Positions 1 to 48,567 of a DNA stretch of 48,567 bases are shown here, in pieces (positions within the stretch are counted from its first letter, which is position 1; every line of letters begins with the position of its first letter). A model generated the notes under the pieces. The model was not told the DNA's origin, ran no database searches, and saw nothing but the letters and a program-made list of their open reading frames with translations. Source of the DNA: a bacterium (GTDB lineage: Bacteria; Patescibacteriota; Minisyncoccia; Minisyncoccales; UBA10102); contig JAUYMI010000021.1 of NCBI GenBank assembly GCA_030698665.1, positions 1-48,567 on the forward strand. The letters run 5' to 3'. The position numbers and the translations under genes were made by a program.

Positions 1-2
1 GG

Positions 3-494
3 ACGGTAGAAGCAAAAATAAATGGTTCCGTTGTGGGAAGCTCGGTAACGGCAAGTGGAAATTATGGATACAATCCAAATTTACTTTTTGCTATTGATAA
101 CGAAGGAGTGAATGCCGGGAAAACAGTTGAATTCTATATTAATGGCACTAAAGCAAATGAAACAGCGACTTTTACAAACGGCAATTCTAGCCAACTAAAT
201 CTTACTATTCCTGCACCTACTTCAACTCCGACACCAACTCCGACGCCGAGTGGAAGCACTGGTGGTAGTGGAGGCGGAGGTGGAGCAACAACCCCCTCTA
301 CTCCTACATCGCCTTTGAGCGCGGCCGCGCAGAAAGTTGACGCTAACAAAGATGGCAAGATTGATGTTTTGGATTTTAACTCCTTGATGGTCAACTGGGG
401 GAAAACCGGTACTGGCAATGTTGCTGACTTTGACGGCAATGGCAAAGTCGATGTCTTTGAATTCAACTTACTGATGATTAATTGGACACTCTAA
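3..494 (+). CDS. Dockerin-domain protein, C-terminal part (5'-truncated by window edge)
   Basis: Frame is open from the window start (TVEAKINGSVVGSS...). Thr-Pro/Gly-rich linker (STPTPTPTPSGSTGGSGGGGG), then two dockerin-like Ca-binding repeats DANKDGKIDVLDFNSLMVNWG and DFDGNGKVDVFEFNLLMINW. Confidence 0.8.
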   Translation, partial: TVEAKINGSVVGSSVTASGNYGYNPNLLFAIDNEGVNAGKTVEFYINGTKANETATFTNGNSSQLNLTIPAPTSTPTPTPTPSGSTGGSGGGGGATTPSTPTSPLSAAAQKVDANKDGKIDVLDFNSLMVNWGKTGTGNVADFDGNGKVDVFEFNLLMINWTL

Positions 495-501
495 AATTAC
501 T

Positions 502-1254
502 ATGAAAAAATATTTACTTACAATTTTACTGGGAGCGTTCGGGGTAATGGCTATTGCCGCGCCGGCTCTCGCCGCGACCAGCGTATCATTTACGCCGGTC
601 AATGTGAGCGTGCGCCAAGGACAAACCTTTACCCTTACGATTGGGGTAAACCCGCAAGGAGTGAAAAATTATACCGCAAAAACCGAACTTCACTATCCTG
701 CTGACCTTTTGGAAGTAAAGTCATTCACTTTCGCGCCGAGCTGGATGCCGCTTGCTCAATCCGGTTACGACCTTACCGATAATACGAATGGAGTGTTTAT
801 AAAAACCGCGGGCCACCCGGGAGGTATATCTTCGGCGGCCACTTTCGGAACGGTGTCGTTTCTCGCAAAAAAGAGCGGCAACGGGACGATTACTCTAAAC
901 AGCGGCAACTCGTTGGCGTTGGACGCAAACAACCAGAACGTCTTGAGTACGGCTCCTGTTCAAGCATCCGTTCTTGTGAGCGCCGTGTCAGTGCCAGCGG
1001 AGGAGCAAACAGAAGAGCAAGCCCCACAAATTCAGGAGCAAGAGCCGGGAGCCGAGGAAACTGCTGAGGAGACTCCTTCTATAACAGAAGAGGAAAAGCA
1101 GCCTGAAATGCGGCTTGGACTGGCGGCGGCGATCGGCGAACTCGTTACCTTGGGAACGAACAACGCGCTGGTTGGAATCCTGCTGGCGTTTGTTATGATT
1201 CTTGGAGGCGCATGGCTTGCGAGGCGCTATTTTGCTTCTCGGCCCAAATCCTAA
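502..1254 (+). CDS. Cohesin-domain secreted protein with C-terminal TM anchor
   Basis: Signal peptide (MKKYLLTILLGAFGVMAIAAPALA), cohesin-like beta domain (VSVRQGQTFTLTIGVNPQGVKNYTAKTELHYPADLLEV...), Glu-rich linker, TM helix and basic tail. Confidence 0.75.
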   Translation: MKKYLLTILLGAFGVMAIAAPALAATSVSFTPVNVSVRQGQTFTLTIGVNPQGVKNYTAKTELHYPADLLEVKSFTFAPSWMPLAQSGYDLTDNTNGVFIKTAGHPGGISSAATFGTVSFLAKKSGNGTITLNSGNSLALDANNQNVLSTAPVQASVLVSAVSVPAEEQTEEQAPQIQEQEPGAEETAEETPSITEEEKQPEMRLGLAAAIGELVTLGTNNALVGILLAFVMILGGAWLARRYFASRPKS

Positions 1255-1301
1255 GAGGGCAACTGCTGGTGTTGACATTGAGATTAAGATGTGAGCTCCC
1301 T

Positions 1302-1345
1302 GGGCGATTCTTTTACGGCTCCGCAGAGCTCCGCCTAAATCGCCC
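1302..1345 (+). other. Long hairpin in the 3' UTR of the cohesin gene
   Basis: GGGCGATT (1302-1309) pairs with AATCGCCC (1338-1345); inner stem GGCTC-CGCA-GAGCT. Confidence 0.5.
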
Positions 1346-1367
1346 GCGAAAACCAAGCAGTTGGTTT

Positions 1368-1390
1368 CCGCCCCCTCAAGGGGCGGTTTT
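1368..1390 (+). terminator. Rho-independent terminator
   Basis: CCGCCCC-CTCAA-GGGGCGG-TTTT; preceded by hairpin AACCAA-GCAG-TTGGTT (1351-1366). Confidence 0.8.
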
Positions 1391-1391
1391 C

Positions 1392-1420
1392 TTGACCCTT
1401 CTGATATTTTCCCTTATAGT
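1392..1420 (+). promoter_or_regulatory. Sigma70-type promoter of unassigned short transcript
   Basis: TTGACC (1392-1397), 17-bp spacer, TATAGT (1415-1420). Confidence 0.75.
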
Positions 1421-1426
1421 GCCAGG

Positions 1427-1715
1427 TAGCGAAGGGCTCTAGTGGAAGGGTGTGTATGTCCCGGCGAGGACATCCCGCGAGCAGCAAGAAGGCACGTGTC
1501 GCCACAGGACGTCAGAAGGATGTCGCAAAGACCGCGAAGGCCCGAGGATGTCCCATTGACTGGAGCAGGAACGGAGACGCGCACGTTGGCGCGTGCCGGA
1601 ACCCTCGGTGCAACGCCATCCTTTCAGTAGGAGCGCATATCACTCCCAGTTTGTCTGCCAAGTGCCGGGGGCAAGGCGGCAGGGGACGGGCGGCATAGCC
1701 GTCCTTTTTCTTTTT
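1427..1715 (+). ncRNA. Short transcription unit: candidate structured ncRNA, or mRNA for a small basic Cys-containing protein (ATG 1456 to TAG 1698)
   Basis: Bounded by its own promoter and terminator. Hairpins ATGTCC-CGGCGA-GGACAT, ACGCGC-ACGTTG-GCGCGT, CTGCC..TGCC-GGG-GGCA..GGCAG. Alternative long-range pairing GGACATCC/GGATGTCC. The ORF MSRRGHPASSKKARVATGRQKDVAKTAKARGC... overlaps it. Confidence 0.5.
1684..1715 (+). terminator. Rho-independent terminator of the 1427-1715 unit
   Basis: GGACGG...CCGTCC hairpin followed by TTTTTCTTTTT. Confidence 0.75.
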
Positions 1716-1720
1716 GGATA

Positions 1721-1749
1721 TTGACATTTTCTCTGGCATGCAATATAAT
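1721..1749 (+). promoter_or_regulatory. Consensus promoter of the ribosomal protein operon
   Basis: TTGACA (1721-1726), 17-bp spacer, TATAAT (1744-1749). Confidence 0.92.
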
Positions 1750-1755
1750 TGAGCG

Positions 1756-1839
1756 TATGAAGTTTGTCGTTTACTTGTGAACGACTGGAGTACCAGATCC
1801 CTCATACGGGCTGATACCCCGTGTTTTTTGTGAAAGGAC
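1756..1839 (+). promoter_or_regulatory. rplC 5' leader with hairpin and terminator-like element (candidate attenuator)
   Basis: Hairpin GTCGTT-tacttgtg-AACGAC (1766-1785); ACGGG-ctgatac-CCCGT-g-TTTTTT (1806-1829). Confidence 0.5.
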
Positions 1840-2436
1840 ATGAAAGCAATACTGGGCAGAAAAATTGGCATGACGCAGGTCTTCGCTGAGAACGGAACCG
1901 TGACCCCGGTTACCCTGATTCAAGCTGGTCCTTGTCTCGTTGTGGGAGTGATGAACAAAGAGAAGGACGGGTATGAGGCGCTTCAGCTTGGCTTTGAGGC
2001 GTTGGTAGAGGCAAAACAGATGAAGTCCAAGAACGGAAAGCAATTTCGCCACATTCGCGAGTTCCGCAACGGGGGCTCAGAGCAGAAACCAGGAGATGAG
2101 GTTTCTGTTTCTATTTTTACAGAGGGAGAGATGGTCCAGGTGTCAGGAACATCCAAGGGAAAGGGATATCAGGGAGGAGTGAAGCGGCACGGGTTCTCAG
2201 GGAAGAACGCCAGTCATGGTGTCAAGCACGAACACCGAACCTTGGGGTCCGTGGGCTCTGCCTTCCCTCAGCGGGTGATCAAGGGCCGCAAGATGCCGGG
2301 CCACATGGGAGCTGACCGCGTGACGGTCAAGAACCTCAAAGTGATGAAGATTGACGAGAAAGGGAATGTGCTGGCCGTGAAGGGAGCGGTTCCAGGCCCA
2401 AGAGGGACCTTGCTCCAGGTAGTTTCAAAGCGATGA
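1840..2436 (+). CDS. rplC: 50S ribosomal protein L3
   Basis: MKAILGRKIGMTQVF...GHMGADRVTVKNLKV. Confidence 0.97.
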   Translation: MKAILGRKIGMTQVFAENGTVTPVTLIQAGPCLVVGVMNKEKDGYEALQLGFEALVEAKQMKSKNGKQFRHIREFRNGGSEQKPGDEVSVSIFTEGEMVQVSGTSKGKGYQGGVKRHGFSGKNASHGVKHEHRTLGSVGSAFPQRVIKGRKMPGHMGADRVTVKNLKVMKIDEKGNVLAVKGAVPGPRGTLLQVVSKR

Positions 2437-3062
2437 AGACGTCTGTGTATAACATGGCAGGTGAGAAGACGGGAGAGGTGGAGCTCCCAAAGCAGCTCTT
2501 TGAGGTTGCTATGAATCAGGATTTGGTGCATCAGGTAGCTACTTCCCAAATGGCGAATCGGCGCATTGTGAGGGCCAAGACGAAGGACCGAAGCGAGGTG
2601 TCGGGCGGAGGTAAAAAGCCCTGGCGGCAGAAGGGGACAGGGCGGGCCCGCCACGGCTCCAATCGTTCTCCCATATGGAAAGGAGGAGGAGTAACCTTTG
2701 GCCCTACTGGACGAGAGAATTTTTCAAAGAAGATTAACGCCAAGATGAGAAGAAAGGCCTTAGCTATGGTCCTCACGGCCAAGGCGAAGGAGGATCATGT
2801 GATTCTCACAGATGACGTGAAGCTGGAGGCTCCCAAGACCAAGTTCATGGCGGGATTCCTGGCTAAGCTTCCTTCAGCCATGGGATCGGGTCTCCTGGTG
2901 CTCCCGGGCATGGAGCAGGATCTCATCCGTTCTTCCCGCAACCTCAGGAAGATTCAGCCCGTGCAGGCGCGGGAACTTAACTGTCTGGACCTGCTTTCAG
3001 TCCAGTATGTAATCATGCCAAAAGCGTCAGTTGAGGTATTAGAAAAGACCTTTGTGAAGTAA
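2433..3062 (+). CDS. rplD: 50S ribosomal protein L4
   Basis: RSEVSGGGKKPWRQKGTGRARHGSNRSPIWKGGGVTFGP. Confidence 0.97.
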   Translation: MKTSVYNMAGEKTGEVELPKQLFEVAMNQDLVHQVATSQMANRRIVRAKTKDRSEVSGGGKKPWRQKGTGRARHGSNRSPIWKGGGVTFGPTGRENFSKKINAKMRRKALAMVLTAKAKEDHVILTDDVKLEAPKTKFMAGFLAKLPSAMGSGLLVLPGMEQDLIRSSRNLRKIQPVQARELNCLDLLSVQYVIMPKASVEVLEKTFVK

Positions 3063-3063
3063 T

Positions 3064-3453
3064 ATGGTAGCCTTGAACCCATTTCGTAAAAAAGAAGAAA
3101 CAAAGAAGACCACGAAGGCCGAGTTGATAGAGGAGCCCGTGAAGGAAGAGAGGAAGCAGGCCGTGGTTCGCTTCAGTTCTCTTGGTGTGCTGGAGCGTCC
3201 CCATGTAACAGAGAAGGCCGGTTCCCTGGCCGAACGGGGGGTATACGTTTTTAAGGTTTCCCCAAGGGCCGCGAAGGGGCAGGTGAAGGAGGCCGTGGAA
3301 AAGACCTACGGCGTGAAGGTTGTGGGAGTGAGGATGATTAAGATTCCTGGCAAGTCGATTCGTCTGGGCAAGACCAAGGGAGTGAAGAAGGGGTACAGAA
3401 AGGCGCTCGTCCAGCTTGCGAAGGGCCAGGAGATTGAGATTATGCCGCGATAG
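3064..3453 (+). CDS. rplW: 50S ribosomal protein L23
   Basis: RPHVTEKAGSLAERGVYVFKVSPRAAKGQVKEAVEKTYGVKV; charged N-terminal extension. Confidence 0.95.
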   Translation: MVALNPFRKKEETKKTTKAELIEEPVKEERKQAVVRFSSLGVLERPHVTEKAGSLAERGVYVFKVSPRAAKGQVKEAVEKTYGVKVVGVRMIKIPGKSIRLGKTKGVKKGYRKALVQLAKGQEIEIMPR

Positions 3454-3455
3454 CC

Positions 3456-4235
3456 ATGAAAGGAACTTCAAAGAAAAAGCCGGAACGCAGTCTCCTAGTC
3501 TCCCTCAAGAAGACCGGAGGGAGAAATCAGAGAGGGAGGATCACCGTCCGCCACCGGGGTGGAGGTGCCCGCAAGCTCTGGCGCAGGGTTGACTTTGCAC
3601 AGGAAAAGCTTGGCGTGCCGGGAGTGATCCGAGCTGTTGAGTATGACCCGAACCGGAACGCCTTTTTGGCCTTAGTCGAGCACGAGGATGGAGAGATGCG
3701 CTACCAGCTGGCGGCCCACGGACTCAAAGAAGGGGATTCCGTACTCTGCGCAGAAGAGGTGGAGGTGAATCCCGGCAACCGTACGAGGCTCAAGAACCTT
3801 CCGGTTGGAACCTCGGTGTACGCAGTTGAGCTCATGCCAGGTTCCGGGGGCTCAATCGTCAGGGGAGCCGGGGCTGAGGCCAAGGTGCTTGCTCACGAGG
3901 GAGGATTCGTGCATCTTGCCCTGCCGTCTTCTGAGATAAGGAAGGTTTCAGAGCAGAGTTTTGCCACGGTTGGCATGGTTTCAAATCCCGAGTTCAGGTA
4001 TAAGAATATAGGAAAAGCAGGGAGCAACAGATTGAAAGGTTGGCGCCCAACGGTTCGCGGCAGTGCCATGAATCCTGTTGACCATCCGCATGGGGGAGGT
4101 GAGGGAAGAAGCGGAATCGGTATGAAGCACCCTAAGACCCCGTGGGGCAAGCCCGCCTTGGGAGTCAAGACAAGAAAGCGCAAGTGGACGGACAAGCTGA
4201 TTGTGAAACGCAGGAAGAAGAAAAAGAAGAAGTAG
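3456..4235 (+). CDS. rplB: 50S ribosomal protein L2
   Basis: GGRNQRGRITVRHRGGGARKLWR; MNPVDHPHGGGEGRSGIG. Confidence 0.97.
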   Translation: MKGTSKKKPERSLLVSLKKTGGRNQRGRITVRHRGGGARKLWRRVDFAQEKLGVPGVIRAVEYDPNRNAFLALVEHEDGEMRYQLAAHGLKEGDSVLCAEEVEVNPGNRTRLKNLPVGTSVYAVELMPGSGGSIVRGAGAEAKVLAHEGGFVHLALPSSEIRKVSEQSFATVGMVSNPEFRYKNIGKAGSNRLKGWRPTVRGSAMNPVDHPHGGGEGRSGIGMKHPKTPWGKPALGVKTRKRKWTDKLIVKRRKKKKKK

Positions 4236-4240
4236 AGCAT

Positions 4241-4528
4241 ATGGCACGATCACTCAAAAAAGGACCCTACGTTTCAGAGCGTCTGCAAAGGCGCGTGGAG
4301 GGCAAGAAGCCAGGCGAAGTAGAGTTGATTAAAACCTGGGAGCGTTCTGCCGTCATCTCTCCTGAGATGATCGGACACGCGTTTGCCGTGCACAATGGAA
4401 AGGAGTTTATTCAGGTCAAGCCCACAGAAGAGATGGTCGGGCACAAGCTGGGAGAGTTCGCTGCGACCACCAAGTTTGTCCGACACGGAGGCAAGATGCA
4501 AAAGGAACTGGAACAGGAAAAGAAGTAG
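4241..4528 (+). CDS. rpsS: 30S ribosomal protein S19
   Basis: Start moved to ATG 4241: MARSLKKGPYVSERLQRRV... Confidence 0.96.
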   Translation: MARSLKKGPYVSERLQRRVEGKKPGEVELIKTWERSAVISPEMIGHAFAVHNGKEFIQVKPTEEMVGHKLGEFAATTKFVRHGGKMQKELEQEKK

Positions 4529-4529
4529 C

Positions 4530-5030
4530 ATGAACACACGAGCTTCAGTAAAATACATCAGGATTGCCCCGCGGAAGGTCAGGCTGGTCGCAGATCTCAT
4601 CCGCAACAAGAAGGCGTCAGACGCGCTGACTCAGCTTCAGTTTACGACCAAAAAGGGAGCGGACCCCATCCGCAAGCTTCTCAATTCAGCCATTGCCTCG
4701 GCCCAGCAGCAGTATGAGGTGAATCCGTCTGAGTTGAAGATTGTGAAGATTACGGTGGACGAAGGTCCCAAGCTCAAGCGCTGGCGCGCTCGGGCGCGTG
4801 GTGCCGCGTATCAGATTCAAAAGAAGAGCTCTCATATTTCCCTGGAGCTGGAGATCGGGAAAGCGGTCAAAAAAACCCGGAGTGCTAGCCCGGTCAAGGC
4901 CGAGGAACCCGTTGAGGTGGAAAAAAAGACGGGAGAAGCACGAGACTCCAGGCGCCCTGATGTTCGATCGAGGAAGGCAGAGCAGAGGAGAGGAGGCGTT
5001 GGTAGGATATTCAGAAGAAAAGTGATCTAA
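4530..5030 (+). CDS. rplV: 50S ribosomal protein L22
   Basis: MNTRASVKYIRIAPRKVRLVADLIRNKKASDAL; charged C-terminal extension. Confidence 0.95.
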   Translation: MNTRASVKYIRIAPRKVRLVADLIRNKKASDALTQLQFTTKKGADPIRKLLNSAIASAQQQYEVNPSELKIVKITVDEGPKLKRWRARARGAAYQIQKKSSHISLELEIGKAVKKTRSASPVKAEEPVEVEKKTGEARDSRRPDVRSRKAEQRRGGVGRIFRRKVI

Positions 5031-5032
5031 CC

Positions 5033-5692
5033 ATGGCACACAAAGTTCACCCAAAAGTATTCAGACTGAGGAAGGCCGGCGACTGGATGTCCCGTTGGAT
5101 GACGAAGGGGCGCCCTGCGGGGTTTCTCAAAGGGGATTTTCTCATTCGAGACTATATTGAGAAGCGCCTGCACGATATGGGTGTCGCTTCAGTTGAGATT
5201 GAACGCTTTGCGGGCAAGCTCAACGTGATTATTAACTCTTCCCGCCCAGGGCTCATCATCGGTCGGGGAGGATCGGGCGTTGAGGAGATGCGCAAGGATC
5301 TTATGAACATCCTGAGAACAAAGGCAGGGCACGAACTTGCGCAGGGAGAACTCCGCTTGGAGATTCGGGAGATTAAGAATCCTTGGACCTCTTCGGCCCT
5401 GTCGGGTCAGTGGATTGCCCAGCAGTTAGAGCACAGAAAACCCTTTCGCATGACACTGCGTCAGACCATGAACAAGATCATGGCGAATAAGGAGATTTTG
5501 GGAGCACGTATTGATATTGCGGGGCGTCTGGGGGGAGCTGACATTGCAAGGAGAGAGACAACGAGAAAGGGGCGCCTTCCCCTGCAGACCCTGAGGTCTG
5601 ATATTGACTATGCTTTGACAGAGGCAAAAACGACCTACGGAACCATTGGCGTGAAGGTCTGGATGTACAAGGGAGAGAAGTTTGAATCCTAA
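5033..5692 (+). CDS. rpsC: 30S ribosomal protein S3
   Basis: [12 protein letters not shown]...[20 protein letters not shown]. Confidence 0.97.
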
Positions 5693-5697
5693 CTGCC

Positions 5698-6108
5698 ATG
5701 TTAGCTCCAAAGAAGGTAAAACATCGAAAGTGGCACAAGGGGAGGTCCCGAAACAGGGACGTGAGTTTGCGGGGAACCGAGGTTTCGTTCGGTGCCTACG
5801 GATTGAAGGCTACTTCGGCACAATGGGTTTCTTCCCGCCAGATTGAGGCTGCCAGGCGTGCGATTATTCGCTACCTCAGGAAGGGGGGTAAGATGTGGAT
5901 CCGTATCTTTCCCGACAAGCCCGTGACCAAGAAGGGGGACGAGACGCCCATGGGAGGAGGGAAGGGAGCTCCGGACCATTACGTGGCCACGGTGCGCCCC
6001 GGCAGAGTCCTTTTTGAAGTTGATGGTATTCCAGAAGAAATGGCAAAGGAGGCGTTTCGCAAGGCCTCAGCCAAGCTTCCCGTATCCGTGAAGTTTATCA
6101 AACGATAA
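5698..6108 (+). CDS. rplP: 50S ribosomal protein L16
   Basis: [11 protein letters not shown]...[19 protein letters not shown]. Confidence 0.97.
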
Positions 6109-6110
6109 TT

Positions 6111-6293
6111 ATGAAACCAGGAGAGATCAGACAAAAGTCGCAAGATCAGTCAGAGCAGGAATTAAGGAGCCTGCGAGAAAAGCTCAACAGCATGAAGTTT
6201 GACATGGCTGCGGGAAAGGTGAAGAATATTGATGACCTGCGGAGGACCAAGCGCGACATTGCGAGAATTTTAACAATACTCCGAGAGAAATAA
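6111..6293 (+). CDS. rpmC: 50S ribosomal protein L29
   Basis: Position and [44 protein letters not shown]. Confidence 0.93.
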
Positions 6294-6294
6294 T

Positions 6295-6531
6295 ATGCCA
6301 AAGACACGGCTCACAGGAATTGTTGTTTCAGATAAGATGGATAAGACCGTCGTGGTTCGGGTTGAGCGTCTGAAGGCCCATCCAAAGTACCTCAGGCGTT
6401 TTCGCACACATACCAAGTACAAGGCGCATGACGAGAACAACGAGTACAAGACTGGAGACACGGTGCAGATTGAAGAGACGCCTCCTGAAAGCCGGGAGAA
6501 GCGGTGGGTTGTCATAAAGAAGATATCATGA
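6295..6531 (+). CDS. rpsQ: 30S ribosomal protein S17
   Basis: [30 protein letters not shown]. Confidence 0.96.
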
Positions 6532-6896
6532 TCCAGCCCGAAACCAGATTGAAGGTTGCCGACAACACGGGAGCAAAGATTATCCAGTGTTTTAGGGTTA
6601 TCGGAGGAACGCGCAAGCGCGTGGCCCAGTTAGGTGATATCATTGTCGCCTCAGTCAAGGTGGCAGAGCCCCGGCGTACCGTCAAGAAGCATGAGATTGT
6701 TCGTGCCGTTGTTGTGCGCCAGAGGAAAGCATACCGCAGGAGCGACGGATCATACATTTCTTTTGACGAAAACGCGGCCGTGATTATTGATGCGAACCGC
6801 GAGCCCAGGGGAGGGAGAATCTTCGGTCCCATTCCGCGGGAAGTAAGGGAAAAGGGATTTGGGAAAATAGCAACGATGGCAAGCGAAGTCGTATGA
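6528..6896 (+). CDS. rplN: 50S ribosomal protein L14
   Basis: Start moved to ATG 6528 (ATGA overlap): [27 protein letters not shown]. Confidence 0.97.
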
Positions 6897-7198
6897 AAAT
6901 CAGGAAGGGAGACAACGTTCTTGTTATTTCAGGCAAGGACCGTGGCAGGAAGGGCAAGGTTGAGCGGATTTTGAGAGTTGAGGGACGGGTCCTTGTTGAA
7001 GGAATCAATGTGAAGACCCGGCACGCGAGAGGCAAGCGTCAAGGAGAAAAGGGCCAGATTATTCAGGTTATAGCTCCTCTCCAGGTCTCCAACCTTAAGC
7101 TCGTCTGCCCTCACTGCGGAAAGGCAACCAGAGTTGCCGTGAAGGGTGAGGGAAAGAGCAAGATCAGAGTATGCAAGATGTGTCAAAAGGCCATATGA
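6893..7198 (+). CDS. rplX: 50S ribosomal protein L24
   Basis: [23 protein letters not shown]. Confidence 0.96.
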
Positions 7199-7755
7199 AG
7201 ACCATGAGGCAGACATATCAGACCGTCGCGATTCCTCAACTGAAGGAGGCCTTCGGGTACAAGAGCGTGATGGCCGTACCGAAGATTGAAAAAGTGGTAA
7301 TCAACACAAGTTTTGGGCGCTTGACCGCGGGGAAAACGAAGGGAGAAGCCGAGGCGCTTGCTGAAAACATCCTCAAGGACCTGGCCGTCATCGCGGGCCA
7401 GAAGCCTTCTTTGACGGCGGCTCGTAAGTCCATTGCCTCCTTCAAGCTCAGAAAAGGGGTTCCCGTGGGGGCAAAGGTGCAACTGAGAAAGAAGCGCATG
7501 GAAGATTTTCTTTCCCGTCTCATCCACGCGGTACTGCCGCGCTCGCGCGACTTTCAGGGCTTGAGCCTGAAGGCGGTTGATGAAGCCGGGAATTTGACGA
7601 TTGGGATAAAAGAACATATATTCTTTCCTGAGATCTCTCTCGAGAGCGTCAAGAGCATATTTGGTCTTGAGGTGACGATTGTGACCACGGCCAAGAGCAG
7701 AGAAGAGGCCGTCAAGCTCTTTGAGGCGATGGGATTTCCCATGGAGAAGCACTAG
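7195..7755 (+). CDS. rplE: 50S ribosomal protein L5
   Basis: Start at ATG 7195; [18 protein letters not shown]...[21 protein letters not shown]. Confidence 0.96.
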
Positions 7756-7756
7756 C

Positions 7757-7942
7757 ATGGCCAAAAAGTCGCAAATAGCAAAGTCAAAACGCACGCCAAA
7801 GTTCTCAACGAGGGTGAGCTTGAGATGCTTTAAGTGCGGGAGGAAGAGAGGATACATGAGGGATTTTGATCTCTGTCGCATATGCTTTCGAGAGATGGCG
7901 AATAAAGGATTAATTCCCGGTATTAAGAAATCATCCTGGTAA
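7757..7942 (+). CDS. rpsN: 30S ribosomal protein S14, zinc-binding type
   Basis: Start at ATG 7757; [38 protein letters not shown]. Confidence 0.95.
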
Positions 7943-7943
7943 T

Positions 7944-8333
7944 ATGACAGATCCAATTGCAGACATGTTCACACGGATCAGGAATGCTCAGGCGGTCGCC
8001 AAAGAAGCCGTTGAGATTCCTTCTTCCAAGCTCAAACTGCAGATCGCCAAGCTTCTTGAGCGCTCTGGGTTTGTGCAGGACGTGGAGGTGAGAAAGGTGA
8101 AGGTGGGGCAGGTAATCCGCATGCGCTTAAAGTATGCAGATGGACTCCCCTCAATCGCCGGCATCGCTCGTGTGTCTCGTCCTGGACAGCGGATATATGC
8201 TCCAGCGACCCGGATTAGGCGCGTGAAGGGAGGCCTCGGCGTATCCATCCTTTCAACATCAAAGGGCGTTATGTCAGGATCTGAAGCGCGAGGACAGAAG
8301 CTTGGAGGAGAAATACTTGGAGAAGTTTGGTAA
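7944..8333 (+). CDS. rpsH: 30S ribosomal protein S8
   Basis: MTDPIADMFTRIRNAQ...GLGVSILSTSKGVMSGSEAR. Confidence 0.97.
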   Translation: MTDPIADMFTRIRNAQAVAKEAVEIPSSKLKLQIAKLLERSGFVQDVEVRKVKVGQVIRMRLKYADGLPSIAGIARVSRPGQRIYAPATRIRRVKGGLGVSILSTSKGVMSGSEARGQKLGGEILGEVW

Positions 8334-8334
8334 T

Positions 8335-8883
8335 ATGAGCAGAGTAGGATCAAAACCAATTGAGATTCCTGCCGGGGTAGAGGTGCAGATCAAGGAGAAC
8401 GGCGTTGCCGTGAAGGGCCCCAAGGGAGAGCTTGAACGCAAGCTCCACGATGAAGTTAGAGTGAGGCAGGAAGATGGGAAGCTGATTTTTGAAGTATCAG
8501 AAAACCCAACAAAGACGGAGCGTTCGCTCTGGGGTTTGGAGCGCTCTCTGGTCGCTAATCTTCTTGAGGGGGTCACGAATGGATTTGAGCGCAGGCTTCA
8601 GATTGAGGGAGTCGGATACCGAGCCGTCGTGGAGGATGGGGGGGATCTCGTCATGCAGTTGGGATTCTCGCATCCCGTCAAGTTGACTCCGCCAGACGGG
8701 GTTCAAGTTGCCGTGGAGAAGAGCACGGTTGTTGTTTCTGGCATTGATAAGCAGAAGGTGACCGGCTTTGCCGCTGAGATAAGAAGAGTCAAGCCGCCAG
8801 AACCCTACAAGGGCAAGGGAATCAGGTATGAAGGAGAGATCGTGCGCCGCAAGCTCGGAAAGCGAGCCGCGGGAGCCGCATAG
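8335..8883 (+). CDS. rplF: 50S ribosomal protein L6
   Basis: Start at ATG 8335; MSRVGSKPIEIPAGVEV...PPEPYKGKGIRYEGE. Confidence 0.97.
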   Translation: MSRVGSKPIEIPAGVEVQIKENGVAVKGPKGELERKLHDEVRVRQEDGKLIFEVSENPTKTERSLWGLERSLVANLLEGVTNGFERRLQIEGVGYRAVVEDGGDLVMQLGFSHPVKLTPPDGVQVAVEKSTVVVSGIDKQKVTGFAAEIRRVKPPEPYKGKGIRYEGEIVRRKLGKRAAGAA

Positions 8884-8889
8884 AATGAT

Positions 8890-9243
8890 ATGGGAAAGAT
8901 ACTGAAACAAGAACAGAAGGAAAGGAGGAGCTCAAGGGTGCGCTCTCGCGTACAGGGGACTCATGAACGCCCCCGTCTCTCGGTTTTCCGTTCCAATAAA
9001 CACATCTCTCTTCAGCTCATTGACGACGCCACGGGAAAGACCATTGTCTCAGTCAAGGATAGTGAGCTTGGAGCTTCAGTGCGTCTTGGTCAGGAAACCT
9101 CCCGCAAGCTTGGACAACTGATTGCCGAAAAGGCAAAAAAGGCGAAGATAGAGCAGGCAGTGTTTGATCGGGGACCCTATCGTTATCACGGAAACGTCAA
9201 GGCGGTAGCCGAGGGAGCGAGAGAAGGAGGATTGAAACTCTAG
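8890..9243 (+). CDS. rplR: 50S ribosomal protein L18
   Basis: RPRLSVFRSNKHISLQLIDDATGKT...FDRGPYRYHGNVKAVAEGAREGGL. Confidence 0.96.
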   Translation: MGKILKQEQKERRSSRVRSRVQGTHERPRLSVFRSNKHISLQLIDDATGKTIVSVKDSELGASVRLGQETSRKLGQLIAEKAKKAKIEQAVFDRGPYRYHGNVKAVAEGAREGGLKL

Positions 9244-9247
9244 AACC

Positions 9248-9757
9248 ATGGAACGAAGAGGACCACAACAGCAACGAGACCAACGGGGAGATCGCAGGCC
9301 CAGAAGGCCCAGGGAAGAAAAGGAGTTTGACTCAAAGCTCTTGGATTTGGCGCGCGTCACGAGAGTCACTGGGGGTGGACGAAAGTTCCGTTTCCGCGCG
9401 ACCATTGTTATCGGAGACAAGAAGGGGAGAGTCGGAGTCGGCGTGGCTAAGGGATTGGACGTGGCGCAGGCCGTAGCTAAGGCCTCAAAGCAGGCAGAGA
9501 AGGCGCTGATCACCGTTCCCATGGTGGACGGCACCATCCCTCATGAGGTGTCAGCGAAGTTTGGAGCTTCCAAGGTGCTCTTGCGTCCCCAGGAGAAGGG
9601 TAGGGGATTGGTTGCCGGGGGAGCGGTACGCGTCATCTGCGAGAAGGCGGGGATTCATGACATCTCAGCAAAGTTCACAAGCCGTACGAGCAACCAGCTC
9701 AACAATGCCATGGCGACAATTCACGCACTGTCGAAACTTCAGAAACCAAAACCATGA
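9248..9757 (+). CDS. rpsE: 30S ribosomal protein S5
   Basis: RVTRVTGGGRKFRFRATIVIGDKKGRVGVGVAK. Confidence 0.97.
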   Translation: MERRGPQQQRDQRGDRRPRRPREEKEFDSKLLDLARVTRVTGGGRKFRFRATIVIGDKKGRVGVGVAKGLDVAQAVAKASKQAEKALITVPMVDGTIPHEVSAKFGASKVLLRPQEKGRGLVAGGAVRVICEKAGIHDISAKFTSRTSNQLNNAMATIHALSKLQKPKP

Positions 9758-10173
9758 GAGCACACGAACTCCGTCCACAGCACGCAAAGAAATCCTCAAA
9801 GAGGATTGGCCGAGGAGGCAAGCGCGGCACGTATTCGGGACGTGGCATGAAGGGACAAAAGTCCAGGTCCGGCGCCAGGTTTCAGCCGCTGGTCAGGGAG
9901 TCAATCAAGCGGTATCATAAGCTCAGAGGATACCGGGCAAGATCGGGTTCTACTCTTCCGTCTTTCAATCTTGGCGTCCTAGAGAAGAACTTTCAGGCCG
10001 GGGAGACGGTGAGTCCAGCTGAGCTGGTAAAGCGGGGTTTGGCGCCCAGGGGTGCAAAACTCGTGAAGCTTTTGGGATCAGGAGAACTCACCAAGGCGCT
10101 CACGGTTGAGGGGTGCGGGTGTTCAGCTACCGCAAAAGCTGCAATTGAGAAGGCAGGAGGATCGGTGAAATGA
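9754..10173 (+). CDS. rplO: 50S ribosomal protein L15
   Basis: KRIGRGGKRGTYSGRGMKGQKSRSG; directly overlaps rpsE (no rpmD between). Confidence 0.95.
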   Translation: MRAHELRPQHAKKSSKRIGRGGKRGTYSGRGMKGQKSRSGARFQPLVRESIKRYHKLRGYRARSGSTLPSFNLGVLEKNFQAGETVSPAELVKRGLAPRGAKLVKLLGSGELTKALTVEGCGCSATAKAAIEKAGGSVK

Positions 10174-11450
10174 ATTTCTTAAACTTTGCTTCAAAAATCT
10201 GGAAACTGAAGGAGCTCCGGATAAAGGTGCTCTTTGTCTTGGCGGTGTTCGCTCTGTTCCGCATTATGGCGAACATCCCCATTCCGGAGGTTGATGCTGA
10301 GCGCCTGAGACAGTTTTTCTCGGGCAATCAGCTCTTCGGCCTCCTCAATGTCTTTACGGGAGGGGCCTTGGACAGTTTGTCCATCGTCATGCTCGGGGTG
10401 GGGCCGTACATCACCGCCACTATTATCATGCAGCTTTCAACTATGATCTTTCCTCCCTTAGAGCGCCTGTACAAGGAGGAGGGAGAGCAGGGGAGAGCCA
10501 AGTTCAACCAGTACGGACGCCTCCTGACCATTCCCTTCGCTCTCCTGCAGGGATACGGCTTCCTCACTCTCCTGTCTCGAGAGGGAGCTGTCTCCATGGT
10601 TTCTCCTCTGAGTTGGCTGGTTGCCCTCTCAACCATCACGGCCGGCACCGTCCTGCTCATGTGGTTGGGTGAGCTGATTACGGAGAAGGGGATCGGGAAC
10701 GGCGTTTCCCTCTTGATCTTTGCCGGTATAGTTGCCTCCCTCCCGAGCTCTCTCGGCCAGCTTTTCTTCGGATGGGACCTCACAAGGCTCCTGCCGTACA
10801 CGGCGTTCTTTCTCATGGCAGTTGCCATCATAGCCGGAGTGGTCTTCATCACAGAGGCGAGGCGCAACATTCCCGTTTCCTACGCCAAGCGCGTGCGGGG
10901 CAACAAGCTCTATGGAGGAGCCTCCACCTATCTGCCTTTGTCCGTGAACCCAGCTGGCGTCATTCCTATTATTTTTGCCCTGTCCATTCTGCTCTTTCCG
11001 GGCATGATCGCCTCCTTTTTTGCCGGCGCTTCAGGAGTCCTGGGAACTGTGATGTCTGCCGTTCAGGGATTCTTTGCTAACCCTTGGGCATACGGGATCT
11101 CGTACTTCCTGCTCGTCGGGCTCTTCACCTATTTTTACACCGCGGTGACCTTTGACCCCAAGGCGATTTCCTCCAATCTCCAAAAATCGGGGGGTTTCAT
11201 TCCTGGAGTTCGGCCAGGGGAGTCAACGGCAAACTTTCTCTACTTTATCTTGAACCGGGTCCTGCTCATTGGGGCCTTGTTCCTGGGAGTGGTTGCTGTA
11301 CTTCCTTCAATCGTGCAGGGTCTCACCGGCGTTCAGGCGCTGGACTTCCTGGTCGGGGGAACCGCCCTCCTCATCTTGGTCTCAGTTGCCCTAGACACCA
11401 TGCGTCAGATCAGATCTCAAGTGCAGATGCGGGAATATGACACTCTTTGA
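10170..11450 (+). CDS. secY: Preprotein translocase subunit SecY
   Basis: Polytopic membrane protein with SecY motifs (LGVGPYITATIIMQL; TEARRNIPVSYAKR; NPAGVIPIIFA). Confidence 0.97.
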   Translation: MNFLNFASKIWKLKELRIKVLFVLAVFALFRIMANIPIPEVDAERLRQFFSGNQLFGLLNVFTGGALDSLSIVMLGVGPYITATIIMQLSTMIFPPLERLYKEEGEQGRAKFNQYGRLLTIPFALLQGYGFLTLLSREGAVSMVSPLSWLVALSTITAGTVLLMWLGELITEKGIGNGVSLLIFAGIVASLPSSLGQLFFGWDLTRLLPYTAFFLMAVAIIAGVVFITEARRNIPVSYAKRVRGNKLYGGASTYLPLSVNPAGVIPIIFALSILLFPGMIASFFAGASGVLGTVMSAVQGFFANPWAYGISYFLLVGLFTYFYTAVTFDPKAISSNLQKSGGFIPGVRPGESTANFLYFILNRVLLIGALFLGVVAVLPSIVQGLTGVQALDFLVGGTALLILVSVALDTMRQIRSQVQMREYDTL

Positions 11451-12030
11451 GGATAAACGCCCCGCCTTTTTCATTCTTCTCGGGCGTTCGGGTTCTGGAA
11501 AAGGAACGCAGGCTAATCTATTGGAAGAGAAGTTTGGCTTGGCTCACATTAGTTCTGGGGCCTTGCTACGGGAGCGCACGAAGACGGACGACTTTGTCGG
11601 CAGGAAGCTCCACTCCATTATGGACAGAGGGGATCTGGTTCCAACGCCTATGGTCTTCCAGCTCTGGATGTCGGCCCTAGAGCGTCTTCACGAACAACAG
11701 GACCTCAAGGGCGTCTTGCTTGATGGCTCTCCACGCAAGCTCTACGAGGCCCATATGCTAGATGAAGCGCTGGCCTTTTACGGATGGGACAAGAACCTCG
11801 TGGTCCTCAACATTGATATCTCGCCTGGCGAGTCAATGGAGCGCCTTCTCAAACGCGGAAGGCACGACGACGACCGAGATGATATTCAGCGCAGACTTGA
11901 TATCTTTGAGGAAGATGTTATTCCCGCCCTGAATTTCTATCGGGCAAAGGGGGTAGTGGTGGATATCAACGGGGAGCAGTCCGTTGAGGACGTTCATCAA
12001 GAGATTCTGTCTAAGCTCGGCGTTGCATGA
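11437..12030 (+). CDS. adk: Adenylate kinase (short, LID-less form)
   Basis: LLGRSGSGKGTQANLLEEKFGLAHISSGALLRE; follows secY. Confidence 0.88.
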   Translation: MTLFEDKRPAFFILLGRSGSGKGTQANLLEEKFGLAHISSGALLRERTKTDDFVGRKLHSIMDRGDLVPTPMVFQLWMSALERLHEQQDLKGVLLDGSPRKLYEAHMLDEALAFYGWDKNLVVLNIDISPGESMERLLKRGRHDDDRDDIQRRLDIFEEDVIPALNFYRAKGVVVDINGEQSVEDVHQEILSKLGVA

Positions 12031-12779
12031 TCAAGACGAAAGAAGAGATTCTGGCCATGCGGGAGGGCGGCAGGATGTTGGCTGACATTCTGTCTTTGCT
12101 TTTAGCTCAGGTTCGCCCTGGGATCATGACCAAGGAACTGGACAGAGCGGCTGAGTCGCTGATTCTCAAGGCAGGGGCTAAGTCGGCGTTCAAGGGATAC
12201 GAAGGATTCCCTGCAACCTTGTGCACTTGTGTGAACGAGGAGTTCGTGCACGCGGTTCCCTCAGACCGGGTTCTCAAAGAAGGAGACATCGTCACCCTGG
12301 ATATCGGCCTCATCTTCAAAGATATGTATCTGGATATGGCACGCACGGTTCCCGTGGGCGAGGTGTCCAGAGAGGCGCGGCGTCTCATCCGCGTCACCAA
12401 AAAGGCGGGGAAGCTTGCCCTCAAAAAGATTCGGCCCGGTGGCACGCTGGGAGATATCGGGAACACGATTGAGCGCCTGGCCAAGGATCAGGGGTATGGG
12501 ATAGCCCAGGGCTTGTGCGGGCACGGCATCGGAAGAGAACTGCACGAGGAACCAAAGGTGTTCAACGAAGGCAAGCGGCACGCGGGACTCAAGCTGAAGG
12601 AGGGCATGGTGATCTGCGTTGAGCCCATGTTCGCTGAGGGATCCGGGGAGTTAGAAAAGATGGAGGACGGGAGCGGGTTCAAGACGAAGGACGGCTCCCT
12701 CTCGGCTCACTTTGAAGACACGATTGCCGTGACCGCAGATGGATGCGAGGTGCTCACGAGAATCAGAAGCGGGGAGTAG
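12027..12779 (+). CDS. map: Methionine aminopeptidase type I
   Basis: MIKTKEEILAMREGGRML...CGHGIGRELHEEP...EDTIAVTADGCEVLT. Confidence 0.96.
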   Translation: MIKTKEEILAMREGGRMLADILSLLLAQVRPGIMTKELDRAAESLILKAGAKSAFKGYEGFPATLCTCVNEEFVHAVPSDRVLKEGDIVTLDIGLIFKDMYLDMARTVPVGEVSREARRLIRVTKKAGKLALKKIRPGGTLGDIGNTIERLAKDQGYGIAQGLCGHGIGRELHEEPKVFNEGKRHAGLKLKEGMVICVEPMFAEGSGELEKMEDGSGFKTKDGSLSAHFEDTIAVTADGCEVLTRIRSGE

Positions 12780-12790
12780 CCCCGTTTTTT
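12770..12790 (+). terminator. Rho-independent terminator overlapping the map stop codon
   Basis: CGGGG-agTAG-CCCCG-TTTTTT. Confidence 0.85.
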
Positions 12791-12796
12791 GATTCT

Positions 12797-12805
12797 TGGT
12801 ATACT
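12797..12805 (+). promoter_or_regulatory. Extended -10 promoter, 9 nt from ATG
   Basis: TGG-TATACT, then 9 nt to ATG 12815. Confidence 0.6.
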
Positions 12806-12814
12806 GGTTCTTGT

Positions 12815-13525
12815 ATGATTCGTCTCTCTGTCATCATTCCCGCGTACAACGAGGAAAAGCGCTTGCCCGGAACCCTTCAAGAGGTGGGAGGGTATCTGGC
12901 CGGGCAGTTGTATGAATCTGAGATCATTGTGGTTTCAGACGGGTCAAAGGACGGAACAGCGGAGGCCGCAAAGAAGGCAGGAGTCATGGTCATAGACAGG
13001 AAGGAAAATCGGGGGAAGGGATACTCGGTGAGAGAGGGAATGCTTGCCTCGTCAGGGGAGATACGATTGTTCATGGACGCTGACAACGCGACCAGTGTGG
13101 ATCACATTGAAAAAATGTTTCCTGAGTTTGAGAAGGGAGCTGGTGTTGTGATTGGCTCGCGCGATATTGCGGGAGCGGTCATTGCGGTTCCTCAATTCTG
13201 GCTCAGGAGGCGGCTTGGGGATGTCTTTAACCTCATTGTGCAGGTGGTCTCCGGGCTCTGGGGCATCTGGGACACCCAGTGCGGCTTTAAGGCCTTTTCG
13301 GCCAAAGCAGCCAAGGATATTTTTCCTTCAGTGAGAATTGATAGGTGGGCATTTGACGTGGAGCTTCTCGTGCTGGCTGGCAAGCGCGGCTACGGCATCA
13401 AACAGGTTCCGGTGAGATGGGTGAATGATCCTGACAGCAAGGTCAAGTTTTCCGGGATGGTCCGTATGCTCCTTGAGGTATTTCAGATAAGACTCAATAT
13501 GATTCTTGGGGTATATGACAGATAA
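12815..13525 (+). CDS. Family 2 glycosyltransferase (dolichyl-phosphate glucosyl/mannosyltransferase-like)
   Basis: SVIIPAYNEEKRLPGTL...VVSDGSKDGTAE...MDADNATSVDHIEKM. Confidence 0.88.
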   Translation: MIRLSVIIPAYNEEKRLPGTLQEVGGYLAGQLYESEIIVVSDGSKDGTAEAAKKAGVMVIDRKENRGKGYSVREGMLASSGEIRLFMDADNATSVDHIEKMFPEFEKGAGVVIGSRDIAGAVIAVPQFWLRRRLGDVFNLIVQVVSGLWGIWDTQCGFKAFSAKAAKDIFPSVRIDRWAFDVELLVLAGKRGYGIKQVPVRWVNDPDSKVKFSGMVRMLLEVFQIRLNMILGVYDR

Positions 13526-14543
13526 AGAGAAAAAGCACTCCGAGCTGCGACTGGACCTGGTTTCCAAGGACTGGGTTGTCATTGCAACATCCAGGGCAAG
13601 AGGAAAGAGGCCTTTTGAAGAAAGGCGCATTCCTCTGGATGACTCATTGGAGAAGTGCCCGTTTGAAACTATGGCAAAGCAGGAGTCCCCGACGCTTGCC
13701 TATCTGCACGGAGAGCAGGTGATGCTCCCTCAGAGCGGTTCTTCCCCAAAGGACTGGACCACAATCTCCATTCCTAACAAGTATCCTGCTTTCTTTCCGC
13801 AAAAAGCCCTCAAGACCAAGCTCGTGGGGCCGTACTCTGTCATGCAGGGGGTTGGATACCACGAGGTCATTGTCACGCGCCATCACAGAAAGGAGATCCC
13901 GGATCTCCCGCTCCCGCTAGTGAAAGAGCTCTTTGATTTGTATCAAAAGCGCTACCTTGAGGTGATGAATGTGGAGCTCATCAATCACATAGCCATTTTC
14001 AAGAACAAGGGTTTCTATGCAGGAGCCTCCTTGTTTCACCCTCACTCCCAACTCATCGCCAATCCCGTGCTGGATCCCGACCTGAGGCGCAGTCTGAATG
14101 GTTCGGCTTCATACTATGCAGAGCACGCGACGTGCGCCCACTGCGTGATGCTGGAGTGGGACCTGAAAGACAAAAAGCGGGTTGTCTTTGAAAATGAGCG
14201 CATGGCAGTGATCTGTCCCTTTGCTCCCCGCGGCATCTTTGAGATGCGCATTATTCCCAAAGAGCACTCAGCATACTTTGAGTGGATCACGGAAGAGGAA
14301 AAGGTGGCGCTGGCTGAGGCCTTCCAGGTTGCCCTGAGAAAGCTCAAAAAGGCGATGCGAGATCCTGACTACAACTACTTTTTGCACACGGCCCCGGCTG
14401 ACCGCCAGAAGTACGACCACTATCACTGGCACTGGGAGATTTTGCCAAAGACGATGAACTGGGGAGGGTTTGAAGTCGGAACCGGGATTCAAATATCAAC
14501 CATAGCGCCAGAAGAAGCAGCCGGAATTCTGCGTAAGAGCTGA
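13515..14543 (+). CDS. galT: Galactose-1-phosphate uridylyltransferase family (HIT-like)
   Basis: ELRLDLVSKDWVVIATSRARGKRP, KCPFE, LFHPHSQLIANP, HYHWHWEILP. Confidence 0.85.
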   Translation: MTDKEKKHSELRLDLVSKDWVVIATSRARGKRPFEERRIPLDDSLEKCPFETMAKQESPTLAYLHGEQVMLPQSGSSPKDWTTISIPNKYPAFFPQKALKTKLVGPYSVMQGVGYHEVIVTRHHRKEIPDLPLPLVKELFDLYQKRYLEVMNVELINHIAIFKNKGFYAGASLFHPHSQLIANPVLDPDLRRSLNGSASYYAEHATCAHCVMLEWDLKDKKRVVFENERMAVICPFAPRGIFEMRIIPKEHSAYFEWITEEEKVALAEAFQVALRKLKKAMRDPDYNYFLHTAPADRQKYDHYHWHWEILPKTMNWGGFEVGTGIQISTIAPEEAAGILRKS

Positions 14544-14545
14544 GT

Positions 14546-15163
14546 ATGGAAACCATCCTTGCTTATCTGGCAGCGTTCGTCATCTCCGTCATTGAGGCTA
14601 CGGGGTACACTGGCATCTTTATTCTGATGGCTGTCGAGTCAGCGAATATTCCCGTGCCTTCTGAGATCATCATGCCCTTTTCCGGTTTTCTCGTTGTGCG
14701 AGACAACCTGATGTTTTTTTGGGTGGTTGTGGCCGGCGCCCTTGGGAACCTGGCGGGCTCCCTTCTTTCATACTACGCGGCCCTCTGGGGAGGGCGCCCA
14801 TTCCTTGAACGATACGGCCGCTTCTTTTTCCTCTCCGGGACAGAGATTGGGTCAGCAGAACGCTTGTTTGAAAAGTACGGAACGGCAACGGTGTTTTTCT
14901 CCCGTTTGCTGCCGATCGTGCGCACCTTCATTTCATTTCCCGCGGGCTTGGCCCGCATGAACGTCTGGAAGTTTTCCTTGTATACTTTGGCAGGGTCCTT
15001 TCTCTGGAGTCTTCTTCTTACGTACCTCGGCTTTGTCGCGGGGGAGAATTGGGATATGCTGGAGACGTACTTTCGGAAGTTTGACTGGGCCATCGCGATT
15101 GTCTTGGCTGTTGGACTCGCATGGTTTGTGATCCATCGCGTCAAGCAAAGGCGGCATGAGTAA
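14546..15163 (+). CDS. DedA/SNARE-associated family membrane protein
   Basis: ESANIPVPSEIIMPFSGFLV; FFSRLLPIVRTFISFPAGLARM. Confidence 0.9.
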   Translation: METILAYLAAFVISVIEATGYTGIFILMAVESANIPVPSEIIMPFSGFLVVRDNLMFFWVVVAGALGNLAGSLLSYYAALWGGRPFLERYGRFFFLSGTEIGSAERLFEKYGTATVFFSRLLPIVRTFISFPAGLARMNVWKFSLYTLAGSFLWSLLLTYLGFVAGENWDMLETYFRKFDWAIAIVLAVGLAWFVIHRVKQRRHE

Positions 15164-15896
15164 GAAGTACTACATTGCAAACTGGAAGATGAATCCTGAC
15201 ACCCTCAGGGAAGCCCGGGCGCTGGCTTTGAGCGTGGCCAGGGGAGTGAAGGGGGTGAAAGGGGCTGAGGTCGTCATCTGCCCGTCCTTTGTGTTCCTGG
15301 GTGAGATTGGAGCCGCACCATTCATAAAGATCGGAGCTCAGGACTGCTTTTGGGAAAAGAAGGGGGCCTATACGGGGGAGGTTTCTCCAATCCAGCTCAG
15401 GGCTCTTGGGTGTTCCTACGTTATTCTTGGACACTCAGAACGCAGGCAGTATCTTGGTGAAACGGCAGAGCAGGTGAAAGCGAAGATTCGTATGGCTCTC
15501 GTAGCTGGCCTCAGGCCTGTTGTCTGCGTGGGCGAGGAGAAGAAGGGGAGCCACGTTCAGTTGGGGACTCGGCTCAAGCAATTAATCAAGGGACTGGATA
15601 GGAAGGATGCCCAGCGCCTTCTCGTGGTGTATGAGCCCGTCTGGGCCATCAGCACGACCAAGGGAGGGAGGGAGGCTGAAGCTTCTGATTTGGCAGGCCC
15701 CGTACGGGAGATACGAAGAGTTCTCAGAGCCCTCTTTGGTTCTCGCCCAGTTCCCGTGCTCTACGGGGGGAGCGTTGAGCCAGACAATGTAGCTGATTTC
15801 ATGGGTATTCAGGGTATTGACGGTGTGCTTGTTGGAGGAGCATCGTTGAAAGCTTCCGAGTTCTCGGCTCTTGTCAGAAAGGGGCAGGGCAGGTAG
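15156..15896 (+). CDS. tpiA: Triosephosphate isomerase
   Basis: YIANWKMNPDTL, VILGHSERRQYLGE, LVVYEPVWAIST, PVLYGGSVEPDN. Confidence 0.96.
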   Translation: MSKKYYIANWKMNPDTLREARALALSVARGVKGVKGAEVVICPSFVFLGEIGAAPFIKIGAQDCFWEKKGAYTGEVSPIQLRALGCSYVILGHSERRQYLGETAEQVKAKIRMALVAGLRPVVCVGEEKKGSHVQLGTRLKQLIKGLDRKDAQRLLVVYEPVWAISTTKGGREAEASDLAGPVREIRRVLRALFGSRPVPVLYGGSVEPDNVADFMGIQGIDGVLVGGASLKASEFSALVRKGQGR

Positions 15897-15906
15897 GATA
15901 TGCCGT

Positions 15907-16407
15907 ATGGAAACAATCTTTGCTGGCACGTTCTACAACCCCACAAAGGGGGTCATGAGTTTTACAAAAGCAATTGACGAGATGGTCAGCTATATGCGAG
16001 AGGACCCCGAGAAAGCATATGAGGTCATCGTGGGCTGCGACTCTTCTGCCACAGCAGAGCCCACTTTTCCTTTGGTCATGGTTGTCTTGAGGAGAGGAGA
16101 GGGCGGGCGCTTCTTTCTCCAACGGGTCAGATATCCTGAGGGGCGCAAATTCTACAACCTGCATGACAGAATTCTCCAGGAGGTTCTCCTTTCGTGCGAA
16201 CTCGCCCTTGAGCTGAGGAGCGTTCTGCAAAAGCCCGCAGAGGGTCTCAAGTATGAGTTTGAGTACATCCATGCTGATATAGGCCAGCACGGGAAGACCA
16301 AAGACATGATCCGCGAAGTGACAGGACTCATCCGGGGGAACGGATTTGAGCCGAGAATCAAGCCTGAGTCCTTTGCCGCTTCCTCGGTAGCTGACAGGTT
16401 CTCGTGA
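15907..16407 (+). CDS. YkuK-like (DUF458) RNase H-like protein
   Basis: FYNPTKGVMSFTKAIDEMVSYMREDPEKAYEVIVGCDSSAT...IHADIG; start at ATG 15907. Confidence 0.75.
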   Translation: METIFAGTFYNPTKGVMSFTKAIDEMVSYMREDPEKAYEVIVGCDSSATAEPTFPLVMVVLRRGEGGRFFLQRVRYPEGRKFYNLHDRILQEVLLSCELALELRSVLQKPAEGLKYEFEYIHADIGQHGKTKDMIREVTGLIRGNGFEPRIKPESFAASSVADRFS

Positions 16408-16430
16408 GATAGGCTCTGGCTGTTGGTGCC

Positions 16431-16460
16431 TTGCAAAAATGCCAAACTATGGCATAACAT
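16431..16460 (+). promoter_or_regulatory. mnmA promoter containing a perfect inverted repeat
   Basis: TTGCAA (16431-16436) and CATAAC/TAACAT near 16453-16460; ATGCCA-aacta-TGGCAT (16439-16455) lies between. Confidence 0.5.
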
Positions 16461-16464
16461 TGAT

Positions 16465-17481
16465 ATGAACAAGAGAGTGGTTGTTGCATTGTCCGGCGGG
16501 GTTGATTCTTCCGTCGCCTCGGCTCTCCTGAAAAAGGAGGGCTTTGAGGTCATTGGCGTTCATCTCAGGTGCTGGACCGAAGGGGATCACTGTACGTCTG
16601 TCGAAGACGAGCGCATGGCAAGGGCCGTGGCCTCGCATCTCGGCATTCCCTTTTATGTTCTGGACCTGGTGGATGAGTACCAAGAGAGAGTCATCTCGTA
16701 CCTTATTGAGGGGTATGAGAAGGGAGAGACCCCGAATCCTGACGTTATGTGCAACAGGGAGATTAAGTTCGGGCTCCTCTTTGAGAAGGCCATGGATTTG
16801 GGCGCTGAGTATCTTGCCACCGGGCACTATGCCAGGATACGGAATGGGAGGATTGCGGAAGCCGCAGACCGCAACAAAGACCAGTCATACTTTCTTGCCC
16901 GCGTTTCTCCCCGTGTGCTCGCGCGCGTGCTCTTTCCTCTTGGAGAGTACACAAAACCCCAGGTGAGGAAACTGGCAAAGAAGTTTGGGCTCCCAACGGC
17001 CGAACGCCCCGACAGCCAGGGCCTGTGCTTCATTGGCAAGCTGGATTTTGAAGAGTTTTTAAAGAGCCGGATTCCAGCAAAGAAAGGCAGGATTATTGAC
17101 ACTAAGGGGAAGCTTTTGGGAACTCACCAGGGGGCGTTCGCCTACACCATTGGGCAGAGAAGAGGAATCGGGCTTTCCGGGGGTCCTTGGTTCGTCGTGG
17201 CAAAGGACGTGAGAAAGAACCTCCTTGTCGTGAGCCGGGACGAGAAAGATTTGGAAACGAGCGAGAGCGAGATACGGGATATTCAGTGGTTCTCTCAAGC
17301 CTTAGGGGAGCTGAGAGTGAAGGTTCGCTACCGCCAGCCGGGGGTGCGAGCAAGGTTCGTGGGGGGAATGGAGGGTTCGGGAAAACTTGTTTTTGCTTCA
17401 GCTCAGCGGGCCGTCGCGTCGGGGCAGATTGCGGCCATGTACTCTGATGAAGAACTCGTGGGAGCGGGGGTCTTTGTGTAA
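16465..17481 (+). CDS. mnmA: tRNA-specific 2-thiouridylase MnmA
   Basis: VVVALSGGVDSSVAS...TPNPDVMCNREIKFG...DSQGLCFIG. Confidence 0.96.
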   Translation: MNKRVVVALSGGVDSSVASALLKKEGFEVIGVHLRCWTEGDHCTSVEDERMARAVASHLGIPFYVLDLVDEYQERVISYLIEGYEKGETPNPDVMCNREIKFGLLFEKAMDLGAEYLATGHYARIRNGRIAEAADRNKDQSYFLARVSPRVLARVLFPLGEYTKPQVRKLAKKFGLPTAERPDSQGLCFIGKLDFEEFLKSRIPAKKGRIIDTKGKLLGTHQGAFAYTIGQRRGIGLSGGPWFVVAKDVRKNLLVVSRDEKDLETSESEIRDIQWFSQALGELRVKVRYRQPGVRARFVGGMEGSGKLVFASAQRAVASGQIAAMYSDEELVGAGVFV

Positions 17482-17507
17482 TCCGGCTTTTTGAGAATCT
17501 CTTTTTC

Positions 17508-17516
17508 TGATATACT
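17508..17516 (+). promoter_or_regulatory. Extended -10 promoter of alaS
   Basis: TGA-TATACT, 8 nt to ATG 17525. Confidence 0.55.
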
Positions 17517-17524
17517 TTCCTCAT

Positions 17525-19318
17525 ATGGACGCTCTTAGTTTGAGGAAACGATTTTTGGAGTTTTTTGAACAACGTGGGCACACGATCGTGCCTTCTTCTT
17601 CTTTGGTTCCCGACGATCCCTCCGTGCTCTTAACGACCGCAGGCATGCAGCAGTTCAAGCCCTACTACGCAGAGCTTGATCCTGAAAAGACCATTCATCC
17701 CTCCATTGGAAAACCCGTAGGGTTGAATGTTGCCTCTTGCCAAAAGTCCTTTCGCACCTCTGACATTGATGAGGTGGGAGACGAGAGCCACCTTACGTTT
17801 TTTGAGATGCTCGGGAACTTCTCGTTCGGGGGGTACTTTAAGAAAGAAGCGATTGCGTACGCGCACGAGTTTCTCACAAAAGAGTTAGGGCTTACTATTG
17901 CTTTTGTGACGGTGTTTGAAGGAAAAGACAGTATCGGTGTCCCCAAAGACGAAGAATCTATTGCTCTATGGAAGTCATTGGACCCAAAGCTCAGAGTTGA
18001 AGAGCAGGGGATGGAAGACGTGTTCTGGGGACCTACGGGAAGCTCGGGTCCCTGCGGCCCAACCACGGAGATCTACTGCAAGAATGCGGCAGGACAGGAC
18101 ATTGAAGTATGGAACATCGTCTTTAATCAGTATTTTTATCCGGGCTCCAGGGAAGAGCTTGATGCAGGTGTCGCGGGAAAGAAGCTAGAGCTTCTCAAAA
18201 AACCCGGAGTGGATACTGGTATGGGCTTGGAGCGGCTGGCCATGGTTGCCCAGAAGACAGACTCCGTTTTTGAAACAGATTTATTTCCTCCTGGAATTGT
18301 TCTTATCCCTCAAGATATAGAAGATCGAATAAAACGAATCATTGCAGATCATGCGAGAGCCACAGTGTTTCTTTTGGCAGATGGAGTCCGTCCTTCTAAT
18401 AAAGAAGCAGGATATGTACTAAGGAGGGTCGTGCGCCGTATGCTGGTGTACCAGTTTCTCTATCCTTCGCTCAGAGTTGAATCCTTCCTAAAAGAAGTGC
18501 AAGAGTTATTCGGAAAATTCTATCCGGAAGTAAAGAATACAGAAATCATTTTTGAGTTTAAGAAAGAGGAAGAGAAGTTCCAAGGTACTCTCGAGAGGGG
18601 ATTAAAGGAGTTGCAGCGCCAAGATGTTATTGATGCCGCAGCCGCCTTTCGATTATATGAGAGTTTTGGTTTGCCTTATGAAATCATAAAAGAGTTCGGC
18701 AAGGAAAGGGCGAGGGAACTCATGCGAGAGGATTTTGAAAAAGAATTTGAGAAGCATCAGGAGATTTCAAGAGCTGGGAAAGAGGGGAAATTCGGTGGCC
18801 ATGGACTCATCCTTGATACGGGAGAGTTGAAGGCGGCGAATGAGGAAGAGCTGCAAGTGGTCACGCGTTTGCATACGGCAACCCATTTACTGCAGGCGGC
18901 TCTGCGCAAGGTTCTGGGGGAGGGCGTTCATCAGGCAGGGAGTGATATCACTCCAGAACGTACCCGTTTTGACTTTACGTTTGACCGAAAGCTGACGGAT
19001 GAAGAGGTGCGGCAAGTAGAGTTGTCGGTGAACGAAGCAATCAAGCAGAATCTTGATATGGGATATAAAGAGATACCCTTTCACAAAGCAGTTGCTCTGG
19101 GAGCTTTATATTCTCCCCGGGAGAAATATCCCGACGTAGTTAAAGTATATTCCGCGCAGAATCCCGAGACAGGAGAAGCATTCTCGCGCGAACTATGCGG
19201 AGGACCGCACGTTGAACATACGCTAAGCATCGGGAAGTTTCACATTCTCAAGCAGGAATCGGTGGGAGCTGGGGTGAGAAGAATCAGAGCTCGGGTTGAA
19301 GAAGCGCCAGCGACTTAG
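17525..19318 (+). CDS. alaS: Alanyl-tRNA synthetase, short form lacking the C-Ala domain
   Basis: LRKRFLEFFEQRGHTIVPSSSLVP...HTATHLLQAALRKVLG...CGGPHVEHT; ends right after SVGAGVRRIRA at 597 aa. Confidence 0.95.
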   Translation: MDALSLRKRFLEFFEQRGHTIVPSSSLVPDDPSVLLTTAGMQQFKPYYAELDPEKTIHPSIGKPVGLNVASCQKSFRTSDIDEVGDESHLTFFEMLGNFSFGGYFKKEAIAYAHEFLTKELGLTIAFVTVFEGKDSIGVPKDEESIALWKSLDPKLRVEEQGMEDVFWGPTGSSGPCGPTTEIYCKNAAGQDIEVWNIVFNQYFYPGSREELDAGVAGKKLELLKKPGVDTGMGLERLAMVAQKTDSVFETDLFPPGIVLIPQDIEDRIKRIIADHARATVFLLADGVRPSNKEAGYVLRRVVRRMLVYQFLYPSLRVESFLKEVQELFGKFYPEVKNTEIIFEFKKEEEKFQGTLERGLKELQRQDVIDAAAAFRLYESFGLPYEIIKEFGKERARELMREDFEKEFEKHQEISRAGKEGKFGGHGLILDTGELKAANEEELQVVTRLHTATHLLQAALRKVLGEGVHQAGSDITPERTRFDFTFDRKLTDEEVRQVELSVNEAIKQNLDMGYKEIPFHKAVALGALYSPREKYPDVVKVYSAQNPETGEAFSRELCGGPHVEHTLSIGKFHILKQESVGAGVRRIRARVEEAPAT

Positions 19319-19324
19319 TACAAT
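19296..19324 (+). promoter_or_regulatory. Promoter overlapping alaS 3' end; -10 is 6 nt from the next ATG
   Basis: TTGAAG (19296-19301), N17, TACAAT (19319-19324), N6, ATG 19331. Confidence 0.7.
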
Positions 19325-19330
19325 ATCACT

Positions 19331-20581
19331 ATGGCAAAAGAAATGAAGGTTGTGGACGTCAGGGCTCCCGGTGCGCGGGACGCGCGTCCCGCTGAGAGAG
19401 CGCCAGAGAAGGCTCAAAGAAAGACGCCCCGTCAGCCGATGAGTTTTCGCTTTCCCTTGTGGGCTTATGCCCTCGGGCTTCTCCTGATCGCGGGCGTTGC
19501 ATCCATGGGAGTCATCAACGTGTTTTTTGCCTCAGCGTACGCCGTCATTCATCCTCAGGTGCGCCAGCTTTCAACGGAGGTACAGATCTCAACCTCCGCG
19601 GGAATAGATAAGGTGTCGCTTGAAAATCTTTCCATTCCCTCTCGTCTCTTCATCAAGGAGGTCCAGGCAACGCGTCTCTTTCTGGCAACCGGAAGTACGG
19701 TTGGAGAAGATAGAGCAAAGGGCGTGATTCGCGTGTTTAACGAACGGACCTCTCCTCAGACGCTGGTGGCAAATACGAGATTCCTTTCAGAGAACGGGAA
19801 GCTCTTTAGGAGTTCGGGGCGCGTGGTGGTACCATCGGCAAGCACCAAAGACGGAAATGTGGTGCCAGGTACCCTGGACGTGAATGTGGAAGCGGCTGAG
19901 GCGGGACCCGAGTACAACATCGGAGCTTCCAGTTTCTCCCTTCCGGGGTTAGCTGGTTCTTCTCTCTATACTCTTGTGTACGGAAGATCCTTTGATCCCA
20001 TGAGTGAAGGATTCAAGGGAGAGACGCAGGTGGTGAAAGACACCGATATTCTCAAGGCCAAGGAGCAGCTGATAGCTCAGCTTGTTGACCAGGCAAAGAG
20101 CAAGATCGCGGAAGATCTCCCCCCATTCTTCCTTTTGCCTGAAAACGCATACGTGAGTGAGATCGTCAAAGCAGAGTCCCAGGCTATAGCCGGCACTCCC
20201 GTGAGCGAGTTTAACTATGCCGCAACGGTGCGGCTTTCGGCTCTTGCGTACGACAGTGGCGACATGGAAGAGATCGCGCTTTCCCTTCTTAATCTCCAGG
20301 TGGGAGATGAGGAGCGGCTCAATGAGAATAAGGTTTCAGCTGAAGCGAGCCTGGAAGACGCGTCGCTCTTGAGGGTTTCACTCAAAGGCGAGGTGTATAA
20401 GAATCTTAATACCTCCAGCATTGCCTCTCAGCTTCTGGGGAAGACCGAGCGGGAGGCCGCTACCTCGTTGGGCTCCTCAAATCCGGGGATTACCGAGATG
20501 AGCATATCTTTCTGGCCCTTCTGGGTCCAGCGGGTTCCCAAAGACCCCAATCGGGTCCAAGTTACCCTCCGGCTTGACTGA
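19331..20581 (+). CDS. Membrane-anchored protein, possibly baseplate J-like
   Basis: Single N-terminal TM followed by a large beta-rich ectodomain; no catalytic motif recognised. Confidence 0.5.
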   Translation: MAKEMKVVDVRAPGARDARPAERAPEKAQRKTPRQPMSFRFPLWAYALGLLLIAGVASMGVINVFFASAYAVIHPQVRQLSTEVQISTSAGIDKVSLENLSIPSRLFIKEVQATRLFLATGSTVGEDRAKGVIRVFNERTSPQTLVANTRFLSENGKLFRSSGRVVVPSASTKDGNVVPGTLDVNVEAAEAGPEYNIGASSFSLPGLAGSSLYTLVYGRSFDPMSEGFKGETQVVKDTDILKAKEQLIAQLVDQAKSKIAEDLPPFFLLPENAYVSEIVKAESQAIAGTPVSEFNYAATVRLSALAYDSGDMEEIALSLLNLQVGDEERLNENKVSAEASLEDASLLRVSLKGEVYKNLNTSSIASQLLGKTEREAATSLGSSNPGITEMSISFWPFWVQRVPKDPNRVQVTLRLD

Positions 20582-20602
20582 CGAGAAGATTCTTGGTATA
20601 TT
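20574..20602 (+). promoter_or_regulatory. infA-alpha operon promoter
   Basis: TTGACT (20574-20579), N17, TATATT (20597-20602) with TG at -15; overlaps upstream stop codon. Confidence 0.75.
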
Positions 20603-20615
20603 TGATTGGTACTAA

Positions 20616-20837
20616 ATGACAAGCCAAGAGAAACTCGTTCGGATCGGAGAGGTATTGGAATCCCTGCCAAGTCTGCAGTTTCGCATTCGTCTTGTAGAAG
20701 ACGGGCACGAGATTCTTGGGTACCTCGGGGGAAAGATGCGTTTGCACCGCATTCGCATTCTTCCTGGAGACACCGTGAGGGTGGAGCTCAATTCTGACAA
20801 GGACGATCGGGGAAGAATCGTATACAGAGAAAAATGA
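20616..20837 (+). CDS. infA: Translation initiation factor IF-1
   Basis: [49 protein letters not shown]. Confidence 0.92.
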
Positions 20838-20947
20838 AGGTCAGATCTTCGGTAAAAAAGATATGCAAGGACTGCAAGATCGTGAAGAGAAAAGGAACAA
20901 TGCGGATCATTTGCACAAACCCCAAGCATAAGCAAAGGCAAGGATAG
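20834..20947 (+). CDS. rpmJ: 50S ribosomal protein L36 (absent from the supplied ORF track)
   Basis: [41 protein letters not shown] overlap with infA. Confidence 0.96.
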
Positions 20948-20955
20948 TTTTTTGT

Positions 20956-21345
20956 ATGCCCCGATTATTTGGAGTAACAATTTCAGATGACAAGCCCGTA
21001 AGCATTGCTCTTACCGCGGTGTACGGGATCGGCCGGGCCTCCGTCTCAGTGATTTTAAAGGAGGCAAAGGTGGATCCTTCAAAGCGCGCCGGTAAGCTGA
21101 CCCCAGAAGAGCTTGCCGCTATCAGGGAGATCATGGAGAAGAAGTATGAGACCGAGGGAGACCTAAGGCGTAAGATCATGATGAACGTCAGGCGCCTCAA
21201 GAACATCGGTTCGTGGCGGGGTCATCGTCACACAAAAGGACTTCCCGTTCGTGGTCAGCAGACCCGCACCAACTCCAGAACCGTGAGGGGAAATGTGAGG
21301 AAAACCGTGGGTTCCGGCAGAAAGCCAACCTCCTCACCGACATAA
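20956..21345 (+). CDS. rpsM: 30S ribosomal protein S13
   Basis: LTAVYGIGRASVSVIL...GSWRGHRHTKGLPVRGQQTRTNSRT. Confidence 0.97.
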   Translation: MPRLFGVTISDDKPVSIALTAVYGIGRASVSVILKEAKVDPSKRAGKLTPEELAAIREIMEKKYETEGDLRRKIMMNVRRLKNIGSWRGHRHTKGLPVRGQQTRTNSRTVRGNVRKTVGSGRKPTSSPT

Positions 21346-21351
21346 TGAACC

Positions 21352-21786
21352 ATGGGAAAGAAACGAATTATTGAAAAAGCGGAAACGGGAGCAGTTGAGG
21401 GAGAGAAAACTCCTCAGGCTCGCTCCGTCAAGAAGGTAAGGATGAGCGAGGGAAGAATCTACATTCACTCTTCCTACAACAACACGATCATCAGCCTGGC
21501 TGACGAGAAGGGAAATGTTCTGTTTACCATGTCTTCGGGTCGCGCGGGTTTCAAGGGAACGAAGAAGTCCACTCCTTTTGCCGCTTCCAAGGTTGCGGAA
21601 GCCGTAGCTGACATGGCCCGTTCGCGCGGGATGGAGCGCGTGAAGGTTTTTGTGAAAGGTATTGGATCTGGGCGGGACTCTGCGATCAGGACCTTAGGGA
21701 CCAAGGGGCTGGAGTTCACCGCCATTGAGGACGTAACCCCGATTCCTCACAACGGTCCGCGTGCCAGAAAGCTGAGAAGAGTATAA
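21352..21786 (+). CDS. rpsK: 30S ribosomal protein S11
   Basis: GRIYIHSSYNNTIISLADEKGNV...IPHNGPRARKLRRV. Confidence 0.97.
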   Translation: MGKKRIIEKAETGAVEGEKTPQARSVKKVRMSEGRIYIHSSYNNTIISLADEKGNVLFTMSSGRAGFKGTKKSTPFAASKVAEAVADMARSRGMERVKVFVKGIGSGRDSAIRTLGTKGLEFTAIEDVTPIPHNGPRARKLRRV

Positions 21787-21796
21787 ACATAAAAGT

Positions 21797-22315
21797 ATGC
21801 AGAAAGGAGTATTACGAAAACGAAATCCGCGGCCGTTGTCCGAGTATGGAAGACAGCTTGCGGAAAAGCAGTCGCTCAAATTCCAGTACAACCTGAGGGA
21901 GCGTCAGTTTGCCAGGTACGTGGCAGAAGCTCTTTCCAAGAGCGGGAATTCTCCCGAGATTTTCATGCAGAAGCTGGAGACGAGGTTGGACAACGCGGTT
22001 TTTCGCATGGGACTGGCTCAGAGCAGGCCTCAGGCGCGCCAGCTGGTTTCCCATGGTCACCTCACGCTTAACAAGCGCCCAATGGACGTGCCTTCTCATC
22101 AAGTGAAGATTGGAGACGTCATTGCCGTACATCCTTCTTCTCTCGCCTTAACATACATAGCGAATATCAAACCAGGACTTAAGAAGTACGACGCTCCTTC
22201 CTGGCTCCAGCTTGACAAGGAAGCTTTGTCAGCGGAGGTCGTCTCGCTTCCGACCCTGGAGGAGGCCTCTCCGTCAGTTGAGATCTCCCTTGTCTTTGAG
22301 TTCTATTCAAGGTAA
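21797..22315 (+). CDS. rpsD: 30S ribosomal protein S4
   Basis: EYGRQLAEKQSLKFQYNLRERQF...RLDNAVFRMGLAQSRPQARQLVSHGHLTLN. Confidence 0.96.
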   Translation: MQKGVLRKRNPRPLSEYGRQLAEKQSLKFQYNLRERQFARYVAEALSKSGNSPEIFMQKLETRLDNAVFRMGLAQSRPQARQLVSHGHLTLNKRPMDVPSHQVKIGDVIAVHPSSLALTYIANIKPGLKKYDAPSWLQLDKEALSAEVVSLPTLEEASPSVEISLVFEFYSR

Positions 22316-22333
22316 TACATACACACCAACAAT

Positions 22334-23116
22334 ATGATTCCACTTTCCAAACCAGCAAAGCTCATCTCGAGCGCAAAGAACGTCGGAACGTTTGAGATTG
22401 ATGGCTTGTACCCCGGATACGGGCACACGGTGGCCAACAGCCTGAGAAGGGTGCTCCTTTCTTCCCTTGAGGGCGCAGCCATTACCCAGGTCAAGATCAA
22501 GGGCGCGAGTCATGAGTTCTCCACTCTGCCCGGCATCAGAGAGGATGTTGTAACCATTCTGCTCAATCTCAAGCAGTTGAGATTCAAGGTGTTCTCCGAT
22601 GAGCCGCAGACGGCAACTCTGAAAATGAAGGGGGAGAGAATCGTGAAGAGCAAGGACTTTGATCTTTCTTCTCAGGTGGAACTCATGAACGGGGATCAGG
22701 AGATTTGTACTATCACGGACAAGAAGGCCGAGCTCAATGTGGAGGTACAGATTGAGAAGGGGATCGGGTATGAGGCCTCAGAGGACCGCAAGCTTGCCAA
22801 GCGGGAGGCCGGCGTGATCTCTTTGGATGCCATCTACACCCCGGTCCAGCGGGTTGCTTTCAAGGTGGAGAACGCGCGCGTCGGAGACCGAACGGACTTC
22901 AACAAGGTGAGCCTTGAAATTGAGACTGACGGTACGCTGTCTCCGGAAGCGGCGCTGGAACAGGCCTGCGACATCCTTGTGAAAGAGTTTTCCCAGATTA
23001 AAGAAGGCGTGGAGGGAGCGTCTCAGGTAGTTGAGAAAAAGGCTCCCGTGAAGAAGAAGGCGACAGCAGCAAAAAAGAAGGCACCTGCCAAGAAGGTTTC
23101 CTCAAAGAAGAAATGA
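22334..23116 (+). CDS. rpoA: RNA polymerase alpha subunit (C-terminal domain replaced by short Lys-rich tail)
   Basis: FEIDGLYPGYGHTVANSLRRVLLSSLEGAAITQVKIKG; NTD complete, then KKKAPVKKKATAAKKKAPAKK tail. Confidence 0.95.
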   Translation: MIPLSKPAKLISSAKNVGTFEIDGLYPGYGHTVANSLRRVLLSSLEGAAITQVKIKGASHEFSTLPGIREDVVTILLNLKQLRFKVFSDEPQTATLKMKGERIVKSKDFDLSSQVELMNGDQEICTITDKKAELNVEVQIEKGIGYEASEDRKLAKREAGVISLDAIYTPVQRVAFKVENARVGDRTDFNKVSLEIETDGTLSPEAALEQACDILVKEFSQIKEGVEGASQVVEKKAPVKKKATAAKKKAPAKKVSSKKK

Positions 23117-23463
23117 GAAAGAATATCCGAGCAAAGAAGTTTTCCAGGCCGAGCTCCCAGAGGGGAGCGCTTCTGCGTTCTTTAGCTCGCTCCATTGTTC
23201 TGCACGGGAAGATCACCACGACCGAGACGAAGGCCAAGGAGGCCTCCCGTGTTGTTGAAAGGATGGTGACCCGGGCCAAGAAGGGAGATCTGGCTTCCCG
23301 CCGCTACCTTTCTTCGGCTATCGGCGAGGAACAAGCATCAAAGCTTGTGGAAACCATCGCTCCCCAGTTTTCAGAGCGCAGCGGAGGGTATACGCGAGTG
23401 GTAAAGCGCGGTCCCCGCAAGTCAGACGGGGCTAGGATGGCAATCGTAGAATTCGTGAAGTAG
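23113..23463 (+). CDS. rplQ: 50S ribosomal protein L17
   Basis: RGALLRSLARSIVLHGKITTTETKAKEASRVVERMVTRAKKGD. Confidence 0.96.
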   Translation: MRKNIRAKKFSRPSSQRGALLRSLARSIVLHGKITTTETKAKEASRVVERMVTRAKKGDLASRRYLSSAIGEEQASKLVETIAPQFSERSGGYTRVVKRGPRKSDGARMAIVEFVK

Positions 23464-23464
23464 C

Positions 23465-23842
23465 ATGGCCGCCAAAACAGCACAACAGGGCCCAGAGAGA
23501 GAGATTCACACCCTTGATGCTACGGGACGTCCCGTCGGCCGCCTTGCGGTACTGGTAGCAGAGTTGCTGAGGGGTAAGCAGAGGCCCGGTTTTGAACGTC
23601 ATTTGGACTCGGGAGACTTTGTGCGTGTAGAGAACGTGGGGCGCATGAAACTGACGGGTAAAAAGGCAGAGCAAAAGACGTACTACCGTCACTCAGGGTA
23701 TCTGGGGGGACTCAAGGAGGCGAATGCCGGAGAGCTACTGGAGCAGCGCCCAGAAGAAGTGCTGAAAAGAGCCGTGTGGGGCATGCTTCCCAAGAACAAG
23801 CTTAGACAAGAGCAGATCAAGCGTTTAACGATGCAGGCGTAA
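23465..23842 (+). CDS. rplM: 50S ribosomal protein L13
   Basis: LDATGRPVGRLAVLVAELLRGK...YYRHSGYLGGLKE. Confidence 0.95.
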   Translation: MAAKTAQQGPEREIHTLDATGRPVGRLAVLVAELLRGKQRPGFERHLDSGDFVRVENVGRMKLTGKKAEQKTYYRHSGYLGGLKEANAGELLEQRPEEVLKRAVWGMLPKNKLRQEQIKRLTMQA

Positions 23843-23843
23843 G

Positions 23844-24269
23844 ATGGCAACTGTGAGCGCAAAACGTAAAACCGAGGAGGTCTACCACGAAGGAGTTGGG
23901 GGGAGAAAGACCGCTGTGGCGAGGGTCCGCATCTGGCCGGCCAAGACGAACAGTACTGTGATTAACAGCTCTTTTTCCGTGGATGAGTACTTCCCGACGC
24001 TCAACATGCGTCAGGCTCTCAGGGAGCCCTTAGAGCGCATTGGAGACACGAATCATTTTAAGGTTTCAATTGTCGTGAGAGGAGGAGGGAAGTCGGCTCA
24101 GGCCGAGGCCGCGCGGCATGGGCTCTCCCGGGCGCTGGTTTCCTATGATAAGGAATTCAGGACTCTTCTCAAGCGATTAGGATTCCTCAAGCGGGATCCG
24201 AGAATGCGGGAGCGAAAGAAATTCGGACTCAAGCGGGCAAGACGCGCCCGCCAGTGGAGGAAGCGATAG
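23844..24269 (+). CDS. rpsI: 30S ribosomal protein S9
   Basis: GGRKTAVARVRIWPAKT...DPRMRERKKFGLKRARRARQWRKR. Confidence 0.96.
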   Translation: MATVSAKRKTEEVYHEGVGGRKTAVARVRIWPAKTNSTVINSSFSVDEYFPTLNMRQALREPLERIGDTNHFKVSIVVRGGGKSAQAEAARHGLSRALVSYDKEFRTLLKRLGFLKRDPRMRERKKFGLKRARRARQWRKR

Positions 24270-24294
24270 CCTTCTATCCTTCTGCACAGCATAG

Positions 24295-24300
24295 TACAAT
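24295..24300 (+). promoter_or_regulatory. -10 element 6 nt from ATG
   Basis: TACAAT-N6-ATG 24307. Confidence 0.5.
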
Positions 24301-24306
24301 GACTCC

Positions 24307-24996
24307 ATGCGAGGCATACAACTGACAGCTCTCATTCTCGGAGGAGTTGCGGCAATCGGCACTGCCGTCTTTGGCTTTGCGGCTTTCTCTTTCCTCTATG
24401 AGCGCTTAACAGCGGAGTCAGAGGAGCGCGCGCTGTACGAACCGCTCATTCCGGAGTTAATTCCGTCTTGTGAAATTTCGGACGATACCGACTCGCAGAC
24501 GTATTCTCTCACCATACAATCTCCGAACGTTTCAGAAACCAGGGCTGATATTGAAGCACTCATTCAGCTCCAGGGAGGAGAGCTTGATTATGTATCAGAA
24601 TACACGAACTTCTTTTTTGGGACCTCACGACCCTCTACCCGCTCAGCAAGCATTTCTCTTGTGCTCCCACTGGAGGAGTCAGAGGCCTTTACCGCGAAGT
24701 TGAAAAGCATGAAACTCCCGGGATATCTCGTGTTTAAAAATGAGAGCACGCAGAATGAAACTACCACGTCGTTGCGCCAGCGATGCACTTCGCTCTCAAA
24801 CTCGCTTTCTCAGCTTCAGGCGGAAGAGAAGCTTTACCTCAGTCAGTTCAGAGAGCAGCCGACAGAAGAACTGGTTGAGAAGATAGCGGATGTCCGCAAC
24901 CAGGCTTTCTCACCAAGCGAGCAGTTGAGAGACGATCTCCTGAGATTTTTGAATAAGGCAAAGATCACCATATCAATTGAGGAGCTTCTTGGGTAG
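24307..24996 (+). CDS. DUF4349-like membrane-anchored coiled-coil protein (paralog 1)
   Basis: N-terminal TM; Y/FxN.ES....TTSLRQRC...L..LQAEEKLYLSQF pattern; similar to next ORF. Confidence 0.5.
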   Translation: MRGIQLTALILGGVAAIGTAVFGFAAFSFLYERLTAESEERALYEPLIPELIPSCEISDDTDSQTYSLTIQSPNVSETRADIEALIQLQGGELDYVSEYTNFFFGTSRPSTRSASISLVLPLEESEAFTAKLKSMKLPGYLVFKNESTQNETTTSLRQRCTSLSNSLSQLQAEEKLYLSQFREQPTEELVEKIADVRNQAFSPSEQLRDDLLRFLNKAKITISIEELLG

Positions 24997-25001
24997 CCGC
25001 C

Positions 25002-25700
25002 ATGAGCAATACGAAAACGTTCGTCTGGGCAGTCGTTCTGGAGCTTGCGCTTATTGCGGGAACGGTTTTTGGCTCTTGGGTATTTTGGGGTCGTCTTGGC
25101 GAACTGAAAGCGCAGCGAGCCCCTCTTGAATCTGAGATTTCCGTTGCGCTGGATCTATGCGATTTTCCCACCACTGAAGGGAGAGGCCGGTTCCTGTTCC
25201 TCTCGCTGAATTCTCCCAAGTTTGAGGAGACCAAGCTGGCACTTTTGCAGCTTGCTGCCGGAGAGGGGAGAGAAGTTACTACGTCAAACGAATATGAGGT
25301 GCCGTCGTTTTCGGAGTTTTCGGGGGAGAGAGTGGCAACGAAACTGGCGTTTAACCTGTCGTTTTCAGCTCCTTTGGAAGACGCCGAACAACTTTTAGCA
25401 GAACTTAGGGATCTTCCTCCGGCATCTTTGGAGTTTGGGAACGAGTCGATGAATACCCAATCCCTGCGCTCAGTGGCCAGAGCATGCGAACAGGCGTTAT
25501 ATCTTTCACGTACCCTTCGGCTCACCGAGCAGTTTTACCTGCGCCAACTCGCAGAAAAGAGAGGATATGATGAAGCGCTGGTCAAGAAAGTGAACCAGGC
25601 GCGGAATACTGCTTCTCAGGTGCAGGAAAGCATAGCTTACCTTTATAATTATACGGCCGACAGAATCTCAGTTACCATTGCGCTTGAAGAGAAGCTTTAG
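25002..25700 (+). CDS. DUF4349-like membrane-anchored coiled-coil protein (paralog 2)
   Basis: N-terminal TM; LEFGNESMNTQSLRSVARACEQALYLSRTLRLTEQFYLRQL; same layout as 24307-24996. Confidence 0.5.
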   Translation: MSNTKTFVWAVVLELALIAGTVFGSWVFWGRLGELKAQRAPLESEISVALDLCDFPTTEGRGRFLFLSLNSPKFEETKLALLQLAAGEGREVTTSNEYEVPSFSEFSGERVATKLAFNLSFSAPLEDAEQLLAELRDLPPASLEFGNESMNTQSLRSVARACEQALYLSRTLRLTEQFYLRQLAEKRGYDEALVKKVNQARNTASQVQESIAYLYNYTADRISVTIALEEKL

Positions 25701-25725
25701 ATTTTGAACGGTATTGAAAATGGGG

Positions 25726-25759
25726 AGCCCCGGACACACGAATGTGCCGGGGCTTTCTT
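25726..25759 (+). terminator. Terminator between convergent genes
   Basis: AGCCCCGG-aCACA-cgaa-TGTG-CCGGGGCT-TTCTT. Confidence 0.8.
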
Positions 25760-25800
25760 GTGTAGGTAACTAAATCTCGTTTAGGCAGTATGAGTTCCTG

Positions 25801-27072
25801 CTATGGGAGGAGTTGGATTGAAGAAGAGAGGACAGATCCAGAAAGAAGGTAGAGTTTCTTTTGGCTTTGCGACCAGAATACCTCAGGGGAGGTGAAGTTT
25901 GCGATCTCCACTGAGTTGAGGCGGTCCCTCGTATCGGTCTCCATAATCGTCACGTGATCTCCGGTGCTGAATACCAGATAGTGGGCCGATACCCATGAGA
26001 GATCGGACACGGCCTCGCTGAAACGAGTAAGAAACACTGTTTCCCCGGCTCTCCTTGCTGGCTGTCCTTCTTCGTCTTTCAGGTAGTAGAGCCAGAGCTC
26101 GGACCCCCGTTCAAGAACGAGTTTCTTGCCGTCAGGAGAGAGAAGGGTTCGTCCTATCCCAGAGAGAATGAGGGATGCTCCCTCGTTCTTGAGCAGGGAG
26201 AAGCCTTCGCGATCCAGCAGGAAGACATCTTGCCCGAAGAGCAGAAGCTTCAGAGAGGAGAAAGGACCCGTGGTTTCAGAGATCTTTCTGGTTGGGGTTG
26301 AGCTCCAGACGTCGCCCTTTGCGTCTATCCACAAGACACTCCCAGTTTCAGAGACGGCAAAGGCGACAGCGTCTTTCGTAAGCGTCAGAGAACTGTCTGT
26401 TTCGTAGTTGATCTGGCGTAGCGTTGTTCCTGATAGCGCAATGAGGCTATCAAGGGAGAATGCTGCTTGTCCGAGGGAGCCTGTGACCTCACATCCTGCC
26501 TGACACGAGCTGTCTTCCAACGTAAAGACCGAGTTTCCCAGGAGGAGGCGCGTCCCTTCCCTGCTCCAGATGACTTTTGCGAGAGACGAGGAAAGAGGAG
26601 TGCGCTCGTGCGTATCCAGGTTGAGGAGGTCGGTGCCCGAGAGAATAGCATACTTTCCGTTGGGAGAAAAGGAGGCCTGTCCCACGCCGCCTGCGACCTC
26701 AGTGAGCGCAAGGTCGGTTGGGATGAGAATGACATTTTTTGCTTCCGTGACCCCTCGGGGCTGCACCCCAAGCGTTTTGTTCCAGGAGTGGTATCCTTCT
26801 TTTGACACCGTCACTTCGTAGCTTGTATCTGCCAGGAGGTTGTCTACGAGTATGGTACCAAAGAGAAAGTCGGTTTGCTTCGGGTCCCTGTCCGCAACCC
26901 GCACGAGCGTCCTGCCGGGAACCGCTTTAATGTAGATGCCTCCTGTTTGTGAAAGGGATCGCCTTGACCAGTCAATGCGGTATCCCTGAGAGTACAGGAT
27001 GAGAAAGGGAGCTCCCGTGAGAAAGAGGAGGGAGAGCAGAAAGAAAAGCGCGCGCTTTGAGTTGGTTCTCAT
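25801..27072 (-). CDS. PEGA-domain / beta-propeller-like membrane-anchored protein
   Basis: Signal/TM anchor, PEGA-like VAGRTLVRVADRD...YEVTVSKEGYHSWNKTLGVQPRG, repeated propeller-like segments. Start placed at MRTNSK from promoter spacing. Confidence 0.6.
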   Translation of the reverse strand: MRTNSKRALFFLLSLLFLTGAPFLILYSQGYRIDWSRRSLSQTGGIYIKAVPGRTLVRVADRDPKQTDFLFGTILVDNLLADTSYEVTVSKEGYHSWNKTLGVQPRGVTEAKNVILIPTDLALTEVAGGVGQASFSPNGKYAILSGTDLLNLDTHERTPLSSSLAKVIWSREGTRLLLGNSVFTLEDSSCQAGCEVTGSLGQAAFSLDSLIALSGTTLRQINYETDSSLTLTKDAVAFAVSETGSVLWIDAKGDVWSSTPTRKISETTGPFSSLKLLLFGQDVFLLDREGFSLLKNEGASLILSGIGRTLLSPDGKKLVLERGSELWLYYLKDEEGQPARRAGETVFLTRFSEAVSDLSWVSAHYLVFSTGDHVTIMETDTRDRLNSVEIANFTSPEVFWSQSQKKLYLLSGSVLSSSIQLLP

Positions 27073-27079
27073 TCGCTCC

Positions 27080-27108
27080 ATTATGCCCGAGATTTTCTGA
27101 GATTGCAA
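27080..27108 (-). promoter_or_regulatory. Minus-strand promoter sharing -35 with the murA promoter
   Basis: Minus strand: TTGCAA (27108-27103), N17, CATAAT (27085-27080), N7, ATG (27072-27070). Confidence 0.65.
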
Positions 27109-27131
27109 AAGGCGCGATTCTCAGCTACAAT
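27103..27131 (+). promoter_or_regulatory. murA promoter
   Basis: TTGCAA (27103-27108), N17, TACAAT (27126-27131), 11 nt to ATG 27143. Confidence 0.7.
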
Positions 27132-27142
27132 ACCTATGATTC

Positions 27143-28420
27143 ATGGAGAAATTCGTCATTCAAGGAGGTAAGCCTTTATCTGGGGAGATTGAGGTTCGGG
27201 GCGCCAAAAACGCCGCTTTTCCCGTGCTGGTGGCCACCATCCTGACTTCACAGGACTGTGTGATTGAGAATGTGCCGCGCATTGAGGACGTGTTCCGCAT
27301 GGTTGAGATTCTTGCCTCCATGGGAGCTAAGGTAGAGTGGATGTCCGAGAGAACCTTGAGAGTGAATGCCAAGACCCTCAATGTAGAGAGCCTGGACAAG
27401 GATGCCATTCTCAGGTTTCGGGGATCGGTCCTCCTTTTGGGAGCTCTTTTGGCGCGTTTTGGCACTGTCAATCTTCCTCAACCCGGAGGAGATATCATCG
27501 GAGCTCGGCCCATAGAAACACATCTGGACGCCTTTTCTCAGCTTGGAGTTGAGACCCGGCGTTCAAAAAACGGAGCTGGGATGAAGGTTTCTTCTCTCAG
27601 GAGTCTCCGGGAAACGATTCTCAACGAGTTTTCCGTGACCGCCACTGAGAATGTTCTGTTGTTTGCGGCAAAGACTCCAGGCACAACGCTTATTCAAATA
27701 GCGGATCAGGACTACCAGGTACAGGAACTCATCAAGGTGTTAGAGAAGATGGGGGCCTCAGTTGAGCCGGCAGGACCTCATGCCTACCGCGTACGAGGCA
27801 GGAAGGATTTGGGGGGATTCAAACATCGTCTCATGTACGATCCCATTGAGGCTGGCACCTTTATAGTTCTGGGGGCGGCGGTGCAGGGAGGCATTACGGT
27901 CAAGAATGTAGAGACCGGGTTTCTCCAGCTCTTCTTAAAACACATCCGTAGCTCGGGGATTCGTTTGGAGATTCTGAAAGGACGCAATGGAGCTGAGGAC
28001 GTGAAGGTTGCCGGAATAGAGAACTTCAAAATGGAGAAAATTCAGAGCATGATCTATCCAGGTGTTTCCTCAGACCTTCAGTCGGTGCTCGGCGTCCTTG
28101 CTACGCAGGCTAAGGGATCCACTCTGCTCCATGACCCTTTGTATGAGGGAAGGTTGAAGTACCTGGAAGAAATCAATAAGATGGGAGCAGAAATTTACTT
28201 TACCGATCCTCATAGGGCAATCATCAATGGCCCCACGAAGCTTAGGGGGACGGACCTCGGCGCGTTCGATCTCAGAGGGGGAGCGGCCGTGGTCATTGCA
28301 GCCCTCATTGCCAAGGGCCAGAGCACTATTTCCAACATCTACCAGATTGATCGGGGATATGAGAGGATAGAAGAGCGCCTCCAAGCATTGGGGGCCGACA
28401 TTCAGCGAATCAGAGTATGA
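27143..28420 (+). CDS. murA: UDP-N-acetylglucosamine 1-carboxyvinyltransferase
   Basis: GGKPLSGEIEVRGAKNAAFPVLVATIL...DRGYERIEERLQALGADIQRI. Confidence 0.96.
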   Translation: MEKFVIQGGKPLSGEIEVRGAKNAAFPVLVATILTSQDCVIENVPRIEDVFRMVEILASMGAKVEWMSERTLRVNAKTLNVESLDKDAILRFRGSVLLLGALLARFGTVNLPQPGGDIIGARPIETHLDAFSQLGVETRRSKNGAGMKVSSLRSLRETILNEFSVTATENVLLFAAKTPGTTLIQIADQDYQVQELIKVLEKMGASVEPAGPHAYRVRGRKDLGGFKHRLMYDPIEAGTFIVLGAAVQGGITVKNVETGFLQLFLKHIRSSGIRLEILKGRNGAEDVKVAGIENFKMEKIQSMIYPGVSSDLQSVLGVLATQAKGSTLLHDPLYEGRLKYLEEINKMGAEIYFTDPHRAIINGPTKLRGTDLGAFDLRGGAAVVIAALIAKGQSTISNIYQIDRGYERIEERLQALGADIQRIRV

Positions 28421-29430
28421 GCTTCTTTGTCTCAAAAATAGGGATTGATCTTGGGACCGCGAACTCCCTGGTCTTTGTGCCGGGCCGCGGAGTGGTGCTT
28501 AGTGAGCCCTCCGTGGTCGCGGTTTCAATGTCCGACAACACCATTCTTGCCGTGGGAGAGGAGGCAAAAGAGATGACGGGAAGGACTCCTGAGACCATCA
28601 GGGTGTTTCGTCCCATGCGCGACGGGGTGATCGCGGATTTTAGGATTACGCTGGCAATGATCCGGTACTTCCTGCACCGCGTGGTGCCCCGCTACCAGTT
28701 CGTAAAACCAGAGGTGCTCATTTCCGTTCCCGCGGGTATCACCTCCACTGAACGCCGGGCCGTGTTGGAGGCCAGCCAGCTGGCGGGAGCTAGGGCGACC
28801 TATGTGGCAAAAGAACCCATCCTGGCGGCCATTGGAGCTGGGATTCCGATTCATTCTTCCTCAGGACACATGATTGTTGACATCGGGGGCGGAACCTCCG
28901 AGGTTGCCGTCATATCGCTTGGAGGTATCGTGGTTGCCTCCTCGCTCAGGGTTGCAGGAGACAAGCTGGACCAGGCGATCTCAGAGTATATCAAAAAGAA
29001 GCACAACCTGGCCGTGGGAGAAAAGACGGCAGAGGAGATAAAGATGAAGATCGGCACGGCCGCCCCTTCCAAATCCGAGCAGTATCTGGAAGTGCGCGGG
29101 CGGGATCTTGTCCATGGACTTCCAAAGACCCTGAAGATTTCCTCAAACGAGATTGCGGAAGCCATCGCAGAACCGCTTTCTGAAATTGTGCAGGTCATCA
29201 AGACCCTGCTCAGAGAGACGCCGCCCGAACTCTCAGCTGACATTATGGACAAAGGGATGGTTGTTTCCGGAGGAGGAGCCTTACTCAAGGGGATTGATCA
29301 GCTGATTTCAAAATCCATCGGGGTTCCGTGTTTTATCGCTGACGATCCTATGCTCTGCGTGGTGAAGGGCACGGGAGTGGTGCTTGATAACCTGGAAGCA
29401 TACAAAAAGAGCATCATGACCAAGAAATGA
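28417..29430 (+). CDS. mreB: Rod shape-determining protein MreB (copy 1)
   Basis: IGIDLGTANSLVFVPGRGVVLSEPSVVAV...VDIGGGTSEVAVISLGGIV. Confidence 0.96.
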   Translation: MSFFVSKIGIDLGTANSLVFVPGRGVVLSEPSVVAVSMSDNTILAVGEEAKEMTGRTPETIRVFRPMRDGVIADFRITLAMIRYFLHRVVPRYQFVKPEVLISVPAGITSTERRAVLEASQLAGARATYVAKEPILAAIGAGIPIHSSSGHMIVDIGGGTSEVAVISLGGIVVASSLRVAGDKLDQAISEYIKKKHNLAVGEKTAEEIKMKIGTAAPSKSEQYLEVRGRDLVHGLPKTLKISSNEIAEAIAEPLSEIVQVIKTLLRETPPELSADIMDKGMVVSGGGALLKGIDQLISKSIGVPCFIADDPMLCVVKGTGVVLDNLEAYKKSIMTKK

Positions 29431-30182
29431 AGTCCCCCCAGTTTGCCTTTCTTGAATCCTCGCTCTCTTTGGGCCGTCTCTCCCACGCGTATCTCTTTTC
29501 GGGTACCGAGCGGGAACTCAAAGACCATGCGACTGTTCAGTTTCTTCAGCTTCTCTTGTCTGACGCATGCGGCAGCTGCAGGACGTGCCTCCAGATAGCT
29601 TCTTTTCAGCATCCGGACCTGGCATTGGTAGAGCCGCTTGAAGGAGAAGGAAAGATGAGAATCACGATTGACCAGGTGCGGGAGCTCAAGTACCGACTGA
29701 GCCTCGCTTCATACGGCGGGGGGCACAAGGTTGCCTTGCTCAAGCGCGCCGACCTGATGGCTTCAGACGCCCAGTCCTCGCTTCTCAAGCTGCTGGAGGA
29801 GCCTTTAGGCCAAACCGTGTGCATCCTGTCGGTCGATCACTCAGATCTTCTGCTGGACACGATACGGTCTCGTACCCAAGAGATCCAGTTTCGGGCACGA
29901 AAAGATCGCACCGCAGATTCTCTCAAGCACGGTTCTTTGAGAGCCAGGTTCAAACAGGCAAAAGAGCTGGGAGAAGGGGAGAAGGAGGCGCAGGAGGAAG
30001 CGCTTTTCGCCCTTGCCTCGGAGGCTCGTTCTCGCCTCCTTGCCGCCTCCTTGCATGGAACGCCCGAGGAGATGAGAAGAGCAGGAATCCTCGCCGTTCT
30101 TGGACTTAAGGCCGAGGAGGCCTTCGTTTTGGGACGCGGATCCTTGCGCCTTGCCCTGGAACAAGCATACATGGAACTCTAA
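29427..30182 (+). CDS. holB: DNA polymerase III delta' subunit-like
   Basis: LSHAYLFSGTE...CGSCRTCLQIASFQHPDL...DAQSSLLKLLEEPLGQTVCIL; no P-loop, as in delta'. Confidence 0.82.
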   Translation: MKSPQFAFLESSLSLGRLSHAYLFSGTERELKDHATVQFLQLLLSDACGSCRTCLQIASFQHPDLALVEPLEGEGKMRITIDQVRELKYRLSLASYGGGHKVALLKRADLMASDAQSSLLKLLEEPLGQTVCILSVDHSDLLLDTIRSRTQEIQFRARKDRTADSLKHGSLRARFKQAKELGEGEKEAQEEALFALASEARSRLLAASLHGTPEEMRRAGILAVLGLKAEEAFVLGRGSLRLALEQAYMEL

Positions 30183-30739
30183 TGTATCAAGACATCATTA
30201 CCGACACGAAACCTGAGATGGAAAAGACCCTGGATTTCTTCTCCAAGGAGATTGCGAAAATCAGGACGGGCGTTGCGACTCCGGCGCTCGTTGAGGATGT
30301 GCTGTGTGACGCGTACGGACAGAAGCTACCCATCAAGCAGCTTGCTGCCATCTCTTCCCCAGAGCGCCGCCAGCTGCTTATTCAGCCCTGGGATCCTTCG
30401 TGCATAGAACCCATTGAGCGAGCACTTCGTGGGTCTTTGAGCGGAATATCTCCCATTGTGGAGCAGAACTCCATCCGTCTTCAGCTTCCCCAGCTCACGC
30501 AAGAGGTGAGACAGGTTCTCTTTAAGATCCTGGGGGATAAGACCGAGGAAGCCAGGAAGGGTTTTCGCAAGTGGAGAGACGAGGCGTGGAGCAGGATTCA
30601 AGAGTCCTGCCGCAGGGGAGAGATTCGGGAAGATGACAAGTTCAAGGGCAAGGAAGAGCTTCAAAAGCTCGTGGATGAGTACATTGGCAAGGCAGAGGAG
30701 TTGGCCAATCGCAAGAAGAATGAAATTGGAACCATATGA
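30182..30739 (+). CDS. frr: Ribosome recycling factor
   Basis: KIRTGVATPALVEDVLCDAYGQKLPIKQLAAIS...EARKGFRKWRDEAW. Confidence 0.95.
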   Translation: MYQDIITDTKPEMEKTLDFFSKEIAKIRTGVATPALVEDVLCDAYGQKLPIKQLAAISSPERRQLLIQPWDPSCIEPIERALRGSLSGISPIVEQNSIRLQLPQLTQEVRQVLFKILGDKTEEARKGFRKWRDEAWSRIQESCRRGEIREDDKFKGKEELQKLVDEYIGKAEELANRKKNEIGTI

Positions 30740-31803
30740 TATTTCTTTTTATTGCGATTTTTTCTCTGGTCACGCTTGTCGCTCTGCACGAGCTCGGTCA
30801 TTTTTTCCTGGCGCGGCTCTTTGGCGTGAAGGTTGAGGAGTTCGGATTCGGGCTTCCTCCTCGGCTCTTTGGGAAAAAGATCGGAGAAACCATCTACTCT
30901 TTCAACCTTCTTCCCTTGGGAGCGTTTGTGCGCATGCTTGGGGAGGAGCGTGCGGTTGCAAATGAACGGAGTTTCAGCTCAAAGCCGGTCTGGCAGCGAT
31001 CTCTCATCATTGTTGGGGGCGTGGCGGCTTTCTGGATCATCGCGTCCATTCTCCTCGCGTTTCTCCTTGGCACGTCCGGAATTCCTGCCAGCGTGCCTGA
31101 CACGTTCAATACCCAGGAGGCTCGGGTCATGGTGCTCGGAGTCGCAGCTGACTCTCCTGCCCAGGCGGCCGGGATCATGCCAGGAGATGTCATTCTCGGA
31201 TTTGGAGATGGGGCAAAGGTTACCAGAGTGTCTGAGGTACAGGAGGCTGTGGAGACATCTCGTGGAACTTCCCTGACGCTCTCTTTGCTGAGAGACGGAG
31301 TTGAGGAAGCTCACTCAGTGCAGATACGAGAAGAGGCACCAAGTGGTCAGGGCTTGCTCGGGGTTTCCCTGGCCCGCACGACGTTCCTCAAATATCCGTG
31401 GTATGAAGCGCCCGCGAGGGGGGTTCTGCTTTCAGGGCAACTTACCTGGGAGATTGTCCGCGGGTTTGCGGGGGTTCTCTCTGGAATCTTTTCTGGAGCG
31501 GGAGCCGCGGGCGCTCAGGTGATGGGTCCTATTGGCATTGTCCAGCTTCTCTCCGGCTCTTTACAGTCAGGGCTTTCCTCCTTCCTCTACTTTCTGAGTT
31601 TGCTTTCTCTCTACCTCGCTCTCTTCAACATTCTCCCTATCCCGGTCGTGGACGGGGGTCGGCTCCTCTTCCTCGGAATAGAGGCTTTGAGGAAGCGCCC
31701 CATTCCCGAGGCGATTGAGCAGAGGATCCATGGAGTCTTTTTCATTCTTCTGATCGCGCTCTTGATATGGGCGAGCATTCAGGATATCACAAGAATATTC
31801 TAG
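30736..31803 (+). CDS. rseP: Site-2 protease RseP-like (M50, PDZ)
   Basis: HELGHFFLARLFGVKVEEFGFGLPP; PDZ; NILPIPVVDGGRLLFLGIEALR. Confidence 0.94.
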   Translation: MIFLFIAIFSLVTLVALHELGHFFLARLFGVKVEEFGFGLPPRLFGKKIGETIYSFNLLPLGAFVRMLGEERAVANERSFSSKPVWQRSLIIVGGVAAFWIIASILLAFLLGTSGIPASVPDTFNTQEARVMVLGVAADSPAQAAGIMPGDVILGFGDGAKVTRVSEVQEAVETSRGTSLTLSLLRDGVEEAHSVQIREEAPSGQGLLGVSLARTTFLKYPWYEAPARGVLLSGQLTWEIVRGFAGVLSGIFSGAGAAGAQVMGPIGIVQLLSGSLQSGLSSFLYFLSLLSLYLALFNILPIPVVDGGRLLFLGIEALRKRPIPEAIEQRIHGVFFILLIALLIWASIQDITRIF

Positions 31804-31807
31804 GGCT

Positions 31808-33034
31808 ATGAGACAAAGCATCCTGTTTTCCAAAACGAGCAAGACGGCTCCGAAAGATGAGGAAAGCCAGAACGCACAGCTCTTGGCCCGTGCGGGTTTC
31901 GTGCATAAAGAGATGGCGGGCGTGTACTCCTTTCTCCCCCTGGGACTCAGGGTGCTCAAGAACGTGGAGCGTATCATTCGAGAAGAAATGGAGGTTATTG
32001 GAGGAGAAGAGGTCCTTCTTCCGGCCCTCCAGCCCAAGCGTAACTGGGAGACAACGGGCCGCTGGGATACCTTTGATGTGCTCTTCCGCTTCACAAGCTT
32101 TTACGCAAAGAACGAGTACGTCCTGGGGCCGACCCATGAAGAGATTATTACTCCTTTAGCTAAGCGCTTTATCTCTTCTTACAGGGACCTTCCCCGCTAC
32201 GTCTTTCAGATTCAAGATAAGTTCAGAGACGAGAAACGGGCTAAGTCAGGATTGCTTCGAGGCCGCGAGTTCCTCATGAAAGACCTTTACTCCTTCCATG
32301 CGAACCAGGAGGACGCTGACCTGTACTATGAGAGGGTAAAGGAGGCGTATTGGAAAATCATGGAGCGCGTTGGGCTGAAAGATCATACGTATCTCACCTT
32401 TGCCTCTGGCGGGACTTTTTCCAAATACTCTCATGAGTTTCAGGTTGCGACCTCATCTGGCGAAGATACGATTTATGCGTGCGAGCCCTGCCGCGTGGCC
32501 GTGAATGAGGAAGTGATAGCCGAACAAAAGACGTGTCCTGAGTGCGGCTCAGACAAGCTCAAGAAACTCAAGGCCGTTGAGGCGGCGAATATCTTCAAGC
32601 TAAAAACAAGATACTCTGAGGCCTTTGACCTGAACTATGTTGACGAGAAGGGGAAGGCCCAGCTGGTTCTTATGGGCTGCTATGGCATGGGGATTTCGCG
32701 CCTGATGGGAACGGTGGCAGATGTCCTCTCAGACGAGGCAGGCCTCTTCTGGCCTCCCGAGCTCGCCCCGTACCAGATACACCTCATCGCTCTTCAGGGC
32801 GCTGAACAAAAAGCTGAGGCGGCGTATGAGGCCTTCAGGAAGGCAGGCGTTCAGGTCTTGTATGATGATCGGGATGCTGGAGCGGGAGAGAAGTTTGCTG
32901 ACGCAGACCTCATCGGACTTCCGTTCCGGGCCGTGGTTTCAAAAAGCACGGGAGACCAGGTGGAGCTGAAGGGGAGGCGCGAGAAGACGGGAGAACTTGT
33001 GGACCTCAAAGAACTTATCTCACGAGTCTCATGA
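31808..33034 (+). CDS. proS: Prolyl-tRNA synthetase, short form without INS editing domain
   Basis: LGLRVLKNVERIIREEM...VLGPTHEEIITPLAKRFISSYRDLPRYVFQIQDKFRDE...GREFLMKDLYSFH; CxxC...CPECG insert. Confidence 0.94.
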   Translation: MRQSILFSKTSKTAPKDEESQNAQLLARAGFVHKEMAGVYSFLPLGLRVLKNVERIIREEMEVIGGEEVLLPALQPKRNWETTGRWDTFDVLFRFTSFYAKNEYVLGPTHEEIITPLAKRFISSYRDLPRYVFQIQDKFRDEKRAKSGLLRGREFLMKDLYSFHANQEDADLYYERVKEAYWKIMERVGLKDHTYLTFASGGTFSKYSHEFQVATSSGEDTIYACEPCRVAVNEEVIAEQKTCPECGSDKLKKLKAVEAANIFKLKTRYSEAFDLNYVDEKGKAQLVLMGCYGMGISRLMGTVADVLSDEAGLFWPPELAPYQIHLIALQGAEQKAEAAYEAFRKAGVQVLYDDRDAGAGEKFADADLIGLPFRAVVSKSTGDQVELKGRREKTGELVDLKELISRVS

Positions 33035-34092
33035 GAAAATGGCTGCGCAAACTCATCGCGTACCTGAGTCATGACATCGCAATTGACCTTGGAACGGCGA
33101 ACTCCTTGGTGTATGTGCGGGGAAGAGGGATTGTCATTCAGGAGCCTTCCGTTGTTGCCGTGAACCAAAAGACGGGGCAGGTGTTGGCCATTGGAGAGGA
33201 GGCAAAGCGCATGGTAGGCAAGACCCCTGGCCACATCATGGCTACCCGTCCCTTGGTGAAGGGCGTCATCTCCGACTTTGAGGTGACAGAAGAGATGCTG
33301 AGATACTTTATCGCCAAGGCTCATAAGAAACGCTTTTTGCTGGGGCCGGGTCCCAGGGTCATTGTCGGCATTCCCTTTGGCGTGACTGAGGTGGAGCGCA
33401 AGGCGGTGAGGGACGCAACCATGTCAGCTGGGGCCCGCGAGGTTTTCCTCATTGATGAACCCATGGCGGCCGCTATTGGAGCTCGCCTGGAGGTTCAAGA
33501 GCCCGGGGGAAACTTCGTCGTGGACATCGGCGGTGGGACCACCGAGGTGGCGGTGATATCGCTGGGAGGCATCGTCTATGCAAAGTCCCTAAGAATTGCG
33601 GGAGACAAGCTTTCAGAGGATATCGTTGCCTTCGCCCAGGAAGAGTACAAGCTGCTGATTGGCGAGCGCACGGCCGAGACGATTAAGATCGGCATCGGGT
33701 CAGCCTATCCCTTAAAGGAGAGGCGGAGTATGCCCTTGCGCGGACGCAACCTTGTTACGGGACTCCCAGAAGAGATCATGGTGACGGATGCCGACATCAG
33801 AAAGGCCTTGGAAAAGTCCGTCAGGCAGATTGTCAACGAAATCAAACTTACGGTGGAGGAGACGCCCCCGGAGCTATTGGCCGATATCATGGAGAGGGGA
33901 ATCTTCCTGGCAGGAGGGGGATCTCTTCTCAAGGGCTTGGACACCTTGATCTCAAAAGAGACGAAGATGCCTGTTCACTTAGTCGAGGATCCCTTGACCG
34001 CGGTAGTGAGGGGGGCTGGGCTGGTGTTGGAAAACCTGGATGAGTTGGAAGAGGTGCTTGTTGACACAAAAGAACTGGAGGCTCCGAGATGA
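33031..34092 (+). CDS. mreB: Rod shape-determining protein MreB (copy 2)
   Basis: IAIDLGTANSLVYVRGRGIVIQEPSVVAVN...VDIGGGTTEVAVISLGGIVY. Confidence 0.95.
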   Translation: MRKWLRKLIAYLSHDIAIDLGTANSLVYVRGRGIVIQEPSVVAVNQKTGQVLAIGEEAKRMVGKTPGHIMATRPLVKGVISDFEVTEEMLRYFIAKAHKKRFLLGPGPRVIVGIPFGVTEVERKAVRDATMSAGAREVFLIDEPMAAAIGARLEVQEPGGNFVVDIGGGTTEVAVISLGGIVYAKSLRIAGDKLSEDIVAFAQEEYKLLIGERTAETIKIGIGSAYPLKERRSMPLRGRNLVTGLPEEIMVTDADIRKALEKSVRQIVNEIKLTVEETPPELLADIMERGIFLAGGGSLLKGLDTLISKETKMPVHLVEDPLTAVVRGAGLVLENLDELEEVLVDTKELEAPR

Positions 34093-34394
34093 TTTCAAAA
34101 GAACAGGTACAAGCCATAGCTGAACTCTCGCGCATCTCCCTGACCTCAGAAGAGTCAGAGCGTATGGCGCGGGAGCTGGACTCCATTTTAGAGTACTTTG
34201 CGGTGCTTGCTGAGGCAGATACGGAAGGGGTGGAGCCCATGACGCACGCCGTGCTTACTGGGTCTGATCCGAGAGAGGATGTCGCGGAACCAGAGGACCC
34301 AGAGCGCGTTGAGCGCATGATCAAGGCCATGCCGGAAACCGAGCGAAGGTACCTCAGGGTGCCTGGAGTATTGGAACGGATGAAGCATGATTGA
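34089..34394 (+). CDS. gatC: Asp/Glu-tRNA amidotransferase subunit C
   Basis: ISKEQVQAIAELSRISLTSEESERMARELDSILEYFAVL. Confidence 0.92.
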   Translation: MISKEQVQAIAELSRISLTSEESERMARELDSILEYFAVLAEADTEGVEPMTHAVLTGSDPREDVAEPEDPERVERMIKAMPETERRYLRVPGVLERMKHD

Positions 34395-35790
34395 AGCTAC
34401 CATCACGGAACTGCAGGAGGCCCTGCGTGCCAGGAAAGTTTCAGCCCGCGAGCTGGCCAAAGAGTCCCTTGACTCCATGGAGCGCCAGGAGGGGAATCTT
34501 CACGCGTTTCTCGCTCGGACCCCCGAGCTTGCGTTTGAGTCAGCAGAGAGGGCCGACCAGATGCTGGCTCAGGGGAATGCTCCGCCCCTCTGCGGAATTC
34601 CCTGTGCTATCAAAGACGCCATCCTGGTGGAGGGAGTGCTTTGCACTGCGGGATCTCTCATGCTGGAGAATTACACGGCTCCCTATGACGCTACGGTTGT
34701 CAGGCTGTTGCGCGAGCAGGGAGCTGTCATGGTGGGCAAGACGAACACCGATGAGTTCGGCATGGGAGCTTCCACTGAAAACTCGGCCTTCGGTGCGACG
34801 CGCAATCCCAGGGACCCAGAGCGGGTTCCGGGAGGGAGTTCCGGGGGGTCTGCCGCCGCGGTTGCTGCAGCTGAGTGCGTGTTTGCTTTGGGAGAGGATA
34901 CGGGAGGATCCATCCGTTTGCCGGCCGGCTTTTGCGGCGTGGTCGGCCTGCGTCCCACCTATGGCACTGTTTCCCGTCATGGAGTCATCTCTCTTGCCTC
35001 TTCCTTTGACCAAGTGGGGCCCTTCGCGAGAACGTGCCGGGACGCTGAGATTGTCTATGAGGCGATTGCGCACAAAGATCCCAAGGAGGCCACCTCAGCT
35101 GAGCGTCCTGCGTCTAAAAAGTCATTCGGCCTCAAGGGACTCAGGATCGGAGCGCCAAAGGAGTACTTTACAGAAGGGTTGTCGAGCGTAGTGGAGCAGG
35201 GGATCCGTTCAGCTTTGGGCAAGCTTGAGGGAGCGGGGGCCGTGATCGTGGAAGTGGAGCTCCCGAACGTCAAGTACGGATTGGCTGCGTATTACGTAAT
35301 CAACACGTCTGAGGCCTCAGCGAATCTCGCTCGGTACGACGGGCTTCGCTACGGCCTTCACACTCCGGCCTCAACGATAAAGGAGATGTACGAGCAGAAC
35401 CGTTCGTCGGGATTCGGCGACGAGGTCAAGCGCAGGATTATCTTGGGAACGTTTGCCTTGTCAGCCGGATACTACGAGGCCTACTACCTCAAGGCGCAGA
35501 AGGTCAGAACTCTTCTCAGGCAGGACTTTGAGCGAGCCTTCGCTTCAGTGGACGTGATCGCGGGCCCCGTGTCGCCTGTGCTTCCCTTCAAGCTTGGAGA
35601 GCGGAGCTCAGACCCCCTGGCCATGTACTTAGTTGATATTTATACTGTACCTGTGAACCTTGCCGGACTCCCGGGGCTTACGATCCCCGCAGCCGAGGCC
35701 GATGGTTTGCCTATTGGGATGCAGCTCGTTGGTCCCCAATTTTCAGAGCCCTTGCTCTTTGGAGTCGGAAAAGCTTTTGAGTCTCTCTAA
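34387..35790 (+). CDS. gatA: Asp/Glu-tRNA amidotransferase subunit A
   Basis: GIPCAIKDAILVEGV...VPGGSSGGSAAAVAA...LGEDTGGSIRLPAGFCGVVG. Confidence 0.96.
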   Translation: MIEATITELQEALRARKVSARELAKESLDSMERQEGNLHAFLARTPELAFESAERADQMLAQGNAPPLCGIPCAIKDAILVEGVLCTAGSLMLENYTAPYDATVVRLLREQGAVMVGKTNTDEFGMGASTENSAFGATRNPRDPERVPGGSSGGSAAAVAAAECVFALGEDTGGSIRLPAGFCGVVGLRPTYGTVSRHGVISLASSFDQVGPFARTCRDAEIVYEAIAHKDPKEATSAERPASKKSFGLKGLRIGAPKEYFTEGLSSVVEQGIRSALGKLEGAGAVIVEVELPNVKYGLAAYYVINTSEASANLARYDGLRYGLHTPASTIKEMYEQNRSSGFGDEVKRRIILGTFALSAGYYEAYYLKAQKVRTLLRQDFERAFASVDVIAGPVSPVLPFKLGERSSDPLAMYLVDIYTVPVNLAGLPGLTIPAAEADGLPIGMQLVGPQFSEPLLFGVGKAFESL

Positions 35791-35795
35791 GGCAT

Positions 35796-36293
35796 ATGGC
35801 ATTTCTCCAAACACAAACGGTACAGACCATCATTCTTATCCTCAAAATCCTGTCGTTGACGAGCGCGCTCGGGATGCTCGCTTTCATCATCTTCATTATC
35901 CTGAGAACCCAGTGGATTCGTTTTCGCATACTCTTTGACCTTAATGAGTTCTTCACCTTCCGTCCGTATGGGGTAAGGCGCGTGACAAAGGCCTGGGAGA
36001 AGCTCCAGGGCCGCCTTGGTTCTGCCAATGAGTCTGAGTACAAGTTGGCGGTCATTGAGGCTGACCGCATGCTTGATCAGACCTTAGAGCGTCTCAATAT
36101 CCAGGGAGAGAATCTCAAAGAGCGTCTTGCTGCGACAACCGCCGTCGTGGTACCGAACATACAGGAGGTGACTGAGGCGACGCAGATTCGTAACAACATT
36201 GTCCATGACCCCGATTACCGCCTCTCGCTTGCTGAAGCGAGGAAGGCGCTCTCTGCGTACGAAGAGGCCTTCCGGCAGCTTGATTTGTTGTAG
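35796..36293 (+). CDS. Conserved membrane protein of unknown function (coiled-coil C-terminus)
   Basis: N-terminal TM; FRPYGVRRVTKAWEKLQGRLGSANESEYKLAVIEADRMLD. Confidence 0.6.
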   Translation: MAFLQTQTVQTIILILKILSLTSALGMLAFIIFIILRTQWIRFRILFDLNEFFTFRPYGVRRVTKAWEKLQGRLGSANESEYKLAVIEADRMLDQTLERLNIQGENLKERLAATTAVVVPNIQEVTEATQIRNNIVHDPDYRLSLAEARKALSAYEEAFRQLDLL

Positions 36294-36308
36294 CAAGTTA
36301 GATATACT
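36280..36308 (+). promoter_or_regulatory. tRNA promoter
   Basis: TTGATT (36280-36285), N17, TATACT (36303-36308), about 10 nt upstream of the mature tRNA 5' end. Confidence 0.75.
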
Positions 36309-36318
36309 GCCTGGTGCG

Positions 36319-36389
36319 AGCGGGGTAGTGGAGTAGTACCATACGAGGCCCATAACCTTGAGACGCCGGTGCAATTCCGGCCCCCGCAA
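36319..36389 (+). tRNA. tRNA-Met (CAT), initiator-like with unpaired A1xA72 and atypical D/T loops
   Basis: Cloverleaf: A|GCGGGG / CCCCGC|A acceptor, D stem GTGG/CCAT, anticodon arm CGAGG-CCCATAA-CCTTG, T arm GCCGG-TGCAATT-CCGGC, discriminator A; CCA not encoded. Confidence 0.8.
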
Positions 36390-36409
36390 CAAGGTTTGCA
36401 CCTTAACAA

Positions 36410-36438
36410 TTGCATATGATTAGAACCCATGATATATT
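36410..36438 (+). promoter_or_regulatory. Promoter of HTH/LAGLIDADG-like ORF with flanking inverted repeat
   Basis: TTGCAT (36410-36415), N17, TATATT (36433-36438); GAACCCA (36423-36429) / TGGGTTC (36459-36465). Confidence 0.6.
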
Positions 36439-36468
36439 CAGTATATAGGATTTTACCTTGGGTTCGAT

Positions 36469-37140
36469 ATGGCAAAGTCAGTTGAAAAAAACGAGGCCTT
36501 ATTCTTACGAAAGAATGGAAAGAGCATTAAAGAAATTGCTCAAAAAGTTGGGGTTTCGAAGAGTAGTGTTAGTCTTTGGTGTCGTGATATTGTGTTAACG
36601 AAAAAACAAATCGGAAAACTTCAGGCGTCCATGAGAAGAGGGAGTTACATTGGAAGGATGAAGGGGGCACGGACACAGTATCAAAGACGCATACGATTAA
36701 CCGAAAACTTGGAAACTACAGGGAGGACAATGTTGGGTGGTGTATCGGAGCGGGATATGTTTATGATGGGTGTAGGTCTATATTGGGGTGAGGGAACGAA
36801 ATTCGGACGCCAGGTTTCCCTCGCTAATTCGAACCCAGCGATCATTAAGTTTTCTATTGGTTGGTTCAGAGAAGTATGGGGAGTCACAAATGACAGGTTT
36901 AAGTTTTATATATTCATAAACGAAATACATAAGAATAGGATCAATGAGGTCGAACAGTTTTGGAGAAAAGTTGTAGATGTTTCAAATCCGCATTTTGGGA
37001 AAACTATATTAATTAAAGCTAAGAACAAAAAGAAGTACGCAAACTTTTCCACTCACTTTGGGACACTGCAAGTCCGCGTTGCACGCCCAAATGAGATTCA
37101 CCAAAAGATTATGGGAATACTACATACCTTTGAAAAATGA
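36469..37140 (+). CDS. N-terminal HTH protein with LAGLIDADG-like C-terminal region (putative homing endonuclease-like/mobile)
   Basis: HTH: RKNGKSIKEIAQKVGVSKSSVSLWCRDIVL; C-terminal MFMMGVGLYWGEGTKFGRQVSLANSNPAIIKFSIGWFREVWGV; AT-rich relative to flanks. Confidence 0.55.
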   Translation: MAKSVEKNEALFLRKNGKSIKEIAQKVGVSKSSVSLWCRDIVLTKKQIGKLQASMRRGSYIGRMKGARTQYQRRIRLTENLETTGRTMLGGVSERDMFMMGVGLYWGEGTKFGRQVSLANSNPAIIKFSIGWFREVWGVTNDRFKFYIFINEIHKNRINEVEQFWRKVVDVSNPHFGKTILIKAKNKKKYANFSTHFGTLQVRVARPNEIHQKIMGILHTFEK

Positions 37141-37147
37141 GTAGGAT

Positions 37148-37221
37148 GCCGGGGTAGTTCAGCTGGTCAGAACGCCGCACTCATAAGGCGGAAGTCGTGA
37201 GTTCGAGTCTCACCCCCGGCA
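37148..37221 (+). tRNA. tRNA (CAT): elongator Met or Ile2
   Basis: GCCGGGG/CCCCGGC acceptor, GTTC/GAAC D stem, loop CTCATAA, T arm GTGAG-TTCGAGT-CTCAC, discriminator A. Confidence 0.9.
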
Positions 37222-37251
37222 CAAAACTGAATATCCCGTTTCCGCGGACTT

Positions 37252-37326
37252 GCGGGCGTAGCTCAGTTTGGTTAGAGCGCCACTCTGTCACAGTGGAGGT
37301 CGCCGGTTCAAGTCCGGTCGCCCGCG
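37252..37326 (+). tRNA. tRNA-Asp (GTC)
   Basis: GCGGGCG/CGCCCGC acceptor, anticodon arm CCACT-CTGTCAC-AGTGG, T arm GCCGG-TTCAAGT-CCGGT, discriminator G. Confidence 0.95.
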
Positions 37327-37411
37327 CAGATGAATCCCTTGATTTCCCCTTCCCTTTGAGGCATACTGGAGGCCAGTACGTCATGTTCGGTTGCACGGAA
37401 AAGGAGCTGGT

Positions 37412-38053
37412 ATGACGCTGACAGGACAGGAATTGAAGACGCTCGCGCAACTCCTTTTCTCAGTTGTAGAGTTTGGGGAGGAGGGGGAGTTTGAGCTGGC
37501 GGGCGGCTTTGGGACCACCTGCTACGTGGACCTGAGGGAGCCCGGCCAGGCAAAGGTGACCTCGGGCATGGGAGCTAAGCTTCTCTCGTGCCTGGTAGAG
37601 CACCTGGAAGCCCGCATCCCCAAAGACGTCCGGGACTGTGTCCTCGTGGGCGTTCCCAGGGCAGGCAACGTCTTTGTTCGGGAGCTGGCCAAGCTGACCG
37701 GGATGCCCTTTGCAATCCTTGAGAAGGAGAGCGATGAGGTCCTGGAGGGTTCCCTGAGGCCAGGAGACCGGGTGGTGGTCGTGGAAAACGTGGCAACCAC
37801 CGGGCGCTCGCTGTACCAATTCATCCTTCGCCTTCAACGGCTGGGTGTGAGTCCCGTGCTCGTTCTGGCCTGTGTAGATCGGGAGCAGGGGCAGACAGCT
37901 TCCCGTCTGCTTTCCGGGAATGGCGTGAGCGTTTCCTTCACGGCCATCGTTACGCTCCAGGAGCTTCTTGAAGAATGGGAGCGCGTGGGCAAGATTACGG
38001 CACAGCAGCGCCTGGATGCCGTACGGGTTTCACCGTTTCAATCTCGGGTTTGA
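37412..38053 (+). CDS. pyrE: Orotate phosphoribosyltransferase-like PRTase
   Basis: VVVVENVATTGRSLYQFI (PRPP-binding motif), CVLVGVPRAGNVF; AAGGAG Shine-Dalgarno at 37401-37406. Confidence 0.72.
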   Translation: MTLTGQELKTLAQLLFSVVEFGEEGEFELAGGFGTTCYVDLREPGQAKVTSGMGAKLLSCLVEHLEARIPKDVRDCVLVGVPRAGNVFVRELAKLTGMPFAILEKESDEVLEGSLRPGDRVVVVENVATTGRSLYQFILRLQRLGVSPVLVLACVDREQGQTASRLLSGNGVSVSFTAIVTLQELLEEWERVGKITAQQRLDAVRVSPFQSRV

Positions 38054-38075
38054 CCGGCCCGGGATTTTCTTTTTG
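38041..38075 (+). terminator. Rho-independent terminator with the pyrE-like stop codon in its loop
   Basis: ATCTCGGG-ttTGAccgg-CCCGGGAT-TTTCTTTTT (one U.G pair). Confidence 0.75.
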
Positions 38076-38089
38076 TGGATAATGCAGGG

Positions 38090-38118
38090 TTGAATCTTCC
38101 CATATTTTAGGGTAAAAT
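38090..38118 (+). promoter_or_regulatory. pheS promoter, -10 is 6 nt from ATG
   Basis: TTGAAT (38090-38095), N17, TAAAAT (38113-38118), N6, ATG 38125. Confidence 0.75.
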
Positions 38119-38124
38119 AGGAAT

Positions 38125-39144
38125 ATGGCACCAGACGTTTCCGGCCTCAAAAAGCGGGCGGAAGAGGAACTGAAGGGAGTTGGAAACCTCAAGGATTTAG
38201 ACGAGGTATTCAGGAAGTATTTGGGCAGAAAGGGGGAGTTGACCCTTGTTTTGCGTTCCTTGGTTCAGCTTCCAGTCGAGCAACGTTCTCTCGTGAGCAA
38301 GGAGGCGAACGCCGCCCGCGACGAACTCCGGCAGCTCACAGAGGAGCTGCGGAAGGCCCTGGAGGGAAGCGTGAGGCAAGGCGGGCTGGATGTGACGGCT
38401 CCCGGGGTAAGGATTGTGAGGGGACATCTTCATCCTCTCACCAGGCTCCAGCGCGAGGTCAACGGAATCTTTAGCGGCATGGGATTCTCGGTTGTGGAGG
38501 GGCCCGAGATTGAAGACGAGTGGCATAATTTTGACGCCCTGAACATTCCGGCAAACCACCCCTCGCGCGACATGTGGGATACGTTTTGGATGAAAGAGAA
38601 ACTCACAAAGAACCGCCATCTCCTGCGGACGCACACTTCTCCCGTCCAGATCAGGTACATGGAGCACCATGAGCCCCCCTTGCGCGTTATCGTTCCAGGA
38701 CGCGTCTTTCGCTACGAGGCCACGGACGCGAGACACGGCTTTAACTTCTATCAGTTAGAGGGGCTGATGGTGGGCAAGCAGGTTTCCGTCGCGAACTTCA
38801 AGGGGGTAATCATGGAGTTTTACAAACGTCTCTTTCGCAGCGAGGTCAAGGTTCGCTTGCGTCCGAGCTATTTTCCTTTTACCGAACCCTCCTTTGAAGT
38901 GGATATGAGCTGTCTGTTGTGCGGGCAGAAGGGGTGCGGTAGCTGTGGCCAGAGCGGATGGCTGGAGATGATGGGGGCCGGCATGGTGCACCCAAAGGTC
39001 TTTGAAGCCGTGGGGTACAACCCGAAATTCTTACAGGGATTTGCTTTCGGCATGGGATTGGATCGTCTTGCCATGATGCGGTACAAGATCAACGACGCCC
39101 GGCTTTTATACTCAGGATCCCTGAAGTTCTTAGAACAGTTCTGA
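38125..39144 (+). CDS. pheS: Phenylalanyl-tRNA synthetase alpha subunit
   Basis: HPLTRLQREVNGIFSGMGFSVVEGPEIEDEWHNFDALNIPANHPSRDMWDTFW; FPFTEPSFEVDMSC. Confidence 0.97.
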   Translation: MAPDVSGLKKRAEEELKGVGNLKDLDEVFRKYLGRKGELTLVLRSLVQLPVEQRSLVSKEANAARDELRQLTEELRKALEGSVRQGGLDVTAPGVRIVRGHLHPLTRLQREVNGIFSGMGFSVVEGPEIEDEWHNFDALNIPANHPSRDMWDTFWMKEKLTKNRHLLRTHTSPVQIRYMEHHEPPLRVIVPGRVFRYEATDARHGFNFYQLEGLMVGKQVSVANFKGVIMEFYKRLFRSEVKVRLRPSYFPFTEPSFEVDMSCLLCGQKGCGSCGQSGWLEMMGAGMVHPKVFEAVGYNPKFLQGFAFGMGLDRLAMMRYKINDARLLYSGSLKFLEQF

Positions 39145-39148
39145 CGCT

Positions 39149-41188
39149 ATGATATTCTCATACTCCTGGCTTCAAGAGTTGGTTTCCTCAAAGCTTCCTG
39201 TTCCATCAGAGCTTGCCGATGTGCTCAACGCCCATGCTTTTGAGGTGGAAGAAGTAGAGAAGAGGGGGGGTGAGTGGCTGCTCAATCTCTCGGTGCTTCC
39301 GAACAGGGCGGGGGAGTGCACGAATCATCTCGGCATGGCGCGGGAGATAGCGGCTATTCTCAAGAGTGGGCTCAAGATGCCCCCACTGCTTCCTATGCGG
39401 ACTCAGAAAGGGAGCCTAGCTCCTTTGGAGGTGAGCGTTAGGGATCTGGAGCTTGTGCCTCGCTATGCTGCCTTTGTTGTTGAGGGAGTGGAAGGTAAGG
39501 ACTCTCCTGCCTGGATGAAAAAACGCCTGGAGCTGGTGGGAGTCAACTCAATCAACGCGCTCGTGGACATTTCAAACTACGTTATGCTCGAGATGGGTCA
39601 GCCCCTCCATGTCTTTGACTATGATGAGATCCGTGGAGGAATCATGCGCTTAAAGAAGGTCCAGGAGGGTGAGGAGATTGCGACCCTGGAGGGCGGGATA
39701 CACAGGCTTCCTGCGGGCACTTTGGTGATTGAGGACGCAGAGCGCCTCATTGACTTGGCGGGCATTAAGGGAGGAGCTGTGAGCGGGGTTTCTCAAGGAA
39801 CCCGCAACGTGGTCTTTCAAGCAGCAACTTTTGAGAAGTTCTTCATGTACGCCTCCCGAAAGCGCATCGGGCTGGAGACTCCGGCCGCTGTGCTGTATGG
39901 GTATGGCATTGATCCGAATCTTGCGGATGAAGCCCTGGCGCGTACGGCCTCACTGCTGAGGGAACTCGGAGTCGGGGGGAAGATCGTTCAAAACATAGAT
40001 ATCTACCCCAAAAAAATCCGACCCCGAAAGATTGCTCTTGAACTTGAACGAGTCAACTCCCTGCTTGGCAAGAAGGTGCCTGAGGGAGAGGCCATGGGAA
40101 TCCTCAAACGCCTGGGTTTTTCTTGTACCAAGAAGGGGCCTGGGCGCTTTGCGGTTGAGGTGCCGACAAGGCGGCAAGACGTTCAGCTTCCAGAGGATCT
40201 CATTGAAGAGATAGGAAGGATCTCGGGGTATGAAAACATATTTCCTCAGCTTCCAACCGAGTACCTGATTCCTCCAGAGCCGAACGAGCGCCTTTTGCTT
40301 GAGGAGGACTCTAGGGACGTTCTCAGAGAGGCCGGCTTCACTGAAACCTATGGGTATTCGTTCATTGGCGAGAAGGATCTTTCGCTCTTTGCCTATACGA
40401 GCGAGGAAGCCGAAGGTTTGGCTGAGGTGGAAAACCCGATAAGTTCCGAGTATCGGTACCTCAGGGACTCACTTTTACCAAATCAGCTTCGCGCCCTCGC
40501 CCAGAACGTAGCACACGGGAGACAAGGTGTCCGGTTCTTTGAGGCTGGGACGTCTTTTGCCAGGATGGGCGAGAAGTTCTCAGAGCGCCGCTTGCTTGCC
40601 GGAGTCCTTCAAGGGGATGCTTTCTTTGAGGCCAAGGGTGTCGTTGATTTTCTACTGGAACGCCTGGGATCTGAGGAGGCCTGGTATGATACTTCAAATC
40701 AGGCACCTTCCTTCGGCCCCCAGGGTTTATGGGACAACGACAGATCAGCTGAGATCAAGATCGCAGGCAGGAGAATCGGATTTGTTGGAAGTCTCTCAGC
40801 TCAGATAGCTGCCAGACTGAAGATTCCAAGAGCTGCCATGTTTGAGCTGGACACGGAGATGCTTGGTGAGATCGCAAACACGGAGACAGAATACCACGAG
40901 CCCTCAAAGTTCCCCTCGGTGCTTCGCGACATTGCCGTGTTCGTGCCCCACGACGTGAAGGTTGCTGACGTTTTGAACGTGATGGAGCCAGCCGGAGGGG
41001 AATTGGTAGCTGACATAGATCTTTTTGACCTGTATGATGCAGAGGAGCTTGGAGAGGGGAGAAAGAGCATGGCCTTCCACATTACCTTTCAGTCGCAAGA
41101 AAGGACCTTGAAAGGCAGCGAGGTGGATCAGGCAGAATCGGCGATGAGGGAGGCATTGAAGGCAAACCCGGAGTGGGAAGTGAGATAA
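39149..41188 (+). CDS. pheT: Phenylalanyl-tRNA synthetase beta subunit lacking the N-terminal B2 OB-fold domain
   Basis: SWLQELVSSKLPVPSELADVLNAHAFEVEEVEKRGGEWLLNLSVLPNRAGECTNHLGMAREIAAI; C-terminal ferredoxin-like anticodon-binding domain present. Confidence 0.95.
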   Translation: MIFSYSWLQELVSSKLPVPSELADVLNAHAFEVEEVEKRGGEWLLNLSVLPNRAGECTNHLGMAREIAAILKSGLKMPPLLPMRTQKGSLAPLEVSVRDLELVPRYAAFVVEGVEGKDSPAWMKKRLELVGVNSINALVDISNYVMLEMGQPLHVFDYDEIRGGIMRLKKVQEGEEIATLEGGIHRLPAGTLVIEDAERLIDLAGIKGGAVSGVSQGTRNVVFQAATFEKFFMYASRKRIGLETPAAVLYGYGIDPNLADEALARTASLLRELGVGGKIVQNIDIYPKKIRPRKIALELERVNSLLGKKVPEGEAMGILKRLGFSCTKKGPGRFAVEVPTRRQDVQLPEDLIEEIGRISGYENIFPQLPTEYLIPPEPNERLLLEEDSRDVLREAGFTETYGYSFIGEKDLSLFAYTSEEAEGLAEVENPISSEYRYLRDSLLPNQLRALAQNVAHGRQGVRFFEAGTSFARMGEKFSERRLLAGVLQGDAFFEAKGVVDFLLERLGSEEAWYDTSNQAPSFGPQGLWDNDRSAEIKIAGRRIGFVGSLSAQIAARLKIPRAAMFELDTEMLGEIANTETEYHEPSKFPSVLRDIAVFVPHDVKVADVLNVMEPAGGELVADIDLFDLYDAEELGEGRKSMAFHITFQSQERTLKGSEVDQAESAMREALKANPEWEVR

Positions 41189-41199
41189 TTCATACGCAT

Positions 41200-43197
41200 A
41201 TGCCAAAAAAGACAGAACAAGAAGGGTACGGAGCAAAGGATATTTACGTATTGGAGGGCTTGGATCCCGTGCGCAAGCGCCCCGGCATGTATATTGGCTC
41301 CACGGGGTCTGACGGGCTTCACCATCTCATCTGGGAGGTTGTGGACAACGGGCTGGATGAGGCGATGGCGGGGTACGCAAAGCATATTGTCGTGCGCCTT
41401 CTGCCAGAGGATGTCGTTGAGGTCTCAGATGACGGGAGAGGGATCCCGGTGGACACGCATCCCCAGACAAAAAAGTCCGCCCTGGAAACTGTGATGACAA
41501 CCCTTCACGCGGGCGCAAAGTTCGGAGGGAAGGCCTACCAGGTGTCGGGTGGCCTGCACGGCGTCGGAGTCTCCGTGGTGAACGCCCTTTCAACGCACCT
41601 GAAGGCCGAGGTGTGCCGTGACGGCGTGCTCTACGAACAGGAGTATGAGAGAGGCAAGCCAAAGAGCAAGCTCAAAAAGAATGGGAAGTGCGGAGAGACG
41701 GGGACCAAGATTACTTTCTCTCCTGATCATGAGATATTCAAAGAAACCACTTTTGACGTCAAGAGCATCCTGCATCACCTGCGCCAGCAGGCGTACCTTT
41801 CCGCCGGTGTCAGGATTATGGTCGTGGACGCCAGGGTTAGCCCTCATCGTTCCTACACCTTCTACTTTGAGGGCGGATTGGCTTCGTACGTGAAGCATTT
41901 GACTCGCGGAGTTCAGGCAAAACACGAGAACGTCTTTTTCGTTTCAGGCGAGAAAGACGACATGAAGGTTGAGGTCGCTTTCCGGTACACACAAGAATAT
42001 GAGGTGTATGAGGAAGGATTCGCAAACAACATCCATACGGGCGAAGGAGGCACGCATGTTACGGGGTTCCGGGCTGCTTTGACGAGAACGCTCAATGAGT
42101 ACGCCAAAAAGAATAACTTCCTCAAGGGAGAGGAAGCCCTGACGGGAGAGGATATCAGAGAAGGTCTCACCGCCGTGGTTTCAGTCAAGCTGAGAGACCC
42201 TCAATTTGAGGGGCAGACGAAGGCCAAGCTCGGGAATCCGGAGGCCAAGGCCGCGGTAGAGTCCGTAACCGCCTCAGCATTGGAGGACTACTTGGAGCGC
42301 AACGCGCATGACGCCCGGGCCATCATGGAAAAGTGTCTTCTTGCTTCAAAGGCGAGGAAGGCCGCAAAGGCCGCGCGGCAGACGGTTCTGCGCAAGGGGA
42401 TACTGGAAGGATTAGCCCTCCCAGGCAAGTTGGCTGACTGCGCCTCTCGGGATCCCGAGGATTCAGAACTTTACATTGTGGAGGGGGATTCGGCGGGAGG
42501 TACGGCAAAGCAGGGAAGAGACCGACGCTTTCAGGCGATCCTTCCCTTGAGGGGCAAGATCCTCAACGTGGAGCGTGCCCGCTTAGACAAGATTCTCACT
42601 TCAAATGAGATCAAGTCCCTGATCATTGCCATCGGAGCCGCTATCGCAGAGGACTTTGACATTGAGAAGGTCAGGTATCAGCGTATCATCATCATGACGG
42701 ACGCTGACGTGGACGGGGCCCACATTCGCGCACTTCTTCTCACGCTATTTTACCGATACTTTAAGCCCATTATCGAGAAGGGATATCTGTACATCGCCCA
42801 GCCTCCTCTGTATATGATTCAGGCTGGCAAGCGTGTTGAGTACGCTTACACGGAGGCCGACAAGGAAGAGATTCTCTCAAGTATCGCCAGAGAGAAGAAA
42901 GGGATTGTTCCAAAAACCGCAAAGAAAACCCGTGTGGTAAAGAAAGAAGAGGGAGAGGAGGGGTCGGTGGAGGTTGCCGGAGTCAAGCTTCAGAGGTACA
43001 AAGGATTGGGAGAGATGAATGCGGACCAGCTGTGGGAGACCACTATGAATCCAGCCAACAGAGTGCTTCTGAGAGTGGGTATTGAGGACGTCAAGGAGGC
43101 CGACAAAACGTTTGACGTGCTCATGGGGGACGAGGTTCAGCCGAGAAAGAAGTTTATCCAGGCGCACGCCAACCAGGTGAAGAATCTTGACATTTAG
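41200..43197 (+). CDS. gyrB: DNA gyrase subunit B
   Basis: ATG 41200; YVLEGLDPVRKRPGMYIGSTGSDGLHHLIWEVVDNGLDEAMAG; EGDSAGGTAKQGRDRRFQAILPLRGKILNVE. Confidence 0.95.
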   Translation: MPKKTEQEGYGAKDIYVLEGLDPVRKRPGMYIGSTGSDGLHHLIWEVVDNGLDEAMAGYAKHIVVRLLPEDVVEVSDDGRGIPVDTHPQTKKSALETVMTTLHAGAKFGGKAYQVSGGLHGVGVSVVNALSTHLKAEVCRDGVLYEQEYERGKPKSKLKKNGKCGETGTKITFSPDHEIFKETTFDVKSILHHLRQQAYLSAGVRIMVVDARVSPHRSYTFYFEGGLASYVKHLTRGVQAKHENVFFVSGEKDDMKVEVAFRYTQEYEVYEEGFANNIHTGEGGTHVTGFRAALTRTLNEYAKKNNFLKGEEALTGEDIREGLTAVVSVKLRDPQFEGQTKAKLGNPEAKAAVESVTASALEDYLERNAHDARAIMEKCLLASKARKAAKAARQTVLRKGILEGLALPGKLADCASRDPEDSELYIVEGDSAGGTAKQGRDRRFQAILPLRGKILNVERARLDKILTSNEIKSLIIAIGAAIAEDFDIEKVRYQRIIIMTDADVDGAHIRALLLTLFYRYFKPIIEKGYLYIAQPPLYMIQAGKRVEYAYTEADKEEILSSIAREKKGIVPKTAKKTRVVKKEEGEEGSVEVAGVKLQRYKGLGEMNADQLWETTMNPANRVLLRVGIEDVKEADKTFDVLMGDEVQPRKKFIQAHANQVKNLDI

Positions 43198-43215
43198 CAT
43201 GCCTTTGCGTATGAT
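43187..43215 (+). promoter_or_regulatory. secE-nusG-rplK promoter overlapping gyrB 3' end
   Basis: TTGACA (43187-43192), N17, TATGAT (43210-43215). Confidence 0.85.
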
Positions 43216-43223
43216 GGGACTGT

Positions 43224-43241
43224 AGCCCCGCGGGCTTTTTT
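43224..43241 (+). terminator. gyrB terminator located just downstream of the secE promoter
   Basis: AGCCC-CGC-GGGCT-TTTTT. Confidence 0.75.
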
Positions 43242-43247
43242 AGATCC

Positions 43248-43430
43248 ATGGTCAACATCCTTGTTTTTCTCAAAGAGGTGCGGCTGGAGGCAAAACGGGT
43301 CAACTGGCCCCTGATGCCCGAGGTCGTGAGGAACACGGTGACGGTACTCGCCATCACCTTGTTTGCGGCCGCATTTCTGGGGCTCGTTGACTTTGTCTTC
43401 ACCCGAGTTTTGAACGTCTTTATCTTTTAA
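43248..43430 (+). CDS. secE: Preprotein translocase subunit SecE
   Basis: VFLKEVRLEAKRVNWPLMPEVVRNTVTVLAITLFAAAFLGLVDFVF. Confidence 0.93.
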   Translation: MVNILVFLKEVRLEAKRVNWPLMPEVVRNTVTVLAITLFAAAFLGLVDFVFTRVLNVFIF

Positions 43431-43437
43431 TATCCAT

Positions 43438-43983
43438 ATGGCAAAGCAGCAACTCTCTCAGGAACGCAACTGGTACGTCATTCATACCTACTCAGGGTAT
43501 GAGGACGCCGTTGCCCGAAACCTCAAGCAGCGCATTGAGTCTTTGGGCATGGAAGACAAGATCTTCAGTGTCTTGGTTCCCAAGGAAAAAAAGATTAAGA
43601 TAAAGAATGGCAAGCGCAAGGTTGTGGAAGAGAAGGTCTACCCAGGGTACGTGCTGGTGGAGATGATCGTGACGGACGACTCCTGGTATGTGGTGCGCAA
43701 CACTCCGAACGTGACGGGGTTTGTGGGATCGGGCACCACGCCCGTTCCCGTTTCCACAGAGGAGATTGACGTGTTAAAGCGCCGCATGGGAGCTGACACG
43801 CCGCAGTATGAAATTGAGGTTGAGGAGGGGGACGGCGTCAAGATTGTGGATGGCCCTTTCAAGGACTTTGACGGAAAGATTTCTGAGGTGGATAGGGAGC
43901 GGGGAAAGGTGAAGGTGCTTGTCTCTATGTTCGGAAGAGATACGCCCGTGGAACTGGATTCTTTGCAGATAAAGAAGCTGTAA
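43438..43983 (+). CDS. nusG: Transcription termination/antitermination protein NusG
   Basis: NWYVIHTYSGYEDAVARNLKQRIES...YPGYVLVEMIVTDDSWYVVRNTPNVTGFVG. Confidence 0.97.
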   Translation: MAKQQLSQERNWYVIHTYSGYEDAVARNLKQRIESLGMEDKIFSVLVPKEKKIKIKNGKRKVVEEKVYPGYVLVEMIVTDDSWYVVRNTPNVTGFVGSGTTPVPVSTEEIDVLKRRMGADTPQYEIEVEEGDGVKIVDGPFKDFDGKISEVDRERGKVKVLVSMFGRDTPVELDSLQIKKL

Positions 43984-43990
43984 TATTACC

Positions 43991-44416
43991 ATGGCAAAAA
44001 AGATCATCGCTGTTATCAAGGTTCACATCCCGGCCGGACAGGCGACTCCGGCTCCTCCAATCGGACCCGCCTTGGCCTCGCACGGGGTCAACATCGGGGA
44101 GTTCTGCCAGAAGTTCAACGAGCAGACAAAGGACAGGCAGGGATTTAAGATTCCCACGGAGATTTTCGTACACGAGGACCGTACATACACCTTCAAGCTC
44201 CATCAGCCCACAGCAGCTCAGCTCCTGCGCACGATGGCCGGAATTGAGAAGGGATCGGGAGAGCCAAATAAAAAGAAGGTTGGAATCCTGACACGCTCCC
44301 AGCTTGGGCAGATCGCTACCCAGAAGATGGAGGATATGAACACTAAGGATATTCAGCAGGCCGTGCGCACGCTGGAGGGGACCGCAAAGAACATGGGTAT
44401 TGAAGTACAGCAATGA
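43991..44416 (+). CDS. rplK: 50S ribosomal protein L11
   Basis: VKVHIPAGQATPAPPIGPALASHGVNIGEFCQKFNEQT. Confidence 0.97.
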   Translation: MAKKIIAVIKVHIPAGQATPAPPIGPALASHGVNIGEFCQKFNEQTKDRQGFKIPTEIFVHEDRTYTFKLHQPTAAQLLRTMAGIEKGSGEPNKKKVGILTRSQLGQIATQKMEDMNTKDIQQAVRTLEGTAKNMGIEVQQ

Positions 44417-44991
44417 TTCTCTCTGACCGGGACATCAAGGCGTACATTCAGGAAGGGAAGATAGAGGTCTTCCCGAGGCCTGACTTTGAGAAACAGCTTG
44501 GGCCGTGCTCTTTGGATTTGCACCTCGGGAATATCTTTAAAACCTTCAAGCCTTCCCAGTATCCGTACTTGGATCTCAAGCGCGACATCTCAATTGAGAA
44601 GCTCATGGAAGAGGTGCACGTGGCAGAGGACGGAGGCGCCTTCATTTTGCAGCCTAAGGGCTTTGTCCTGGCTGTTACGAGAGAGGCCTTCACCCTCCCG
44701 GACGATATCATGGGACGCTTGGACGGAAGGAGCTCTTTGGGGAGGCTGGGTATCGTGGTTCACTCAACCGCGGCCCGTTTTGACCCGGGATGGAAGGGCA
44801 AGGCCGTCATGGAGCTCGGAAATCTCGGCATCATGCCCGTGGTGCTGTATTCTGGCATGAGGATTGCCGCCCTTACCTTTGAGACGCTCTCCTCTCCCTC
44901 CGAGGTTCCGTACGGAAAAAAAGAGAGCCATAAGTATTCCTCTCAGGACTCGCCTCAGGCGAGTAAGATTGATAAGGAGATCAAGGAGTAG
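44413..44991 (+). CDS. dcd: dCTP deaminase
   Basis: MILSDRDIKAYIQEGKIEV...GRLDGRSSLGRLGIVVHSTAARFDPGWKGKAVMEL. Confidence 0.94.
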   Translation: MILSDRDIKAYIQEGKIEVFPRPDFEKQLGPCSLDLHLGNIFKTFKPSQYPYLDLKRDISIEKLMEEVHVAEDGGAFILQPKGFVLAVTREAFTLPDDIMGRLDGRSSLGRLGIVVHSTAARFDPGWKGKAVMELGNLGIMPVVLYSGMRIAALTFETLSSPSEVPYGKKESHKYSSQDSPQASKIDKEIKE

Positions 44992-44994
44992 ATT

Positions 44995-45933
44995 CTAGAA
45001 TCCGCCGACCACCGTAATCTCCCCCTTGATGGGGGGATAGGGGTCGTAGCCAACAATCTCAAAGTCCTCTGGCACAAAGGCGTCCACGTCTTTTTTGTTT
45101 GGGTTGATCTTCATGATGGGGAAGGGGCGGGGCTCCCTGGACATCTGTTCTTTCACCTGGTCATAGTGGTTGCCGTAGATGTGCACGTCTCCGAAGGTAT
45201 GCACAAAATCCCCGGGCTCGTATCCCGTCACCTGGGCTATGATGAGAGTGAGGAGGGCGTAGCTTGCGATGTTGAAGGGGACTCCGAGGAACATGTCAGC
45301 TGATCTTTGGTAGAGCTGGCAGTTGAGTTTTCCGTCTGCCACGTTGAAGTGAAAGAAGGTGTGGCATGGGGGAATTGCCATGGATTTGCCCGGGAGCGCC
45401 ATTTCGTAGATAAACTCCGGGTTCCATGCCGAAACCACGTAGTGCTTGCGGTCAGGATGCGACTTGAGCTTTGAGATGACCCAGGCTAGCTGGTCAATCT
45501 CTCGTCCGTCAGAGGTTTTCCACTTTCTCCACTGGCGCCCGTAGACAGGACCAAGTTCTCCCCATTCTTTTGCAAACTCCTCATCCTCCTTTATCTTTTG
45601 AGCGAACTCTTCCTGTGCCATCTCGGGAACCTTGCCTTCCTCGGCCGCCTTTTTGTATGGCTTGTACGCCCAGTCATCCCAGATATGAACGTTGTTGTCT
45701 ACTAAGTACTTGATGTTGGAGTCGCCCTTGAGGAACCAGAGGAGCTCTGTGACGATGCCGCGCAAAAACACCTTCTTTGTGGTGAGCAGAGGGAAGCCCG
45801 CAGAGAGAGGAAAGCGCATCTGACGCCCAAACACCGACTTTATCTCAATGCCGGTGTTGAACTCGTGCTTGATTGCCCCATTGTCCAGGATGTCGGATAG
45901 GAGCTCCAGGTATTGGTACTCTGGGTGCTTCAT
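44995..45933 (-). CDS. thyA: Thymidylate synthase
   Basis: [62 protein letters not shown]-like segment; [20 protein letters not shown]. Confidence 0.96.
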
Positions 45934-45940
45934 ACATGAT

Positions 45941-45953
45941 AGTATACCATAAT
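45941..45953. promoter_or_regulatory. Overlapping divergent -10 elements (thyA minus / pilin plus)
   Basis: Minus: TGG-TATACT, 7 nt to thyA ATG. Plus: CATAAT, 6 nt to ATG 45960. Confidence 0.6.
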
Positions 45954-45959
45954 CTGAGC

Positions 45960-46793
45960 ATGCACAGGAAGCTACATAACGAATCGGCCTTTACGCTCAT
46001 TGAGCTTCTTGTTGTTATAGCTATCATAGGCCTCCTATCTTCTATTGTCTTGGTCAATCTTCAAGGGACACGACAGAGGGGAAGAGAGGCCGCAGGCAAG
46101 CAGTTTTCCTCTTCTCTCCAGAACGCCCTGGGCTCTGAAGCTATGGGCATCTGGAGACTTGATGAGGGATCCGGCACGACGGTGTATGACAACGCAGGGT
46201 ATGGGAACAACGGAACGCTCACCAATGGACCCGTGTGGCAGACAGAAGCCCAGTGCGGGCTGGGGCTTGGATCATGCCTGCTTTTTGATGGGAGCGATGA
46301 CTATGTAAATCTGGATACAGATGCCATGAATGGCCTCAACGACTTCACGGTTTCCTATTGGATGAAGACAAGTGACACAACCAAGGCAGGAACAGCAATT
46401 CACGCAACCAATACCGGAAACAATGAATTTATTCCATACAACTATAGAAGTCTGCAAGTGTATGTAAAAGATACTGTTTGGTCAACAGGAGAGGCATTGA
46501 ATAATGGCAACTGGAGATTTATAGCGATAACAAGAAATGGCACAACAGGCAAAGTAGAGCTTTTTGTTGATGGAGCGCTGGAAGGCTCTTCCACTCTTGC
46601 TGCTGGTTCTTTGAATGTAGGGGGATGCTTGGTGTTAGGACAGGAGCAAGACGCTGTTTGCGGAGGATTTGACACAACGCAAGCATTTTTGGGATTGCTT
46701 GACGATGTGCGCATTTACGCTACCGATCTTACTCTAGCCAAAATCCAGCAGCTGTATGCTGAAGGAATACAACGTCATCTAGCTGAGCAATGA
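45960..46793 (+). CDS. Type IV pilin-like protein with LamG/ConA-like domain (paralog 1)
   Basis: [31 protein letters not shown] + [25 protein letters not shown]...[24 protein letters not shown]. Confidence 0.88.
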
Positions 46794-47638
46794 AGAAAGG
46801 ATTCACTCTCATCGAGCTCCTGGTAGTTATAGCTATCATCGGTCTTTTGGCTTCCATTGTCTTGGTTAACCTGCAGGGAACACGTGGGCGAGGCAGAGTG
46901 GCAGCAGGCAAGCAGTTTGCCTCTTCCCTCCAGCATACCCTTGGAGATCAGGCAGTCGGAATCTGGAGACTTGATGAGGGATCCGGCACGACGGCGTACG
47001 ACAACGCAGGATATTCCAACAACGGCACCTTGACTGGCGGTCCCACATGGAAGACGGAGAGCGAGTGCGGGTTGGGGCTTGGATCGTGCCTTGACTTCAA
47101 CGGTACGACTGCCTATATCAACGCCGGAAATTCAAGCACGCTTGATCTCACGGATCAGTTCACTGTTTCAGCATGGGTCTACGCCAGAACCGGACCAGCG
47201 AGTCAGGGAAGAACCGTTGCCAGCAGGTATAAGTATCTGACGGGGCTTGATACAGGGTGGAACTTTGGGGCCGTGTGGACAACCCCCGATTTTAGCTTTC
47301 AGGTTCATGATGGTGCTGGAAACAATAAGTATGCAACATATTCAAACTACTACGTCACTCAACTGAACCAGTGGAACCATATGGTGGCGGTGTACAAGGC
47401 CTCTCAGTATATAGAGCTTTATATGAACGGCCAGCGGGTTGCGAACAGCACCACGGTCATTCCTGTAATCTCCTATACTCTTTCCAACCCAGTGACCATA
47501 GGACGAAGAAGCGGAGATGCGCAGTCGTACTTTGACGGCATGATTGACGATGTCGCGATCTATGCCTCAGCCCTCACCACAGCTGAGATCCAACAACTCT
47601 ACGCTGAAGGAAGAGAAAAGCACCTCGCTGAACAATGA
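46790..47638 (+). CDS. Type IV pilin-like protein with LamG/ConA-like domain (paralog 2)
   Basis: [36 protein letters not shown] + [25 protein letters not shown]...[24 protein letters not shown]. Confidence 0.9.
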   Translation: MKKGFTLIELLVVIAIIGLLASIVLVNLQGTRGRGRVAAGKQFASSLQHTLGDQAVGIWRLDEGSGTTAYDNAGYSNNGTLTGGPTWKTESECGLGLGSCLDFNGTTAYINAGNSSTLDLTDQFTVSAWVYARTGPASQGRTVASRYKYLTGLDTGWNFGAVWTTPDFSFQVHDGAGNNKYATYSNYYVTQLNQWNHMVAVYKASQYIELYMNGQRVANSTTVIPVISYTLSNPVTIGRRSGDAQSYFDGMIDDVAIYASALTTAEIQQLYAEGREKHLAEQ

Positions 47639-48441
47639 GGAAAGGATTTACCTTAATTGAACTCCTCGTGGTCATAGCCATCATTGGCCTCATCGCCTCC
47701 ATTGTTTTAGTGAACCTGCAGGGGGTCCGGGGAAAAGGAAGGGTTGCCGCAGGCAAGCAGTTTGAACAGAGCGTGATGAATACTACTGGAGCCTATGCGG
47801 TTGGTGTGTGGGACTTTGAAGAAGACAGTGGCACAACTACAAAGGATCGCTCAGGTTTTGGCAACATCGGCACGATCAACGGTGCGCTCTGGGTAGTTAA
47901 TGACGAACTGGGAGGATACGCGCTTTCTTTTAATGGGTCCAACTCAGTGACTGCTCCTGATAGTTCTTCTTTGAATATTACTTCAAACTCCTTTACGCTC
48001 TCAGGATGGTTTAAGCCCTCAGTTGACATTACGAACCAGACATCGACCTACCCCATCTTTATTATGAAGCGTCCATGGCTCGTTGGAGGATATGCCGCTC
48101 ACTTTCTCAAATCAAACGGCAAGATTATCGTCCAGTACTGTAGGTCGGGAGGGCCGTGCTCATCGGCAGAGTCAAAAACCTCTTTTAAGGCCAATACCTG
48201 GTACTACTACACGGGAACATTTGATGGAAATAAGTTGCGCGTCTATATCGATGGAAGACTTGAAACAGAAAGCTCTGCTTCAGGTGTCATGGGGTCTAGC
48301 TCCCCGGACGGACTAGTCATCGGGTCGTCTTTTCAGGGGCAGGTTGACCAGGTCCGTATCTTTGAGCAAGCTCTGGCTGTCGCCCAAATTCAGCAGTTGT
48401 ATGCTCAGGGCTTGAAAAATCACGGAATTGCCGCACAATAG
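47635..48441 (+). CDS. Type IV pilin-like protein with LamG/ConA-like domain (paralog 3)
   Basis: [36 protein letters not shown] + GVWDFEEDSGTTTKDRSGFGNIGTI...QVDQVRIFEQALAVAQIQQLYAQG. Confidence 0.9.
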   Translation: MRKGFTLIELLVVIAIIGLIASIVLVNLQGVRGKGRVAAGKQFEQSVMNTTGAYAVGVWDFEEDSGTTTKDRSGFGNIGTINGALWVVNDELGGYALSFNGSNSVTAPDSSSLNITSNSFTLSGWFKPSVDITNQTSTYPIFIMKRPWLVGGYAAHFLKSNGKIIVQYCRSGGPCSSAESKTSFKANTWYYYTGTFDGNKLRVYIDGRLETESSASGVMGSSSPDGLVIGSSFQGQVDQVRIFEQALAVAQIQQLYAQGLKNHGIAAQ

Positions 48442-48446
48442 GGGGT

Positions 48447-48567
48447 ATGAAGACATTCCTCATCGCCGCCCTGACTGCCGACGGGTTCATTGCCCGCAGT
48501 TCAGATCACCTAGCTGACTGGACGAGCAAGGAGGACAAGGTATTCTTCACAAAGCGGACAAAGCAGG
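48447..48567 (+). CDS. Dihydrofolate reductase family, N-terminal part (3'-truncated by window edge)
   Basis: MKTFLIAALTADGFIARSSDHLADWTSKEDKVFFTKRTKQ... Confidence 0.8.
   Translation, partial: MKTFLIAALTADGFIARSSDHLADWTSKEDKVFFTKRTKQ

Follow-up and report, generated by a model that had tools for sequence, protein, structure and literature searches.

The tRNA gene at positions 36319 to 36389 of the window, by which we mean the whole stretch of 48,567 nucleotides that was analysed, very probably encodes the functional initiator tRNA of a Patescibacteria (Paceibacteria/Parcubacteria) genome, with an elbow in which A18 and G55 compensate for each other. The gene folds as a full cloverleaf, obtains 50.7 bits with the Rfam tRNA model (gathering score 29), and is called tRNA-Met(cat) by ARAGORN; the two programs place its end at 36389/90. 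Its four stems are all intact: AGCGGGG TA GTGG AGTAGTA CCAT A CGAGG CCCATAA CCTTG AGAC GCCGG TGCAATT CCGGC CCCCGCA A. The minimum free energy fold of the tRNA on its own favours an alternative hairpin between the D arm and the T arm, and the comparative evidence and the covariance models back the cloverleaf. The features of the locus are the following.

36280..36308 (+): possible sigma-70-type promoter, TTGATT-17-TATACT (consensus match only).
36319..36389 (+): initiator tRNA-fMet(CAU), with A1xA72 and A73, CCA incompletely encoded (ARAGORN, Rfam, orthologs in the order).
36332..36338 (+): D loop AGTAGTA, read as A14 G15 T17 A18 (36335) G19 (36336) T20 A21 (sequence; register from the 7-nt D loops of other tRNAs of the same genome and of relatives).
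36344..36360 (+): anticodon arm CGAGG/CCTTG, which has A29:U41 and keeps two initiator G:C pairs out of three, G30:C40 and G31:C39 (sequence; among 135 distinct initiator-type sequences, 106 have A29:U41).
36349..36355 (+): anticodon loop CCCATAA, with C33 at 36350 and the anticodon CAT at 36351-36353 (sequence; C33 recurs among initiator-type sequences).
36370..36376 (+): T loop T54 G55 (36371) C56 A57 A58 T59 T60, in which UGCAA fits UGNRA (sequence; covariation with A18).
37148..37222 (+): elongator tRNA-Met(CAU), with standard G18/U55 and U33 (ARAGORN, Rfam, tRNA comparison).
37252..37327 (+): tRNA-Asp(GTC), third gene of an fMet-Met-Asp cluster conserved in the order (ARAGORN, synteny).

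The non-Watson-Crick A1xA72, the pairs G2:C71 and C3:G70 and the anticodon CAU are initiator hallmarks and therefore identify the tRNA as of the initiator type; both pairs are invariant among 135 distinct initiator-type sequences. The cloverleaf, A1xA72 and the GCGGGG/CCCCGC acceptor stem had been recognised in an earlier, sequence-only reading of this DNA, and the Rfam and ARAGORN results agree with it. The same reading had pointed to C33, to the T loop TGCAATT with G55, to a 7-nt D loop and to A29-T41, all of which are present in the sequence. It had also described the D loop as lacking G18G19, which is correct for one of the two residues: in the register set by the 7-nt D loops AATGGTA (tRNA-Lys) and AGTGGTA, G18 is changed to A and G19 is present. 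The canonical elbow pair G19-C56 (36336 and 36372) is thus retained, while the canonical G18-Psi55 contact is absent by sequence, with A18 and G55 in its place. As for the promoter, which had been considered good, a sigma-70-type match does exist upstream of the gene, but such sites are about as frequent as in shuffled sequence (3 found and 1.7 expected).

Compared with the E. coli type of tRNA-fMet, the window's tRNA shares CAU, the N1xN72 mismatch, G2:C71, C3:G70, A73, G30:C40, G31:C39 and G19-C56, whereas A18/G55, C33, A29:U41 and U11:A24 stand where that type has G18/Psi55, U33, G29:C41 and A11:U24, and the 4-nt variable loop is a further difference. The A11:U24 pair, which aids formylation in E. 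coli, occurs in 105 of the 135 initiator-type sequences of relatives.

The genome that contains the window has 572 kb in 29 contigs, is 100% complete by markers and has 44 tRNAs, just two of which carry the anticodon CAT: the initiator at 36319 and the normal elongator at 37148. A search pattern that accepts every CAT tRNA without an intron returned no further one in the 29 contigs, and the AUA codon is served by a tRNA-Ile(TAT). Since tRNA-Asn, tRNA-Ser-GCT and tRNA-Ala-TGC were not seen in this draft, its gaps could hide a second initiator; in a relative assembled in a single contig (G022), the same pattern found only one initiator, of the same A18/G55 type, and one elongator. Genes for methionyl-tRNA formyltransferase (Fmt) and TruB are present. 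Orthologs of the initiator were found in 43 of 60 relatives, and the fMet-Met-Asp cluster is syntenic throughout the order. These observations support the earlier suggestion of a lineage-specific initiator. A search for what that reading had named as speaking against it, a second canonical fMet tRNA together with decay of this locus, gave a negative result: the gene is the sole candidate in both genomes and its deviations are conserved in many relatives.

Between the initiator and the elongator lies a 223-aa open reading frame (36469-37140, +) that combines an N-terminal helix-turn-helix with a C-terminal domain containing the motif GLYWGEG; its profile gives a weak match to the LAGLIDADG homing endonuclease I-DmoI (E 0.0036; Foldseek probability 0.96, E 0.16). 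Homologs in several relatives occupy the same place between the two Met tRNAs or lie just upstream of the elongator, and their 3' ends abut or overlap the tRNA start; most relatives have no homolog. Paralogs in the same genome (L026:1688-2350 and L006:812-1510, on C23 and C1) are found directly upstream of tRNA-Arg(TCT) and overlapping the start of tRNA-Val(GAC). In this genome, the ORF thus belongs to a gene family that lies next to tRNAs and is possibly mobile.

The changes at positions 18 and 55 go together. In the window's genome, T54-G55-C56 occurs in exactly three tRNAs (fMet, Pro-CGG and Cys-GCA), the same three that have A18. Among 461 distinct tRNAs in the loci first compared, many of which had been selected by an A18/G55 pattern, all 142 with G55 have A18, all 297 with U55 have G18G19, and 17 with C55 also have GG at 18-19. 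The comparison was repeated with patterns that admit each of the four combinations, in genomes drawn evenly from the class, where the counts are of genes and not of independent evolutionary events. For initiators, sampled in 34 families by fixed patterns that take only those ending the D loop in RGTA and with set spacings, there were 47 A18/G55, 20 G18/U55 and 0 mixed genes; one extra G18/U55 match among the 68 obtained is an elongator and was left out of the 67. The corresponding numbers were 17, 60 and 0 for tRNA-Cys and 2, 59 and 0 for elongator tRNA-Met, so that neither A18/U55 nor G18/G55 was seen in about 200 genes of the three surveys. Some tRNAs that had appeared to be G18/G55 turned out to have A18, their D loops being AGGTAGTTA or AGGAGTC. 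Both states exist within single families, in three for initiators (f183, f189 and f1, the window's own) and in six for tRNA-Cys (f42, f176, f177, f188, f194 and f198); in f189, the sequences of two genomes (G449 and G371) differ, over the compared stretch, only at positions 18, 22, 55 and 57. The coexistence of both states in the same families and the absence of mixed genes indicate that the change is coupled and recurrent: by sequence comparison, positions 18 and 55 switch together, repeatedly, in three tRNA families.

A genome-wide scan found the A18/G55 initiator in at least 113 contigs. Among the matches listed, these are overwhelmingly from Parcubacteria (Zambryski-, Staskawicz-, Giovannoni-, Nealson-, Wildermuth- and Portnoybacteria, and others). 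Other classes of Patescibacteria have some as well. Outside Patescibacteria, A18/G55 CAT tRNAs were seen in Euryhalocaulis caribicus (L149, contig 31) and in an Acidobacteria metagenome-assembled genome (L118). The former was rejected as a case of replacement, since that genome also has a canonical-looking CAT tRNA, and the latter was set aside, as it may be an elongator (its 31:39 is A:U). Patescibacteria also have a further T-loop variant, T54-C55-C56 with G18G19, in their tRNAs for elongator Met, Asp and Thr (L098, L113, L115, L148, L156, L167 and others), and the window's genome has a low-scoring tRNA (38.2 bits; C23:31714-31786) whose anticodon loop is enlarged and hard to read (GAAA) and whose T loop has C55.

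In the genes compared, A18/G55 is enriched in initiators and not exclusive to them. The proportions in draws from the same class (47/67 for initiators versus 17/77 for Cys and 2/61 for elongator Met) would fit an initiator-favoured adaptation that goes beyond a neutral compensated swap, in which modification enzymes or the initiation machinery would recognise A18/G55 as an identity or anti-identity element; we regard this as quite unlikely, since reversals to G18/U55 occur inside families and tRNA-Cys often has A18/G55 too. It is highly improbable that the gene is a pseudogene, or a decaying dispensable copy in which the loss of consensus at 33, 18 and 55 reflects relaxed constraint: three of the most conserved tRNA positions do deviate and few tRNAs of the genome obtain a lower Rfam score, but this is the only initiator candidate, its stems are all intact, many relatives conserve the same deviations, and the changes at 18 and 55 are coupled, unlike random decay.

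Staphylococcal non-proteinogenic tRNA-Gly has GUGC in the T loop, a likeness that the sequence-only reading had noted when it suggested a specialised tRNA or a loop change that avoids EF-Tu; our literature search on staphylococcal GUGC tRNAs, which covered few subscription papers, found no paper. Apart from this motif, that tRNA-Gly differs in its Gly anticodon, its cell-wall role and in not being an initiator, and a similar function for the window's tRNA, or evasion of EF-Tu through the elbow, can hardly be credited: the initiator hallmarks are present, no other initiator was found, tRNA-Cys, tRNA-Pro and some tRNA-Met that act in elongation have the same A18/G55 elbow, which is therefore not confined to initiation and is compatible with elongation, and the N1xN72 mismatch already explains initiator behaviour (PMC7949028).

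We thus return to a functional initiator with a compensated elbow, for which a structural basis can be proposed. In the normal elbow, residue 18 is inserted between 57 and 58, in contact with 55, and residue 19 pairs with 56 (PMC4810234); in UGNRA lonepair triloops, the G commonly contacts an outside A, which gives a composite GNRA tetraloop (PMC2258182). The stretch U54-G55-C56-A57-A58 of our T loop matches the UGNRA consensus, the unpaired A18 covaries with G55, and A57 is present in 45 of the 47 A18/G55 initiators of the class survey. A18-G55 would then replace G18-Psi55, with G19-C56, U54-A58 and G15-C48 kept, and A18 may supply the outside A of the UGNRA lonepair triloop, so that G55-C56-A57 and the intercalated A18 would form a composite, GCAA-like loop of the GNRA type. 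Such a loop would keep the L shape without TruB (Psi55) or Gm18 acting at positions 55 and 18, and it would account for the absence of single changes. Like other fMet tRNAs, the window's tRNA is predicted to receive methionine from MetRS, to be formylated by Fmt and to start translation in the P site. The proposed motif resembles the UGNRA (type R1) lonepair triloop/T-loop of the TPP, FMN and AdoCbl riboswitches (PMC2258182) in its U-G-N-R-A stretch, its U-A closing pair and the contact from G to an outside A, corresponding to T54-G55-C56-A57-A58 and A18; it differs in lying in the tRNA elbow, with position 56 still paired with G19, and in that its geometry is deduced here from the consensus. 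An extended version, unlikely though conceivable, is that A18-G55 constitutes a second natural class of tRNA elbow, the composite GNRA loop, selected in Paceibacteria initiators either for freedom from Psi55/Gm18 or for being read by a reduced initiation machinery.

The two deviations of the anticodon arm are separate matters. C33 is found in 39 of the 135 distinct initiator-type sequences, in several lineages and with either elbow state, and is therefore independent of the elbow. According to PMC7949028, three consecutive G:C pairs in the anticodon stem are highly conserved across the domains of life; however, the full set (29-31:39-41) is present in only 7 of the 68 class matches, and A29:U41 is the rule. 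As the window's tRNA also lacks the full set, it is filed as a variant initiator on its other features and on orthology. C33 and A29:U41 are separate lineage changes, probably tolerated because an initiator goes straight to the P site, with no A-site decoding through EF-Tu, which would relax the constraint on U33. The occurrence of C33 in vertebrate initiators, mentioned in the sequence-only reading, is in line with eukaryotic initiators, which also carry C33 (PMC9023262). The eukaryotic tRNA-Meti has A54 and A58 and keeps G18/Psi55, and C33 seems to have arisen here independently of it. A literature search on C33 in bacterial initiators, which covered few subscription papers, returned nothing relevant. 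In three relatives, the anticodon loop of the initiator is interrupted by group I introns (Rfam RF00028; L075 in G024, L085 in G041 and L077 in G058).

Although initiator tRNA itself is well known, the coupled A18-G55 variant of the elbow is apparently undescribed: our search found no description of A18-G55 in tRNA or in initiator tRNA of CPR bacteria, and, as it covered few subscription papers, a prior mention is possible. The G18-Psi55 contact is regarded as part of the near-universal tRNA core, and here it is replaced across a class, mostly in the initiator, by a recurrent, coupled double change. A18/G55 is thereby a natural experiment on how tertiary contacts of tRNA evolve and on the purpose of Psi55 and Gm18. 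On the composite-loop view, these tRNAs would do without both by their sequence. The change also affects tRNA finders, with which A18/G55 genes score low. Because the same initiators have lost the full three G:C pairs and recurrently carry C33, Patescibacteria can serve to test which features an initiator tRNA truly requires.
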